From the NCBI RefSeq assembly GCF_030651835.1, contig NZ_JAUSBX010000004.1, positions 1 to 64,000 on the forward strand: a stretch of 64,000 bases of DNA. Reading direction: 5' to 3'. The DNA is from Methylicorpusculum sp. GTDB taxonomy: Bacteria > Pseudomonadota > Gammaproteobacteria > Methylococcales > Methylomonadaceae. The position numbers and the translations under genes were made by a program. Of this stretch, positions 1-64,000 are shown piece after piece. How positions within the stretch are numbered: position 1 is the first letter of the stretch; each line of letters begins with the position of its first letter. The notes beneath the pieces were generated by a model, which made no database searches, was not told the origin of the DNA, and saw only the letters and a list, made by a program, of their open reading frames with translations.

Positions 1-96
1 ATCATTACGGCAAATCAACAGGAATTGGAGGAATTACGTAAATTGCGGACTGTTAATCGTACCTGGATAAAACCAGTTGCAGAACCGATACAATAA
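1..96 (+). CDS. C-terminal tail of an unidentified gene (partial)
   Basis: From base 1 a forward frame stays open for 31 codons and stops with TAA at 94-96. The residues are charged and leucine-rich, then end in a proline-containing tail (RTWIKPVAEPIQ). No start is visible, so it could be the end of a gene entering from the left. It abuts the decayed transposase that comes from the other direction, so it may be a fragment left by the same rearrangement. I do not recognise the family. A chance open frame of this length is possible. Confidence 0.3.
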   Translation: MITANQQELEELRKLRTVNRTWIKPVAEPIQ

Positions 97-1080
97 TTTT
101 CTAAAAACACTCTTATGGAGGCAATATGGCTGGTCGATTTCGATTTGCCAGCGCCAGTAGTACCATAGCGCAATAGTCGAAGCATCGACATCTTTTACAT
201 TGGTCAATAGCAACCATTCCGCCAACACATCACCTTCGTCGGACAAGACGCGACTGACCACCAGCCTTGCCGCTACAGGAATGCCAGGCACAGCCGGCTT
301 TTTGCTTTTCTGCTGACTGGGTTTGGCGGGACGGGTTAGCGTCACATCGGTTTCTGCCACCCACTGCCAATAAGTCTGACCCTGATAACGGACTTCCCGA
401 GTCTTGCTGAACGCCAGCCCTTGCGCCACGGCTTTACAAGCCATGGGCTTAGCCTGGCAGTCCACTTTGGGATTATCCTTGACGCGTACCAGCCAGTGGC
501 TATCCGTCGCTTCCCAGCGGCGGATATGGCCGATGGAATCGCCTTCTCGATCAATCAGGTGGACTAATGGCTTGGCAAAACCTTGTCCGTCCAAAAACTG
601 AATGCAGTCGCTGACTTCATCCAAATGATTTTGGACGATGGGTTGAGGGGTGGCTTCCTGATAGGTCGAGAAACTCCCTTCGCTGCTAACCAGTCGCTGC
701 GCTACCGGCGCCAAGGGCTGTCCCGTTTGGTCGCTAATAATGAGGCTGGTTTGCAGATCGTAGCCGATGTCGGTGTCATGGGTGATCGCGTAAGTGTCCG
801 GTTTGTTGGCATGTTTGTAACTTAAGCGGGACCAGTCATGGACGCATAAAGCGAAGTTCATGCAATGAGCCAAGATGCCGTGGTGCGCGGCGACCGTGAG
901 CGGTTCTTGGCGCTTCGAGAGACTGACCGATTCGTTTTGGTAGAAGCGCCACGCCGCTTGAGTGCTGGCAAAGCTGCTGATTTTGTCAGGCAACGCTTTT
1001 AATCCAGCACTCAGGCGTTCACTTGAATTCATGTGTTCAATCACCAAGCGCTGGTAGCGGTCGTTTAGGCGTGAGTCCAC
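34..1080 (-). pseudogene. IS4/Tn5-type DDE transposase, C-terminally truncated
   Basis: The protein matches the Tn5-like branch of IS4 transposases. It has an N-terminal DNA-binding region, the first catalytic Asp in THDTDIGYD, the second in LIDREGD, and the signature Y(2)R(3)E seen as YYWRWQIE. In intact members the glutamate is followed by IExFFKxLK and about 100 more residues. Here homology stops just after WQIEID, around base 133, and the last 32 residues are an unrelated read-through. The total of 348 residues compares with roughly 450-480 for the family. The gene is therefore very unlikely to be active. Its 5' end faces the broken HDOD gene, so the insertion and that truncation are probably one event. 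Confidence 0.75.
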
Positions 1081-1150
1081 GCCGGATAGGCTTTTTTAAA
1101 ATCATGCGGCATCATGCCAAAATTTACGAAAAGTTGTGTAGATACTTATG
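115..1150 (-). mobile_element. Remnant of an IS4/Tn5-family insertion sequence
   Basis: The element is inferred from the transposase remnant and from where the neighbouring genes lose homology. On the right, the HDOD protein stops resembling its two paralogues at about base 1159. Just outside the transposase, bases 1132-1140 read AGTTGTGTA, close to the inner part of the Tn5 outer end (ACTTGTGTA). The full 19-base match is only about 11 of 19, so this end is tentative. On the left the transposase breaks near base 115-133 and no matching terminal repeat is clear, which suggests loss of the left end. Confidence 0.5.
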
Positions 1151-2175
1151 CGCAGCAAGGGGATCGTTTCTTCAAGCAACGTAAAGTCGATGTCGTCTTC
1201 TCCTTGTCGTTCTGCGAAATACAGCAGGGGAATGATGCCGATATCGCTAATCAGGCCGGCTAAAAGTGCATCCTCCGGATTAACATCATGGGTTTGCTGG
1301 GCTAAAACAAAACTCAAACTGGATAAATAAAGGCTTTTTTTCCATAAGCTTTGCATCGCTTTCATCAGTTTTGGATTGTTGCTCTTGAACAGTTGCTTGA
1401 GACTGATGCCCAAGACTAAACTGCGCGTTGCGTTCAGTCCTAGTCGCGTTACTGCATCATGGCAGTTTGTCACCGGCGATATGGGTGAGTACAAAGGGCT
1501 ATTGGCAATTTGAATCAAACTGCCCGTGATGGCCGGGTCAACCTGAATGATGCGCGCGGCCGTGGCGATGTCTATTTCCTTGGCCATGGCCTGTTTCAGC
1601 TTTAAGGCCACATCCGGCAAGGTAGGCAAGGTCAGTTTATTTTCCCGGTAAGCCTTGGCAAACTTGGCGAAAAACAGTGATTCGTTGATTTGTTCAGGCA
1701 GTTCCAGGTCCTGAATGACGACATATTCTTCCTCTTGTTTACTCTGGCTTGTCCAATGGGCGATCAGATCTGCCGAAACTTCAAGAATCTTCACGTAGGA
1801 TTGGGCTACACCGGAAGCGCCGAATTTTTTACCGCTGTTAATCGGCAGGTGGGCTCTAAGAGAATCCGCCTGAATTTCAAAAGGAGCTGCGCCGTCCGGC
1901 AGCATCGTCAGGGTTCCTTCAAAAAGGTACCAGACCGATGACGTGGCTTGATGAATGAGAAACAGCGTGTCACCGGCAGCATAATGAAGCGTTTTATGGG
2001 GTAATAGCTTCACTGTCCTGGTATCCAGTCCTCTTATCGGGACAAATCGTTGAAGAACAGGCAAAGGTTGCTCTGTTTGTTCGATAAAACAGGGACTGTC
2101 CACCACCGATTTTGTGACTAATGAGTGTTTTACCGCAACCGCTTTCGCGTTAAAAAACTGTTTTAAATACTTCAT
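1102..2175 (-). pseudogene. CNB-HDOD protein, third of three paralogues, 3' end lost
   Basis: The N-terminal third resembles a cyclic-nucleotide-binding (cNMP/Crp-like) beta-barrel, followed from about residue 175 by an HDOD domain (LPTLPDVALKLKQAM, then DPAITGSLIQIANSP). HDOD proteins are signalling proteins related to HD phosphohydrolases that usually lack the metal-binding residues. It is closely related to the two genes upstream, at 4 bp and further. The paralogues run to 426-439 residues; this one stops at 357. After LLEETIPLL the sequence becomes unrelated and ends at 1102, next to the IS4 remnant. It may still make a shortened protein, but the end of the HDOD region is missing. Confidence 0.7.
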
Positions 2176-2179
2176 CGAA

Positions 2180-3499
2180 TCAGCCTGTAAACAGCTTCAT
2201 TGTCTCGCTGATTTGCTGTTTGGCGTCCAACAAAATCTGCAGTGACAAGTCGGGCGAAAGTATCTTCTTTTCGAGCTTCTGAAAAGCCGGTAGTGTGTTG
2301 ATCAACGGTAATTCGCCTTTTTTTTGACTTGCCAGAATATTGTGAAATTTTGCCAGAACGACGATATCGTTGATATCCAATGACTCACTGGTGTTATTAA
2401 ACCAATTTTCAGTACTGACCGGAACCTTTTTTAAACTATCAGGAAATTGCCATTTCTCAAGCATGTACGAGCCCAATTGGCCCTGTATTTCCGGAATCGC
2501 TTCGTCAAGTTCACTGATGAGATAGCTTTCTGCCGGTAAACTGTCTGCGTAAATCAAAATGGGTAATATACCGATGTTATGCACCAGTCCGGCAAGCAGC
2601 GCTTCTTCAGGATCGACTTTATTGATGTGTTTGGCCAATATGTAGCTCAAGCTTGATACTTTGACGCTTTGAACCCACGCCTCCTGCATGCGTTTTTTCA
2701 TTAAGGGCGTGCGGCTTCTGATCAGGTTCTTCATGGTGAGCGCTGTAATCAGATTGCGTGTAGCACTTATTCCCAGCCGGTTGACGGCATCCAGGCAGTT
2801 GGTTATCGGGCTAATAGGGCGATAAACCGGGCTGTTGACTACCTGGATTAATTTGGCGGCGATGACCGGGTCGAGATTGATGAGTTTGACAAATTCGGCG
2901 ATGCCTATGGTGTCCGTATTCGCTTGCCGGATCTTAACCGCGACGTCGGGTAGATTAGGAATATTGAGTTTCCCCTGGGTCAAATTATCCATAAACTGAT
3001 GGGCAAAAACATTTTGTCCCAGCGTCTCATTTATTTTGAGTTTTGCCGGTAGCTTGTTAGCAGATTGCGGTTGTTTTAAAAGTGTTCGGGGAAGGTAAAG
3101 AACCGTGACCTGGGATTTGGCAATGGCGGTCAAGTGATGAAACCGTTCACTCGATAATGGATATAAAGCTTTCATGGTGTCTGACGAGACCATTTGAGCA
3201 TTGCCGTTATTCACTTCAAGATAGGCCTCTCCGCTGGCTAAATAGACAATCGAATCGGTCTCTTTGCCACTGCTGAAAATAACCATGCCGGGATTAAACT
3301 GACAGCTCTTTATTTTCAGCTGCTTAAGGGCTGCGTCATCCAGATACTGGCCAACCGGAATTAAACGCTTCAAGAAACTGACAGGCACTGAAACTTGAGT
3401 GCCGGATAACGTCATGTCTTGGATTTCTTCCTGCGAGGAAGGTTCAGTCTTGTTTGATGGTGGGGGTAGGGGCTTTTTTTTGAAAAATGACCAATCCAT
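2180..3499 (-). CDS. CNB-HDOD signalling protein, second paralogue
   Basis: This 439-residue protein has a short basic, proline-rich N-terminus (FFKKKPLPPP). A Crp-like sensor barrel follows at about residues 45-125 (PGMVIFSSGKETDSIVYLASGEAYLEV). An HDOD domain spans about residues 175-370 (IPNLPDVAVKIRQ, LDPVIAAKLIQVVNSP, NRLGISATRNLI). It is cytoplasmic, with no signal peptide or membrane span. The shared order and 5-20 bp gaps with its two paralogues point to one transcript read leftward from about 4.8 kb. The ligand of the sensor part cannot be read from sequence. HDOD proteins in other bacteria affect motility, biofilm and stress signalling; a specific role here is not supported. Confidence 0.75.
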   Translation of the reverse strand: MDWSFFKKKPLPPPSNKTEPSSQEEIQDMTLSGTQVSVPVSFLKRLIPVGQYLDDAALKQLKIKSCQFNPGMVIFSSGKETDSIVYLASGEAYLEVNNGNAQMVSSDTMKALYPLSSERFHHLTAIAKSQVTVLYLPRTLLKQPQSANKLPAKLKINETLGQNVFAHQFMDNLTQGKLNIPNLPDVAVKIRQANTDTIGIAEFVKLINLDPVIAAKLIQVVNSPVYRPISPITNCLDAVNRLGISATRNLITALTMKNLIRSRTPLMKKRMQEAWVQSVKVSSLSYILAKHINKVDPEEALLAGLVHNIGILPILIYADSLPAESYLISELDEAIPEIQGQLGSYMLEKWQFPDSLKKVPVSTENWFNNTSESLDINDIVVLAKFHNILASQKKGELPLINTLPAFQKLEKKILSPDLSLQILLDAKQQISETMKLFTG

Positions 3500-3519
3500 A
3501 AGCGGTGAGTTTGCTAAAG

Positions 3520-4800
3520 CTAGATAGAAAAAGCGCGTTTTGCTTCGTTGATTTTGTTTTGCGCGTTATGCAGTATGTGTAATGAATTTTCCGGTGAAAG
3601 TTGAACATGATCCAGTTTACTGGCTGCGGGTATAGAGGTGATGGCGGGAAGTTGGGCCATGTCAGCGGTACCGATTTTACTGTGCAGTCTGGATAGCACG
3701 ACGATATCAATCAGGCTCAGTTTATCCTGAGTATGTTGATACCAGTTTTCGGCAAATGAAGGAATCACAACAAGTTCTTCGGGGAAATCCCATTCGCGTA
3801 AAATATTCATTCCGACCGGTCCTCTAATATAAGGGATAGCGTCAATCAGTTCTTGTTTGGTGTAATAATTGTCAGGCAGATTCGCAGCGTAGGTCAAAAA
3901 AGGGACTAAACCGATATCGCAGATTAATCCTGCCAACAAGGCTTCTTCAGGGTTGACTATTTTGGTTTCTGCGGCAAGAACATAACTGATACACGACACA
4001 TAAACACTTTGCCGCCAGATGCTTTCCAGCAGTTTTTTGATGGCGCTATTTTTGGCTTGGAATATGTCTTTAATGCAGAGTGAAATAACCAGGTTTTGTG
4101 TGGCTTTAAGCCCTATGCGGTTGACGGCTTCCAGGCAGGTTTTAGCGGGATTGACCGTCACGTAAAGAGGGCAATTGGCCACTTGTATGAGTTTTGCAGC
4201 AATCACAGGATCGAACTGAATAATCTTGACAGCCTCTGCAATGCCGATGTCTTTCTCCATGGCTTTGCGTAGTTTTAAGGCTACATCCGGCATGGAGGGT
4301 ACCGGGATATCCTCTTCCATGTAGTTTTGAGAAAACGTTTGTATCAGGTGGCTGTTGCTTAACTGGGCCGGAAAATTCAAACTTAATGAATGGTGGGGTT
4401 CGGACGGTTGCATGCTCATGATTTTTTGAGACACTCTGAGTATGCTGACATCGGTTTTTGCTTCTGCTTTCAACGTATGCTTGATTCCGCTGGACAGCGG
4501 AAACTTGGCTTTTGCAGTGTGAGCCTCAACTTCATAATTTTTTCCGGCATCATCTGAAATAGAGACTTTGCCGGATAACAGATAGTAGGCGCAATCGGCT
4601 TGATCACCCTGATTAAATAAAATGGACTTGGCAGGATATCTCTCGGCTTTTCTATCAGTAGCGAAGGACTCGAGTTTTTCAATACTCAGACTTCTGATGG
4701 GAATTAAGGTCTTGAGGATTTCAACAGTTATATTTTCCGCCTCAATCGATTGAGGATGTTTTGTTTTATCGCCTTTGGAAAAAAAATTCTTTAACGACAT
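3520..4800 (-). CDS. CNB-HDOD signalling protein, first paralogue
   Basis: First gene of the leftward three-paralogue operon, 426 residues. The layout matches its siblings: basic N-terminal MSLKNFFSKGDK segment, Crp-like barrel at about residues 30-115 (SILFNQGDQADCAYYLLSGKVSI), and HDOD domain from about 155 (VPSMPDVALKLRKAM, FDPVIAAKLIQVANCP). No catalytic HD pair is evident, as expected for HDOD. The start ATG is at 4798-4800. The three genes differ enough that the duplications look old, except that one copy has been damaged by the IS4 insertion. Confidence 0.75.
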   Translation of the reverse strand: MSLKNFFSKGDKTKHPQSIEAENITVEILKTLIPIRSLSIEKLESFATDRKAERYPAKSILFNQGDQADCAYYLLSGKVSISDDAGKNYEVEAHTAKAKFPLSSGIKHTLKAEAKTDVSILRVSQKIMSMQPSEPHHSLSLNFPAQLSNSHLIQTFSQNYMEEDIPVPSMPDVALKLRKAMEKDIGIAEAVKIIQFDPVIAAKLIQVANCPLYVTVNPAKTCLEAVNRIGLKATQNLVISLCIKDIFQAKNSAIKKLLESIWRQSVYVSCISYVLAAETKIVNPEEALLAGLICDIGLVPFLTYAANLPDNYYTKQELIDAIPYIRGPVGMNILREWDFPEELVVIPSFAENWYQHTQDKLSLIDIVVLSRLHSKIGTADMAQLPAITSIPAASKLDHVQLSPENSLHILHNAQNKINEAKRAFSI

Positions 4801-4970
4801 GCGGATTGCCTTGGAAACACTGAGATGAGGTTAATATACAGGGAGCAATTTTTGCAGGCTAACTTTAATTTAACCCCTTCATTGAGTGAGTCTCAAAAGT
4901 CGGTAGCTAAAAAATATTGTTGGAGTATAGCAGAATGATGGGCTAACTTTACTCAAGTCAATGTTTCAGG

Positions 4971-5132
4971 CAGCAATTCCCTGTTTGATATTTTCAGCGT
5001 CATTTTGGGCTGGGGAAAGCCTTTCGAGGAACGCCGTAAACCCCTCTTTGGGGTTTGACGGCAGCATCCCTGATGCCGACATCCTCGTAAAGTTTCGCCC
5101 AACCCCTTTTTCCTTCAAATTGATAATTGCTG
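4971..5132 (+). mobile_element. Family 1 MITE-like element, copy 1
   Basis: A 162-bp non-coding element begins CAGCAATTCC and ends GATAATTGCTG, so its ends are inverted repeats. It shares its whole length with copies at 11.7 (inverted), 46.5, 55.7 and 58.5 kb. Hallmarks are AGGAACGCCGTAAACC, then a hairpin around GGCAGCATCCCTGATGCC, then CGTAAAGTTTCGCCC. It is flanked by ATGTTTCAGG (4961-4970) and ATGTTTTAGG (5133-5142), a likely target duplication with one mismatch. It lies in the otherwise empty gap of about 490 bp between divergently read genes. Confidence 0.8.
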
Positions 5133-5288
5133 ATGTTTTAGGAGTCTGTTTTTCTTTGTTGATACAGATGTCAATGCTCAACCCGGGTTGCATCTGAAAA
5201 AGAACGATTAACAGCTGTTTTTACGTTGCTTGTAATATTGCTTTATTAAGCGCTTTAATCGGCAACTTATGCTGTAGAACAGGAAATA

Positions 5289-6992
5289 ATGAACGGTAAT
5301 TTAAAAGATTCCAGTGCGGGTTCAATCTCGGATTTACCATTCGACCTCACCAAGCCGTCATTGCTTGATTGGTTGAACGGATTAAATTTACAAGATCCTG
5401 AAAAGGCTTGCTGTATGCTTAATGCTGTCTTGAATCAGCTAAACGGCTTGTCTCTGCCGATTAAATTTAAGTGCCAGTTATACGAACAAATCAGTCCGGT
5501 TGCGGATAATCTGGTTGATAAGATTGACAGAGTATTACTGGATACAAAGTTTCCGGTAACGAATGATGAAGCCGCTCAAATGGAGGTCGCAGTCAATATT
5601 TTCAGGGCTTTGTTTACAGGTTTGCTGGCAATAGGATCGGAACTGGATAACAAGGCTAAAAGTGTATTTACGCGTCAGGAACAGGTGCTTGTTTTATATC
5701 TGGCGTTGCACGCTTCAGCTCAAATTCAGTTACTAACGAAGATGATGTATGCCGAATTGGAGGATCATTTTTGGGCGGAATGCTATCGCGTTTTCAAATG
5801 GGCTGAAGAATTGGCCCTGATTGATGTGATGTTAACTGACTTAACTTATAAAACCAGGACAATTGATGCGGTTTTCAAGAATATTCTTATTTTTGAAGCC
5901 TGTGACTGCCAAAGTTTGAGTCCACGAGAAATGAAAGGGCTCAAGGAGTTGTTGGAGGCTTATGTTGATTATGCTCATGTCGAGGACACCGTTGAAGTGG
6001 ATGTTTTACAAAATACTTACGGCTTTAATTTTGAAAATGAGACTGCACCTAAAAGGATAGCGGAGCATGATTCTTTTAGCCGGTATTTAGATGTTTTTCC
6101 TGTCGCCATGCAAATCAATAAGATGCTGCCTTTAGAGCCGGGAGTGAAAACAGCTCAGCAAAAAGCAATAGGGACGCTTTTAGTTAAGGCCGTAAATTCT
6201 TTAAGTCTGGTGCATAGTCGAAAATACAAAAGGCTTGTCGCTCACGGCGAGATAAGTGCCTATTTAGGGTTAGGCAGCATTGTTAATTATCTGGCGGCCG
6301 GGCATGAGAAAACGATTAGCAAAAAATTACCTTTGCCTCTTGTCGAGCAAGAAGAAATGCTGGGTTTTTGGAAAGTGCCGGATTTGGATTTAGTGCCTTT
6401 AGATACAGAATTCGATTACCAAAAAAAGCAACCGCAATTTTCAAAATCCAAGCCTAAAATCCCATGGCCTGACTTAGGAAAAGATCATGGTAATAAGACA
6501 CCGGTATCAGGCGCGGGTGATAAAGCGGAAGCGGATAATCCGGCCGCTGCGGGAAGTCCCGAGGTTGATTTTGAATTTATTGATACCAGTATAAAAGGAT
6601 ACGGTTTCATAATGAAGCCGCAAGAGGGACGTGTAAAAGTCGGCGAACTTTTAGGCATTAAACAGAATCAGGGTAAAAGGCTGGAAATTGGTCTTCTCAA
6701 AAGAATCAATAAGCTGGATAACCAGTCCATTCGATTGGGCATTGAATTGATTGCGCTGGAATCCGAAGCGGTATGGTCAACCAGTTCTTCCTCAGTCCTT
6801 AAAGAAGGTTTTTGGGCTGTATTCATACCTAAAATTACAGCCCTACGGGTCAGAGACAGTTTACTTTTGTCATCCGGAATCATGAGAACTGGCCAGACTG
6901 TTAGTTTTGAGAGAAAAGGTCAATTGATGACATTTAAGTTGGGCAGGCTGATGCATAAAACTTCAGCGGGTGATCATTTTGAGTTGGTTTAA
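5289..6992 (+). CDS. Large hypothetical protein with a PilZ-like C-terminus
   Basis: A 567-residue protein without signal peptide or membrane spans. Residues 1 to about 370 are helical and leucine-rich with no family I recognise. Then comes a low-complexity linker (about 375-430: QKKQPQFSKSK, GAGDKAEADNP). The C-terminal 120 residues look beta-rich and end in a barrel-like segment (VGELLGIKQNQGKRLEIGLLKRINKL, then LGIELIALESE) reminiscent of PilZ-related domains. The canonical RxxxR and DxSxxG c-di-GMP motifs are not visible, so binding is not claimed. The start is supported by AGGAAA at 5281-5286. The gene is divergent from the HDOD operon, which hints at a shared signalling context. Confidence 0.6.
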   Translation: MNGNLKDSSAGSISDLPFDLTKPSLLDWLNGLNLQDPEKACCMLNAVLNQLNGLSLPIKFKCQLYEQISPVADNLVDKIDRVLLDTKFPVTNDEAAQMEVAVNIFRALFTGLLAIGSELDNKAKSVFTRQEQVLVLYLALHASAQIQLLTKMMYAELEDHFWAECYRVFKWAEELALIDVMLTDLTYKTRTIDAVFKNILIFEACDCQSLSPREMKGLKELLEAYVDYAHVEDTVEVDVLQNTYGFNFENETAPKRIAEHDSFSRYLDVFPVAMQINKMLPLEPGVKTAQQKAIGTLLVKAVNSLSLVHSRKYKRLVAHGEISAYLGLGSIVNYLAAGHEKTISKKLPLPLVEQEEMLGFWKVPDLDLVPLDTEFDYQKKQPQFSKSKPKIPWPDLGKDHGNKTPVSGAGDKAEADNPAAAGSPEVDFEFIDTSIKGYGFIMKPQEGRVKVGELLGIKQNQGKRLEIGLLKRINKLDNQSIRLGIELIALESEAVWSTSSSSVLKEGFWAVFIPKITALRVRDSLLLSSGIMRTGQTVSFERKGQLMTFKLGRLMHKTSAGDHFELV

Positions 6993-7171
6993 TGTAATTT
7001 GAAATAAGAGATGACGATGGTTTAGTTTGTGTAAGGGGTACTGATCTGTCGGAAAGTGTGGACAAATGCTGGCGTGTCATTTACATCGCTCATTCGATCG
7101 CATAGCGAAAGAGTGTTTGAAAATTTGATGAAATCTGATTAATAACCATAACTTTAACAATAGAGGATATT

Positions 7172-7597
7172 ATGAAATCTAAAAAGCTACTTATTATTGG
7201 TGTGACCGGTTTAATGGCATTGGCTGGCTGTGAAAAATCTGAAGATACCGAAGCGGCAAAGACTGAAGCGGTTCTACAAGCGCCTGCTGAGGTTAAAAGT
7301 GTCACAGAAGTCGTTCCAGCTCCTGCCCCCAGTGAAATCATAAGCGAAGCCGTAGAAACGGTTAAAGAAGTTAATGATGAAGCCGTGACGTCAGCTCAAG
7401 GTGCCGTTGAACAGGCTGCCGAGGTTCAATCTCAGGTAGTTGAAGGCGCGCAGGACTCTGCTGCAGCAGTAAACGAGAGTGCAGCTCAGGCCGTTGATGC
7501 ATCCAAAGATGCAGCATCCAGTGCACTTGATGCGACTTCAAAAGCGCTTGATGAGCTGAAGCCTGCACCAGTTGACGAAACTAAACCGACTCAATAA
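7172..7597 (+). CDS. Small alanine-rich lipoprotein
   Basis: A 141-residue protein with a lipoprotein signal: MKSKK, hydrophobic core, lipobox LAGC with Cys at about residue 20. The acylated Cys is followed by Glu rather than Asp, so outer-membrane sorting is expected. The rest is an Ala/Glu/Val-rich heptad-like stretch (VEQAAEVQSQVVEGAQDS) likely to form long helices in the periplasm. A GAGG ribosome site precedes the ATG. The gene stands alone between oppositely oriented neighbours. The exact function is unknown; helix-rich envelope lipoproteins of this kind are common. Confidence 0.7.
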   Translation: MKSKKLLIIGVTGLMALAGCEKSEDTEAAKTEAVLQAPAEVKSVTEVVPAPAPSEIISEAVETVKEVNDEAVTSAQGAVEQAAEVQSQVVEGAQDSAAAVNESAAQAVDASKDAASSALDATSKALDELKPAPVDETKPTQ

Positions 7598-7773
7598 CCG
7601 TTTATTAAAGCGTTTGATACTCAGGCATAGGGACATGCCGTTTTAAATGCGGCTTAAGAATTTACAGGCAAATAATGTCAGTTATTGGCTCTTACTCATC
7701 CGCCTGCACTTGATTTGAAATTAGTTGAGATTTACTAAAGAGGGTTTGAAACAGGTTTAAATCCTGCTGATCT

Positions 7774-8700
7774 TTAATGGATTTTAGAGATGTCAACCCC
7801 GGTTTTCTCTAAAATTGCACGGCGTAATTTTTCTGCTTCCGCTACTTTTTGCATTAAGTCCGGTTCAGGGCAGTACTTGCCTCTGAAACGTTTAATGCCT
7901 CCGGTTTTTCTTTCGTTGATCACTTCAATGATGGTTTTCCAGCCAATTTCCGTAGCATCGTTTGCGAAAGCAAAAACCATGGCCAAATCGCAGATATTGT
8001 TGATTAATCTGGGAACGCCAGCCGTGTAATAAAAAATGGCGGCACAGGCTGATCTGTTGAAAACTTTCTTGGTGCAACCGGCGGTCGCTAAGCGGTGTTC
8101 TATGTACTGTTCAGTTTCTTCAAAATTAAGCGGGGTCAGATGGTATTCGATGGAAATACGCTGAGCAAACTGGACTAATTGGGGGTCATTCAATTTATCT
8201 ACGAGTTCAGGTTGTCCAACCAGGATAAGCTGCAGCATGATCTCGTGATGAACATTGATATTGGAGAGCAGACGTAATTCTTCCAGTGTTTCAAGTTCCA
8301 TGTTTTGCGCTTCGTCTACGATCAGCACGACTCGGCGTTTTTTCTTATTTTGCTCATTGATAAACCGGACGAACAATTCGTAGCGTTCCGCCTTGTTTTT
8401 GGTGTCGTGGGTGATGTTAAAAGCCCCAAGAACCCAGGTCAGCAGATCTCCAAATGCGCTATGCGTGTTCGTAATGACGCCAACGGTGCATTGATCTTTA
8501 ATTTTGCCCAGCATGCTCCGGATCAAAGTGGTTTTTCCAGATCCAATTTCACCGGTAATCACAGTAAATCCTGCATGACTCATCAATCCGTATTGCAAGG
8601 TACTGAGTGCTTTTCGATGCTGAGGACTGAGAAATAAAAATTCCGGGTCGGGAATCAGGGAAAAAGGTTTTTTGTTGAGTCCGAAGTATTTTGTATACAT
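7774..8700 (-). CDS. ExeA/GspA-like AAA ATPase
   Basis: 308 residues. It opens with the family-typical MYTKYFGLNKKPFSLIPDP, has a Walker A (GEIGSGKTTL, about residues 51-60) and a Walker B (VVLIVDEAQNM, about residues 124-134), with sensor and arginine regions after. This is the ExeA-type ATPase. In type II secretion ExeA carries an added membrane and peptidoglycan-binding part, which this protein lacks. A short form like this is also found with exosortase (PEP-CTERM) loci. No secretion or exosortase gene is adjacent, so the partner is unknown. It lies alone in a leftward transcription unit. Confidence 0.75.
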   Translation of the reverse strand: MYTKYFGLNKKPFSLIPDPEFLFLSPQHRKALSTLQYGLMSHAGFTVITGEIGSGKTTLIRSMLGKIKDQCTVGVITNTHSAFGDLLTWVLGAFNITHDTKNKAERYELFVRFINEQNKKKRRVVLIVDEAQNMELETLEELRLLSNINVHHEIMLQLILVGQPELVDKLNDPQLVQFAQRISIEYHLTPLNFEETEQYIEHRLATAGCTKKVFNRSACAAIFYYTAGVPRLINNICDLAMVFAFANDATEIGWKTIIEVINERKTGGIKRFRGKYCPEPDLMQKVAEAEKLRRAILEKTGVDISKIH

Positions 8701-9067
8701 GATTGTTCTCTAGCAAACCAATTGGTATTCATGCAATTGATTTAATTAAACATCCTATTATTTCCAGTTGAAGGGCAGCGGTTCTGTTGAGCATAATCAA
8801 TTTGCCATTCACTTACTTGAAACGGGTAGCCTCAGTTTTCAATGGAAAGGGACTAATTATCGATGATATTGACTGCTTAAACGCATCGACATGCACAGCT
8901 GAACCTTTTTTACAAAAATTATAGCCGACAATTGGGGAGTAAGGTGAAATGCATCTGTCAGCACTAACGTGCGAAATTATAGCTCATCTGTCTTATTAGG
9001 CGTTCGTTTTCGAATCTTGCGCCCAGTATATACAATCGGCCGGAATTAAACAGTGATAAACTTAACC
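8701..9067. other. Intergenic region with no recognised feature
   Basis: AT-rich sequence between the divergent ExeA-like ATPase and the carbonic anhydrase. I found no RNA gene, no convincing terminator and no coding pattern. It leads into a degenerate repeat. Confidence 0.4.
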
Positions 9068-9269
9068 GCATCTTAAGTCCCGGCATTGATATAAGTAGTA
9101 ACCGCCTTTTAAAGAAGAACCGCTCAAAAGACCCTTGAACCTTAATGGTCAAGGTTTTGATGTTTCGCTGCCTGAGTCTGCCGTCAAGACTTCATGGATG
9201 AGGTCTCAGGCTTTTAAGGCTGACGCCAACCTTCAAAGCCACATTAAATGTTCAAACCGGGAATGGCTG
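9068..9269 (-). repeat. Possible degenerate family 1 element
   Basis: The right edge TCAAACCGGGAATGGCTG (ending at 9269) resembles the family 1 terminus TCAAACTGGGAATTGCTG. The interior (CTGCCGTCAAGACTTCATGG, then CAGGCTTTTAAGG) follows the reverse-oriented copy at 11.7 kb loosely. The left edge is uncertain and the length is too great for a clean copy. It is probably an old, eroded member. Confidence 0.3.
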
Positions 9270-9327
9270 GTTTTATAATCAACGTCAACTGTGATTATTG
9301 TTAATGCTGTATAAACAGAGGCAGACT

Positions 9328-9861
9328 ATGGCAATTCGTACTTTTAATGGTAAACAGCCCAAGCTCGGGGCATCCGTCTATATTGACGAGTCAGCAATAG
9401 TCATAGGCGATGTGACATTGGAGGACGATGTCTCGGTATGGCCGACAACGGTAATCAGAGGCGATGTAGAATCAATTTTCATCGGTGCCGGAACCAATGT
9501 CCAGGACGGTTCAGTTTTGCACGTTTCTCATGCCGGGCCTTATAACCCTCAGGGCTATCCACTCGTGATAGGAAAAGGGGTGACAATAGGCCATCGAGCC
9601 GTTGTGCATGCCTGTCAGATTGGCAGTTATTGTTTGATTGGTATCGGGACCATTGTCATGGACGGTGCTGTTTTGCAAGATTATGTCATGTTGGGTGCCG
9701 GCGCTTTGGTGCCGCCCGGAAAAAAATTGGACAGTGGTTATCTCTATGTGGGATCACCGGCTAAAGCCGTCAGATTATTAACTGACAAAGAAAAGGCGTT
9801 TCTCGAATATTCCTATTTACATTATATAACCTTAAAAAATGAGCATAGGGCGCAAAAATAG
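9328..9861 (+). CDS. Gamma-class carbonic anhydrase-like protein
   Basis: A left-handed beta-helix protein of 177 residues of the gamma-carbonic anhydrase / YrdA family. Hexapeptide repeats run through the first 140 residues (VIGDVTLEDDVSVWPTTVIRGDV). The likely metal-ligand histidines are in VLHVSHAG and in TIGHRAVVHAC. The family reversibly hydrates CO2, though many bacterial members show weak or no activity. I chose the ATG at 9328 (MAIRTFNG), where family members begin, over an in-frame start 30 bases upstream. It is monocistronic. Confidence 0.85.
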   Translation: MAIRTFNGKQPKLGASVYIDESAIVIGDVTLEDDVSVWPTTVIRGDVESIFIGAGTNVQDGSVLHVSHAGPYNPQGYPLVIGKGVTIGHRAVVHACQIGSYCLIGIGTIVMDGAVLQDYVMLGAGALVPPGKKLDSGYLYVGSPAKAVRLLTDKEKAFLEYSYLHYITLKNEHRAQK

Positions 9862-10111
9862 TGCATTCAAGACTGTTTTGGCGTTGCTGTAATAATCTCA
9901 AAAGGATACAACTTAAGTTGCGGTTGGCGCCCGACAATCCAACGCTTCAAGGTCAGGGCATTAATTTTTGGGTTGCGAAAATCATGCAATCCAACCTGCG
10001 CTGAATAATCTGGATGCGCTCAAATTTCAGCTAAACCAGTTAAGATACTTGTTTACGGATTTTGTTTTTTAGTGCTTGAATAAAATCCGGTCAACCCAAA
10101 AATATAAGGTA

Positions 10112-10261
10112 ACTACTCGCCCGCTTTGAATTAAGGGTGTAGGTGCTTGATTTCAAAGGACGCATTAATACGTCCCTGTAGCTCTCTGCAACATCCCTGT
10201 TGCAGAAGCCTTTTCAATCAACCACCTACACCCACTAAAATTGGAGGGGGTGAGCAGATAC
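10112..10261 (+). mobile_element. Family 2 MITE-like element, copy A
   Basis: A 150-bp element whose two halves are imperfect inverted repeats. The left half reads GAATTAAGGGTGTAGGTGC and the right half, reversed, carries TTTTAGTGGGTGTAGGTGG. Its middle is a perfect hairpin, CTGCAACA / TGTTGCAG with a TCCC loop. A second copy at 16.9 kb matches along its full length. Flanks AATATAAGGTA (10101-10111) and AATATAAGTA (10262-10271) look like a target duplication with one indel. It sits about 130 bp upstream of the helicase gene. Confidence 0.75.
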
Positions 10262-10390
10262 AATATAAGTATACAAAGCCTATTGTTGTTGCAAGTTGTT
10301 ATCCCGGATTAGCCAAAAGGCTTGTCATGATTTTTAGCATAATGGCAACGCCCACTTTCCCTTTAATCCGTCAATTGGATACCAAAATTA

Positions 10391-11674
10391 ATGAACGCTG
10401 AGTCAACTACTTCTTTTAAATCACTAGGGCTTGCTGATGAACTTGTCCAGGCTGTGACAGAGCAGGGCTATCTAGTTCCTACGCCCATTCAATTTAAAGC
10501 CATTCCGCTGATTCTCAAGGGCTGCGATGTCATGGCAAAAGCACAAACCGGGACCGGTAAAACGGCCGCATTTGCTTTGCCCATGCTGCAGCATTTATCC
10601 AAAACGGCCTATAACAAGCCGCGTCCGGTCAGGGCTTTGATATTGACACCTACTCGAGAATTGGCTGCACAGGTGCATGAAAATGTCACCAGTTATGGCA
10701 AGCATGTCAATTTGTTTGCCGAGCTGATATACGGGGGCGTGAGCATGAACAGCCAGACCCAAAGGCTACGCAGAGGCTGTGATATTGTTGTCGCGACGCC
10801 GGGCCGTTTGCTGGATCATATCCGGCAAGGTCATGTGACCTTTGATGCGCTGTCCATTTTGGTCCTGGACGAAGCGGATCGGATGCTGGATATGGGGTTT
10901 AGTCAGGAGATCAACGCAATATTGGCGATGCTGCCATCTGATAAGCAAAGCCTGCTGTTTTCAGCCACTTTGTCCGGCGATATCAAGCATTTGGCGACGC
11001 AGTGGTTGAAAAAGCCGGTTGATATAGAAATTGCCGCATCCAGTGTGGCTGCCGATACCGTCATTCAATCCCTTTATCCGATAAAAAGAGAGTACAAACG
11101 GGAATTACTTTCCTATTTGATTGGCCACGGTCAGTGGCGTGGCGTTCTGGTATTTGTAAGAACGAAACACGGTGCCGATCGTCTGGGTTTGCAATTGCTC
11201 AAGGACGGTATCAAATGCGCTGTTTTGCACGGCGATAAAACGCAAGGCGCAAGAAGTAGAGCGCTGGATGCTTTTAAGCTGGGTAAAGTTCAGGTTCTTG
11301 TGGCTACCGATATTGCGGCCAGGGGCTTGGATATCGATCAGTTGCCTTACGTGGTTAATTTTGATTTGCCTTCAGTGGCTGAAGATTACATACACCGTAT
11401 CGGACGTACCGGGAGAGCGGGGCTGCCCGGGAATTCGGTGTCGCTGGTTTGTCCTGAAGAAGGGATGGCACTAAAAGCTATTGAAAAGTTGTTGAAACAA
11501 CCGATTCCAAGAGTGCTGGATACCGGTTATGAGCCGGTCAATTTGGAGGCCAAAAAAGAGGTCAAGCCTTCACGGCCTGAAAAAAAACCGATGTCAAAAC
11601 CGGCCTCATTCAAAAAGCCCGCCAAACTTCAACGCAAGCCGGAGAAAAAACGCTTTAGCGCCGGCAAGCGATGA
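10391..11674 (+). CDS. rhlE: DEAD-box RNA helicase, RhlE type
   Basis: 427 residues with all core motifs: Q motif (F-x-LGL...PTPIQ) near residues 10-38, motif I AQTGTGKTAA, Ia PTRELAAQ, II VLDEADRMLD, III SATLS, and the C-terminal domain motifs VLVATDIAARGLDI and HRIGRTGR. A basic tail (KPSRPEKKPMSKP...KKRFSAGKR) follows, typical of RhlE. RhlE uses ATP to unwind RNA in ribosome maturation and RNA decay. It is a single gene. A family 1 element begins 15 bp after the stop. Confidence 0.88.
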   Translation: MNAESTTSFKSLGLADELVQAVTEQGYLVPTPIQFKAIPLILKGCDVMAKAQTGTGKTAAFALPMLQHLSKTAYNKPRPVRALILTPTRELAAQVHENVTSYGKHVNLFAELIYGGVSMNSQTQRLRRGCDIVVATPGRLLDHIRQGHVTFDALSILVLDEADRMLDMGFSQEINAILAMLPSDKQSLLFSATLSGDIKHLATQWLKKPVDIEIAASSVAADTVIQSLYPIKREYKRELLSYLIGHGQWRGVLVFVRTKHGADRLGLQLLKDGIKCAVLHGDKTQGARSRALDAFKLGKVQVLVATDIAARGLDIDQLPYVVNFDLPSVAEDYIHRIGRTGRAGLPGNSVSLVCPEEGMALKAIEKLLKQPIPRVLDTGYEPVNLEAKKEVKPSRPEKKPMSKPASFKKPAKLQRKPEKKRFSAGKR

Positions 11675-11688
11675 TAGTTCAAGCTTTT

Positions 11689-11853
11689 CAGGAGTAACTC
11701 TCCATTTGAAAGGAAAAGAGCTGGTGGAAGCTTTTTCAGGATGTCGGCAACAGCGATGCTGCTGTCAAGCCCTCATGGAAGGGTTTACGACGTTCCTCGA
11801 AAGGCTTTTTCCTGCCCAATATGAGACTGAAGCTATCAAACTGGGAATTGCTG
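11689..11853 (-). mobile_element. Family 1 MITE-like element, copy 2 (inverted)
   Basis: A 165-bp copy in reverse orientation to the other four. It ends TCAAACTGGGAATTGCTG on the right. Inside are the reverse forms of the family landmarks: CGGCAACAGCGATGCTGCTG hairpin, then GGGTTTACGACGTTCCTCG. The left end is more diverged. Flanks CAAGCTTTT (11680-11688) and CAGGATTTT (11855-11863) agree at 7 of 9 bases if one base of offset is allowed. It lies just past rhlE and may serve as its 3' end structure. Confidence 0.7.
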
Positions 11854-11940
11854 TCAGGATTTTATAAGCATTGACCGCCTGTATGAGGATGATATGCTGT
11901 TCAATCTAATAATAATTAACTCAATCACTCAGGAGCAAAG

Positions 11941-12690
11941 ATGTCTTTTTTAGGCTCGTTCTTTAAAAAATCAAAACTTGACGCTGCGATCAAGCATGTC
12001 AAGCAAGCTAGAAAAAATGAAGGTGCTAAAGCTGATCAATTGTACAGCACGGCTTACAAAGGCTTTGCCGAAGTTCTGGCAAAAGATTTATTGTTCAGTG
12101 AAACACTCTATAACTGGGGTTTTGCCTTACTCCATCAAGGAAAAACCAAATCAGGTGATGAAGCGATAAGTATTTTTGAAGAAGCGCTTTCCAAGTTTAA
12201 TTTTTGTTTAACCGTAGACCCGGATTTTCTCGGCGCGGCGATTGATGGCGGTTTTACCTACATGGAATTAGCCCGCAGTAAAGGTGTGCCGCCCTCGGAT
12301 GATCTCTATGAACTGGCAAAGCAAAGTTTTTTGAATGCCAACAGAATCCAGAAAGGTACGGCTTCTTATAATCTGGCTTGCATCTATGCCTTAAGAGATG
12401 AAAATGAAGAATGTCTGAAAGCCCTGGATGATTCAGATGAGCACGGCAGTCTGCCCAGCATTGAAGACATTTTGAATGATCCGGATCTCAATAATATGAA
12501 GTCACATCAGTGGTTTACGGATTTTATCGAGGGTTTGAAAGTCAAGGAAGCGGAAGCTGCAGAAGATGCGGTTTATAAAACAGAAGCCGCTTTAGATGCA
12601 GAGAAGGCCGATAAGGAAGAAGCGCAAGCTTCCGTACCCGTCGTCGAGCCATCCAAGGATTCAGTGGACTCAAAAGAAAAAGCCGAATAA
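11941..12690 (+). CDS. TPR-like cytoplasmic protein with acidic tail
   Basis: 249 residues, no signal peptide. Residues 25-190 are helical with tetratricopeptide-like spacing (ETLYNWGFALLHQGK, then TASYNLACIYALRDENEECL), consistent with a protein-binding solenoid. The last 50 residues are very acidic and alanine-rich (AEAAEDAVYK, AEKADKEEAQAS), probably disordered. AGGAG precedes the ATG by 8 bases. It resembles uncharacterised proteins of about 250 residues found near housekeeping genes; no enzyme motif is present. Confidence 0.65.
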   Translation: MSFLGSFFKKSKLDAAIKHVKQARKNEGAKADQLYSTAYKGFAEVLAKDLLFSETLYNWGFALLHQGKTKSGDEAISIFEEALSKFNFCLTVDPDFLGAAIDGGFTYMELARSKGVPPSDDLYELAKQSFLNANRIQKGTASYNLACIYALRDENEECLKALDDSDEHGSLPSIEDILNDPDLNNMKSHQWFTDFIEGLKVKEAEAAEDAVYKTEAALDAEKADKEEAQASVPVVEPSKDSVDSKEKAE

Positions 12691-13018
12691 AACGGTTTTA
12701 TTTTCATATATTTCCACCTGTAATACCGCTGAAGACCGGGATGATTTTTCAGCGGTGAACCCCTCTGCCGTATTTATGACTGCGGTTATTCTCTTGTTGA
12801 ACATCATGCTTGGCGTCTTGTCTTGATGTCAGATAATTCTGATCCAGTCCCATCTGTTTAGGTTATTCAAGTTGTTCCAAGCGTTTAATTTATTTGGGCT
12901 CGAAAATTGCTAATTTAATTTTGTGTAATTTGTGGCTGATGATGCGGGCATTAAATACGCTTTAAAACGGGGCAATCAGTAACTGTGCGGTTGATTTTTA
13001 AAAAATCGACGGGCTTTT
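12691..13018. other. Intergenic region with no recognised feature
   Basis: I see no gene or RNA here. A GTTGATTTTTAAAAAATCGAC palindrome-like stretch near 12990-13010 is followed by GGGCTTTTTT. It could form a weak terminator, but it is not a clean one. Confidence 0.3.
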
Positions 13019-13055
13019 TTGCACCAAAGTGAGGAGGTTGCACCAAAGAGGTGTT
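13019..13055 (+). promoter_or_regulatory. 19-bp-spaced direct repeat, possible regulator sites
   Basis: TTGCACCAAAG occurs at 13019-13029 and again at 13038-13048, two turns of helix apart, 90-120 bp upstream of the transglutaminase cluster. The second copy continues as AGGTGT, giving TGCACCA-AAG-AGGTG, which resembles the NtrC operator TGCACC-N5-GGTGCA with an imperfect right half. No sigma-54 promoter with correct spacing was found, so the NtrC reading is tentative. Confidence 0.3.
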
Positions 13056-13137
13056 GTTTCTGGGTCATGCCCGGTTTTGCCTTGTTTGTCAGTCATCAGT
13101 AGATCGTTCATCTAACGTGCCAAAATAGGAAAAGTAT

Positions 13138-16100
13138 ATGACCATTCGGGTGGCTATTAACCACAAGACTAGCTATCAATTCGATCGCGCCGTTTCTCTA
13201 TCACCTCATGTCTTTAGACTGCGGCCGGCTGTTCATTGCAGAACACCGATAAAAGGTTATGCGCTTCGGATCGAACCTAAAGAACATTTTATCAATTGGC
13301 AGCAAGATCCATTTGGTAACATTTTGGCGCGTGTTGTGTTTCCTGATAAATGCCAAAGGCTCAGTGTCGAGGTGGAAGTGATTGCCGATTTGACGGTGAT
13401 CAATCCATTTGATTTCTTTGTTGAAGAATATGCTGTCGACTATCCCTTTAAATACGATGCCCAATTGTTTAAAGAACTGGAGCCTAATCTTGCGATTACA
13501 GAAGACGGGCCTTTACTCACAAAATGGCTTAAAAACTTTAAAAAGGATAAACGCTCGATAAATGATTTTTTAGTCGATGTTAACCGTCAGGTCTTTCAGG
13601 ATATCGGTTACAACATTCGCATGGAAGTCGGTATCCAGTCCTGTGAGGAAACACTGACCAAACGCAGCGGTTCCTGTCGTGATTCCGCTTGGTTGTTAGT
13701 CCAGATCATGCGCCATTTGGGTCTTGCTGCGCGTTTTGTGTCGGGTTATCTGGTGCAATTGACGGCCGATGTCAAATCGCTGGACGGCCCGTCAGGACCT
13801 GAACATGACTTTACCGATTTACATGCCTGGACGGAAGTCTATATTCCAGGTGCAGGTTGGATTGGTTTGGATCCTACGTCGGGACTATTGGCGGGAGAAG
13901 GCCATATTCCGTTGGCTTGTACGCCGGATCCTGCGAGTGCTGCACCTGTATCGGGCGCGACGGATAAATGTGAAGTATCTTTCGAATTTGATAATTCGGT
14001 AACCCGCCTGCATGAAGATCCCAGGGTGACCAAGCCTTACACTGATGAGCAATGGTATTACATCGATGCATTAGGGCAACAGGTCGACCGGCAACTGATA
14101 GCGGATGATGTCAGATTGACCATGGGCGGTGAGCCCACTTTTGTATCTGTCGACGATATGGAAGGTGCCGAATGGAATACCCTGGCTGATGGCGATCACA
14201 AAAGGGAAAGGGCCCATGCCCTGACGCTTCGTTTGCGTGATACCTTTGCCGCCGGTGCGATGCTGCATTATGGCCAGGGTAAATGGTATCCCGGTGAGCC
14301 TCTGCCCCGCTGGCAATACGGGTGCTTTTGGCGAAAAGACGGCTTTCCAGTCTGGCGCAATCCCGATTTACTTGCCGATATCACCAAAGAGCATACATTT
14401 ACCGTCAAAGACGCTTACGCCTTTATGCGCCAGCTGACTCAGCGTCTGGGTTTGAAGCCGCGATACATCGTGACGGCATTTGAAGATACTTTTTATTATG
14501 TCTGGCAGGAAGGCAATATTCCGGAAAACCTGGATCCATTCAAAGTCAATTTGAAAGATTCTCTGGATCGCCGGACATTGGCAGCTGTTCTGGAAAACGA
14601 TTTAAGCGAGCCGGTTGGTTTTTCCCTGCCGATACAATGGGACTGGTCAGGTCAGCGCTGGCAAAGCGGACCCTGGAATTTCCGTCGCGGGTCTATGTTT
14701 CTGATTCCCGGAAACTCTCCGATGGGCATGCGGCAGCCTCTGGACAGTTTGCCCTGGGTTGCCCCCGATAAGCGCGACAGTGGCGAGCCACAAAGCTTAT
14801 TCCAGGATTTGCCGGAACTGGGCGATTACTATGGCGAGGTGACTCGCCGTTACAGTCATCTCGAAAAGCGGGCCAAAGACCATCCTGAAATAGTTGAACA
14901 AGCCGCAGGGGATGAAGAAACAGTGCAAGTGGGTGTGCCGCATACGTCCATTTGCGTAGAAGTCAGAAATGGCATGATGCATGTCTTTCTGCCACCGATG
15001 ACCTTATTGGAACATTATCTGGAAATAGTGGCTGGCGTTGAAGCGACGGCTGAATCGCTCAAGATTCCTGTCGTGCTGGAAGGCTATGAACCGCCCCGCG
15101 ATTATCGTATAGAGCGGTTGATGATAACGCCCGATCCGGGTGTGATTGAGGTGAATATCCATCCTTCCAAAACCTGGCAGGAACTGGTTGATAAAACGAC
15201 CGTGTTGTATGAGCAAGCGCATTTGGTTCGCTTAGGCACTGAAAAATTCATGTTGGACGGAAGACATACCGGAACCGGAGGCGGAAATCATATTACGATG
15301 GGAGCAGAATCACCCATTGACAGTCCATTACTGAGACGGCCTGATTTGTTGCGAAGTCTGATTACTTATTGGCAGCATCATCCCGGTTTGTCCTACCTGT
15401 TTTCCGGTATGTTTATCGGTCCCACGAGTCAGGCGCCGCGTGTCGATGAAGGACGCGACGAGAAGTTATACGAGCTGGAAATTGCCTTTCAACAAATGCC
15501 GGAAGGGGAATCACCCGCACCCTGGCTGGTTGACCGTTTGTTGCGTCACTTACTGACCGATATTACCGGAAATACCCATCGTTCCGAGTTCTGTATCGAC
15601 AAGCTCTATTCGCCGGACAGTTCAACCGGCCGCCTCGGTATTTTAGAATTGCGCGCTTTTGAAATGCCGCCGCATGCTCGTATGTCGTTGGTGCAGATGG
15701 TGCTGTTGCGGTCATTGATCGCTTGGTTCTGGCGTGAGCCTTACAAGCATGAACTTGTCCGCTGGGGGACTGAATTGCATGACCGGTTCATGCTGCCTCA
15801 TTACGTTAAGGAGGATATGAAGCATGTAGTCAAGGATTTGCAACGGGCGGGCTATCCGTTTGAATTGGAATGGCTGGATCCGTTTTTTGAATTCCGCTTT
15901 CCGCGTTACGGTAATACCATGATTGATGATATGGATCTGGAATTGCGTTTTGCGATTGAGCCTTGGCATGTATTGGGTGAGGAAGTCAGCAGGGCGGGCA
16001 CCGCGCGTTATGTCGATTCGTCAGTAGAGCGCTTGCAGGTTAAGGTAACCGGCTTTACTGAAGGGCGTTACGTTTTATCCTGTAACGGCAGACGCTTGCA

Positions 16101-16533
16101 GTTGCGTAATACCGGTCGCAAAGGTGAGTATGTGGCCGGCGTACGTTATCGTGCATGGCAGCCGCCTTCAGCGCTGCATCCAACGATCAGTCCGCATACG
16201 CCGCTGGTGTTTGACGTAATTGATACCTGGAACGGACATGCGATTGGCGGCTGCACCTATTTTGTCGCGCACCCTGGAGGCCGCAGTTACGATGCTTTCC
16301 CGGTGAATGCGTATGAGGCGGAGGCGCGCCGGATTACGCGCTTCTGGGACTATGGTCATACGCCGGGAACGATTATTCGCCCGCCTATGGCTACTTCACC
16401 TGTCGCGCCTTCCGATAAGCCGATGGAAGGTCGATTTGTTGTTGCCGGTGCGGAGCCCAGACCTATGGCGCCACCGCAAGAGGAGCCAAATAAAGACTTT
16501 CCTTATACCTTGGACTTGAGGTACCGGAACTGA
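13138..16533 (+). CDS. Transglutaminase-like protein with DUF2126 domain
   Basis: A 1131-residue protein. The N-terminal part is a beta-rich domain plus a papain-like transglutaminase fold with a visible triad: Cys180 (SGSCRDSA), His229 (DLHAWTEV), Asp245 (GLDPTSG). From about residue 320 the DUF2126 (COG4196) part begins (DVRLTMGGEPTF) and runs to the end. It contains glutamine-synthetase/amidoligase-like segments such as DGRHTGTGGGNHITMG. The pairing is well known as the partner of the ATP-grasp and Alpha-E proteins encoded next. Prediction by genome context is synthesis and cleavage of peptide-like amide bonds; the substrate is unknown. AGGAAA lies before the ATG. Confidence 0.85.
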   Translation: MTIRVAINHKTSYQFDRAVSLSPHVFRLRPAVHCRTPIKGYALRIEPKEHFINWQQDPFGNILARVVFPDKCQRLSVEVEVIADLTVINPFDFFVEEYAVDYPFKYDAQLFKELEPNLAITEDGPLLTKWLKNFKKDKRSINDFLVDVNRQVFQDIGYNIRMEVGIQSCEETLTKRSGSCRDSAWLLVQIMRHLGLAARFVSGYLVQLTADVKSLDGPSGPEHDFTDLHAWTEVYIPGAGWIGLDPTSGLLAGEGHIPLACTPDPASAAPVSGATDKCEVSFEFDNSVTRLHEDPRVTKPYTDEQWYYIDALGQQVDRQLIADDVRLTMGGEPTFVSVDDMEGAEWNTLADGDHKRERAHALTLRLRDTFAAGAMLHYGQGKWYPGEPLPRWQYGCFWRKDGFPVWRNPDLLADITKEHTFTVKDAYAFMRQLTQRLGLKPRYIVTAFEDTFYYVWQEGNIPENLDPFKVNLKDSLDRRTLAAVLENDLSEPVGFSLPIQWDWSGQRWQSGPWNFRRGSMFLIPGNSPMGMRQPLDSLPWVAPDKRDSGEPQSLFQDLPELGDYYGEVTRRYSHLEKRAKDHPEIVEQAAGDEETVQVGVPHTSICVEVRNGMMHVFLPPMTLLEHYLEIVAGVEATAESLKIPVVLEGYEPPRDYRIERLMITPDPGVIEVNIHPSKTWQELVDKTTVLYEQAHLVRLGTEKFMLDGRHTGTGGGNHITMGAESPIDSPLLRRPDLLRSLITYWQHHPGLSYLFSGMFIGPTSQAPRVDEGRDEKLYELEIAFQQMPEGESPAPWLVDRLLRHLLTDITGNTHRSEFCIDKLYSPDSSTGRLGILELRAFEMPPHARMSLVQMVLLRSLIAWFWREPYKHELVRWGTELHDRFMLPHYVKEDMKHVVKDLQRAGYPFELEWLDPFFEFRFPRYGNTMIDDMDLELRFAIEPWHVLGEEVSRAGTARYVDSSVERLQVKVTGFTEGRYVLSCNGRRLQLRNTGRKGEYVAGVRYRAWQPPSALHPTISPHTPLVFDVIDTWNGHAIGGCTYFVAHPGGRSYDAFPVNAYEAEARRITRFWDYGHTPGTIIRPPMATSPVAPSDKPMEGRFVVAGAEPRPMAPPQEEPNKDFPYTLDLRYRN

Positions 16534-16935
16534 TAATAACGTGCTGCAAGGTTTGTCGGGCGATGGCGGCAGCATTTCGGCTGTGGTCATCCCAACTAAT
16601 CTTGCGTCCCCCTCTTATATAATCGAATTGGTCATTGCTGGTCGAATAGAAAATTGAAGTAATAAAAAAAGACAAAGCTATAATCCTGAAGATGCTTTTG
16701 TTGATTAAAACGCGGGTGGGTATTTTTCAGTATCTACCTGGACATTGGCTTTTTAGGATAATAGTCTGCTATTAATTTTGAAAACTATTTGGGTTCAGGA
16801 AAAACATTTAAAGCACGAAAACAATCAATGAGATGCCCGGTTGTCGACCTTTACCTAAAAGGTTAATGGTTGATACGGCAACAGACTGAGTTTTTGTATC
16901 TTTTGAGCTTTTCGTGGGCTGATTGTGTTTTTTTT
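16534..16935. other. Intergenic region with no recognised feature
   Basis: AT-rich spacer following the DUF2126 gene. No coding pattern or RNA gene was found. It leads into a family 2 element, so the downstream ATP-grasp gene is separated by about 630 bp from the gene it normally works with and may have its own promoter. Confidence 0.4.
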
Positions 16936-17085
16936 ACTACTTGTCCACTTTGAATTGAGGGCGTAGGAGCTTGATTTCAAAGGATGCCTAAATGGGTCCA
17001 TGTGACTCTCTGCAGCATCCCTGTTGCAGAAACCTTTTCAATCAACCACCAACACCCAATAGAATTGGAGGAGGTGAGCGGATAC
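16936..17085 (+). mobile_element. Family 2 MITE-like element, copy B
   Basis: A 150-bp copy matching that at 10.1 kb, from ACTACTTGTCC to GAGCGGATAC. It has the same inverted halves and the same central hairpin (CTGCAGCATCCCTGTTGCAG). The flanks are GTTTTTTTT (16927-16935) and GTTTTTTTA (17086-17094), a probable 9-bp duplication at a T-tract. It lies 78 bp upstream of the ATP-grasp gene, so it could influence that gene's expression. Confidence 0.75.
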
Positions 17086-17163
17086 GTTTTTTTAGGTTTA
17101 AAGCTCACGGCTTAAATTCGGAACAATGAAACCAGGGTTTCTTTCTCATAATGTATTAATTCA

Positions 17164-19752
17164 ATGGATTCGGAACAGATCAGCTCAAGCAATGCCAATC
17201 AAATGAACTGTGATCTGGGGACGCAACACTATGCGACGCAGCTCGGCAGCTATGATGAAATGTATGCTTCCCGGGGTAAAGTTCAGCCCTATTGGGAAAA
17301 CTTCATGGCCTCGCTCGAAAAAATGGGCGGCGAGGAATTGGCACGACGTCGACAGGAAGCGCAAAGAATTCTTAGGGATAATGGCGTCACTTACAACGTT
17401 TATGCCGACTCAAAAACCCAGGCACGACCTTGGCAGTTGGATCCCGTGCCGCTTCTCATCAGCAGCGAGGAATGGGATAAAATTGCCGCCGGTTTGGTTC
17501 AGCGGGCTGAACTGTTCAATCTGATATTGCAGGATGTTTACGGCGAACAGAATTTACTGAAAAAACGTTTGGTACCGATCGAACTGATTTATGGCCATGA
17601 AGGATTTTTACGTCCCTGTGTCGGCTCATTAAAGGCCAGTCATCAAAAGTTATTCATTTACTCGGCCGATCTTGCAAGAGGGCCTGATGGGCGGATGTGG
17701 GCTTTGGGGAACCGGACCCAGGCACCGTCAGGTGCCGGTTACGCCCTGGAGAACCGGATAGTGATGACCCGGGTTTTGCCGGATCTGTTTCGCGATGCCC
17801 ATGTTCATCGCTTATCCGGATTTTTTCGTTCATTCCGCAGTGGATTGGCGAATCTGGCGGCACATAACAAAGATTTTCCCCGCATCGTCGTGTTGACTCC
17901 GGGCTCACTCAACGAAACCTATTTTGAGCACGCTTATCTTTCGTCGCATCTGGGATATACGCTGGTTCAGGGTGATGATCTCACGGTCAGGGATGGGCGG
18001 GTCTGGTTAAAATCGCTTCAAGGTCTGCATCAGGTCGATGTGATTCTCAGGCGTGTGGATGATTCATTTTGCGATCCGTTGGAGCTTCGTTCAAGTTCGC
18101 GCCTTGGTGTGGCGGGAATTCTGGAGGCGGTCAGAAGGGGCAATGTCACTATCGCCAATCCGTTGGGAAGCAGTGTCTTGGAAAACAATGGCTTGCTGGC
18201 CTTTTTGCCGCGTCTGGCCCGCTACTTTTTAAATCAGGAATTACTGCTGCCCTCTGTCGCGACCTGGTGGTGCGGACAAAAAAGAGAATGTGATTTTGTC
18301 CTGCAAAATCTGGACAGAATGGTAATTAAGGCGGTTAACCGCAGCGCCATGAAAAGGACCGTCTTTGGTTCTCAATTAAGCCGCCAGGAAAAAGAAAATC
18401 TTCGTGCGATGATTTTGGCTAAACCTCACCTTTTTGTGGGTCAGGAAAAAGTAGGGTTTTCAACCGTGCCGGCATTTGTTGACGGACATATAGAGCCTCG
18501 CAATGCGATTTTAAGGAATTTTGTCATTGCGGGTGATAACGGTTATGAAGCCATGCCGGGCGGTTTGACCCGGATTGCCAAGGAACGCGACACGTTTGTC
18601 GTATCCAACCAGGAAGGCGGCTTGAGTAAGGATACCTGGGTATTGGCGGATAAGCCCGAGCATGAAGTCAGTTTATGGCTGAAGCCGCGCCGTAATCAGT
18701 TGGTTGAGCCGGTATTTGAGCCTTTGCCAAGCCGGGCGGCCGATAATCTTTACTGGGTGGGCCGGAATCTGGAACGCTCTGAATCCGCTGCCCGGCTGAT
18801 GCGCACCGTGTTGCAAAATATACTCGAAAATTTAGATACCACCGACGTAAACTTCAAATGCCGTCATGTTTTGCTTAAAGCGCTGACTCAGGTTACCGTG
18901 ACCTATCCGGGCTTTATCCGAGGCGATGAAAGCTTATTGAATAAACCTGAAACCGAATTACTGTCTTTGGCGCGCGATCAAAACCGGATAGGGGCGTTGC
19001 CGTATTCGTTGAACGCATTTCGTCATTCTGCGTTCAATATTCGAGACCTTTGGTCGCTGGATACCTGGCGATGTGTCGATGATATTCAGCAGCGCTGGCA
19101 GCTTCATGTCATTGCGCAGCCTATCTCTATCGAGACATTACTGGATCATCTTAATGAATTGATAACCGGCATTGTCGCATTCACGGGTTTAACCAGTGAG
19201 AGTATGGCGCGTGAATCGGGTTGGTTAATGCTGGATAGCGGGCGAAGACTGGAAAGAGCCTTGATGCTGATTGCCTTGTTACGTTCCACCGTGGTGCTGC
19301 GTCATGAGGAAGCCGTGCAAAACCGGCTGCTGGAAGCGGTGCTCATTTCAACCGACAGTTTGAGTGTTTATCAGCGCCGCTACCGGTCGTTTATCAAGTT
19401 GCCCATGGTGCTGGAGCTTTTGTTAATGGACGAGACGCATCCTCGCTCCCTGGCTTACCAGCTTCAGCAGTTGTGCTCAAATATTACCGCCATGCCTTCT
19501 GAACGGCACACTGGAAAATTAAGTCCTCAAGAGCGCGATATTTTTAAGGCCTATACGGACATACGCTTGGTCAATCTGGTTGAGTTGACCAAAGTCAAAC
19601 AGAATGAAGGGGTTTACAGTCAGCTGGACTCATTGTTGGTCAGTGTCACTGAACGATTATGGCGAGCATCCGACATGATAGCGCAAGCTTATTTCAGTCA
19701 TGCTCAGGATATCCATCAGTTGACGCCGACCCAATCCGAGGAGGAGCTTTGA
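17164..19752 (+). CDS. Circularly permuted ATP-grasp / Alpha-E fusion protein
   Basis: 862 residues in two parts. Residues 1 to about 490 match the circularly permuted type 2 ATP-grasp family (COG2308: YNVYADSKTQARPWQLDPVPLLI, then GHEGFLRPCVG and VLTPGSLNETYFEH). From about 520 to 850 lies the helical Alpha-E domain (COG2307: SRAADNLYWVGRNLERSESAARL). In many genomes these are two adjacent genes; here they are fused. ATP-grasp enzymes form amide bonds through acyl-phosphate intermediates, so with the flanking transglutaminases a peptide-tagging or peptide-synthesis role is predicted. No clear ribosome site precedes the chosen ATG; the next in-frame ATG (MNCDLGTQ) is a possible alternative. 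Confidence 0.85.
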   Translation: MDSEQISSSNANQMNCDLGTQHYATQLGSYDEMYASRGKVQPYWENFMASLEKMGGEELARRRQEAQRILRDNGVTYNVYADSKTQARPWQLDPVPLLISSEEWDKIAAGLVQRAELFNLILQDVYGEQNLLKKRLVPIELIYGHEGFLRPCVGSLKASHQKLFIYSADLARGPDGRMWALGNRTQAPSGAGYALENRIVMTRVLPDLFRDAHVHRLSGFFRSFRSGLANLAAHNKDFPRIVVLTPGSLNETYFEHAYLSSHLGYTLVQGDDLTVRDGRVWLKSLQGLHQVDVILRRVDDSFCDPLELRSSSRLGVAGILEAVRRGNVTIANPLGSSVLENNGLLAFLPRLARYFLNQELLLPSVATWWCGQKRECDFVLQNLDRMVIKAVNRSAMKRTVFGSQLSRQEKENLRAMILAKPHLFVGQEKVGFSTVPAFVDGHIEPRNAILRNFVIAGDNGYEAMPGGLTRIAKERDTFVVSNQEGGLSKDTWVLADKPEHEVSLWLKPRRNQLVEPVFEPLPSRAADNLYWVGRNLERSESAARLMRTVLQNILENLDTTDVNFKCRHVLLKALTQVTVTYPGFIRGDESLLNKPETELLSLARDQNRIGALPYSLNAFRHSAFNIRDLWSLDTWRCVDDIQQRWQLHVIAQPISIETLLDHLNELITGIVAFTGLTSESMARESGWLMLDSGRRLERALMLIALLRSTVVLRHEEAVQNRLLEAVLISTDSLSVYQRRYRSFIKLPMVLELLLMDETHPRSLAYQLQQLCSNITAMPSERHTGKLSPQERDIFKAYTDIRLVNLVELTKVKQNEGVYSQLDSLLVSVTERLWRASDMIAQAYFSHAQDIHQLTPTQSEEEL

Positions 19753-20681
19753 GGTTCAATATCACTCACACGACAACCTACCACTACAGTCAGCCGGTAG
19801 GCTTGTGTCAGAACGAAGCACGTCTTCAACCTCGGGAATTTTGGCGGCAGCAATGTGTTTCCAGTCGGTTTGAGTTAAGTCCTGAACCCAGTGATTTTAA
19901 AGAACGTACCGACTTTTTCGGTAATAGAGTCGCTTACTTTGCAATCCAGCAGTCTCATGCCAAATTGACGGTGACGGCATTGAGCGATGTGATTATCCAC
20001 TCCGGACTTCAGCAGCAAAATGCCATCAGTTCAATTACGTGGGAAGAGGCGAGGTCAATATTGCAGTCGCCGTTCATTCAGGCTCAGTCGCAGGTAAGGT
20101 CTTTAGCTCAGGCCTATTGGGCTGAGGACAATTTTGAGCTGATGGACGCCAGGCAATATTTACTGGATTCGCCTATGGTCGTCAGCAGTGGTGATCTGGC
20201 CGGATATGCCGGAGCTTCATTTTTACCGAATAGGCCGCTGATCGATGCGGTCGCCGATTTAATGCGCAGGATTTACAACGACTTTACTTACGATCCTGCG
20301 TTTACGACGATTGCAACACCGCTATCCGATGTTTTATTGCACAGGCGGGGGGTGTGTCAGGATTTTGCTCATTTGGCAATCGGCTGTCTGCGCTCATACG
20401 GACTTGCAGCCCGCTATGTGAGTGGCTACATTGAATCGACACCGATGCCGGGCGTGCAAAGGCTGGTAGGGGCTGATGCCTCACATGCCTGGTTTGCGGT
20501 GTATATTCCCGGTACCGGGTGGTGCGAGTTCGATCCTACCAATAACAAGATGCCGACAGACCAGCATATTACTTTAGCCTGGGGACGCGATTACAGTGAT
20601 GTGACGCCTTTAAAAGGCGTCGCATACGGGGGCGGTCAGCATACTTTGTTGGTTTCGGTCGATGTGATGCGTGTGAGTTGA
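19749..20681 (+). CDS. Transglutaminase-like cysteine protease
   Basis: 310 residues of the bacterial transglutaminase-like family (COG1305). A beta-rich N-terminal domain (RFNITHTTTYHYSQPVGLCQNEARL) precedes the catalytic core, with Cys203 (RGVCQDFAHLA), His in DASHAWFAVY and Asp in EFDPTNNK. The start is inferred as TTG at 19749, which overlaps the stop of the upstream gene in a TTGA arrangement and has GAGGAG 3 bases upstream. This points to translational coupling. Bacterial members hydrolyse peptide bonds more often than they cross-link. It probably acts on the product of the ATP-grasp protein. Confidence 0.85.
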   Translation: MRFNITHTTTYHYSQPVGLCQNEARLQPREFWRQQCVSSRFELSPEPSDFKERTDFFGNRVAYFAIQQSHAKLTVTALSDVIIHSGLQQQNAISSITWEEARSILQSPFIQAQSQVRSLAQAYWAEDNFELMDARQYLLDSPMVVSSGDLAGYAGASFLPNRPLIDAVADLMRRIYNDFTYDPAFTTIATPLSDVLLHRRGVCQDFAHLAIGCLRSYGLAARYVSGYIESTPMPGVQRLVGADASHAWFAVYIPGTGWCEFDPTNNKMPTDQHITLAWGRDYSDVTPLKGVAYGGGQHTLLVSVDVMRVS

Positions 20682-20701
20682 AAAGGGCAGGCAACCCTTT
20701 T
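20681..20701. terminator. Hairpin between convergent genes
   Basis: AAAAGGG and CCCTTTT form a 7-bp stem around a 7-base loop directly at the transglutaminase stop codon, ending in TTTTC. It is A-flanked on one side and T-flanked on the other, so it could stop transcription from both sides. Confidence 0.5.
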
Positions 20702-20740
20702 CATTCAGCGCTCAGAGTACTATCAAAAATAGGTAACAGG

Positions 20741-21658
<918 letters not shown>

Positions 21659-21900
21659 TTAAGGTCTTTTTTAGTTCAATGTGTTTGAAAACCGGAATTG
21701 ACGTGGCTATTGTAAAGCTATCTTGTTATGAAAGTTTTTAAGTTTTACTGATGCTGTTCGATATTTTTGGCTAAACGTTTGGCGAGAAACGCTGTTGACT
21801 CATAGATGCTGACTTTACGGCAGCATCCACAAAAAGCTCTTGTTGACGGAGAATGAACGGAATTCTTTTGTTGCATGGTTATAAAGAAATTTGTCCATTA

Positions 21901-21916
21901 TGTGATATTGGTCACA
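21901..21916. promoter_or_regulatory. CRP/FNR-family-like operator
   Basis: TGTGATATTGGTCACA is a perfect TGTGA-N6-TCACA inverted repeat, the core CRP consensus. It overlaps the -35 region of the candidate promoter below, 75 bp upstream of the PEP-CTERM-like gene. Which family member binds is not known. Confidence 0.6.
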
Positions 21917-21937
21917 ATATTTAATTTAGTTTATACT
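21908..21937 (+). promoter_or_regulatory. Candidate sigma-70 promoter
   Basis: TTGGTC (21908-21913) and TATACT (21932-21937) are 18 bases apart, about 50 bases before the ATG of the secreted protein. The CRP-like site covers the -35 hexamer, so the bound protein could either activate or block. Confidence 0.45.
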
Positions 21938-21989
21938 AGCGGGCAGTAAGTAAGTTGTTTTTGATTTTTTAACCAGTCGGAGAAAGTGT

Positions 21990-22649
21990 ATGAGAAAAAT
22001 TACCCCCAGTAGCGCGATGCTCGCGGGCTTATTAATGGCAAGTGCCGGCTCTGCAAGTGCAGGCACCGTGACATTTAATTCTTTTGACCAATACGGTTCT
22101 GACTTTGTTAATTATGTTGTTACTATTGACGATTTGACTGAAAATGTTTTTACTGTCAATGTAAAAATTGCTGAGAACAGTCCAAATAGCGGCGACATTC
22201 TGGGTATCGCATTTGACTTGAATTATGAGTTCACAGACAAAAATTTAAATATAAAAGGTAGCGATATTACCAAAATCGGTTTTAATACTTTGAATAATCA
22301 AGGTGGCAACAATTTCAATGGTTCAGGCGCTAATTTGTTTTCCGGTGGCACGCCTGATGTACTGTTGACTATTGGCAGATCAGGCTCGGGTTTTGATTTT
22401 ATCACTCAAACCAGTTTTACCATCGCCAGCTTGGGTAATGCTTTAGACGCAGCTTTTTCTGAAACTGTATTCGGAATCAGAGCTCAGACAGTTGGACTCA
22501 ATGGCAATGGTAGTTCAAAAGATATTGCCTCGTTCTCTACTTTTGAAGGCGCGCCTGTTCCTGTTCCAGCAGCTGTTTGGTTCATGGGTACGGGGTTATT
22601 GGGATTGTTAGGCTTTGCCCGTGCACGTAAAACGGCTGTTGCTGCTTAA
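21990..22649 (+). CDS. Secreted protein with PEP-CTERM-like sorting tail
   Basis: 219 residues. A signal peptide (MRKITPSSAMLAGLLMASAGSASAG) is followed by a Gly/Asn/Asp-rich, beta-type exported domain. The C-terminus carries VPVPAAVWFMGTGLLGLLG then RARK: the three-part sorting signal of motif, membrane helix and basic cluster used by exosortases. The motif is VPVPAAVW rather than the literal PEP triplet, a variant common in some Gammaproteobacteria. After cleavage such proteins go to the exopolysaccharide or cell surface. GGAGA precedes the ATG. No exosortase gene is in the window. Confidence 0.8.
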   Translation: MRKITPSSAMLAGLLMASAGSASAGTVTFNSFDQYGSDFVNYVVTIDDLTENVFTVNVKIAENSPNSGDILGIAFDLNYEFTDKNLNIKGSDITKIGFNTLNNQGGNNFNGSGANLFSGGTPDVLLTIGRSGSGFDFITQTSFTIASLGNALDAAFSETVFGIRAQTVGLNGNGSSKDIASFSTFEGAPVPVPAAVWFMGTGLLGLLGFARARKTAVAA

Positions 22650-22686
22650 TAAAATTCGCTGATAAGAAAAGATTCCACGTGTGACT

Positions 22687-22722
22687 AAAAAGCCCGCCCT
22701 TGAATACAAGGGCGGGCTTTTT
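22687..22722. terminator. Bidirectional Rho-independent terminator
   Basis: AAAAAGCCCGCCCTTG pairs with CAAGGGCGGGCTTTTT around an AATA loop: a long GC-rich stem with A- and T-tracts on both sides. It separates the rightward secreted protein gene from the leftward DUF1415 gene. Confidence 0.9.
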
Positions 22723-22726
22723 ATTT

Positions 22727-23284
22727 TTAAGCGTTATTATTTTTCGTGTAACAGGCTGCGAGACGTTTTTGCATTTGCTCCAAACCTAATTTTCTGGTCA
22801 AAGCTATATTGTTTTCGGGGATTAAGCTCGCATCAGGGTGTTGCGCTATCGCCATTTCCAGGTCGCTCTCTCTCAGCAGGTGCAGCATGGGATAAGGTGA
22901 CCGGTTAGTGAAGTTGGCGGGGTCGCTGTCATCACAACTATCAAACCGGTAATCAGGATGAAAGCTTGCCAGCTGATAAATGCCTTCATAACCGTTATCG
23001 AGCAGCAAGTCCTCGGCTAATCCAAGTAGTTCCAGATAGTCATCGAATTCAGAGAAAGCCTCGGCATAAATCAACAAAGTTGTTGCGATATCGGGGTTTT
23101 TATCCAGTCGTTTAAACTCATCAAGCAGCAGGTCCAGGCAATATGCGGTATTAAGCTCAAAGCAGATGCTGTAACGGATACGCTTTTGTTCATGAACTTT
23201 ACGCGCGAAAGGGCACAGATTTAAGTCGATGACGACGGTTTCCAGCCAATACCGGGTCTGTTCGGTTATTTCTTCAGGCGACAC
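22727..23284 (-). CDS. DUF1415 family protein
   Basis: 185 residues matching DUF1415: TRYWLETVVIDLNLCPFARKV at the N-terminus, where the LNLCPFA motif with its Cys is diagnostic, then TTLLIYAEAFSEFDDYLELL and YQLASFHPDYRFD. The start is GTG at 23282-23284. Function is unknown; the family is widespread in Proteobacteria and cytoplasmic. It shares orientation with the CBS gene upstream, but a terminator lies between them. Confidence 0.85.
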   Translation of the reverse strand: MSPEEITEQTRYWLETVVIDLNLCPFARKVHEQKRIRYSICFELNTAYCLDLLLDEFKRLDKNPDIATTLLIYAEAFSEFDDYLELLGLAEDLLLDNGYEGIYQLASFHPDYRFDSCDDSDPANFTNRSPYPMLHLLRESDLEMAIAQHPDASLIPENNIALTRKLGLEQMQKRLAACYTKNNNA

Positions 23285-23308
23285 GTATTTTTATTTTTAA
23301 AGATAAAT

Positions 23309-23331
23309 AAAAAAGCCCCGAAGGGCTTTTT
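23309..23331 (-). terminator. Rho-independent terminator of the CBS gene
   Basis: Reading leftward, AAAAAGCCC-TTCG-GGGCTTTTTT forms a stem with a stable TTCG tetraloop and a T-tract 11 bases past the CBS-protein stop. Confidence 0.85.
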
Positions 23332-23341
23332 GTTTTAAAGC

Positions 23342-23812
23342 TTAAGTATGGCTGACGCCGTCAGAGATACGTTCTTCTCGTGCTTCATTGGCTTTTTGAA
23401 TCTTTGCAAAAACCCTCAGAATATCGGTGGCCGAGACAATGCCGACTAATTTATGATTCTGGTCAACCACTGGTAATGCGCCAACTTTGTTTTCAGCCAT
23501 AATTCCGGCCGCTTCTGACGCATAGGTTTCAGGGTTAACGGTTAATACGCCCCGGCGCATAATGTGTTGAACTTTTTGGGGAATGACATGGAGTAAAGTT
23601 GATCCTTCAACCGGTTCAATCGATTTGGAATTGCTTTTAGGCCCCAGCGCTTTGTATAAATCCCTATCAGAGACAATGCCAATCACTTTACCTTTTTCAG
23701 TCACGGGTAAATGCCTGACTTTTTCGTAATGGATCAAGAAAAAGACGCGATCAACCATGTCATGCTGGTCAACCGTGAATACTTTAGTTGTCATTAAATC
23801 TGCAACGCGCAT
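23342..23812 (-). CDS. Two-CBS-domain protein
   Basis: 156 residues made of a CBS pair: first repeat about residues 1-70 (MRVADLMTTKVFTVDQHDMV...VIGIVSDRDLYKAL), second about 83-140 (HIMRRGVLTVNPETYASEAAGIM...LVGIVSATDILRVF). CBS pairs bind adenosyl compounds such as AMP, ATP or SAM and act as sensors. There is no attached enzyme or channel domain, so the partner is unknown. GGAG lies about 10 bases before the ATG. Confidence 0.85.
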   Translation of the reverse strand: MRVADLMTTKVFTVDQHDMVDRVFFLIHYEKVRHLPVTEKGKVIGIVSDRDLYKALGPKSNSKSIEPVEGSTLLHVIPQKVQHIMRRGVLTVNPETYASEAAGIMAENKVGALPVVDQNHKLVGIVSATDILRVFAKIQKANEAREERISDGVSHT

Positions 23813-23970
23813 GTAACTTTACTCCTAAGTTTTATAAAACCGGCTAAGAATAGGGAAATAATCATATTTTTACAAGAGTTAATAGATGTTCTGATATAAA
23901 ATGGAGTGTTTAATTCTATTGACTTTCTGCTGGTGTATCGACGCGGTATTTTTACTTTACACCAGTCTGA

Positions 23971-24648
<678 letters not shown>

Positions 24649-24733
24649 TTAAATTGTTTCCGGTTTAACCGCTAAACGGCTTGCCGGTTTTTTCTTCATT
24701 GCCGGCAGTCCGGCGTAATTCATTGATAAAGCT

Positions 24734-26146
24734 ATGCCAGGTAAAACTTTATACGACAAATTATGGGACGATCATGTGGTTTATACGGACGAAGACGGTT
24801 CCGCGTTGATTTATATCGATCGCCAATTGGTCCATGAGGTCACTTCGCCTCAAGCCTTTGAAGGACTTCGTTTGGCAGGGCGTCAGCCTTGGCGCAGATC
24901 CAGAAATCTGGCCGTCGCCGACCATAACGTACCAACGACCGATAGGGATAAGGGGATTGCCGATCCGATCTCACGCTTACAGGTTGAGACGCTGGATCAA
25001 AATTGCACGGAATTTGGAATAACCGAATTTAATATGACGGATATCAGGCAAGGTATCGTGCATGTTGTCGGGCCCGAGCAAGGGGCGACCTTGCCCGGAA
25101 TGACCGTGGTCTGTGGTGACTCTCATACCTCGACACACGGTGCTTCGGGGGCGTTGGCGTTCGGTATCGGAACTTCCGAAGTCGAACATGTTTTAGCAAC
25201 GCAATGTCTGGTGCAGAAAAAAGCCAAGAACCTGCTGATTAAGGTTGAAGGTCAAGTCGGACCGGGTGTCACGGCAAAAGATATCGTGCTGGCAATCATC
25301 GGTAAAATCGGCACTGCAGGCGGTAACGGTTACACCATTGAGTTTGCCGGTTCAGCCATCAGAGCCTTGTCCATGGAAGGGCGCATGACCGTCTGTAATA
25401 TGGCGATTGAAGCAGGTGCGCGAGCCGGTTTGATCGGCGTTGATGAGATTACCATTGACTATTACCGCGATAGACCTTTTGCTCCGAAAGGAAGCGACTG
25501 GTTTATGGCTGAACGCTTGTGGCGTTTGCTTCATTCGGATGCCGATGCGGTGTTCGATAAAGTGGTTGAACTGGATGCAACGCAAATCAAGCCGCAAGTG
25601 ACCTGGGGAACCTCGCCTGAATTAGTCGTGCCGGTTGATGCATCAGTGCCTGATCCAAGCCTTGAAACCGATCCGGTCAAAAAGGAGAGCATGCTGCGTG
25701 CCTTGCAATACATGGATCTTAAAGCCGGTCAGGCTATAACCGGCATTTATCTCGATAAAATATTCATTGGATCTTGCACAAACTCGCGTATTGAAGATTT
25801 GCGAGCAGCGGCTGAAGTGGCAAAAGGGAAAAAGATTGCAGCCAATATCAAACTGGCCATGGTCGTTCCTGGGTCCGGTCTGGTCAAGCAGCAGGCTGAA
25901 GCCGAAGGCTTGGATAAGGTGTTTATAGAAGCTGGTTTTGAATGGCGCGATCCGGGTTGCTCAATGTGCCTGGCGATGAATGCCGATAAACTGGACCCCG
26001 GCGAGCGTTGTGCCTCAACTTCCAATCGAAACTTTGAAGGCCGGCAGGGATACGGAGGCAGAACACATCTGGTCAGTCCCGCAATGGCTGCAGCTGCAGC
26101 AATCGCAGGCCATTTCGTTGATGTCAGCAAACTGAGCGGTAATTAA
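24734..26146 (+). CDS. leuC: 3-isopropylmalate dehydratase large subunit
   Basis: 470 residues of the aconitase family. With LeuD it isomerises 2- to 3-isopropylmalate in leucine synthesis. The 4Fe-4S cysteines are visible in [14 protein letters not shown] and [11 protein letters not shown]; substrate-binding segments [13 protein letters not shown] and [12 protein letters not shown] are intact. The leuD start lies 2 bases past the stop, so the two are co-transcribed and probably coupled. It begins [16 protein letters not shown], as expected. Confidence 0.95.
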
Positions 26147-26148
26147 CC

Positions 26149-26784
26149 ATGAAACCATTTACCAGACTAACTGCATTAGTGGCTCCGCTAGATCGGGCAA
26201 ATGTCGATACCGACGCGATAATTCCCAAACAGTTTTTAAAATCTATTCGTCGTTCAGGTTTTGGGCCTTTTCTTTTCGATGAATGGCGTTATCTGGATAG
26301 AGGCGAGCCAGAGATGGATTGTACTCATCGCCCTATAAATCCGGATTTTGTTTTAAACAAGCCGGAGTACCAAGGTGTTGAGATATTGTTGACGCGTGAG
26401 AATTTCGGCTGTGGATCTTCACGGGAACATGCTCCTTGGGCACTCGAGGACTTTGGTTTTAGAGCGATCATCGCAACCAGTTTTGCCGATATTTTTTATA
26501 ACAACTGCTTTAAAAATGGACTATTGCCGATTGTGCTCGATAGCGCCATCGTTGATGACTTGTTTCATGAACAGGGTAAGGGTTATCAACTGACCATTGA
26601 TCTTGAAACTCAGACAATAACAACGCCAAGCGCTAATACAATATCATTCGAGATCGATTCAGCCCGAAAATACCGACTTTTAAATGGTCTGGATGATATA
26701 GCCTTAACCCTGCTTCACGCTGATTCAATCAAAGCTTATGAAGTTGAGCGTGCAAAACGGGCTCCTTGGTTATTTGCAGATTGA
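26149..26784 (+). CDS. leuD: 3-isopropylmalate dehydratase small subunit
   Basis: 211 residues, the swivel domain partner of LeuC. Motifs: [17 protein letters not shown] at the N-terminus, [15 protein letters not shown] for substrate binding, and [17 protein letters not shown]. In many gammaproteobacteria leuB follows; here the next gene is asd after a 211-bp gap that holds a TGGCCTG/CAGGCCA hairpin (26831-26852) without a good T-tract. Confidence 0.95.
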
Positions 26785-26995
26785 TACCTTATAAGATTGC
26801 TCAACGAGCTTGTAAGCATTGAAAAAAACTTGGCCTGTTAAAAATCAGGCCATAACAGACGCTTTATAGATCAGAAATCACTGCTTTAGTTTCCTGGGCG
26901 CCTATAGCAGATAGATATTCTAAAGGCACAATAAGAATCAGCATCACCGAACGGGCGATGCCGTTAAATCAGCATTAACACACGAGAAATAAACA

Positions 26996-28018
26996 ATGAC
27001 AAAACTTTATAACGTCGCAGTCGTAGGTGCAACAGGCGCTGTCGGTGAAGCGATGCTATCGATATTAGAAGAACGCAATTTTCCGGTGGGTGAGGTCTAT
27101 GCGCTGGCCAGCAGTCGTTCCGAAGGAAAACGAATCCACTTTAAAGGCTCCTATCTAAAAGTACAGGATTTAGCCGATTTTGATTTTTCCAAAGTACAAA
27201 TCGGTTTATTTTCTCCCGGCGCATCGGTATCGGCAGAATATGCGCCCAAAGCCGCAGCCGCCGGCTGTATCGTGATAGATAACACATCACAGTTTCGATA
27301 CGACGATGACATTCCTTTGGTGGTCCCTGAAGTCAATCCTCATCGAATTGCCGATTATAAAAACAGAGGCATCATTGCCAACCCAAATTGCTCAACGATT
27401 CAAATGCTGGTCGCGTTAAAACCCATTTATGACGCGGTGGGCATTGATCGCATCAATGTGTGCACGTATCAGGCTGTCTCAGGAACGGGCAAAGAGGCCA
27501 TCGAAGAATTGGTTCAGCAGACAGCTGCGTTATTAAACGGCAAGCCGGCTCAGTCGTCGGTTTATCCTAAACAGATTGCATTTAACGTGTTGCCGCAAAT
27601 TGATGTGTTTATGGATAATGGCTACACCAAAGAAGAAATGAAAATGGTCTGGGAAACGCGAAAAATCATGGAGGATGATAGCATTCAGGTCAATCCTACT
27701 GCTGTCCGGGTTCCTGTGTTCTATGGGCATTCCGAAGCGGTCCATATTGAGACGCGCAAAAAAATAGATGCGGAAACCGCAAGAAAGTTACTGGCCCGTG
27801 CGCCTGGTGTTACGGTAATGGACGCGCGCAAGGATGGCGGCTACCCCACGGCAGTAACCGAATCTTCCGGGCATGATAATGTTTTTGTCGGTCGCATCAG
27901 AGAAGACATTTCGCATCCATTAGGCTTGGATCTTTGGGTTGTAGGGGATAACGTTAGGAAAGGTGCGGCCTTGAACAGTGTGCAAATAGCCGAAGAGCTG
28001 GTAAAAAATTACATCTAA
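26996..28018 (+). CDS. asd: Aspartate-semialdehyde dehydrogenase
   Basis: 340 residues. It reduces aspartyl-phosphate to aspartate semialdehyde for lysine/diaminopimelate, threonine and methionine. The NADP-binding VVGATGAVGEAML is at the N-terminus, and the active-site Cys132 lies in NPNCSTIQM. The YQAVSGTGKEAIEEL segment and the C-terminal GDNVRKGAALNSVQIAE are typical. The ATG has a weak GAGAAA site. The asd-fimV adjacency is conserved in gammaproteobacteria such as Pseudomonas. Confidence 0.95.
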   Translation: MTKLYNVAVVGATGAVGEAMLSILEERNFPVGEVYALASSRSEGKRIHFKGSYLKVQDLADFDFSKVQIGLFSPGASVSAEYAPKAAAAGCIVIDNTSQFRYDDDIPLVVPEVNPHRIADYKNRGIIANPNCSTIQMLVALKPIYDAVGIDRINVCTYQAVSGTGKEAIEELVQQTAALLNGKPAQSSVYPKQIAFNVLPQIDVFMDNGYTKEEMKMVWETRKIMEDDSIQVNPTAVRVPVFYGHSEAVHIETRKKIDAETARKLLARAPGVTVMDARKDGGYPTAVTESSGHDNVFVGRIREDISHPLGLDLWVVGDNVRKGAALNSVQIAEELVKNYI

Positions 28019-28088
28019 GCTAAGCTTATTTCTGTATTTGGCTGATCCGAGTTTAGACAGTGGTAAATGTGTATAGAAGGAGAACAAT

Positions 28089-30761
28089 GTGCGCAATTTG
28101 ACTAGAACTTTAGCGCTTGTATCGTTGCTGACACCTACGAGCGCGCTCCCATTAGGGTTAGGGGAGATCAAATTGCACTCGGCTCTGAATCAGAATTTAA
28201 ACGCTGAAATTGCACTGCAGCTTTCAGGTGATGAAAATGCATCTGATATTCAAGTCAGACTGGCCTCTCCCGACAAGTTCGATGAGGCCGGTTTATCTTG
28301 GGCGGGCTTTCTTTCCAAAATCAGGTTTGATCTGATTACCAAGCCTAATGGGGCTGTCGTTGTCAGGTTAACTTCCTCCGAGGCATTGAGAGAGCCTTTT
28401 TTGGATTTCCTGCTTCAGGTCACGTGGCCTAAAGGCAATATTTATCGGGAATTTACTGTTTTGGTTGATCCTCCTGCAACCTATCAACAGCCCGTAGTTC
28501 CTGTATTTTCCGCTCCAGAATCCCGTTTTGAGCCGTCTGCAAGATCAGCCGAAAGTTATGACTACACGCCAAGACCAAGACGTACTTCCAAACCTGCCGA
28601 TCCGAATGTTTATGGACCTGTAGGTCGTTCCGATACCTTATGGACCGTCGCATCAAAAATAAACCGGGCTAAAGATGCTTCGGTAGAGCAGGTCATGATG
28701 GCGTTGTTTGAAGCCAACCCCCAGGCTTTCTTTAAGGACAACGTCAATGCGTTGACGGCCGGAACCCGGCTTAAAATTCCCAGTAAAGACGTCATATTGA
28801 AACTGAGCAGGCAGGATGCGATTGCTGAGTTTCAAAAACATAATCAGGCATGGAAAAGCGGATTAAGCAGGCAACGCGCTGAAGTTGAAAAACCGGTGCA
28901 GGAAACTGTTGAGAACGAGTTAAAACTGGTTGCTCCAACGGCTGCCGACGTTGCCGATACGGACAATGTCGTCAGTGGCAATCAGGAGGACGGAAGCCTC
29001 AAGGGCAGCGTTTCTCCGTCAGCAACAGGCCAGGCACCTGATGCGCAGAACAAGGCTCAGTCAGATCTGCAAGTCAGAATGGAGAAGCTTGAACAACAAT
29101 TGGCGGTTATGCAGCAGCTGTTGGCATTGAAGGATGAGCAGCTTGCGGCCCTACAAAATAAGGAAAAGGCTTCAGATCTCCAAACTGTCCCTGTTGAACC
29201 GAATAAAATCATCGAACCGGTTGTTGTGGTTCCTGTAACTCCGATTCAGCCGCAACCTATACCCACTGTTAAACCGGCTCCGGTTAAACCCAAACCTTTA
29301 CCGGTCCCTGTTAAGGCGCCTGAACCTGAATCGAGCTTTTTCTCGGACTATTATTACGAACTGCTCTCGCTACTTGGATTGGGCGTGTTGGGCGGGGTTG
29401 GCTGGTACGCTTTAAGAAAACGTCAAGCGCAGGCTGAAGAAGAAATTCATAGCATGTTCGCCGCCTCATCCGAGATCAGTTTGCCTGATCTTGAAGAGCA
29501 GCTTAATGTGCCTTCGATAGAAGATGCCTCAAGTTATGACGTAGGTACCGTGGGAGAGAGTTCATTTTTAAGTGAATTCACGCCCAGTGATTTCGATGCT
29601 TTTGACACGGATCAACACGAAGTTGACCCAATCTCCGAGGCGGATGTTTACCTGGCTTACGGCCGTTATCAGCAAGCTGAAGAATTGATTCGCCATGCTA
29701 TTTCTGATGCTCCGGACAATAATGTACTGAAATTAAAGTTGCTGGAAATTTTCTATGCCAATGAAAACAAAGAGGCATTTGAACAATACGTCAGTGAGTT
29801 AAAGCGGTCCGGCAAACAGCAAGACCAAGATTTTTGGGCTAAAGTCAATGAGATGTCCAATGAAATAAGCCCCGACAACGGAATCCCCGCATCCGGCTCA
29901 CCAAGCAGAAATGAAACGGTAGCGGATCTTGATTTCGGCACAGATTTTACCTCTGAACTAGAAGCGCTAGCTGAAATAGAGCCGGACGATGTCTCGTTCA
30001 GTCCGGTTGAGAGTAAAGAAGACGATGCTTTTGACTTTGACCTGCCGGTTTTCGATAAAACAGACTTGAAAACACCGGATACCTTAAAAGTTGAAAATGT
30101 AACCGATGCTGATGAGGGCCTGGATTTTGACTTTAACTTGAGTGAATTTGAAGAGATTGACTCGATTTCAGTAGCCAAGAAAAGTCAGGATAAAACTGAG
30201 ATTCAAGATAATTCAATTGAATTTGATTTTACGGCAATTAACGATTCATCTGAGAGTGATTCAGCCAAAGATGATGCATCTTATGCGGAAGATATAGAAA
30301 GTTTTGATTTTGATTTTAGTATTCCAGAGCTCGATAGCAGTGATGCGAAGAGTCCGGAACCAAAGGTGGATGTTAAACTTCCGCCTGACTTAGACTTTGA
30401 TTTATTCGACACGCCTGATTTTAGCAAGAAAGAAAGCCCGGAAGAATCAAACGGTCTAAATTTATCTGACGATAGCGTTGCGAATGAAAATGAACAATTT
30501 GATTTTAATTTCAACTTTGATTTCGATGAGGATAAAAAGCCGAATAAGGTGAGCGAGGATGAATCTGTTTCGCTAGACCTGGATTTCGGTGTTTCAGATC
30601 TCACGGATATGGATGAATTTGAAACTAAAATTGATTTGGCAAGAGCCTATATTGATATGGGTGATGCCGAAGCCGCGATGGGACTGGCAAACGAAGTTGT
30701 TCTGAACGGAAATCCTGAACAGAAAAAGCAGGCTCAAGCCATATTGGATAAACTCGGCTAG
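28089..30761 (+). CDS. fimV: FimV-like pole/peptidoglycan-binding hub protein
   Basis: 890 residues. The signal-like N-terminus is followed by the FimV N-domain (LGEIKLHSALNQNLNAEIAL). A LysM-type segment lies near 178-235 (GRSDTLWTVASKIN), then a coiled coil (MEKLEQQLAVMQQLLALKD), a Pro-rich linker and one membrane helix (about 421-437). A long acidic cytoplasmic part rich in DFDF repeats leads to the C-terminal TPR motif (DLARAYIDMGDAEAAMGLANEV). In Pseudomonas FimV organises type IV pilus and polar signalling. The start is GTG 28089: AGGAGA lies 5 bases upstream, while the overlapping ATG at 28087 would stop after four codons. Confidence 0.9.
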   Translation: MRNLTRTLALVSLLTPTSALPLGLGEIKLHSALNQNLNAEIALQLSGDENASDIQVRLASPDKFDEAGLSWAGFLSKIRFDLITKPNGAVVVRLTSSEALREPFLDFLLQVTWPKGNIYREFTVLVDPPATYQQPVVPVFSAPESRFEPSARSAESYDYTPRPRRTSKPADPNVYGPVGRSDTLWTVASKINRAKDASVEQVMMALFEANPQAFFKDNVNALTAGTRLKIPSKDVILKLSRQDAIAEFQKHNQAWKSGLSRQRAEVEKPVQETVENELKLVAPTAADVADTDNVVSGNQEDGSLKGSVSPSATGQAPDAQNKAQSDLQVRMEKLEQQLAVMQQLLALKDEQLAALQNKEKASDLQTVPVEPNKIIEPVVVVPVTPIQPQPIPTVKPAPVKPKPLPVPVKAPEPESSFFSDYYYELLSLLGLGVLGGVGWYALRKRQAQAEEEIHSMFAASSEISLPDLEEQLNVPSIEDASSYDVGTVGESSFLSEFTPSDFDAFDTDQHEVDPISEADVYLAYGRYQQAEELIRHAISDAPDNNVLKLKLLEIFYANENKEAFEQYVSELKRSGKQQDQDFWAKVNEMSNEISPDNGIPASGSPSRNETVADLDFGTDFTSELEALAEIEPDDVSFSPVESKEDDAFDFDLPVFDKTDLKTPDTLKVENVTDADEGLDFDFNLSEFEEIDSISVAKKSQDKTEIQDNSIEFDFTAINDSSESDSAKDDASYAEDIESFDFDFSIPELDSSDAKSPEPKVDVKLPPDLDFDLFDTPDFSKKESPEESNGLNLSDDSVANENEQFDFNFNFDFDEDKKPNKVSEDESVSLDLDFGVSDLTDMDEFETKIDLARAYIDMGDAEAAMGLANEVVLNGNPEQKKQAQAILDKLG

Positions 30762-30796
30762 CTAAAGGCGACTTTAGCCGAGTTAGGCCAAAACAG

Positions 30797-30822
30797 AAAA
30801 AGCCCGGAAGGGCTTTTTTTGT
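30797..30822 (+). terminator. Rho-independent terminator after fimV
   Basis: AAAAAGCCC-GGAA-GGGCTTTTTTT: compact stem with GGAA loop and a seven-T tract, 35 bases past the fimV stop. Confidence 0.9.
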
Positions 30823-30882
30823 TTTCAGGAGTATGGTGGTAAAACAGCGGGGAAAATATAAGGTCTGAGCCAGAACCTGCTT

Positions 30883-31395
30883 TTATGCCGCCAATGTTTC
30901 TACAATATTGCCCCGACGCTGCAAGACGGTAATGCCTTGTTCTAATGCCATTTGCTTAACATCGTCTTCTAGGGCAAAAGTCGCTAATGCTAAATGAATC
31001 TTATAGTTCTGGTATTCAGGAAATAATTTTATAAAATTAGCCAGTTTACGGCCTAATAAACAATCGATATCTTTAGGATGTACGCGGTATTTAACTTCCA
31101 CAATAAATACATCCTTGCCGTTGACCAGCAATAAATCGTATTCCTCTTCAATGGCGCCTTTGCTTCGGGTGATATTTTTCTCAATAAAATCAAACTGAAT
31201 ACCGTTTAATTCCAGCTTATGTTTGAGCGAGTTGTAATAAAACTCTTCGGCAACTTTACCTTGATTATTACCGACGCCCCCATACATGTCGGCCAGTTTG
31301 CTTAATTTAGCATCCGTTTTAGCTAGCTGTGCATCCGTTTTGGCCTGCGACAGCGCTAAATTAGCAACAATTTCACGCAATTCGTCATCGGTCAT
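30883..31395 (-). CDS. PD-(D/E)XK nuclease-like protein
   Basis: 170 residues. Residues 1-40 form a coiled coil with repeats (SQAKTDAQLAKTDAKLSKL), then a restriction-endonuclease-like core. EEYDLLLVNGKDVFIVEVKYRV gives the D-x(n)-E-x-K pattern of this fold. It resembles DUF3782-type proteins of unknown function found in cyanobacteria and others. Whether it cuts DNA is not known. AGGTAAG precedes the ATG. It lies beside an Mrr endonuclease with the same orientation, where truA stands in some relatives. Confidence 0.65.
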   Translation of the reverse strand: MTDDELREIVANLALSQAKTDAQLAKTDAKLSKLADMYGGVGNNQGKVAEEFYYNSLKHKLELNGIQFDFIEKNITRSKGAIEEEYDLLLVNGKDVFIVEVKYRVHPKDIDCLLGRKLANFIKLFPEYQNYKIHLALATFALEDDVKQMALEQGITVLQRRGNIVETLAA

Positions 31396-31657
31396 AGCAA
31401 CTTACCTAAAGTGATTAAGTCATTTCGGCCATTATAGCGATGGGTCATTGCTAATCAAATTTAAATATGTGCATCTATGCGTAAGACTCAAAATGCTTGA
31501 TTGCAAGACATGAACGCATGCTCTCCGTCTTTATTTATATTGATTCGCGATATGACTACCGCGAATAGTTTTGGGCCAACTCTGAATAGCTGCTCTGCAG
31601 GATGCGGTTCCTATCTTCACCGCATTCTACGGCGCTGCGTAAAATTTCGGCTATGCA

Positions 31658-32608
31658 TTACTCGCTATCAAAATAGTCAGAGTCCAGTTTTTTAACTTCG
31701 TACTGACCAACCGTTGAAACACCAACATTATGTTCAGCCATTAATTTTGAAAGATGTCCTCCATCAATTAAAATTATTTTAGTTTCAATAACCGAGGCAT
31801 ATTCTCTTGCCTCTTTTGTAAATGATGATGTTGTTATGAATACGCCTTTTCTTGCGCGCTGTCCTTGTAACGCCCCGGCGAATTTCTGTATTTCTGGGCG
31901 TCCAACCACACCTTCCCATCGTTTGGCTTGTATATAAATAACATCTAAGCCAAGTCGATCTTCGTTAATGATCCCATCTATTCCACCGTCACCGCTTTTA
32001 CCAAGTGCTCTTCCTGCATCTTGTCGATTGCCGCCATACCCCATTTTGACGAGCAAATCGACAACTACGCGCTCAAAGAATGAAGGTGAAGATTCTTTGA
32101 CTGCGATTAGAATCTCAGATTCGAGCGTTAACCGAAGCATATTGTATGCAGATGCGAGGGCATCCTCTGGCGTCAATGTCGATTCTTTCTCTGGGGCGGG
32201 CGTTACCCCTGCTTCATCTTGGTCGCCTTTTTCCTTTTTTCGGTTTTTGAATTCGATAAATTCAGGAAATTGCTCAAGAGTCGAAACATCAATGCGCGAA
32301 GGGTTGGTTGCGAGTAATTCATTCCCTGTTTTTGTAATTGTAAATAATCCACGTCTTGGTGACGCTAACAAGCCTGCCTGTTTTAGGTAAGAACGAGCCC
32401 AGCCTACACGATTGTTAAAAACGGCTTGACTGCCACTTGGAAGGAGTTCATTTCTTTCTTCTGTCGAAAGATTGAACTTATCAGCTAGTTCTTCAACTGC
32501 CTGACTGAATTTATGTTCTTTACCGTCTGACGCCAATTTCAATACTGGTAGCATTAGCGTTTGGTAGTCTGGAATCGTCACAAGATTTGGTTTTCCTAAT
32601 TTATGCAT
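31658..32608 (-). CDS. mrr: Mrr-type restriction endonuclease
   Basis: 316 residues. A winged-helix Mrr N-domain spans about residues 10-110 (PDYQTLMLPVLKLASDGKEHKFSQ). The catalytic Mrr domain follows from about 160 (FFERVVVDLLVKMGYGG, then GDGGIDGIINED...YIQAKRW). The G-x-x-G-x-D-G and Q-x-K residues of the catalytic core are intact. Mrr enzymes cut methylated DNA and need no partner methylase, so this is a stand-alone defence gene. Between the domains is a charged linker (KNRKKEKGDQDE). No good ribosome site is visible before the ATG at 32608, so the true start could lie slightly downstream. Confidence 0.85.
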   Translation of the reverse strand: MHKLGKPNLVTIPDYQTLMLPVLKLASDGKEHKFSQAVEELADKFNLSTEERNELLPSGSQAVFNNRVGWARSYLKQAGLLASPRRGLFTITKTGNELLATNPSRIDVSTLEQFPEFIEFKNRKKEKGDQDEAGVTPAPEKESTLTPEDALASAYNMLRLTLESEILIAVKESSPSFFERVVVDLLVKMGYGGNRQDAGRALGKSGDGGIDGIINEDRLGLDVIYIQAKRWEGVVGRPEIQKFAGALQGQRARKGVFITTSSFTKEAREYASVIETKIILIDGGHLSKLMAEHNVGVSTVGQYEVKKLDSDYFDSE

Positions 32609-32639
32609 AACGGAGAGCTAACCGGTGCTGCGCAGCCCA

Positions 32640-32771
32640 GTAGGTCGGGCACATGCTTTTCGTGCCTGAGATTTCAATACTTCAATGTAGCAACGAATTG
32701 TGGTTTTACTACTGGCATTTTATCATTGAACACAGCAATGTCGGGCAACGATAAAACTGTTGCCAACCTAC
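32640..32771. repeat. REP-like inverted pair GTAGGTCGGGCAC / GTTGCCAACCTAC
   Basis: GTAGGTCGGGCAC at 32640 and the inverted related arm GTTGCCAACCTAC at 32759-32771 bracket about 105 bp. The first arm is itself followed by a small hairpin (GGGCACATGCTTTTCGTGCC). Such arms are typical of bacterial REP sequences. They lie just before a possible RAYT remnant. Confidence 0.4.
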
Positions 32772-32786
32772 ACTTGGATTGTTGAT

Positions 32787-32930
32787 ATGCGATATCGCCG
32801 CGCCAAAACGCCGAGTGCTATCTATTATTTACGGTTGCGATTTTCCGGCGGCGCAAAATTCTGTTCGAACCGAAAAACCCTGCGTTGTTGCGAGCGGCAT
32901 TCCCTATGTCAAAAATGCGCCATCCATTGA
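32787..32930 (+). pseudogene. Possible remnant of a REP-associated (RAYT) transposase
   Basis: A 47-codon frame starts MRYRRAKTPSAIYYL, which resembles the MRYRRA...TYFF start of REP-associated tyrosine transposases. The rest does not match and no HUH motif is present. With only about 12 similar residues the call is weak; the neighbouring REP-like repeats are the main reason to mention it. Confidence 0.2.
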
Positions 32931-33254
32931 GTATCGATGCCTTTGTGCGGTCACTTTCGACGTGAAGCCTCGGTTCATATGAGGCCGATAGCCAAGCTCA
33001 ATATTGCTGAATCTTAACGTTCTTAAACACCCCCCAATGGCTGCGACTGAAGTTATTGTTCACCAACCTATGACTTCTTTATTTTTGGACCTGACCATAT
33101 GTGGTGTTTATATTTTCATGACCATGATCAAACTCGCTTTGTCAGCTCAAGACCGGTATTATCTTGCAAGATCACAGTCCAATACATGTGATTTATCTGT
33201 GTCAAAATGAAGCCTGATTATAAAGATCAATCAGTTCAGTCAAAAATCGTCATC

Positions 33255-33341
33255 TCGGCAGGGATTGCCGATATCCGGATGCCTGGGATGGCGAGCGCCG
33301 AACACCTCCTTGTGCTCTGGATTCCGGCAATCCCTGCCGGA
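33255..33341. repeat. REP/REPIN-like inverted repeat
   Basis: CGGCAGGGATTGCCG (from 33256) and CCGGCAATCCCTGCCGG (to 33340) are inverted arms around a 40-base spacer. The arms are themselves partial palindromes. A related core (CTCCGGCAATCC, then TCGGAATGACG) flanks the family 1 element at 55.7 kb, so this is a genome-dispersed repeat. It lies upstream of the DUF1820 gene. Confidence 0.6.
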
Positions 33342-33479
33342 AAGACGTTGTTGCTGAAGCATCTTTATAATCAGGAAATGAAATGAACCCCGGATTCACT
33401 TTTGGATACCTGGTAAAGCTCAGTATTCAATGCGTGTAAAACAGTCGAGTTAGACTCCCTTTTTTAACTACTTTTTGAA

Positions 33480-33809
33480 ATGTCGGATAAACACTCATAC
33501 AAGGTTGTTTTTGTCAATCAAGATCAGATCTATGAAATCTACGCTAAAAATGTCTATCAAAGTGATATTTATGGTTTCGTGACGGTAGAAGATTTCGTTT
33601 TTGGTGAGAAAAGCTCCATTTTGATTGATCCTACCGAGGAAAAATTGCGGTCAGAGTTTGAAAACGTTAATCGCTCCTTTATACCGATGCACAAAATAAT
33701 CCGGATAGATCAGGTCAAAAAGCGTGGACCGGCCAAAATATTCGCCGGAGAATCACCAGCCTCTCCGGCGGGAAATGTCTCCTCACTTTATCCCATCGAT
33801 AAAAAGTAG
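33480..33809 (+). CDS. DUF1820 family protein
   Basis: 109 residues matching DUF1820: YKVVFVNQDQIYEIYAKNVYQS, then FVTVEDFVFGEKSSILIDPTEEKL and SFIPMHKIIRIDQVKKRG. The family is small, cytoplasmic, limited mainly to gammaproteobacteria, and of unknown function. The ATG at 33480 gives the usual length. It is convergent with the dihydroorotate dehydrogenase-like gene, with no terminator recognised in the 40-bp gap. Confidence 0.85.
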   Translation: MSDKHSYKVVFVNQDQIYEIYAKNVYQSDIYGFVTVEDFVFGEKSSILIDPTEEKLRSEFENVNRSFIPMHKIIRIDQVKKRGPAKIFAGESPASPAGNVSSLYPIDKK

Positions 33810-33849
33810 AGAGCGACATCCGGCCTTTGGCTATCCATTCAGTTGACAG

Positions 33850-34869
33850 TTAGCTTCTAACCCCTTCCGAACGGCTGTAACCGTCAAGCAGGTTGATGTA
33901 ATTTGACCTTTCAAAAATCTGCGGGTTTGCGATCTGTTTTTGGCTCAATAATCCTTTGATTTCGGATACGGCCCCATATTCTTTCGTTTCAAGCCAGCGA
34001 GTCAGATCCTCTTTGATGATGCTCAGATAGGCAGGGCCGTGCTCGAGCAGGACTGAACATAACTGAACGGCATCGGCTCCGGCGAGCAGTAATTTCAACA
34101 CATCGTTAGCATTGTGCGCGCCGCTGGTTGTCGCCAGGGACAAATTGAGTTTTCCATACAATAACGCGACCCAGCGTAATGACAGTTGAATGTCCGCTGA
34201 GCGAGACCATTGCAGTTGCGAGATGACTTGTAGCGTATCCAGATCGATATCGGGTTGGTAAAAGCGGTTAAACAAAACCACGCCATCAGCACCGGCCTGA
34301 TCGAGTCGCCTAATAAAATGCGCCGGACTGCTGAAATAGGGCGATATTTTCATCGCAATTGGAATGGATACTTTCCGGCGCAAGGCTTTAAGTAATTCCA
34401 CATACCGCGATTCTATCGCTTCTCCGGATTCCTCAATGCTACTGCTCAGATAATAGACATTTAACTCCAGAGCATCCGCGCCCGCTTCCTGAAGTAATTT
34501 GCCGTGGTCAATCCAGCCATCCAGCGAGACGCCATTGAGGCTGGCAATAACCGGGATATCCAGCGCTTTTTTTAATGCGCTCAACTGATTAAGGTACTGA
34601 TCCAAGCCGTGCTCAAACCGGTCATCAAAGGGCAGAAAACTATCAGCTTCACCAAAGCCAATGTCTTGATGGATCATGAAGCGTGCGGTTTCCTCTTCTT
34701 GATGGCGCAGTTCTTCCTCAAACAACGAATACATGACAATTGCCGCCGCGCCCGCGTCCTCCAGTTGTCTGGCGCTGCCAATGCTGCGCGATAGCGGCGA
34801 AGCCGAGGCGATCAGCGGATTAGCCAGTTTCAAGCCTAAATAGTCGGTGCTCAGATCGATGCTGTTCAT
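33850..34869 (-). CDS. Dihydroorotate dehydrogenase-like flavoprotein
   Basis: 339 residues forming a TIM barrel of the DHOD/PreA type. Seen: LSTDYLGLKLANPLIASASPLS at the N-terminus, VIASLNGVSLDGWIDHGKLLQEAGADALELNVYY, and the FMN phosphate-site region TSGAHNANDVLKLLLAGADAVQLCS. It is not the pyrimidine enzyme PyrD, whose typical active-site region is absent. It overlaps the nifJ stop by 4 bases (ATGA type), so the two are translated together. This pairing recurs in other bacteria and suggests an electron-transfer role with pyruvate:ferredoxin oxidoreductase; substrate unknown. Confidence 0.85.
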   Translation of the reverse strand: MNSIDLSTDYLGLKLANPLIASASPLSRSIGSARQLEDAGAAAIVMYSLFEEELRHQEEETARFMIHQDIGFGEADSFLPFDDRFEHGLDQYLNQLSALKKALDIPVIASLNGVSLDGWIDHGKLLQEAGADALELNVYYLSSSIEESGEAIESRYVELLKALRRKVSIPIAMKISPYFSSPAHFIRRLDQAGADGVVLFNRFYQPDIDLDTLQVISQLQWSRSADIQLSLRWVALLYGKLNLSLATTSGAHNANDVLKLLLAGADAVQLCSVLLEHGPAYLSIIKEDLTRWLETKEYGAVSEIKGLLSQKQIANPQIFERSNYINLLDGYSRSEGVRS

Positions 34870-37800
34870 GATTTTTCTCCTTTGGTATCGGCTTTCTTTT
34901 CAAAGCGCTTATCCGCCAAGTCCCGGTAATACTGGTAACGTTTATTCACATCCTGTTGTGATTGGCGCATGAATTTTTCAGATTCGTCCGGATGGGTTCG
35001 GCTGAGCATGCTGAACCGGGCTTCCGTCATCGCATAATCCCGGAATGGAATGGACGGTTTCTGACTGTCCAATTGCAAGGGGTTGCGGCCTGAGTCGATG
35101 ATCCGGGGGTCGTATCGTAACAGCGGCCAGTGTCCGGAGCGAACGGCCATATCCTGTTGTCGCAGATTGTTCGATAGGTCGACACCATGAGCAATACACG
35201 GACTGTAAGCAATGATCAATGAAGTGCCTGGATAGGATTCGGCTTCAAGAAAAGCGCGCAGGGTCTGGGTGTCTTTTGCTCCAAACGCTACTTGCGCGAC
35301 ATAGACCTGTTCATAATCTATAGCCAGTCTGGCCAGATCTTTTTTCGGCGTACTTTTGCCTCCGGCAGAATACTTTGCAATAGCGCCGCGCGGTGTCGAT
35401 TTGGATGTTTGGCCGCCGGTGTTGGAATAAACTTCGGTGTCCAATAACAGAATATTCACATCGCGACCCGCCGCGAATACATGATCCAAACCGCCAAAAC
35501 CGATATCGTATCCCCAGCCGTCGCCCCCTATGATCCAGGCACTGCGTTTAATCAACGTGTCGATGACGCTCAGCAGGTATTTGGGCGGGTCTCCCGGTAA
35601 TTCGGCCAGTCTGTGTTTTAATTGTTCGACCCGCTCACGTTGCTCATAAATGCCCGCCTCATCATTTTGATCAGCGTGGAGGGTGGCATCTACCAGTTCC
35701 GAACCGGCCATTTCGCGTAATGACAACAGTAATTCGGCCGCATACTCTCTTTGTTTATCGATGGCTACGCGCATGCCCAAGCCAAATTCAGCGTTGTCTT
35801 CGAAGAGCGAGTTAGACCAGGCTGGTCCCCGGCCTTGTGCATTTTTTGTCCACGGCGTTGTCGGCAGGTTGCCGCCGTAAATAGATGAACAACCGGTCGC
35901 ATTGGCGACGACCATGCGGTCGCCGAATAACTGGGTCGCGAGACGGATATAAGGCGTTTCACCACAGCCGACGCAGGCACTTGAAAACTCAAACAACGGT
36001 TGCAGATGCATGGCTTCAGGGATTTTGTTGTGATGCAATCCGGCACGGGCGTATTCGGGCAACTGCTCGAAAAAATCCCAGTTGATGCTTTCCTGTTCAC
36101 GCAAGGGCGGTTGGGCTGCCATATTCAAGGCTTTGCGAGCGGGATTTTCCCGGTCGCGAATCGGGCAGACTTCAACGCAAAGATTACACCCGGTACAGTC
36201 TTCAGGAGAGACCTGATAACTGATCTGAAGGCCGTTGCCAAATGCTTTGCTTAGCAACGGAACATGCTTGAACGTCTCGGGTGCATTGGCAACGCTGTCA
36301 TCGGTAAATAATTTGCTGCGGATCACCGAATGAGGGCAAACGAAGACACACTTGCCGCATTGCGTACAAATATCCGGCTCCCAAACCGGAATCTGCAATG
36401 CCAGATTGCGTTTATCCAGGCGGGATGTGCCGGTAGGAAATGTGCCGTCAGCGGATAAGCGGCTGACCGGAATGGCGTCACCCCGACCGGACATGATTTC
36501 GCCGGTAACTTCACGTATGAAAGACGGCGCATCGTCCGAGACAGAATGCGGTATTTCATGAGTGCTAGTCACTTGAGCCGGAACGGCTACTTTGTGGAGT
36601 CCGGCCACTGCTGCATCAATGGCTTTTAAATTGGCATCCAGAATCCGTTTTCCGGCTTTTGCATAGGTTTTTTGCACCGCATTCTTGATTGCGTCAATCG
36701 CTTCAGTTTTAGGAATAATACTGACCAAGGCAAAAAAACAGCTTTGCATAACGGTATTGATCAAGCGGCCCATGCCGCAGGATTGAGCGATGGCATAAGC
36801 ATCGATCACATAAAACTCGATTTGCTTTCCTATCAGCGTGGTTTGCATGGAACGAGGCAATGAAGACCACACTTCATCAACCGGTAAAGCGGTGTTTAGC
36901 AAAAAAACACTGCCAAAAGCGGCTTTATCCAGCATCGGGTAACGTTCAAGAAAAACGGGCTGATGACAGGCGACAAAGCGGGCTTCGTGATCTTCAATCA
37001 GATAACTGGAGCGAATCTTTTCGCTGCCAAAGCGCAAATGTGAAACAGTCACCGCGCCGGCTTTTTTGGAATCGTAGACAAAATAACCTTGAGCGTAGCC
37101 TTGGGTTTTATCGCCGATAATTTTAATTGAATTTTTATTCGCGCTGACCGTGCCGTCACTGCCTAAGCCATAAAAAATGGCACTGAACGTTCGTTTGGAG
37201 GCTTCGCTTCTAAATGAGGAGTCCCAGGACAGGCTGGTATGACTGATATCATCGATGATACCGATCGTGAACGGTTGTTTGGGCTGAGCCTGGTTCAATT
37301 CATCATAAATTGCTTTGACCATGCCCGGCGTAAGTTCTTTGGATGACAAGCCGTAGCGGCCGCCGATGACCCGGGGCAGGCGGCTAAAACGCGGATGATC
37401 GCTCATCTGATCCTGCGCCAAAGCGGTGATTACATCTTTATACAGGGGCTCTCCATCGGCCCCGGGTTCCTTGGTTCTATCCAAAACCGCGATGCTGCGA
37501 ACAGTTTCAGGAAGGGCAGCCAGAAGGGTTTCAGGGCAAAATGGCCGATACAGCCGGACTTTCAACAGCCCGTTTTTTTCGCCGCTGTCGTTCAGGTGAT
37601 TTAGCGTTTCTTCAACAGTTTCTGCGCCTGAGCCCATGAGAATGATAACTTTGTTCGCATCTGCAGGGCCGGTATAGTCAAAAATATGATAGTGACGACC
37701 GGTTAATGCTCCGAAGCGATCCATGATTTCTTGAACGATACCCGGCATGGCTTGATAGAAAGGCGTCACCGTCTCCCTCGCCTGAAAAAACACATCAGGA

Positions 37801-38462
37801 TTTTGTGTGCTGCCGCGTAACACCGGATGTTCCGGCGATAATGCCCGCAGGCGGTGTGCCTGAACAAGATCGTCATCGATTAGCGCCCGCACGGTTTCGG
37901 TACTGACCGGCTCTATACTGGCAACCTCGTGCGAAGTTCTAAATCCGTCAAAGAAATGGAGGATAGGAATGCGGGCTTTAAGTGTCGCTGCTTGAGCAAT
38001 CAATGCAAAATCCATGACCTCCTGAACGGAATTGGAGGCCAGGAAGGCAAAGCCTGTCGCTCGTGCCGACATCACATCGCTGTGGTCACCAAAAATGGAC
38101 AAAGCCTGATTGGCTATAGACCGCGCCGCGATATGAAAAACGGCCGGCGTGAGTTCTCCGGCAATCTTATACATGTTGGGAATCATCAGCAGCAAGCCCT
38201 GGGAGGCGGTAAACGTAGTTGCCAGCGCGCCATTCTGCAATGCGCCGTGTATGGCACCGGCAGCACCGCCTTCGCTTTGCATTTCTATGACACTGGGTGT
38301 CGTGCCCCAGATGTTTTTGCGATTTTCTGATGCCCATTTGTCGGCCAATTCGCCCATGGGTGATGCGGGAGTAATGGGGTAAATGGCAATGACTTCGTTG
38401 GTTAAATAAGCGACATGGGCCGCCGCTTCATTGCCGTCAATCGTGATTTTAGAGTTATGCAT
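34866..38462 (-). CDS. nifJ: Pyruvate:ferredoxin (flavodoxin) oxidoreductase
   Basis: A single-chain enzyme of 1198 residues that turns pyruvate, CoA and oxidised ferredoxin or flavodoxin into acetyl-CoA, CO2 and reduced carrier. Domains in order: pyrimidine-binding (YPITPASPMGELADKW), CoA/transketolase C domain, a two-cluster ferredoxin domain (CTQCGKCVFVCP and CTGCNLCVEVCP), then the TPP domain with CVGCGETPY, NATGCSSIYGG and GDGWGYDIGFGG...LLDTEVYSNTGGQTS. The enzyme is oxygen-sensitive and works in low-oxygen metabolism. I prefer ATG 38462 (MHNSKITIDG) since AAGGAT lies 8 bases upstream, while the ATG at 38471 overlaps it. Confidence 0.95.
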   Translation of the reverse strand: MHNSKITIDGNEAAAHVAYLTNEVIAIYPITPASPMGELADKWASENRKNIWGTTPSVIEMQSEGGAAGAIHGALQNGALATTFTASQGLLLMIPNMYKIAGELTPAVFHIAARSIANQALSIFGDHSDVMSARATGFAFLASNSVQEVMDFALIAQAATLKARIPILHFFDGFRTSHEVASIEPVSTETVRALIDDDLVQAHRLRALSPEHPVLRGSTQNPDVFFQARETVTPFYQAMPGIVQEIMDRFGALTGRHYHIFDYTGPADANKVIILMGSGAETVEETLNHLNDSGEKNGLLKVRLYRPFCPETLLAALPETVRSIAVLDRTKEPGADGEPLYKDVITALAQDQMSDHPRFSRLPRVIGGRYGLSSKELTPGMVKAIYDELNQAQPKQPFTIGIIDDISHTSLSWDSSFRSEASKRTFSAIFYGLGSDGTVSANKNSIKIIGDKTQGYAQGYFVYDSKKAGAVTVSHLRFGSEKIRSSYLIEDHEARFVACHQPVFLERYPMLDKAAFGSVFLLNTALPVDEVWSSLPRSMQTTLIGKQIEFYVIDAYAIAQSCGMGRLINTVMQSCFFALVSIIPKTEAIDAIKNAVQKTYAKAGKRILDANLKAIDAAVAGLHKVAVPAQVTSTHEIPHSVSDDAPSFIREVTGEIMSGRGDAIPVSRLSADGTFPTGTSRLDKRNLALQIPVWEPDICTQCGKCVFVCPHSVIRSKLFTDDSVANAPETFKHVPLLSKAFGNGLQISYQVSPEDCTGCNLCVEVCPIRDRENPARKALNMAAQPPLREQESINWDFFEQLPEYARAGLHHNKIPEAMHLQPLFEFSSACVGCGETPYIRLATQLFGDRMVVANATGCSSIYGGNLPTTPWTKNAQGRGPAWSNSLFEDNAEFGLGMRVAIDKQREYAAELLLSLREMAGSELVDATLHADQNDEAGIYEQRERVEQLKHRLAELPGDPPKYLLSVIDTLIKRSAWIIGGDGWGYDIGFGGLDHVFAAGRDVNILLLDTEVYSNTGGQTSKSTPRGAIAKYSAGGKSTPKKDLARLAIDYEQVYVAQVAFGAKDTQTLRAFLEAESYPGTSLIIAYSPCIAHGVDLSNNLRQQDMAVRSGHWPLLRYDPRIIDSGRNPLQLDSQKPSIPFRDYAMTEARFSMLSRTHPDESEKFMRQSQQDVNKRYQYYRDLADKRFEKKADTKGEKS

Positions 38463-38708
38463 AGCAGCCATCCTTTTAGGCGGGTTAGACTTTAGTCATG
38501 CCGTGAATGGGCGATACTTTATTAGTCAGGTATCGCCTCAACTAGCAGATATTTTCATAAAGTCATAACCACAGTAGCTTGCTATTAGGGCGGGTAAAGA
38601 GGCGGATTATGCACAGAGAAACAATCTGCCCTGCTGGCTAAGACTTTATTGCACAAGGTTTAAAACATAAAGAAGTTAAATTCAGACACATTAAATGCTT
38701 TTAAGTGT

Positions 38709-41177
38709 CTATTTGTCTTTCAGTCGCAGTGAATTGGCTATTACCGAAACCGAGCTTAAAGCCATCGCGCCAGATGCTATCAGCGGATTGAGCCGCCCGG
38801 CCATTGCAACCGGAATAGCCAGAGCGTTATAGCTGAAGGCCCAGAAGAGATTTTGTTTGATGACAGCCAATGTTCTGCGGCTTAATTCTATTGATTCAGC
38901 GACTTGAGCGATATCACCGTTAATCAGAATCAGGTCGGAGGTTTCAATCGCAATACCCGTGGCTTTGCCAATTGACATGCCCACGTCGGCGGCAGCAAGA
39001 GCAGGCGCATCATTGATTCCGTCGCCAACCATCGCAACGCGCTTGCCCTGATTCTGAAAATCGCGAATTATTTTCAGTTTTCTGGCCGGACTGGCGTCAG
39101 CAATGACCGTGGTAATGCCGACCTGTCCGGCAATCTGATTGGCGGCCTGTTCCGTATCCCCGGTTACCATCAGGGTTTGAATGCCCATATCATGCAGGTG
39201 CTTGATAACCTCCCGGGCATGGGGTCGAATAGGATCTATAAAGGCGAATAGGGCGCAAGGTTGATTATCGATCGCCAAGAAAACAAGCGTTCTTCCCAAC
39301 AAACTCAGTCTTTTTGCTGTTGAAGCTAAAGCGCCGAGGTCGATATTTTTTTCATTTAACCAGGCTTCATTACCCAGTAATACTTCATGTTCACCTACTG
39401 TGGCGCGAATGCCCCGGTCAGCAATGCTGTGAAAATGTGAGGATTCCAGAATAGCCAAGTCCTTGCCGTTAGCATACTCGACTATGGCTTTGGCTAAAAA
39501 ATGTTCAGAGTTGAATTCAGCGGAGGCAGCCAGTTGTATTAACGTGTCATCATCCCATGCCGACACATTTAACAGATCGCTGATTTTCGGCTTGCCTTCT
39601 GTAATCGTGCCGGTTTTATCAAAGATAATGATTTGTAAATTAGCGGCGGTTTCAAGAGCAACCCCGTTTCTGATATAGATACCTTTTCTGGCAGCCTGGC
39701 CTGTACCGACCATCGTCGCGGCAGGCGTTGCCAGGCCCAGCGCGCAGGGACATGAAATCAGCAGTACCGATATGGCATTGGCCAGCGCATGAGCGAGTTT
39801 TTCTCCCTTAAACAACCAGCCACCGAAAGTCACTCCGGCGAGAACAATAACGGCAGGCACGAACACGGCTGAAATTTTGTCCACTGTTTTTTGAATCGGT
39901 AATTTGGAGGTTTGTGCCTGATCAACCATATGAACCAACCCCGATAAGACGGTGTTGGTTCCGGTCGCCGTAGCCCGCACATGCAGAACGCCGCTGCCGT
40001 TCATACTGCCGTCCAGTACCTGATGGCCGGCCTCTTTAATGCAAGGCGCTCCGGCACCGGTCACCGGAGCTTCATTGACCATGGATAAGCCTTTGATAAC
40101 CTCGCCGTCGGCAGGAATTTTTTCGCCGGGACGAATCAGCAGAATGTCGCCCACTACAATATCTTCCACCGGAATCCGGATTTCGATAGTTCCCTTTAGC
40201 AGAGTTGCTTCCTGTGGTTGTTGGTTGACCAGTTTACGAATGTCTCTCAGGACTTCGCCTTTGGCGACTTCTTCCAGAAACCGGCCCAGTAACACAAAGG
40301 CGATAATGCCTGAAGCGGCTTCAAAATAGACGTGACTGCTGCGTCTGAACAAACTGGGCAGGCTGTACGTGTAGGCTGCACCAACACCCAGTGCTATAAG
40401 CGTATCCATATCTGCGCTGCGCAGTTTAGCGTGTCGGGCGGCATTCTTGAAAAAATCTCTGCCACTCCAAAACACTACAATTGAACTGAGTGTTGCCTGA
40501 ATCAAAATAACGGGCAGGGAGCGTTTGGCGAAAATGCTCAGTAACGGAATAGGCAAGCCTAATGCGCCGGCGATGATCAGTTGCTTTTTGGCTTCTTGGC
40601 GATGCCGGTTTTCCAGCTTGAACATTTCCTTGCGTTCACTGAGCGTGTCCATCGAAACGGCCTGATAGCCGTTGGCATTGATGAGGGCGAACAGTTCCTT
40701 TTTAGATAGGGTGCCGGTTACACTGGCTGTTTCAGTGATGAAATTAACGGCGGCATGAGAGACTTTTGGGTCTCGCTTTAACATCATTTCGATATATAAA
40801 GCACAAGAGGAACAACTCATGCCCTGGATCGCAAAATTGATGGTTTTTGCAGAACCCTGGAGCGCCGTTTTTTTGATCCCCAGCGCATCAATAACTTGTT
40901 TGGGTTTTAATCCGACATTTGTCAGGATGGCCTCAAGCAGCATCAGCAGATTCGCTGTCGGAAGTTGCGCCGCATCATAGCGAATGGTGACTGATCCGAT
41001 GTCAGGAACAATCTTTACGTCTTTGATCGCTTCGCGTTTGAGTAACAGGATGCGCAGAATCAATGCGCGTTCGCCGTCTTTAATCAGGCAATGAGCAATA
41101 ATGCGAAGCCGGTTTTTGTGTTGGTGAGCGATGTTGAATTGTTTAAACTGGTTCGAATGATCCATATTAATACCCAT
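38709..41177 (-). CDS. Cu(I)-type P1B ATPase
   Basis: 822 residues. Residues 15-95 resemble a metal-binding fold lacking CxxC. A second HMA domain carries GMSCSSCAL at about 118-126. The membrane part has the CPC motif (LISCPCALGLATPAA), the catalytic DKTGTITEGKPK, the hinge MVGDGINDAPALAAADVG, and the YN...MxxSS residues in the last helices (SYNALAIPVAM, GAMALSSVSV) typical of Cu(I) pumps. It exports or delivers copper across the inner membrane. The usually invariant HP dipeptide of the nucleotide domain reads HF here (His559-Phe560 in SEHFLAKAI). ATG 41177 is taken; 41165 (MDHSNQF) is an alternative. Confidence 0.88.
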   Translation of the reverse strand: MGINMDHSNQFKQFNIAHQHKNRLRIIAHCLIKDGERALILRILLLKREAIKDVKIVPDIGSVTIRYDAAQLPTANLLMLLEAILTNVGLKPKQVIDALGIKKTALQGSAKTINFAIQGMSCSSCALYIEMMLKRDPKVSHAAVNFITETASVTGTLSKKELFALINANGYQAVSMDTLSERKEMFKLENRHRQEAKKQLIIAGALGLPIPLLSIFAKRSLPVILIQATLSSIVVFWSGRDFFKNAARHAKLRSADMDTLIALGVGAAYTYSLPSLFRRSSHVYFEAASGIIAFVLLGRFLEEVAKGEVLRDIRKLVNQQPQEATLLKGTIEIRIPVEDIVVGDILLIRPGEKIPADGEVIKGLSMVNEAPVTGAGAPCIKEAGHQVLDGSMNGSGVLHVRATATGTNTVLSGLVHMVDQAQTSKLPIQKTVDKISAVFVPAVIVLAGVTFGGWLFKGEKLAHALANAISVLLISCPCALGLATPAATMVGTGQAARKGIYIRNGVALETAANLQIIIFDKTGTITEGKPKISDLLNVSAWDDDTLIQLAASAEFNSEHFLAKAIVEYANGKDLAILESSHFHSIADRGIRATVGEHEVLLGNEAWLNEKNIDLGALASTAKRLSLLGRTLVFLAIDNQPCALFAFIDPIRPHAREVIKHLHDMGIQTLMVTGDTEQAANQIAGQVGITTVIADASPARKLKIIRDFQNQGKRVAMVGDGINDAPALAAADVGMSIGKATGIAIETSDLILINGDIAQVAESIELSRRTLAVIKQNLFWAFSYNALAIPVAMAGRLNPLIASGAMALSSVSVIANSLRLKDK

Positions 41178-41310
41178 GCCGTATAAACATCAGCCATCGC
41201 TATTTTGTAACCGAAAGATAAGGAAGGCCTAATTTTTCTTCTTCATAATCAGGACCTGCATAATAGACAGCGAAGGCGCTATTGTCCAGTTAAGCCCATG
41301 GCCGTGTTAT

Positions 41311-41329
41311 TATGTGAACAGATCACATA
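41311..41329. promoter_or_regulatory. Perfect 7-5-7 palindrome between divergent genes
   Basis: TATGTGA-ACAGA-TCACATA is a perfect inverted repeat in the gap between the copper ATPase (134 bp from its start) and truD (55 bp). The half-sites match CRP-like TGTGA, but the spacer is 5 rather than 6, so another dimeric regulator is also possible. Confidence 0.5.
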
Positions 41330-41383
41330 GGAAGCCGGGCAAAAATCAGCTGCACTTTAGCTCACTGATTATCTGGCTAGAGT

Positions 41384-42466
41384 TTGTCTATAATTCCTTT
41401 GAACATTTCAAACCTTAATGGTTTCGCCTTGACCCAAGACTCAAACAATAAAGCTCTAACTCCAATTGAATTGCCTGATTGGCCCTATGTATTTGGCGGT
41501 CCTGCTGCGCAGGGTGCTATTCGGAGTGTGCCTGAAGATTTTTCCGTGTATGAAAATCTGTCTTTTTTACCCTCCGGTGACGGTGAGCACGTCTTTTTGC
41601 AGATCGAAAAAAGAGGCGAAAATACCGAATATGTGGCCCGCTGTCTCGCCCGTTTCGCAGGCGTCAGGCAACAGGATGTGAGCTATGCCGGATTAAAAGA
41701 CCGGCATGCCGTAACCACGCAATGGTTCAGTGTCTGGTTGCCCGGTAAACAGGCTCCGGATTGGTCATTAATAGAAACCGATACGATGCGAGTGCTTCAG
41801 GAAGTGCGTCATGCCCGAAAATTAAAACGCGGCGTACTCTCAGGCAATCGTTTTAAAATTATTATTCGTCAGTGGCAAGGCGATAAAGCCTTGACGCAAA
41901 GCCAACTGGAAACCCTGCAAAAGGAAGGCATTGCCAATTACTTTGGCGAACAGCGTTTTGGGCATGGTGGGCAAAATGTGACTAAAGCCTTGGCGATGTT
42001 CAAAGGCATGAAATGCAAGCGCGAACAGCGCAGTATTTACTTGTCGGCAGCAAGATCCTATTTGTTCAATTGCTTGCTGGCCCGGCGTGTGGAACAAAAT
42101 ACCTGGAATCAGCCGCTACCAGGAGATACGTATGTATTCGATTTGTCACACAGTTTTTTTACAATGGAGCAGCCGGATGAATCGATCATGCAGCGCATAT
42201 CGGCAAAACAGATTCATCCTGCATTTTTTTTGTGGGGCAAAGGTATGAAGTTGGATGATTACCTGGATTCAACCTTACCTTCCTGTTTGGCTGAATTAGC
42301 TCAGGGCTTGAGCGATGCCGGTCTTGAACCCGATATCCGGCCGCTTCGCATCAATATTGAATCTTTGAGTTGGCAGTATTTAACTGAAAATGAGTTGGAA
42401 CTGAGTTTTACTTTACCGGCGGGAAGTTATGCCACGGCGGTATTACGAGAAATTATCAAGCATTAA
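41384..42466 (+). CDS. truD: tRNA pseudouridine(13) synthase
   Basis: About 360 residues. It converts U13 of tRNA-Glu to pseudouridine. Motifs: VPEDFSVYENL near the start, the catalytic-loop region YAGLKDRHAVTTQWFSV with the conserved Asp, NRFKIIIR, and NYFGEQRFGHGGQN. No ATG lies where the family starts. The upstream TTG at 41384 gives a protein about 30 residues longer at the N-terminus than usual, and internal TTG codons are alternatives; none has a good ribosome site. The start is therefore uncertain. It is 12 bases before uppP in the same direction. Confidence 0.9.
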   Translation: MSIIPLNISNLNGFALTQDSNNKALTPIELPDWPYVFGGPAAQGAIRSVPEDFSVYENLSFLPSGDGEHVFLQIEKRGENTEYVARCLARFAGVRQQDVSYAGLKDRHAVTTQWFSVWLPGKQAPDWSLIETDTMRVLQEVRHARKLKRGVLSGNRFKIIIRQWQGDKALTQSQLETLQKEGIANYFGEQRFGHGGQNVTKALAMFKGMKCKREQRSIYLSAARSYLFNCLLARRVEQNTWNQPLPGDTYVFDLSHSFFTMEQPDESIMQRISAKQIHPAFFLWGKGMKLDDYLDSTLPSCLAELAQGLSDAGLEPDIRPLRINIESLSWQYLTENELELSFTLPAGSYATAVLREIIKH

Positions 42467-42478
42467 AACGAGGAAAGA

Positions 42479-43306
42479 ATGGATTTAATTTTAGCGGTAA
42501 AAGCGATCATATTGGGTATTGTCGAAGGCTTGACCGAGTTTTTGCCCATTTCCAGTACCGGTCATCTTATCTTGGCCGGTGATTTGCTCAACTATACCGG
42601 CGAAACCAGTAAGGTTTTTTCGATAGTCATTCAAACGGGCGCCATTTTCGCTATTTGCTGGGAATACCGGGTTAAAATCGGTTCGGTGATCCGGGGCCTG
42701 TTTAAATGGGAAGCGGCTGCGCTTAAATTTACGTTGAATCTGGCGATTGCGTTCATGCCTCTTGCCATTCTCGGCTTATCATTCGGCAGTTTGATCAAAG
42801 CCTATTTGTTTAAACCGATACCGGTTGCAACCGCTTTTATTGTTGGCGCTTTCGTTATTTTCTGGGCTGAAAAAAGAGAGCATACCGTCCGCATTAACGA
42901 GGTTGAAGATTTGAGCTGGACGGATGCTTTAAAACTGGGCTTTGCTCAAGCGCTAGCGCTCATTCCGGGAACCTCCCGATCGGGTGCTACGATTATCGGG
43001 GGCTTGTTTTTTGGTTTATCACGCAAAGCGGCAACTGAGTTTTCATTCTTTTTGGCGATACCCACGCTGATCATTGCCAGTCTCTACGATTTATACAAAC
43101 ACCATGAACTCTTAAACAGTAGCGATTTACCCATCTTCGGTATCGGTCTTCTTGCAGCTTTTTTCAGTGCCTTACTGGCAGTAAGAGGCTTGCTTCGCTA
43201 CATCAGTCACCACGATTTTACCGTTTTCGCCTGGTACCGCATTGTCTTCGGCCTGTTAGTCATAGGCACGGCTTACAGTGGTTTAGTTGAATGGACAGTC
43301 GACTGA
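42479..43306 (+). CDS. uppP: Undecaprenyl-diphosphatase
   Basis: 275 residues, an inner-membrane protein with about eight helices (BacA/UppP family). It dephosphorylates undecaprenyl pyrophosphate so the lipid carrier can be reused in cell-wall synthesis. Active-site segments: [19 protein letters not shown] and [27 protein letters not shown] lies before the ATG. It sits between truD and surE, genes that are adjacent in many relatives. Confidence 0.95.
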
Positions 43307-43372
43307 TGAGGTTGAGTTACTGATAACTGCTCTATATTAATGTCGTGAAGTCGGGTTCGATTGCTCGCTTAA

Positions 43373-43942
43373 CTAACGGTCATTCGTTTCTTCCTGGCGG
43401 TTAAATTTTTCCGCCAGTTGCAGTAATACAAAAACGGCGCCTGTGCCGCCTTGCCTGGGCGGTGCAGAACAAAACGCCTGAACCTCCTTATGCTGCCTTA
43501 GCCAGAGATTAAGATTGTTTTTCAAGATCGGGTGGTTGTCAGGCGACCGGTAGCCTTTGCCGTGGACGATACACACACAACGGCAACCTTCCTGGACGGC
43601 GCGATGCAAAAAATCCAGCAATTGCCGTTTAGCTTCTTGACTGGTTAAGCCATGCAGATCAATTTCAGCATCCAGTCCGTAATTGCCGTGCCGCAATTTT
43701 TTCAACACATTTTTTTGCAGGCCGGGGCTGATGAAGCTGAGCGTATCTTCCAGGCTCAACATTTCTGTTACCCCCACTTCATGGTTCAACACGTTTTCAA
43801 CTTCAGCTGTTTGGGTTCTCGGTATGGGCTTGGGCTTTTTGCCGTTATCCACAGTGATCCGGTCGCTTTTAATCGATTTTACGGTGCCTACCGATTGTCT
43901 AAATAACTCCCTGTCTTCAGGTGTTATGTTTTTTTTTCTCAC
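43373..43942 (-). CDS. Smr domain protein (SmrA-like)
   Basis: 189 residues. The N-terminal half is basic and variable. The C-terminal Smr domain, about residues 95-180, shows DLHGLTSQEAKRQLLDFL, VCIVHGKGYRS and FCSAPPRQGGTGAVFVLLQ. Smr domains nick or bind nucleic acids and in recent work cut mRNA at collided ribosomes. The sequence is nearer the SmrA (YdaL) than the SmrB group. The start is GTG at 43942. It is convergent with uppP. Confidence 0.85.
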   Translation of the reverse strand: MRKKNITPEDRELFRQSVGTVKSIKSDRITVDNGKKPKPIPRTQTAEVENVLNHEVGVTEMLSLEDTLSFISPGLQKNVLKKLRHGNYGLDAEIDLHGLTSQEAKRQLLDFLHRAVQEGCRCVCIVHGKGYRSPDNHPILKNNLNLWLRQHKEVQAFCSAPPRQGGTGAVFVLLQLAEKFNRQEETNDR

Positions 43943-44016
43943 GTGAGCTGATTTTGCTTTGATAAGTTGCTAATATTGCTGATTTTATAGCTTATTGTTG
44001 TTCAGGGCGAACTGAA

Positions 44017-44775
44017 ATGCACATTCTGTTGAGTAATGATGACGGTTATCTGGCGCCGGGTTTAGCTGCATTAGCCAATGCACTAAACAAATACGCAGAA
44101 ATATCGGTTGTAGCCCCCGATAAAAATCGAAGCGCAGCGAGCAACTCGCTGACCCTTGAAATGCCGTTGCGTGCTCAAATCGGAGAGAACGGTTTTGTCA
44201 AAGTCGACGGTACGCCAACTGATTGTGTTCATTTGGCAATCACCGGATTACTGGACAAGGAACCGGATATGGTTTTTGCAGGCATCAATCACGGCGCTAA
44301 TCTGGGTGATGATGTTTTATATTCGGGCACGGTAGCCGCTGCGACAGAAGGGCGTTTTTTGGGCTTGCCCGCCGTTGCCATTTCTTTGGCGTCCTGTGAT
44401 CCTGTGCATTTTGATACGGCGGCGCATGTTGCTGTGACAATCCTGAAGCGGCTGATTGCTTCCCCTTTACCTCAGGATACTTTGCTGAATGTTAATGTTC
44501 CCGATCTGCCTTTGCACGAATTAAAAGGCTTTCAGGCGACCCGCCTGGGTCAGCGGCATAAAGCTGAAGCCATGATCAGCAGTCATGATCCCAGGGGCCG
44601 ACTTATTTACTGGGTGGGGCCTCCCGGTCCTGAACAGGATGCGGGCCCCGGCACTGATTTTTATGCCATTAAAGCCGGTTATGTCTCCGTAACCCCGCTG
44701 CAATTGGATTTGACCTGGCATGGACGCATCGACGGATTGAAAAACTGGTTACCCCAGGAGGGAGCCTGGTTATGA
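44017..44775 (+). CDS. surE: 5'/3'-nucleotidase SurE
   Basis: 252 residues. A metal-dependent phosphatase that removes phosphate from nucleoside monophosphates and short polyphosphate. Motifs: [14 protein letters not shown] with the two metal-binding Asp residues, [28 protein letters not shown] and [20 protein letters not shown]. It overlaps pcm by 4 bases, as in many Proteobacteria. Confidence 0.95.
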
Positions 44776-45431
44776 AACAAAATGTCAACGGCATAGGCAT
44801 GACTTCCATGCGGACCCGGGAGCGCATGATAAGCAGGTTGGAAGAGCAGGGCATCACTGATCGTAAAATTTTGGATGCGATGCGCAATACCCCCAGACAT
44901 TTGTTTGTGGATGAAGCATTGGCCAGCCGGGCTTATGAAGATACAGCATTGCCGATAGGCTATAACCAGACGATTTCGCAGCCTTATATCGTCGCAAAAA
45001 TGACCGAATTGTTGCTGGCTCCCGGCCCGTTGACCAAGGTGCTGGAAATCGGCACCGGATGCGGTTACCAAACAGCTATTCTGGCGCAATTGATTGACCA
45101 TGTTTATACCGTGGAACGGATCCAGCCTTTGCAAAAAAAGGCGAAGAACCTGCTGTGGTCGATAAAAATAAAGAATGTCAGTTATTTGCACAGTGACGGA
45201 GGTTGGGGCTGGGAAGATCATGCGCCTTATGACGGCATCATAGTGACAGCTGCGCCGCCGGAAATCCCTGAAAATTTATTAATGCAAATGGCGGTTGGCG
45301 GGACAATGCTGATACCTATAGGTAAGGCTGGTGGGCAGGTTTTGCAACGCGTCACCCGCACTGAAAATGATTTTAAAGTTGAAGCGGTGGAACCTGTCAG
45401 CTTTGTCCCTTTACTCCCAGGAAGGCAATAA
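44772..45431 (+). CDS. pcm: Protein-L-isoaspartate O-methyltransferase
   Basis: 219 residues. It uses SAM to methylate isoaspartyl residues so damaged proteins can be repaired. The SAM-binding motif [18 protein letters not shown] and the substrate segment [14 protein letters not shown] are present; the C-terminal FVPLLPGRQ is typical. A strong AGGAGGGAG ribosome site lies within the end of surE. In Pseudomonas and Escherichia nlpD and rpoS follow; here they do not. Confidence 0.95.
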
Positions 45432-45436
45432 ACCGA

Positions 45437-46015
45437 ATGTTTAAAAAACTTTATGACCGCGTTTTGCTTTGGTCAAGGCACCGCAATGCATTAACCTATC
45501 TGTGTATCTTAAGTTTTGCCGAGTCCTCTTTTTTTCCAATACCACCGGATGTCATGCTGGCGCCCATGGCCTTGGCTCAGCCTTCCAAAGCTTTCCGGTT
45601 CGCACTTTGGACTACGATTGCGTCGGTGTTGGGTGGTGTTTTGGGTTATGAAATAGGTTATTTTCTGTTTGATAATATCGAGCCGTGGCTCAAAACCACG
45701 CATTATTGGGAAAGTTATACAAAAGCCATTGACTGGTTTGGCGAGTGGGGTTTTTGGGCTGTTTTTGTTGCCGGTTTTTCGCCGATACCTTACAAAGTCT
45801 TTACCATTGCAGCCGGCGCGTTGAATATGGTGTTTATTCCGTTTGTGCTGGCTTCTTTGATTGGCCGTGGCGGTCGGTTTTTTCTGGTTTCGTTACTTAT
45901 AGTGGTTGGTGGAAAAAAGCTGGAGTCGAATTTACGCAAATACATGGACCTCATAGGCTGGGCTTTGGTTGCCATCGTGGTGATTGGTGCCGTCGCTTAT
46001 AAAATAATGAATTAA
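45437..46015 (+). CDS. YqaA/DedA-type VTT-domain membrane protein
   Basis: 192 residues with about four to five membrane helices. The VTT (SNARE-associated/DedA) signature is seen in FAESSFFPIPPDVMLAPMALA, GGVLGYEIGYF and FSPIPYKVFTIAAGAL. Bacterial DedA relatives flip or move lipids, including undecaprenyl phosphate and phosphatidylethanolamine; a precise substrate is not known. It follows pcm by 5 bases and is part of the same unit. Confidence 0.8.
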   Translation: MFKKLYDRVLLWSRHRNALTYLCILSFAESSFFPIPPDVMLAPMALAQPSKAFRFALWTTIASVLGGVLGYEIGYFLFDNIEPWLKTTHYWESYTKAIDWFGEWGFWAVFVAGFSPIPYKVFTIAAGALNMVFIPFVLASLIGRGGRFFLVSLLIVVGGKKLESNLRKYMDLIGWALVAIVVIGAVAYKIMN

Positions 46016-46312
46016 ATGATGACGACATTAATGCCTGATTTAGTGGGCTATATAGCGGCTGCTTTGACGACTGCTTCATTTCTGCCCCAAGCTATACTGA
46101 CGATCAAAACCCGCAATACCGAATCTCTTTCATTGGGGATGTACAGCGCGTTTACGCTGGGTGTTCTGTTATGGTTAGTCTATGGTCTTTTAAAACAAGA
46201 CTACGCCATTATCATGGCTAACTTAATCACTTTCGTTCTGTCCGGTTCCATTCTCTGCTACAAAATATTCAATACAGTTAAGGCTAAAAAGGCAAGCCGT
46301 AATAAGGGTTAA
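46016..46312 (+). CDS. SemiSWEET-family (PQ-loop) transporter
   Basis: 98 residues with three membrane helices and the PQ motif in ASFLPQAILTIKTRNTESLSLGMY, the hallmark of SemiSWEET half-transporters, which dimerise to pass sugars across the membrane. The ATG directly follows the upstream stop codon (TAAATG), so the two are probably coupled. Family members are 85-100 residues, so this is full length. Confidence 0.8.
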   Translation: MMTTLMPDLVGYIAAALTTASFLPQAILTIKTRNTESLSLGMYSAFTLGVLLWLVYGLLKQDYAIIMANLITFVLSGSILCYKIFNTVKAKKASRNKG

Positions 46313-46453
46313 GCCATAGTCATAAACCGGCGCGACGATCTGCTGGACTTACCGCTCACCCTGAACTCAGGCTAAGGCATTTAACCTGTTTCAAAGGACC
46401 ATTTTGGGGTTTATCTTTTTACACGACATTTTTCAGGTTGTCTTCTCATGAAC

Positions 46454-46619
46454 CAGCACTTCCCAGTTCGAAATTTTTAATGTGGCTTCGAGGGTAGGCG
46501 TAAACCTTGCGAGGAACGCCGCCGACCCATCCATGGGAGCTTGACAACAGCATCCCTGCTGCCGACATCCCCGCAAAGCTTACGTCTACCTTTTATTATC
46601 ATCAAACTGGGAATTGCTG
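46454..46619 (+). mobile_element. Family 1 MITE-like element, copy 3, at a start codon
   Basis: A 166-bp copy from CAGCACTTCCCAG to GGGAATTGCTG. It is flanked by a perfect 9-bp duplication, CTCATGAAC at 46445-46453 and 46620-46628. The duplicated bases contain the ATG of the aldo/keto reductase, so the insertion split the gene's leader from its start. Internal landmarks GAGGAACGCC and the CAGCATCCCTGCTG hairpin are conserved. Confidence 0.85.
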
Positions 46620-46622
46620 CTC

Positions 46623-47474
46623 ATGAACCAAAACCTCTATTTGACTTCCGCCTATAACGTAAAAATGCCTCGTATTATTTACGGCACGGCCTGGAAGAAA
46701 GAGCGCACTGCAGCTTTGGTGCAGCAAGCCATCCAACAAGGATTCAGAGGCATCGACACGGCTTGCCAGCCCAAACATTATAACGAAGCCGGGGTAGGTG
46801 AAGGCTTGGCGGCGACCCTCAACAAGGGTTTGGAACGCAGCAATTTGTACTTGCAAACCAAGTTTACGCCGTTAGACGGACAAGATCCTTTGCGGGTGCC
46901 TTACGATGTCAAAGCCAGTCTCAGTGAGCAGGTGGCCCAATCGTTTGAAACGTCGCTGACTAACCTCAAAACCGAATATCTGGATTGTCTGGTGCTGCAT
47001 TCGCCTTTGGCTGATACTGAGCAACTGCAGGAGGTCTGGCAGGCAATGGAGCGGATTTTCACAGAAGGCAGCGCTAAACAACTGGGCATCAGCAATTGCT
47101 ATGATCTTAAACAGCTTGAGTATTTATATCGGCAGGCAGCGATCAAGCCGGCCGTGTTGCAAAACCGGTTTTATGCCGATAAACACTATGACCGCTGTAT
47201 CCGTGACTATTGCAAGCAACAGCACATCATCTATCAAAGCTTTTGGACACTGACGGCAAACCCTCATGTTCTGGCCCATGAGGTTCTAAAAAACCTGGCA
47301 GCAAAACACGGTCGCACGGAAGCGCAAATCTTTTTCCGCTATTTAAGCCAAATTGACATCATTCCATTAACCGGCACCACATCGGTTGAACATATGTCAG
47401 AGGATTTACAGATTTTCGACTTTGAACTGACAAGCAACGAGTGTCAAAGCATTGAGGCCTTGCTGTTAGACTGA
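46623..47474 (+). CDS. Aldo/keto reductase
   Basis: 283 residues of the NADPH-dependent aldo/keto reductase family. IYGTAWKKERTAALVQQAIQ, FRGIDTACQPKHYNEAGVGEGLA, a catalytic-lysine region (LQTKFTPL) and YLDCLVLHSPL, then QLGISNCY, are recognisable. The Tyr of the tetrad seems to align with YNEAGVG and the Lys with TKF. Substrate unknown. A family 1 element lies directly before the codons; the present ATG at 46623 has no ribosome site, while the original leader (AGGTTGTCTTCTCATG) is now 170 bp upstream. Confidence 0.8.
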   Translation: MNQNLYLTSAYNVKMPRIIYGTAWKKERTAALVQQAIQQGFRGIDTACQPKHYNEAGVGEGLAATLNKGLERSNLYLQTKFTPLDGQDPLRVPYDVKASLSEQVAQSFETSLTNLKTEYLDCLVLHSPLADTEQLQEVWQAMERIFTEGSAKQLGISNCYDLKQLEYLYRQAAIKPAVLQNRFYADKHYDRCIRDYCKQQHIIYQSFWTLTANPHVLAHEVLKNLAAKHGRTEAQIFFRYLSQIDIIPLTGTTSVEHMSEDLQIFDFELTSNECQSIEALLLD

Positions 47475-47618
47475 TGATAAAGCGGTAATAGTTAAATGAG
47501 GTCAGCTAGCCTTTATCATCCCTGCCTTGTTTTAGGGAGATGAGGTTCACGTTCGCAAGTGGCAAGGATTTGATAAGATCCGCCTGCTTTGATTTTGAGG
47601 TGCTTTTTTGATGGGTTC

Positions 47619-48689
47619 TTATCCCGATTGTTCTTCGTTTTGTTGCTCCAGCCATGCTCGCCATACCGCCAGCAAAACCGCCAGTATGATTGGCCCGAGG
47701 AAAAGACCAAGGGCTCCGAATGCTGATAAGCCGCCCAACACGCCGAAGAAGACAACTAAAAAAGGCACCTTTCCCGCACCGCTGATGATGAGCGGCCTGA
47801 TGACATTGTCGACGGTACTGACGACCAATCCACCCCAAAGAAGCACGCCTAGGCCATCCGTAAACCGATCCATCATGATAAGTGCGATGCCGATAGGTAA
47901 CCAGATCAAGGCTGCGCCGATCATAGGTACCATAGCGAGCAGGGCGGTAATTGCCGCGAACAGTACAGGGGCGTTAACATCGGCGAAATAAAAACCCAGT
48001 CCAGCCAAAACACCCTGGCTTAGAGCGGTAAGAACCAGTCCGTAAACCACTGCGCTGGTTGTATTGGCAATAGCCGACAGATAAATATTTTGATGTTTGC
48101 CCAGAAAACGGACCAGGCCTTTGCGAAGTTGTTCAACCACTTTTTCGCCATCGCGAAAACAGAAAAAGACGGTAACGGTCACAACCGCCAGCTTCATAAT
48201 GTAATGACCGATACCCCCTAAAATCTTACCCAGATAACCCAGCCATTGCTTGGCCCATTCCGACAGTTGGGCCTTGACGCCCGCTCGGTCGCTCACCACA
48301 AGGTCCAGCCATTCCTGCAGATAATCACCCACCCAGGGGATATGTCGGATGAATGCCGGCAATTCGTAAGGACCTTGCAATAAATCAACCACTATCGCCT
48401 GATACGCTATTTTGAGTTCGTCCTGCAGCACTGCAGCCATCCAGAACACAACAACAAAGATTAAGGCGGCGGTGACGCTGGTCATCAGTAGTGCGCTCAC
48501 CGTTGCATTATTTTTAAGCAGCTTCCGCAATCTGCGATAAATAGGCCACGTCGAGTAGGCCAAAATAAACGACCACGTCAATGTCTGGAAAAATTCGCTT
48601 AATACCCAATAAGCGAGCATTAAAAGCCCAGTCAATAAAGTAACGGGAATCAAATAGCTTAACGGTGAGTTGTTCGGCGAGTCGTTCAT
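47619..48689 (-). CDS. AI-2E family (PerM) permease
   Basis: 356 residues, about eight membrane helices. The large periplasmic loop after helix 3 and the conserved GVLAGLGFYFADVNAPVLFAAITALLAMVPMIGAALIWLPIG segment mark the AI-2E transporter/PerM family (PF01594). Members export small molecules or ions; some are Na+/H+ antiporters. The substrate cannot be read. The gene ends just before a convergent aldo/keto reductase. Confidence 0.85.
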   Translation of the reverse strand: MNDSPNNSPLSYLIPVTLLTGLLMLAYWVLSEFFQTLTWSFILAYSTWPIYRRLRKLLKNNATVSALLMTSVTAALIFVVVFWMAAVLQDELKIAYQAIVVDLLQGPYELPAFIRHIPWVGDYLQEWLDLVVSDRAGVKAQLSEWAKQWLGYLGKILGGIGHYIMKLAVVTVTVFFCFRDGEKVVEQLRKGLVRFLGKHQNIYLSAIANTTSAVVYGLVLTALSQGVLAGLGFYFADVNAPVLFAAITALLAMVPMIGAALIWLPIGIALIMMDRFTDGLGVLLWGGLVVSTVDNVIRPLIISGAGKVPFLVVFFGVLGGLSAFGALGLFLGPIILAVLLAVWRAWLEQQNEEQSG

Positions 48690-48732
48690 ACTTTGATCTG
48701 CGCGATTGAAGATTTAAAAGCAGGAAGGGATT

Positions 48733-50043
48733 TTACTCCTCCGTCGTGTTCTCAATAATTTTATGAATGCGTTTAAGACCCAGAGCAACGGCTATCATGA
48801 TAACCGGTATCGAGACCCCCACCGCTATTTCCGGTCTGACGTGCCAGCCTGCCGCGTGCACGGCTTTGGCGATTGAACCGATCAGGCCGGCGGCGTAATA
48901 AGTAATGGCGACGATGGAAATTCCTTCAACAGTTTGTTGCATTCGAAATTGCATTTTTGCCCGTAACGCCATGGAAGTCAGCAGGCCTTGATTTTGTCGT
49001 TCGATGACAATATCAACGCGGGTCCGTAGCAGTTGGCTGGTATTGCCGACTCTTTCCGAAAGCGATTTGAACCGTTTGGAGGTCGACTGACACGTATTGA
49101 TCGCCGGTTCCATCCGCCGTTTGATAAATTCACCCAAGGTTTGGATGCCTTGTATCCTGACTTCCCGCAAATCTTCAAGACGCTGCCCGACCAATTGATA
49201 ATAAGCGCCGGCGGCGGCAAAGCGAAAATGATTGCTGGAAATATGATTTTCAATTTCTGCAGCCAATGCCGTAAGTTCATCCAAGAGTTGGGCATCGTTG
49301 CTGTTGCCCGATTGCGCCATCGCATTGGTGATAGTGTAGAGTTTGTGGTCCGCTTGTTTTAAATCCGGGGCCAGTTTTCTGGCAATCGGGAAAGCCAGTA
49401 AGGCCATGACCCGGTAAACTTCAATCTCAAACAAACGGTGTAATAAGCGTCCCGCCTGTTCGGTTCTGAGGCTATGGTTGATAATCAGAAAGCGGCTGAA
49501 TCCGTCTACATGAATTTTAAAGTCAGTGAAGACCTGTGCCGCTCCACCAGTCACTTTGGATCCTACGACCGGGTTATTGGAAAAATGCGCGGCAATCGGG
49601 GATAAATCAGTTTCCTCATGCTTATCGGGAGCCGGTGCCGATTTAATCGCCGCATGAGCGGCGACCATTAGCTGACCGGGTAATCCGGACAACCAATCCA
49701 ATGGGACCTGTTTAAGTGCGGGTTCTGAAAACGGATCGCTGGGGATGTTTTGTACATAAAAAGTATAGGTGCTGAATTCACCGTGTTGTTCCCAGCGGAT
49801 TTGAAAATTATCGAAGGTTGCACTGAGGTGATCGGCGTCTTTTTCCGGGCTTGGTTTGCCGTAGCGCTGGCACAGTTTGCTCAAATGTTCGCGTTCACGC
49901 TGTTTTTCCTCACTCGTCAATAACAAGGCGAGATGGCTGGCTCTGATCGGTAATTCCAGGGTCAGAGAGGCGCGGGCATGTACTTCGTTATGCAGTACAA
50001 AGCGTTGCGGATGATTTTGAGGCAGTGGGAATAAGGTTGTCAC
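48733..50043 (-). CDS. DUF3422 family membrane-anchored protein
   Basis: 436 residues. The start FPLPQNHPQRFVLHNEVHARA is diagnostic for DUF3422. The long middle part is helical (SKRFKSLSERVGNTSQLLRTRVDI), and two membrane helices lie at about 370-420 (ITYYAAGLIGSIAKAVH, AVGVSIPVIMIAVALGL). The function is unknown. The start is GTG at 50043. It reads in the same direction as the permease, 43 bp away. Confidence 0.8.
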   Translation of the reverse strand: MTTLFPLPQNHPQRFVLHNEVHARASLTLELPIRASHLALLLTSEEKQREREHLSKLCQRYGKPSPEKDADHLSATFDNFQIRWEQHGEFSTYTFYVQNIPSDPFSEPALKQVPLDWLSGLPGQLMVAAHAAIKSAPAPDKHEETDLSPIAAHFSNNPVVGSKVTGGAAQVFTDFKIHVDGFSRFLIINHSLRTEQAGRLLHRLFEIEVYRVMALLAFPIARKLAPDLKQADHKLYTITNAMAQSGNSNDAQLLDELTALAAEIENHISSNHFRFAAAGAYYQLVGQRLEDLREVRIQGIQTLGEFIKRRMEPAINTCQSTSKRFKSLSERVGNTSQLLRTRVDIVIERQNQGLLTSMALRAKMQFRMQQTVEGISIVAITYYAAGLIGSIAKAVHAAGWHVRPEIAVGVSIPVIMIAVALGLKRIHKIIENTTEE

Positions 50044-50247
50044 GATAGCTTTCAGTGATTTGTTGTAAGGAATAAATAAATAAACCAGCGGGTCTTGGTT
50101 GCCTGTTAGTTTAGCGTTTGTTGGTCCTAATAGAAATTTAGCATTGATTATTTAAGCTCATTTTTTTAGTTTTTCTCTTACTGTGTTGTTGTATCATGGC
50201 TTCAGCGCTTCTTTAAGCTAAGCATTTAAAAAACGAGTGACAAGTCA

Positions 50248-51753
50248 ATGGACAAAATCAAGCTGATTTATGTAAGTAATGTTTTCGGCCGAAGCAAAAA
50301 AACGGTACAGCAAACGCTGTCGTTTTTTATCACCATTGAAAATGCCGGTTACGATAAAGCCGTAGAAGTCATTTGGGCCGGTGAAGACGGTGTGTGGCAG
50401 ACATTGCCCGTTTTGTTTCATAGCGCAGCGGGTGAAAATCAAGAGTTTTGGTATGTTCAGACTCATTTCAAAAGAACACTCAAGCGGCCTTTGCCCGGAA
50501 ATATTGAATTTGCAGTGCGCTATCGCGTTGCAGGCCAGGAATTTTGGGACAATAATCATGGCTTGAATTATTCGAGTCAGGCCGATTCCGGTGTTCAATT
50601 GCTGACCGATGCGTCGGTTTTAAATATTGAGTTTCCCGGCGGATTTCAGGACGGGCAGAAATTTATTCCGGTCACGGTAGCAGTCAGGCAGTCATTGGGT
50701 CAGGGTCAAGTTTATATTCACTGGTCTACCGACCGATGGAAACATTCGCAAAAAACCGCCTGTCATTTTAAATCGATGTTTTGGGATAAAACGACGCAAA
50801 GTAATGCCAGAAATCCAAATCAATACGGCATTGCGATCTGGAAAGGCTGGATCAGGGCGGGGCAGTGTTTCCGGCTTGAATATGCGGTTAGCTTCGAAAC
50901 CGATCACCAGATTATTTGGGATAACAATCACGGACGCAATTATGTTCTCAGCCATGACCCGTTAAAAATACTGATTTTGAATTTGCATTGCTATCAGGAA
51001 GATAATCAGGATTACAAGTTATCACAAATCGCCAAGGCAATTGACGATATGAAAGCCGATATTGTCTGCCTTCAGGAAGTGGCCGAACCCTGGAATGACG
51101 GCATGGGCGACTGGGAGAATAACTCGGCAAAAATTATTAATGAACGGCTTCCCGAACCTTTTCATATTTATACGGACTGGTCGCATTTGGGCTTTGATAA
51201 ATACCGTGAAGGGGTTGCAATTTTAAGCCGATATCCGTTTATCAAGCAGGATGCCCGTTATGTTTCGGACAGTCATGATGCATACAGCATCCATTCAAGA
51301 AAAGTGGTCATGGGCCAGTTCAATGTGCCCTTGATCGGCTTGGTGAATGTCTATTCTGCTCATTTGAGCTGGCTGGAGGATGGATTTGAAGCTCAGTTTA
51401 ATCGTTTGAACGACTGGGCTCAGCACAATCATAATGCCCGTATCAAGGCGACTTTGTTATGCGGGGATTTTAATATTGTGGCCGGATCCAGCGGTTACGA
51501 TCTTGTCGTAAACTCAAATGCGTATGAAGATCAATATCTGGAAGCCACGGCTCACGGCGTGTTCGAGAAAGTATTCAGGGTCAATGATCCCTATTGGCAT
51601 GATTACATGGCCGATGATTACCGTATAGACTATATCTTTATGAACAAAGTCAGTGAACTTAAAGTGACCTCGGGACGGACCGTATTTACCGATAAGGATT
51701 ATGGCTTTGTCTCGGATCATTGCGGTTATTACATGACGTTTGAACCCAAGTAA
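50248..51753 (+). CDS. Double-CBM21 endonuclease/exonuclease/phosphatase-family enzyme
   Basis: 501 residues, no signal peptide. Two N-terminal modules of about 110-130 residues each end in the CBM21 signature (EFWDNNHGLNYS near 95-106, IIWDNNHGRNYV near 224-235). CBM21 binds starch or glycogen in other proteins. From about residue 243 a metal-dependent EEP fold follows: ILILNLHCYQ, DIVCLQEVAEPW, the GDFNIV segment, and SDHCGYY at the C-terminus. EEP enzymes cleave phosphodiesters in DNA, lipids or phosphoinositides. The pairing suggests a phosphodiesterase held at a polyglucan. A PLD-type gene starts 85 bp past its stop. Confidence 0.75.
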   Translation: MDKIKLIYVSNVFGRSKKTVQQTLSFFITIENAGYDKAVEVIWAGEDGVWQTLPVLFHSAAGENQEFWYVQTHFKRTLKRPLPGNIEFAVRYRVAGQEFWDNNHGLNYSSQADSGVQLLTDASVLNIEFPGGFQDGQKFIPVTVAVRQSLGQGQVYIHWSTDRWKHSQKTACHFKSMFWDKTTQSNARNPNQYGIAIWKGWIRAGQCFRLEYAVSFETDHQIIWDNNHGRNYVLSHDPLKILILNLHCYQEDNQDYKLSQIAKAIDDMKADIVCLQEVAEPWNDGMGDWENNSAKIINERLPEPFHIYTDWSHLGFDKYREGVAILSRYPFIKQDARYVSDSHDAYSIHSRKVVMGQFNVPLIGLVNVYSAHLSWLEDGFEAQFNRLNDWAQHNHNARIKATLLCGDFNIVAGSSGYDLVVNSNAYEDQYLEATAHGVFEKVFRVNDPYWHDYMADDYRIDYIFMNKVSELKVTSGRTVFTDKDYGFVSDHCGYYMTFEPK

Positions 51754-51838
51754 AAGTTTAAGCAAGACTATTTTTTTATTTCAAGGGTCTATAACCCGAT
51801 TTCGATTAACCATCGATCAGTTATTTCAAGAGGTAAAT

Positions 51839-53437
51839 ATGCAATTGGCCGAACATTTCGCCATTCCTGTTCACGGCAATTTGGGTGGGTATTTCTCACG
51901 CGTCAATGACTTTAAAGACGAGTTTTTCGTTCGATGGGGGAAAATTGATTTTGATGTGTATCACGGTGTTCAAGCCAATATTAAAGTCATCATCAAAGTC
52001 TACCGTGAGCGCGACAATGTTTGCGAGACCTATATTGTCGATACGGACCCTTATGATATTCAATGGAATTTCCATCGACGTGCGACCCGGGATTTTGTTG
52101 TTCTGCCGTTTTCCTCTCATTTCGGCTATATCAGCTGCGTCAAATTCTCGTTTGTCGTGCATATCGATGAGCGTTCCATTGCGTCGCAAAATGAATATAT
52201 TTTCATGGACTGGCAACAGTTACGAAATGATCAGCCTCAATACCGTGCGCTATCGGACGAATGGGCGACCCCGAATCATTTTCGTACCTACGAACTGAAT
52301 GCCGGCGAGTTACAAGCGGATGTCGATTGGTACAACCACCATTTCGAAGCCCTCAATATCACGCCTAAATTTACGAAAGGACAGCTTTACCACCCTTATC
52401 ATCCCAAGCGCTTTATTCACGATCATATCGATAAAGTCATCCAGGCCAAGCGCCATCAACCGGATCGGTTTTGCACGATCAAGGTGAGCGTTGACTGTAT
52501 TGATGATTATGACTTTATCAATCATCTGATTCATGCCCGCGAGCAAGGGGTATGGGTGCAGGTCATCGTTGACTGGCGAAAAATGACCTTAACCCACAGC
52601 GATAATTATGCGCGATTAAAGCGCTCGCGCATCGAGCTGGTCGGCGTTTTCTGTACGCCTAAGCACCACTTGATAGAAGTAGAACCGGATATGCACACCA
52701 AATTCGTTATTTTTAATGACGAAGACGCAATACTGGGTTCGTTCAATATTACCTTTGATCGCTGGTGGGCTAACTGGGAATCGGGCATGACGTTCCATTC
52801 CAGGGGCGTCTGCCGCTTGCTGGATAATATTTTCCAAAGCCAGCGTGGCGGCGTGATACAGCGGTACGGGATTGATCCGTTGAGCCATTTCAATTTGCTG
52901 TATACATTCGGCAGGCACACGATGTTGAACGGAAAAAATTACCGGCCGCATCATGCTATTCTGGCCGAGATACATCGCGCCAGACACTCCATTAAGCTCA
53001 GCCTGTTTTTGATGGGTGATCTGTTGGGGGATCATGGCGACAGTGTGGTTGATGCGCTGATTCATGCTTATGACCGTGGTGTTTATGTGCATGTTTTGTT
53101 TAACGGTCACTTGGCGAGACAGGGGCGAGTGGGTGTCGAAAGGTCAATGGCTGATGAGTTGAACCGTCCTTTATTGCCTGCCGTGCAGCGGCTAAAGTCG
53201 GTCGGAATTGCTGTCGGTCTGGTTTATGGGCAGGATGATCTGGCCGTCCCGTACTCGCCGATTCATTCCAAATACTGCATTATTGACGATTCCATCGTGC
53301 TGGAAGGCAGTTTCAATTGGTATAACACGTCGGTGTTTTCGCATGATTTACTGGTCATTGCCAATAACCGTGACGTAGCCCAGCCTTACCTGTATGAGTT
53401 TGAGCAGATTCAACGCTCGTTCAGAGTGTTTTACTGA
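51839..53437 (+). CDS. Phospholipase D-like protein with two HKD motifs
   Basis: 532 residues from ATG 51839, chosen for AGAGGT 4 bases upstream; an in-frame upstream extension would overlap the preceding gene. Residues 1-160 form a beta-rich domain of unknown type. Two HxKx4D motifs follow: His286 (HTKFVIFND, then GSFN) and His476 (HSKYCIIDD, then GSFN). PLD enzymes use the paired motifs in one active site to cleave or exchange phosphodiesters. No signal peptide. It is the middle gene of a three-gene rightward unit with the CBM21-EEP and kinase-fusion genes. Confidence 0.8.
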   Translation: MQLAEHFAIPVHGNLGGYFSRVNDFKDEFFVRWGKIDFDVYHGVQANIKVIIKVYRERDNVCETYIVDTDPYDIQWNFHRRATRDFVVLPFSSHFGYISCVKFSFVVHIDERSIASQNEYIFMDWQQLRNDQPQYRALSDEWATPNHFRTYELNAGELQADVDWYNHHFEALNITPKFTKGQLYHPYHPKRFIHDHIDKVIQAKRHQPDRFCTIKVSVDCIDDYDFINHLIHAREQGVWVQVIVDWRKMTLTHSDNYARLKRSRIELVGVFCTPKHHLIEVEPDMHTKFVIFNDEDAILGSFNITFDRWWANWESGMTFHSRGVCRLLDNIFQSQRGGVIQRYGIDPLSHFNLLYTFGRHTMLNGKNYRPHHAILAEIHRARHSIKLSLFLMGDLLGDHGDSVVDALIHAYDRGVYVHVLFNGHLARQGRVGVERSMADELNRPLLPAVQRLKSVGIAVGLVYGQDDLAVPYSPIHSKYCIIDDSIVLEGSFNWYNTSVFSHDLLVIANNRDVAQPYLYEFEQIQRSFRVFY

Positions 53438-53486
53438 TCCAGCGTGAAACGTAATAATAAAAGCGGATCAGTTGAATGAAGCGGTT

Positions 53487-55085
53487 ATGACTTTGCCCGA
53501 ATTTGATACGTCCTTGATGCAGATGATCGATGGCTTGACCCAAGCGCACGCTTATCGGCATAAAGTCGAATCGGTAAAACGGATAGAAACCCATATTTCG
53601 TGGGTTTTTCTGACCGGTACTTTTGCTTACAAAATCAAAAAACCGGTCAATTTCGGATTCCTGGATTTTTCAAGCCTTGAAAAACGGGCTTTTTATTGCA
53701 AGGAAGAGCTCCGTCTCAATCAGCGCCTGTCACCGCAAGTGTATCTTGGCGTAGTTGCCATTACCGGATCTTTTGAAAAGCCTGAAATGGAGGGTACCGG
53801 AGAACCTATTGAATATGCCGTTAAGATGCTTCAGTTTAACGGCGGTGATGTGCTGACTCAACGGGTTGAAAAAGGGTGTTTAAGCCATGAGGAAGTCGAT
53901 GACATGGCCGCACAAATGGGGCGTTTTCATCTTGCCGCTGCGGTTGCAGACAATGCCTCTCCTTACGGCGAAATTGAGGAGATAGCTTTTCGCAGCGATG
54001 AGAATTTTCAGCAAGTCCGCTTATTGCTCGGTTCCGGTCATGATTTGACTGATCTGGCCGAGCTGTCTTCCTGGTCTGATAATGAATTAGCCATTAAACG
54101 CAGTTGGTTCGAAGCTCGCAAAACTCAAGGGTTTGTTCGCGAATGTCACGGCGATTGGCATTTGGGCAATATGACCCTGCATAAAGGACAGCTGATTGTG
54201 TTTGATTGCCTTGAATTTAACCCCTTATTGCGGTGGATCGACGTAATCAGCGAGCTGGCTTTCGTCGTCATGGACCTCGCTCATTCAGGATTGATGAGAC
54301 AGGGTATCAGGCTGGTAAATCATTATTTACAGCTGACCGGTGATTATCAAGGCATCAGGCTCTTCCGTTATTATCTGGTCTACCGGGCCATGGTCCTGGC
54401 CAAGGTGGCCTTGTTCAAACGGCAACAAGCTCAGTCAGCGCTGGAAAAAGAGAAGGCATTGGCTGCGTTTCATAGTTATTTTAAGCTGGCCGGACAGTTC
54501 AGTCATAAAAAGCGCCCCGTATTAATAATTACCTGCGGTTTTTCAGGAAGCGGAAAGTCAACACTCTGCAAAGCCTTGGCTGAGCAACTGGGTTCACTGT
54601 GGGTGAGATCCGATAGTGAGCGAAAACGAATGCAAGCATTTTCTGATCCAACCCTTCAGTACCAACCCGGTAAGGGACTTTATTCCGACCAGTCCAGAGA
54701 TCAGGTTTATCAGCATCTTCTCCAGATTGGCGAAACCGTGCTTGCCGAAGGCTTTTCGTTAATGGTTGATGCCACCTTTCTTAAACGCCGACAACGCATG
54801 CTTTTTTATCAATTAGCCCACGCTATGGATGCGGACTTTCTGATTTTACAGTGCGAGGCTTCAGAGTCTGTGATGAGTCAAAGAATTGATCATCGCAGCC
54901 GTCAGCATAGTGATCCTTCCGAGGCGACCGCTGAAGTGATGCGTCTGCAGATGCATTCATTTGAGCCTTTGACTCAAGAAGAGCTGGCGCATACGTTGCG
55001 CGTCAATACCGAAAATGATGTGTCTTCGGACTCAATTTTAGAAGCTTTGAGACGTTATTCCGCTGCTGATTCAGCGCTGCTTTGA
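53487..55085 (+). CDS. Aminoglycoside-phosphotransferase-like / P-loop kinase fusion
   Basis: 532 residues. The first 300 resemble an APH-type kinase: HISWVFLTGTFAYKIKKP (ATP-binding lysine region), Brenner motif His221 (CHGDWHLGNMTL) and VFDCLEFNP for the metal site. The second part carries a P-loop (CGFSGSGKSTLCKAL, Lys357) and VDATFLKRRQR, as in the COG0645 kinase family. This COG2187-COG0645 fusion is widespread, but its substrate is unknown. Genuine drug resistance is unlikely. ATG 53487 is preferred; a TTG at 53472 is an alternative. Confidence 0.8.
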   Translation: MTLPEFDTSLMQMIDGLTQAHAYRHKVESVKRIETHISWVFLTGTFAYKIKKPVNFGFLDFSSLEKRAFYCKEELRLNQRLSPQVYLGVVAITGSFEKPEMEGTGEPIEYAVKMLQFNGGDVLTQRVEKGCLSHEEVDDMAAQMGRFHLAAAVADNASPYGEIEEIAFRSDENFQQVRLLLGSGHDLTDLAELSSWSDNELAIKRSWFEARKTQGFVRECHGDWHLGNMTLHKGQLIVFDCLEFNPLLRWIDVISELAFVVMDLAHSGLMRQGIRLVNHYLQLTGDYQGIRLFRYYLVYRAMVLAKVALFKRQQAQSALEKEKALAAFHSYFKLAGQFSHKKRPVLIITCGFSGSGKSTLCKALAEQLGSLWVRSDSERKRMQAFSDPTLQYQPGKGLYSDQSRDQVYQHLLQIGETVLAEGFSLMVDATFLKRRQRMLFYQLAHAMDADFLILQCEASESVMSQRIDHRSRQHSDPSEATAEVMRLQMHSFEPLTQEELAHTLRVNTENDVSSDSILEALRRYSAADSALL

Positions 55086-55270
55086 GTGAGTTTGGATTAA
55101 AAAACGATTGCAAGCGGCGAATCATTTTGCAATATTTGGCTGCCTTATTCCAGGTAGAACGAATCCCTCATTCAGCCGTTAATAATTCATTCAAGTAAAT
55201 TTATTTAGAATCAGCAATCAATAAAACAACGTTCGGATTTTTAAAGATATTTAATTAAGAGGTCGTAAGC

Positions 55271-55579
55271 ATGTTCAAGCAAGTTCAATTTATACAACGT
55301 CAACATATTCTGGGCTTGGCCTTATTGATGACCGGTTGCGCATCGGATCAGCCGCCGCCTGTGAATGGCCAACTTGTGTCAGGAGATCTGATGTTGCGGG
55401 AAAGTCAGGGCATCGCACAATTGGGTAGCCGCTGGCAACAAGGCAAGCAAATGGTTGATCAAGGCCAGCAAATTCAGGCAGAGGCACAGGCGAAAATGGA
55501 AGAAGGCCGTCGTATGATTGAAGAAGGACAAAAAATCATGCGCGAAACCGAAGAAGGCTACAAAAGCATCAAAAAATAA
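55271..55579 (+). CDS. Small coiled-coil lipoprotein
   Basis: 102 residues. The N-terminal signal ends in the lipobox LMTGC with Cys near residue 23, followed by Ala-Ser, so outer-membrane sorting is likely. The mature part is a helical, Gln/Glu-rich segment (QQIQAEAQAKMEEGRRMIEEGQKIM) that should form a coiled coil. AGAGGT precedes the ATG. Function unknown. Confidence 0.7.
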   Translation: MFKQVQFIQRQHILGLALLMTGCASDQPPPVNGQLVSGDLMLRESQGIAQLGSRWQQGKQMVDQGQQIQAEAQAKMEEGRRMIEEGQKIMRETEEGYKSIKK

Positions 55580-55602
55580 GCGTTAAGTCCGCTAAAGGCA
55601 AA

Positions 55603-55631
55603 GTTGGGTTGCATGCTTTTTGCAACCCAAC
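55603..55631 (+). terminator. Long hairpin after the lipoprotein
   Basis: GTTGGGTTGC and GCAACCCAAC pair around ATGCTTTTT, 23 bases after the stop. There is no T-tract after the stem, so it may protect the 3' end rather than terminate. Confidence 0.4.
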
Positions 55632-55713
55632 GATTAACGCCATGGGCGGTCAGCCTCGATTCATCCATTGTGCCTGGATTCGCTTACGCGGTCTAACGGC
55701 TCCGGCAATCCCG

Positions 55714-55876
55714 CAGCAATTCTCAGTTTGATCTTTTCGGCGTCATTTTGGGCTGGGAAAAGCCTTATCAGGAACGCCGTAAACCCTTCCATGGGGGCTT
55801 GAACAGCAGCATCCCTGCTGCCGACATCCTCAAAAAGCTTCCCCAGCCCTTTTTTTGTTCAAATTGAGAATGGCTG
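55714..55876 (+). mobile_element. Family 1 MITE-like element, copy 4
   Basis: A 163-bp copy from CAGCAATTCTCAG to GAGAATGGCTG with intact internal landmarks. Flanks GCAATCCCG (55705-55713) and GCAATCCTG (55877-55885) agree at 8 of 9 bases. The flanks rejoin into CTCCGGCAATCCTGTCGGAA, the core of a REP-like repeat, so this element has inserted into another repeat. Confidence 0.85.
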
Positions 55877-55929
55877 GCAATCCTGTCGGAATGACGCGGA
55901 CTTTTGAGACTCTGACAAGGTAAAAGTAA

Positions 55930-56661
55930 TCAGGCGTGTAAATGGGTAAGCGGTTGCCTGGAAATAGTGCCACCGTCTTTAGAGCTGTCATCGCGATGAC
56001 GGGTTAACGCCCGGGTTTTTTCAAGCAGATTTTTTTGAGTTTCGATGGCCGTTTCCTTAGCCAGCGCATAAAATTCCTGGCAATGAAAAAGGGCAATATC
56101 TATCAGCTCCATTAGGGGTTTGATCAGCCTGGTTTCAATAAACTGAAGCGATTTGTCATAAGCTGACTTCGCTTGTTCAGCGTATTTGTCCATCATTTGT
56201 TCCAGAGGATCTCTGATCCAATTTGGCACATAGCGTTTTATTTCATCTAAATACCGGCTCACGCTAAACAGAAAACGCTTCAATTCATAAATCATCGGCA
56301 TCATTACGGATGAATTGAATGTTCCTTTGAGGTGGATGAGCTGTAATTTTGCAGCAGTCAGTAATCTTTCAACCGGTGCCAGGATTTCGTTCATTTTGTG
56401 CCAGTCGATATGTTTGGGAATGAGCGCCAGTTGCCCATTAATTTGACGGTAAGATCTAAGAAAAAGAGGGGATAGATTGGACTGGAGTTGAGCTTCAAGC
56501 GCGGCGATTTGCTGATGCTGATCCTCAATTTTTCTTTGAAGTTCGAAGTTGCTTAATTGTTTGTTTTGGAGCTCATCAGTCAATGAGTTAATTTGCTCTT
56601 CAAGTTTGCCTAGTTTATTCAGTAATACCTGATGGGTATCAAAATCGGCCCCCGTTTCCAT
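55930..56661 (-). CDS. Hypothetical coiled-coil protein
   Basis: 243 residues, no signal peptide. Residues 12-65 form a coiled coil (LLNKLGKLEEQINSLTDEL, then HQQIAALEAQLQ). The rest is helical with hydrophobic stretches (MMPMIYELKRFLFSVSRYLDEIK) but no clear membrane span. GGGGAGAG precedes the ATG. No family recognised. It stands alone, facing a repeat element at its 3' end. Confidence 0.6.
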   Translation of the reverse strand: METGADFDTHQVLLNKLGKLEEQINSLTDELQNKQLSNFELQRKIEDQHQQIAALEAQLQSNLSPLFLRSYRQINGQLALIPKHIDWHKMNEILAPVERLLTAAKLQLIHLKGTFNSSVMMPMIYELKRFLFSVSRYLDEIKRYVPNWIRDPLEQMMDKYAEQAKSAYDKSLQFIETRLIKPLMELIDIALFHCQEFYALAKETAIETQKNLLEKTRALTRHRDDSSKDGGTISRQPLTHLHA

Positions 56662-57101
56662 TGTCTCTCCCCTTTATAGATTATTGTTATTATTCTAAAG
56701 TTGACGCCCTTCATATCAGTAGAAAGCGAATGTGTCAAGTTAGTATGATTTTTTTGTCCAATAAAATGCTCAATTAAATCTAAAAAGCAGCTGTGAGTGA
56801 TTGAAATATAAGATAGGTTCAAAAACATACGGTTTAAACAGCAGTCATTCATCCATGGAATGACGCTCTAAAATCAAGTATCGTTAGGCAAGAGGCATCA
56901 TCCCCGCCCGAAAGACGGCAACTATTAATGCAAACAGAGTTCTCTAACAAGCCTGGATCGCCTTATGAAAACTGAGAAACTTTTTTGGTGTTTATTCGAT
57001 TGTTCAAAACAATGAGCATCCTGATTAAAACCTTAATTAAGATTTCAACAACATAAGACTGCAATAATACGGATTGAGAAATTTTTTTAGGTAAAAAAGG
57101 T
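56662..57101. other. Divergent intergenic region, no recognised feature
   Basis: AT-rich spacer between the coiled-coil protein and the L,D-transpeptidase. It must hold promoters for both, but I cannot identify convincing -35/-10 pairs, and no RNA gene or repeat is evident. Confidence 0.4.
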
Positions 57102-58457
57102 ATGCGTATCAATCAATTTAAAAATTTCATATCGGCTAGACCGGTACCTTTATTTTTGATTTTCTGCAGCATTGTGCTTAGCGGTTGTCAGACTATTGCG
57201 CCTATTCCGGAAGAAGAGGAATGGCAATTTATTCCCCGGCATGAGTTTACTATTGCCGGAGAGCAAACGATGATTGGGCAGTTAGCTCAGTCTGAGGTTA
57301 TAGCAGATGAAAGTTTGCCCGTCATCGCGCGTGAATTCGGTTTGGGTTTTGATGAAATAACCCGAGCCAATCCTGATCTTGATCCTTGGATTCCTGAACC
57401 GACTGCAGCGGTAAATTTGCCTTTGCGCTTTATTCTGCCTGATGCTCCGAAACAGGGGATTGTGCTTAATATCGCTGCAAAACGGATGTTTTATTTTCCA
57501 GGTAAAACTGTCACCAAAGTGTTGACCTATCCCGTGGGTATCGGCCGTGAAGGATGGGAAACTCCGACAGGGAAAACTAAAATAGTCTCAAAAAAAGCCC
57601 GGCCAAGCTGGACGGTGCCGGAGTCGGTATTAAAAGAACATGCTAAAAAAGGCGACAAATTACCTAAAGTGGTTCCTGCGGGTGAAAATAATCCCTTAGG
57701 TTTATATGCACTGAGACTGGGCTTTCAGAGCTATTTGATCCATGGCACGAACAAACCCTACGGTGTCGGAATGGAGGTCAGCCATGGCTGCATCAGGTTG
57801 TATCCCGAAGATGTTGAGCAATTGTTTAATCAAACTTCGGTTGGGACCCCGGTGCGCGTGGTCGACCAGCCGTTTTTAACGGCTTGGGATAGCAATGAGC
57901 TATTTTTACAAGCCTATCAACCGGTACATAAGAGCGACTCGGCTACCAGGAAACTGATCAAAGCATTAATGACGCGGTTGCAAAAGATAGAATCTCAATC
58001 CGGACGCGCCATCAATTGGGATGTGGTGGACAAGGCTTTGCAACGCCTGGACGGCGTGCCGGTGGCCATTTTGGCGGATACTCTAGCGGATAAGGGGTTT
58101 TCAGCTGCAATAAAAGCCAAACGAATCTCTGCCTTCAGTGTCAAGCCGGTACAGGAGCCTTCGAGTCCCGGAACCTGGCGCTTGCTGGTTGCAACGTTTA
58201 ACGACCCTCAACAAGCGCGCCGCTTAGCATCAATGCTAAATCATCAAGGCCCTCCCATTCCTTCAAGTGCGGTCTATTCTGAACAGGGTTACCCGGTTGT
58301 TGCCGGACCCTTCAAATCCAAGGCAGAAGCCAGGCAGGCCGCTAAGCGAATTGCGATGGATTTTGAACTGGCTGCTGAGTTGATCAAGCCGGATGACGAT
58401 CTTAATGCCACTTACAAACAGGCAAAAATGTCGGGTATTCGGAAATGGGATATTTGA
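57102..58457 (+). CDS. L,D-transpeptidase lipoprotein with SPOR-like tail
   Basis: 451 residues. A signal peptide ends in the lipobox LSGC. A LysM-like segment lies at about 70-110 (IAREFGLGFDEITRANPDLDPWIPEP). The YkuD catalytic domain, about 125-250, has the motif HGTNKPYG then SHGCIRLY with nucleophile Cys230. The C-terminal 100 residues (TWRLLVATFNDPQQARRLASML, GYPVVAGPFKSKAEARQAAKR) look like a SPOR repeat that binds denuded glycan. It likely cross-links peptidoglycan or attaches lipoprotein from the outer membrane side. Confidence 0.85.
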   Translation: MRINQFKNFISARPVPLFLIFCSIVLSGCQTIAPIPEEEEWQFIPRHEFTIAGEQTMIGQLAQSEVIADESLPVIAREFGLGFDEITRANPDLDPWIPEPTAAVNLPLRFILPDAPKQGIVLNIAAKRMFYFPGKTVTKVLTYPVGIGREGWETPTGKTKIVSKKARPSWTVPESVLKEHAKKGDKLPKVVPAGENNPLGLYALRLGFQSYLIHGTNKPYGVGMEVSHGCIRLYPEDVEQLFNQTSVGTPVRVVDQPFLTAWDSNELFLQAYQPVHKSDSATRKLIKALMTRLQKIESQSGRAINWDVVDKALQRLDGVPVAILADTLADKGFSAAIKAKRISAFSVKPVQEPSSPGTWRLLVATFNDPQQARRLASMLNHQGPPIPSSAVYSEQGYPVVAGPFKSKAEARQAAKRIAMDFELAAELIKPDDDLNATYKQAKMSGIRKWDI

Positions 58458-58526
58458 AATTTAAAGTTTCCTTGAATTCATATAATAACTATGGCGTCCG
58501 CAGAGTATTAGGCTACTCCTTTTTCA

Positions 58527-58690
58527 CAGCAATTCTCAGTTTGATCTTTGCGGCGTCATTTTGGGCAGGGAAAAGCCTTTTGAGGTACGCCGTAAACCCT
58601 TCCATGGGGGCTTGACAGCAGCATCCCTGCTGCCGACATCCTCAAAAAGCTTCCCCCAGCCCTTTTTTCTCTTCAAATTGAGAATTGCTG
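58527..58690 (+). mobile_element. Family 1 MITE-like element, copy 5
   Basis: A 164-bp copy from CAGCAATTCTCAG to GAGAATTGCTG with the full set of landmarks, closest to the copy at 55.7 kb. Flanks CCTTTTTCA (58518-58526) and CAGTTTTCA (58691-58699) match at 7 of 9. It lies 100 bp upstream of hsdM, at the edge of the restriction island. Confidence 0.85.
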
Positions 58691-58791
58691 CAGTTTTCAA
58701 CAAGTGATTAGATAAAGCGTCTTTGCTCGTTATAATGCCACGCTTGATATGACCGGATGGCTATTAAAACGTATTTCAAAAGGATTCTACA

Positions 58792-60348
58792 ATGACAAGC
58801 ACCCAACAACGCGCCGCACTGCAACGCCAAATCTGGCAAATCGCCAACGATGTACGCGGTGCGGTTGATGGCTGGGATTTCAAGCAGTATGTACTTGGAA
58901 CGCTGTTTTATCGCTTTATCAGTGAAAACTTTGCCAGCTACATCGAAGGCGGTGATGACAGCATCCACTATGCGGAGCTTTCCGACAGTGTCATCACCCC
59001 GGACATCAAAGACGACGCCATCAAAACCAAAGGCTACTTCATCTACCCAAGCCAGCTCTTTGCCACCATCGCCGCCAGTGCCAACACCAATGACAGCCTG
59101 AATACCGATCTGGCCGCCATCTTTGCCGCCATCGAAAGCTCCGCCAACGGCTACCCCTCAGAGCGCGACATCAAAGGCCTGTTTGCCGATTTCGACACCA
59201 CCAGCAACCGCCTCGGCAATACCGTGGTCGACAAAAACACCCGTTTAGCCGCCGTGCTTAAAGGCGTGGCCGGACTGGAATTTGGTGACTTTGAAGGCAA
59301 CCACATCGACCTGTTTGGCGATGCCTACGAATTTCTGATTTCCAACTACGCCGCCAATGCCGGTAAATCCGGTGGCGAGTTTTTCACCCCGCAAAATGTC
59401 TCGAAGCTGATTGCGCAACTGGCCATGCACAAGCAAACCAGCGTCAACAAGATTTACGACCAAGCCTGCGGTTCCGGCTCGCTGCTGCTGCAAGCCAAAA
59501 AACACTTTGACGCCCACATCATTGAAGAAGGGTTTTTTGGCCAGGAAATTAACCATACCACTTATAACCTGGCGCGTATGAACATGTTTTTGCACAACAT
59601 CAACTACGACAAGTTTAATATAGCGCTGGGCAACACTTTGTTAGACCCGCATTTTGGTGATGAAAAACCTTTTGATGCCATTGTTTCCAACCCTCCGTAT
59701 TCGGTGAACTGGATAGGCTCAGACGATCCCACCCTGATCAACGATGAACGCTTTGCCCCGGCTGGCGTATTAGCCCCCAAATCCAAAGCCGACTTTGCCT
59801 TCGTGCTGCATGCGCTCAGTTACCTGTCCAGCAAAGGCCGTGCGGCCATTGTCTGCTTCCCCGGCATTTTTTACCGGGGCGGAGCCGAGCAGAAAATCCG
59901 GAAGTACCTGGTGGATAACAACTATGTCGAAACCGTGATTTCGCTGGCGCCCAACTTGTTTTACGGCACCACCATTGGCGTGAATATTCTGGTACTGTCT
60001 AAGCACAAAACCGACACCACCACCCAATTTATTGATGCCAGCGGCCTGTTTAAGAAAGAAACCAATAACAACGTACTCACCGACGAGCACATCGAAAAAA
60101 TTATGGATGTGTTCGATAGCAAAGCGGATGTTGAACACTTTGCCAAATCGGTGAACTTTGAGGCCATCGCGGCGAACGATTACAACCTGTCGGTCAGCAG
60201 CTATGTCGAAGCCAAAGACAACCGCGAAGTGGTGGATATTGTGCAGCTCAATGCCGAGCTGAAAACCACCGTCGCCAAAATCGATAAGCTTCGTAAAGAT
60301 ATTGATGCCATCGTGGCAGAGATTGAAGGTGGCGAGCTTCAAGCATGA
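58792..60348 (+). CDS. hsdM: Type I restriction-modification methylase subunit
   Basis: 518 residues. It methylates adenine with SAM as part of the HsdM2S complex. N-terminal helical domain ([24 protein letters not shown]), then the methylase core with [14 protein letters not shown], motif [14 protein letters not shown] and the catalytic NPPYS. AAAGGA precedes the ATG. The length and N-terminus fit the type IC (EcoR124-like) group. Codon choice (GCC, ACC, CTG) is richer in GC than in the neighbouring chromosomal genes, which supports transfer. Confidence 0.93.
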
Positions 60349-61379
60349 ACGCCAACCAAAAAATGCCCACCATTCGGTCATCAGCTGCGGAATATCTCAC
60401 CTTTATTGCCGCCAGCGGCGAAGGAGGAATTGAGGCTGTTTATGCCGATGAAGATGTATGGTTAAGCCAGAAGATGATGGGGGTGTTGTACGACGTGAAT
60501 GTGCGCACCGTGAATGAGCACTTGAAAAAAATCTTTGCCGACAGCGAGCTACAAGAGGAGGCAGTTATCCGGAATTTCCGGATAACTGCCTCCGACGGCA
60601 AGAATTACAACACCAATCACTACAACCTATTGGCCATTATTGCAGTGGGTTACAAAGTCAATTCCGAGCGCGCAGTGCAGTTTCGCAAATGGGCCACAGG
60701 CATCATCAAGGAATACACCATCAAAGCCTATGTCATGGACGATGAGCGCCTTAAAAATGATGGCTCTATCCTTGGAAAAAAATATTTTGAGGAGCAGTTG
60801 GAGCGTATTCGTGAAATACGACTCAGCGAACGCAAGTTTTATCAAAAGATAACCGACATCTACGCCACCGCGATTGACTACGATGTGACAGCTTCAGCTA
60901 CCAAACGATTCTTTGCAACCGTACAAAACAAATTGCACTGGGCCATTCACGGTCAAACCGCTGCTGAAGTGGTTTACACCCGTGCCGATGCCGAAAAACC
61001 CCAAATGGGCTTAACCTCATGGAAAGACGCTCCCAAAGGTAAGATTCAAAAGTTTGATGTCAGCATTGCCAAAAATTACCTGACCACCAATGAAATCGCT
61101 CAACTACAACGGTTGGTCAATGCCTATCTGGATGTCGCCGAAGACATGGCTTTAAGAAAAATGCCGATGACTATGGTCGATTGGGAAGAGCGACTGAATC
61201 GTTTTATTGCGGCAACGGATCGGGAGATTTTGCAAGACGCTGGCAAAGTGACCGCCGAAATCGCCAAAGCGCACGCAATCAGCGAATTTGAAAAATACCG
61301 CATCGTACAGGATAGACTCTACGAATCCGATTTTGATAAGACAATCAACGCGATCGAACAACAAGGCGACAAACAATGA
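60345..61379 (+). CDS. RhuM-family protein
   Basis: 344 residues. Family landmarks: [40 protein letters not shown], then VNEHLKKIF, and [31 protein letters not shown]. RhuM proteins, named from Salmonella pathogenicity island 3, recur in restriction islands; their biochemical role is unknown, though the first part resembles a phage-type DNA-binding (BRO/KilA-like) domain. It overlaps hsdM by 4 bases and fic by 4 bases. Confidence 0.85.
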
Positions 61380-61981
61380 TTTTAGAAAATAAACTCAATA
61401 TCACCCATCAGGTTGATCTCGCCAAGGCGGAAGAAAAAATCAGCAAACAAAAAGCCAAGCAGCTTTTTGATTCTGGGGATATTGCCAAAGTGGAAATCGG
61501 CACCTTTGCCGGGCTTAGCTTTATCCATGCCTATTTGTTTGAAGATATTTATGACTTTGCCGGCCTTATCCGCGACGTAAATATCGCCAAAGGTAATTTT
61601 CGTTTCGCGCCACTGATGTATTTAGAACCCTCGCTTAAACATATCGACGCCATGCCGCAAGGCAGTTTTGACGAAATCATCGAAAAATATGTCGAAATGA
61701 ATATTGCCCACCCCTTCCGCGAAGGCAATGGCCGCGCCATCCGCATCTGGCTGGATCTGATGCTTAAAAAAGAAATTAAACAGGTTGTCGATTGGAACTT
61801 GGTGGATAAAGATGACTATCTCTCAGCCATGCAGCGCAGTGTGGTCAAAGACATTGAAATCAAAGTATTACTCAAGTCAGCCTTAACCGACCAAATTGAT
61901 GACCGCGCCTTGTTTATGAAGGGCATTGATGTGAGTTATTACTATGAAGGCTATAGCGAATTCAAGACTGAGGAGTTGTAA
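61376..61981 (+). CDS. Fic-domain protein
   Basis: 201 residues. The Fic core holds the catalytic motif HPFREGNGR with His112, and FAGLIRDVNIAKGNFRFAP upstream is the flap-like region. Fic proteins usually transfer AMP from ATP to a target protein. A clear (S/T)xxxE(G/N) inhibitory helix is not seen in the chain, so an outside partner may control it; RhuM, encoded just upstream with a 4-base overlap, is a candidate. Target unknown. Confidence 0.88.
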   Translation: MILENKLNITHQVDLAKAEEKISKQKAKQLFDSGDIAKVEIGTFAGLSFIHAYLFEDIYDFAGLIRDVNIAKGNFRFAPLMYLEPSLKHIDAMPQGSFDEIIEKYVEMNIAHPFREGNGRAIRIWLDLMLKKEIKQVVDWNLVDKDDYLSAMQRSVVKDIEIKVLLKSALTDQIDDRALFMKGIDVSYYYEGYSEFKTEEL

Positions 61982-61984
61982 ATA

Positions 61985-62797
61985 ATGTCAAAGTCCAAAA
62001 CCATCATCGTGCTCAACGAAGAAATTCGGGTGACGCAAGAACATTACATTTCCTTGACGGACATGCTTCGCTCAAAAGACGGCGATTTTTTCATTTCAGA
62101 TTGGCTAAGAAACCGCAACACATTGGAGTACCTTGGGATATGGGAGCGGGTTCACAACCCAAATTTTAATTGGGGCGAATTCGCCACAATTAAAAGCCAA
62201 GCCGGTTTAAACAGCTACAAGATTAGCGTTAAAGAATGGGTGGCAAAAACCCAGGCTATCGGCATACAGGCCAAAGCGGGGCGCTACGGCGGCACTTATG
62301 CGCACGCCGATATTGCCTTTGAATTCGGCATGTGGATCAGCGCGGAATTTAAAATCTACCTCATCAAAGAATTTCAGCGGCTCAAGGAACAAGAGCAGCA
62401 GCAACTAGGCTGGGATATTAAGCGCCAACTTACCAAGATCAACTACCGCATTCATACCGATGCCATTAAAGAAAACCTGATTCCGCCCCAACTCAGCAAA
62501 CAGCAAATCAGCTTGGTCTATGCCTCGGAAGCCGACGTATTAAACGTAGCGCTGTTTGGCAAAACCGCCAAACAATGGCGGGATGAAAATCCCGATAAAG
62601 ACGGCAATATTCGCGATTATGCCAATGTCTCGCAATTGGTTTGCCTAGCCAACCTGGAAACCCTGAATGCCCACTTTATCCAGCAGGCACTTCCCCAGAA
62701 TGAACGCTTACGGCTGCTCAACAATACGGCCATCCAGCAGATGCGCCTGTTAACCCAGGACAGCCGCATTAACAATCTGGAGGGCGGCAAGGCATGA
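61985..62797 (+). CDS. KilA-N domain protein
   Basis: 270 residues. A KilA-N domain occupies about residues 15-130 (YISLTDMLRSKDGDFFISDWLRNRNTLEYLGIWE, then GRYGGTYAHADIAFEFGMWIS). This is a phage- and virus-derived DNA-binding fold. GAGGAG lies before the ATG. It overlaps hsdS by 4 bases. Such proteins recur between hsdM and hsdS in restriction islands; function there is not established. Confidence 0.88.
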   Translation: MSKSKTIIVLNEEIRVTQEHYISLTDMLRSKDGDFFISDWLRNRNTLEYLGIWERVHNPNFNWGEFATIKSQAGLNSYKISVKEWVAKTQAIGIQAKAGRYGGTYAHADIAFEFGMWISAEFKIYLIKEFQRLKEQEQQQLGWDIKRQLTKINYRIHTDAIKENLIPPQLSKQQISLVYASEADVLNVALFGKTAKQWRDENPDKDGNIRDYANVSQLVCLANLETLNAHFIQQALPQNERLRLLNNTAIQQMRLLTQDSRINNLEGGKA

Positions 62798-63918
62798 GCG
62801 GCGTGGATTTTTTGGTCAAGCTGCTGGATGGTTCGGGAGTCGAATGGCAACCTTTGGAACAGATTGCCAAAATAAAACATGGGAAAGATTGGAAGGGTTT
62901 GAATTCTGGTGATATTCCTGTTTATGGCTCCGGCGGTATCATGGGTTATGTCGATGAGTATTCGTATAACAAGCCAACCGTTTTGATTCCTCGCAAGGGA
63001 TCAATCACGAATATTTTTTACGTCGAAACTCCATTTTGGAATGTTGACACGATTTACTATACAGATATTGATGTTTCTAAGGTTATCCCGAAGTATCTAT
63101 ATCACTTTGTCAAAACTATTGACTTAATGTCGCTTGACACGGGTTCTGGAAGGCCAAGCCTGACCCAGGCGATTTTGAACAAAATCCTTGTTCCAATCCC
63201 CTGCCAAGAAAACCCAGAAAAATCGCTTGAAATCCAAGGTGAAATCGTCCGCATTTTGGATGCTTTCACCGTGCTGACCGCCGAGCTGACCGCCGAGCTG
63301 ACCGCCCGCAAAAAACAGTACCACTACTATCGCGACCAGTTGTTGAGTTTTGAAGAAGGGGATGTGGTGTGGAAGACGTTGGGGGATCTGGTCGACATAA
63401 ACACCGGATCAAAGCCACCTGAAATTCTTGAAATCGCGACAAGCTTTGATTACATCAATGCTGGAACATCCAGATCGGGATACAGCGCGGCAAGCAATTG
63501 TGTAGGTGACACCGTCACAACCCCTTCGCGAGGCCAAGGGGGAATTGGCTACGTGGGGTACCAAAGGGAGTCATTTTGGCTGGGTCCTTTGTGCTACAAA
63601 TTGCAATCAATAGATAAGACTGTTTTGATAAACAAGTACCTTTTCTATTTCCTTCAATCAAGAAGCGAATTGTTGTTGGGCTTGAAAAAAGAAGGCGGGG
63701 TACCTGCCGTGAACAAGTCTGACCTTGTCAAATTAGAAATGCCCGTTCCCTTGCTAGAAGTACAGCAACGGATCGTAGCCATCCTCGACAAATTCGATGC
63801 CCTAACCAATTCCATCACCGAAGGCTTACCTCGCGAAATCGAATTACGCCAAAGGCAATACGCGTATTATCGCGATTTGCTGTTGAACTTTCCCAAGCCG
63901 GAAGAAGTAGAGGCATAA
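62794..63918 (+). CDS. hsdS: Type I restriction-modification specificity subunit
   Basis: 374 residues with two target-recognition domains, about 13-140 and 190-320, each followed by a conserved helix ([14 protein letters not shown]..., and [34 protein letters not shown]). HsdS sets the DNA site for both cutting and methylation. Between the halves lies a tandem TAEL repeat, a type IC hallmark. The two conserved segments end in matching YYRDQLLSF and YYRDLLLNF motifs, showing an internal duplication. Confidence 0.92.
63274..63306 (+). repeat. 12-bp tandem repeat encoding TAEL in hsdS
   Basis: CTGACCGCCGAG occurs at 63274-63285 and 63286-63297, then nine bases of a third unit (63298-63306). 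It encodes [11 protein letters not shown] in the central spacer helix. In EcoR124 versus EcoR124II (EcoDXXI), two versus three such units change the gap in the DNA site by one base. Confidence 0.9.
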
Positions 63919-63919
63919 C

Positions 63920-64000
63920 ATGAGCAAGACGCTAACGGAAATAGCACAGCAGCTGAAAGACGCCAATAAAAAGGTGCAGCTGATCTATGCCTTTAATGGC
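63920..64000 (+). CDS. Start of an ATPase-like gene, cut by the window end
   Basis: 27 codons are visible from ATG 63920, one base past the hsdS stop: [16 protein letters not shown], then [11 protein letters not shown]. From memory, similar N-termini in type I restriction islands continue into a GTGKT P-loop, so an ATP-binding protein is likely; the P-loop itself lies outside the window. It is not the start expected of HsdR. Confidence 0.45.

Follow-up and report, generated by a model that had tools for sequence, protein, structure and literature searches.

What becomes of a gene when a mobile element lands exactly on its start codon and leaves a second copy of that codon behind? The question is raised by an aldo/keto reductase gene in the 64,000-nucleotide stretch of DNA analyzed here (the window), where a 166-bp element lies between two identical copies of CTCATGAAC, each of which contains ATG-AAC of the reductase. 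A first-pass annotation had described this perfect 9-bp repeat, and direct reading of the sequence agrees with it. It is likewise correct that the left ATG, which keeps the native leader, now opens a ten-codon frame ending in TAA. The features of the locus are as follows.

46016-46312, forward strand: SemiSWEET transporter gene, the upstream neighbor, on the same strand as the reductase gene
46435-46439, forward strand: AGGTT, the weak native Shine-Dalgarno-like sequence, which now adjoins the ten-codon frame
46445-46453, forward strand: left 9-bp target duplication CTCATGAAC, with the old ATG at 46448-46450
46448-46480, forward strand: ten-codon frame MNQHFPVRNF-stop, a product of the insertion, running from the left ATG to TAA
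46454-46619, forward strand: the 166-bp MITE copy
46454-46471, forward strand: left terminal inverted repeat CAGCACTTCCCAGTTCGA, 16/18 versus the family consensus CAGCAATTCCCAGTTTGA
46487-46598, forward strand: structured interior, a long stem around a junction with two short hairpins, like repeats of other gammaproteobacteria
46602-46619, reverse strand: right terminal inverted repeat, exactly the family consensus
46609-46613, forward strand: GGGAA in the right terminal inverted repeat, a candidate substitute ribosome-binding sequence
46620-46628, forward strand: right copy of the target duplication, with the present start codon ATG at 46623-46625
46623-47474, forward strand: aldo/keto reductase gene, 283 aa, frame intact (PF00248, E 2.1e-30)

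The 18-bp terminal inverted repeats (TIRs) of this copy are complementary at 16 of 18 positions, and the ORF list contains no frame of at least 60 aa wholly inside 46454-46619. When delimited mechanically, the reductase ORF extends back to an in-frame TTG at 46614, within the TIR. At the window copy the flanks agree over 11 letters, CTCATGAACCA, since CA is both the first dinucleotide of the element and the next one in the native gene. We set the duplication at 9 bp because the family ends are CAG...CTG and a 9-bp rule applies family-wide.

The same junction is unoccupied in the two nearest relatives, both of them congeners. At the orthologous position, genome G002 (loci L041 and L160) reads TTGTCTTCTCATGAATCCAAAC and the congener G001 reads TTGTCTCCCCATGAACCAAAAC, or, in longer reads of the junction, TTGTCTTCTCATGAATCCAAACC and TTGTCTCCCCATGAACCAAAACC, respectively; both carry a single copy of the target and lack the element. 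When the window flanks are joined, they align to G001 and G002 free of gaps across the junction, and each relative differs near this point from the single-copy flank of the source genome (G000) by point changes only. Farther upstream, the alignment of the G001 leader is poor and has many gaps. Among the three genus members searched, the insertion is present only in the source genome. The empty site anticipated by the annotation thus exists in its single-copy arrangement in both relatives, but the exact predicted sequence CTCATGAACCAAAAC occurs in neither. The best named match of the reductase belongs to the MAG Methylomicrobium sp. CROMO_BS_115_2, with 89% identity.

The inserted sequence is a non-autonomous MITE that belongs to a high-copy family in the Methylococcales genus of the source organism. 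Specifically, the end repeat CAGCAATTCYCAGTTTGA, with up to 2 mismatches permitted, occurs at 316 sites in the 4.6-Mb draft of the source genome and at 107 in G001, and the reversed control pattern yields 0 sites in the same search. When used as a query against the source genome, the 166-bp sequence gives 42 matches, with 40 of 208 candidates scored. A match is present in 7 of 61 genomes (the source genome and relatives), namely G000, G001, G002, G011, G050, G040 and G058, although in the last three it is limited to the interior or part of it. From the fetched loci we assembled a sample of 74 TIR-bounded copies with facing ends 61 to 217 bp apart; 51 are 160-167 bp long and 11 are 205-217 bp long. 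The 9-bp duplication is perfect in 23 of the 74, matches at 8 of 9 positions in 16 more and at fewer in 35, and none of the 74 has a perfect abutting duplication of 4-8 or 10-12 bp. The annotation had taken the window copy as proof of target duplication by the family. The duplication is real, as these 23 perfect copies demonstrate, but the window copy, for which an 11-bp match is also possible, is not proof by itself. An abundant TIR family, fixed 9-bp duplications and empty sites in relatives do confirm its view of the sequence as a mobile element.

Among the copies examined, the nearest relative of the window copy is 90% identical, which gives no hint of a very recent burst. The end repeat has one variable position (CCC or CTC); the two ends agree there in 37 of 54 MITE copies (24 C-G, 13 U-A), and the other 17 are mismatched (C with A in 11, U with G in 6). 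More full or partial family copies reside elsewhere in the window (4971-5132, 9178-9269, 11693-11853, 55714-55876 and 58527-58690), as do weaker pieces (16564-16640 and 21782-21828). The MITE copy at L015:1501-1667, whose 9-bp duplication is perfect, carries a mutated right end that reads ATG and opens a frame into the downstream ORF. A search of the literature on MITEs of methanotrophs and Methylomicrobium found nothing on the present family.

What, then, moves these elements? The probable mobilizers are intact IS4-like elements, 1.41-1.44 kb long and with ends resembling those of the MITE, a case made up of end similarity and duplication length. Some IS4-family members are known to make 9-bp duplications. 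In G001, single long frames lie between end repeats spaced 1412 or 1440-1441 bp apart, and we inspected four such copies, two of 1412 bp (CCC type) and two of 1440-1441 bp (CTC type). All four have an exact 9-bp duplication and an open frame of 435-458 residues from stop to stop, and two listed ORFs encode 433 and 457 aa; a single transposase ORF is also the arrangement of IS4-like insertion sequences (DDE_Tnp_1). The 18-bp ends of these insertion sequences (ISs) begin CAGCAATTC(C/T)CA and match MITE ends of their own type, CCC or CTC, at 16 of 18 positions. No long match beyond the ends is shared by the MITE copies and the ISs; the longest match at the ends is 19 nt, and elsewhere the best reach 16-17 nt. 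We use 'IS4-like' as a working label because the match of the 433-aa transposase to Pfam DDE_Tnp_1 (PF01609) is borderline, at 23.2 bits versus a cut-off of 23, and its score of 18.9 with the NCBIfam IS4 model NF033591 is far under the cut-off of 152. The 457-aa homologue has no Pfam or NCBIfam match, a PDB search with the transposase gave no sequence match up to E 1, and a search of a plasmid collection with the IS returned five records, none of which covers 80%.

The window copy has CCC-type ends. ISs of this type were found in G001, as 98-100% fragments in G002 and as 88-96% pieces in G011; they are absent from the search of the source genome, where the sole IS match, and the one intact relative, is of the CTC type (C109:1-1441). 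A CCC-type copy may be collapsed in, or missing from, this draft assembly. The left end of the CTC-type copy (L200) coincides with the contig edge, and collapse during assembly may mask how many copies of it there really are. In G002, most of the 28 transposase matches are short fragments, many of them at the first bases of contigs, and the IS appears to break that assembly.

Overall, this is a MITE family of a known kind, and the window copy looks like an ordinary accident of an abundant family. According to the portions available of its published description (PMC6382973), MITEAba12, the partner of ISAba12 in Acinetobacter, is likewise short and non-coding with TIRs and 9-bp duplications. There, too, the resemblance to the IS does not extend beyond the ends, the proposed mobilizer is an IS whose ends are alike, and insertions lie both beside and within genes. 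The two elements differ in that the TIR sequence of MITEAba12 (GGCTTTGTTGC...) and its IS are unrelated to those described here. Moreover, MITEAba12 is 113 bp long, AT-rich and weakly structured, whereas the present element has a very stable structured interior.

We consider it probable that a MITE came by chance to rest on the reductase start codon, with an IS4-like element as its probable mobilizer, and that the hairpin leader it created lowers translation. Under this proposal, insertion across the start codon was a chance event, driven in trans, most probably, by an IS4-like transposase that makes 9-bp target duplications, which is why CTCATGAAC was duplicated. The coding sequence is unchanged, and the leader would now form a long hairpin. 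Because TCATGA in the duplicated 9-mer is palindromic, its two copies can pair. In mRNA arriving from upstream they would do so, leaving both start codons within the base of the hairpin, and therefore translation should fall.

The predicted fold points to weaker translation of whatever transcripts run through the element. The minimum-energy structure of 46425-46660 has a predicted stability of -72.4 kcal/mol (z -4.8), which is equaled by 0 of 200 shuffles. It places both start codons in the basal helix of the hairpin and pairs the native AGGTT with AACCT inside the reductase gene. Opening the start region is predicted to cost 23.0 kcal/mol in the occupied leader versus 9.3 for the joined empty site, 5.2 for G001 and 7.5 for G002. 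The expected number of pairs between the two duplication copies is 5.9 for the window copy versus a median of 2.5 for the 28 copies with good duplications, a value that ties with one other copy for third highest of the 28. From these models we infer that reductase expression is likely lowered with the occupied leader, though not necessarily abolished. The gene itself gives no indication of decay. Its dN/dS values by NG86 are 0.149 (G000-G001), 0.133 (G000-G002) and 0.121 (G001-G002), and by YN00 they are 0.25, 0.25 and 0.18 in the same order, such that the ratio seems at most slightly raised on the side of the source genome. To judge from these values and the intact frame, the reductase gene is not yet marked as dead. 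Expression may persist, or the insertion may be recent.

Could the reductase instead still be made, with transcription or ribosome loading beginning in the right end, so that the element stands in for the lost leader? We see this as possible, although on balance doubtful. The annotation had stated that the right copy of the start codon lacks a ribosome site, and in this it was mistaken: GGGAA in the right TIR lies 9 nt before the ATG, and its predicted anti-Shine-Dalgarno pairing (-4.2 kcal/mol) is stronger than that of the native AGGT (-3.2 kcal/mol). By this measure the substitute is nonetheless weak and unremarkable, since 21% of 1000 random 20-mers reach -4.2 kcal/mol (36% reach -3.2), as do 39% of the 31 long ATG ORFs in the window, and the predicted fold of full-length transcripts buries GGGAA in the TIR stem. 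Transcripts that start within the right end, from 46585-46610, are predicted to leave the ATG open, at an opening cost of 2.1-5.4 kcal/mol, but a promoter scan found no sigma-70-like site in the element. Retained expression is also consistent with the intact ORF, with its dN/dS of 0.12-0.25 by pair and method, and with the report, in the same partial source (PMC6382973), that MITEAba12 starts transcripts from one end. In addition, downstream genes point away from the right end at 30 of 45 copies (p 0.036), which is not what one would expect of an element that always silences them. These gene calls are crude longest-ORF calls, for which 20 of the 74 copies were dropped because of short flanks (54 left) and 45 were used to count orientation. 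The same count weakens the reading of the element as a strong terminator, which should avoid downstream genes in its own direction. Termination of transcription before the gene, by a GC-rich inner stem and a following T-rich stretch (CCTTTTATTAT in the window copy and CCCTTTTTT in many copies) that resemble an intrinsic terminator, is in our estimation unlikely. At least 5 T occur in some 8 bases of the right-hand tract in 53 of 55 oriented copies of up to 180 bp, a count for which no chance expectation was computed, and the window copy combines 6 T in 8 with a strong inner stem. Yet a terminator scan, which allows loops of 3-8 only, did not call the element.

Two further alternatives receive much less credence. 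Ribosomes might load at the native site, translate the ten codons and then resume at the second ATG. The short frame retains the native leader, and in the predicted hairpin its start lies close to the second ATG, but its stop codon is 142 nt before that ATG, on the left side of a highly stable hairpin, and both ATGs are predicted to be paired. We thus judge re-initiation to be very improbable. It is harder still to believe that the family seeks out start codons or promoters. Most copies are intergenic, with 4 of 54 inside an ORF by the crude gene calls, and the window copy sits exactly on an ATG. However, the special attraction to start codons that this placement might imply is not reflected in the family, where ATG or CAT occurs in 8 of 39 good duplications versus 21% expected from window 9-mers, and the only target preference is for G/C-rich ends and an A/T-rich center. 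By hand arithmetic, if the 316 sites form about 158 TIR pairs and the genome is assumed to hold 4,100 genes, about one start-codon insertion would arise by chance. A copy at L013 (C130:21770) was considered as a second case, an element directly following a Shine-Dalgarno sequence and ATG, and was rejected because, by eye, some 70 nt separate the element from the start of the downstream gene.

An unexpected aspect is the structured interior, which resembles a three-way-junction repeat present elsewhere in the Gammaproteobacteria. Copies from G000, G001, G002, G011, G050, G058 and G040 have a core in common that comprises a long stem, a junction and two short hairpins. In an alignment of 14 of the 17 cores found (L143, L144 and L146 were left out), both sides have changed with pairing kept in at least one sequence for 22 of the 33 predicted pairs. 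This covariation of the core arms is support rather than proof, given that similarity guided the choice of sequences and that these also served to predict the structure. RNAalifold applied to the family alone, using 54 of 67 clustered copies (the 13 others being eleven of 205-217 bp, one of 148 and one of 154), gives -7.8 kcal/mol with 3 of 28 pairs changed on both sides, and does not recover the long inner stem. This model speaks against an easily seen family-wide consensus, perhaps because the alignment mixes two subfamilies. A covariance model built from the 14 cores has matches at E <= 1e-6 in 41 of 274 gammaproteobacterial genomes, where up to 13 candidates were scored per genome, E-values are rough, and G000 and G011, two of the 41, had supplied model sequences. 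Core copies also occur at L141, L142 and L147, and core matches in L229-L266.

Comparisons with Rfam identified no known family. A search of 33 locus entries (L139 twice) gave no family at cut-off on the element, where the only matches were sub-threshold ones to DUF3800-IV RNA, Ysr224 and one microRNA family; off the element there were other chance matches and real 6S and tRNA genes. In the window from 44000 to 49000, Rfam returned only a chance snoRNA match outside the element. DUF3800-IV RNA (RF02963) has, like the present core, a long stem with a junction, and matches on the opposite strand at 3 of 10 loci with 28.2-33.8 bits (E 0.05-0.93). This candidate was rejected, as its best score of 33.8 compares with a gathering score of 60.7. 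A search for a DUF3800 gene (PF12686) found no match in the source genome, and 4 of the 12 genomes searched have one.

YPAL/RU-2 of Yersinia (PMC2759123, PMC2229807, PMC2267715) resembles the core in copies from other genomes and in one family copy. The printed RU-2/YPAL sequence scores 59-62 against three core copies from G298, where 500 shuffles reach at most 24-32; two of the three score 62, with shuffle maxima of 29 and 32. The score is 37 against G143 (shuffle maximum 28), 42 against L142 (25) and 32 against the source-genome copy L013 (26); with the window copy its score of 17 is under the shuffle maximum of 25. The available text on YPAL (PMC2229807) reports internal inverted repeats and duplications that vary from 3 to 26 bp, whereas the present element has terminal repeats and a fixed 9-bp duplication. 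The same text reports that YPAL targets span or adjoin dyad symmetry, which could explain core arms that are unique to one locus. At L261 (G298:C1:37870-38190) a core is flanked by a long near-perfect inverted repeat, the arm of which is unique to its locus in G298 (1 forward and 1 reverse site with up to 3 mismatches). The arm at L264 belongs to a family of 29 + 25 sites in the same genome.

We regard a YPAL-like core carried within an IS-type MITE as a lead that these sequence comparisons suggest. A bolder reading, which we offer tentatively and would sooner doubt than endorse, is that the MITE interior is a structured mobile module, older and more widespread than the MITE: a three-way-junction core with conserved loops and covarying arms that occurs across Gammaproteobacteria, Yersinia YPAL among them, and that became nested in IS4-like ends. 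Recognition of the junction by a host or mobile factor would then be the reason for its retention, and each insertion would bring an RNA switch, in the present case onto a start codon.

The insertion at the reductase start codon is a plausible accident with a testable RNA consequence. Pairing of the two start codons through a palindromic target is a prediction that would follow from target duplication itself, and start-codon pairing of this kind is absent from the titles and abstract openings of the literature searched. An intact gene whose leader has been replaced by a hairpin, together with two relatives that retain the empty site, constitutes a natural experiment on the effect of a MITE on translation initiation. 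Through this element, moreover, an abundant MITE of a methanotroph is connected with a structured repeat core that matches in 41 of the 274 gammaproteobacterial genomes sampled. If the nested-module reading is true, then a transposase now spreads this core in a form that makes fixed 9-bp duplications.
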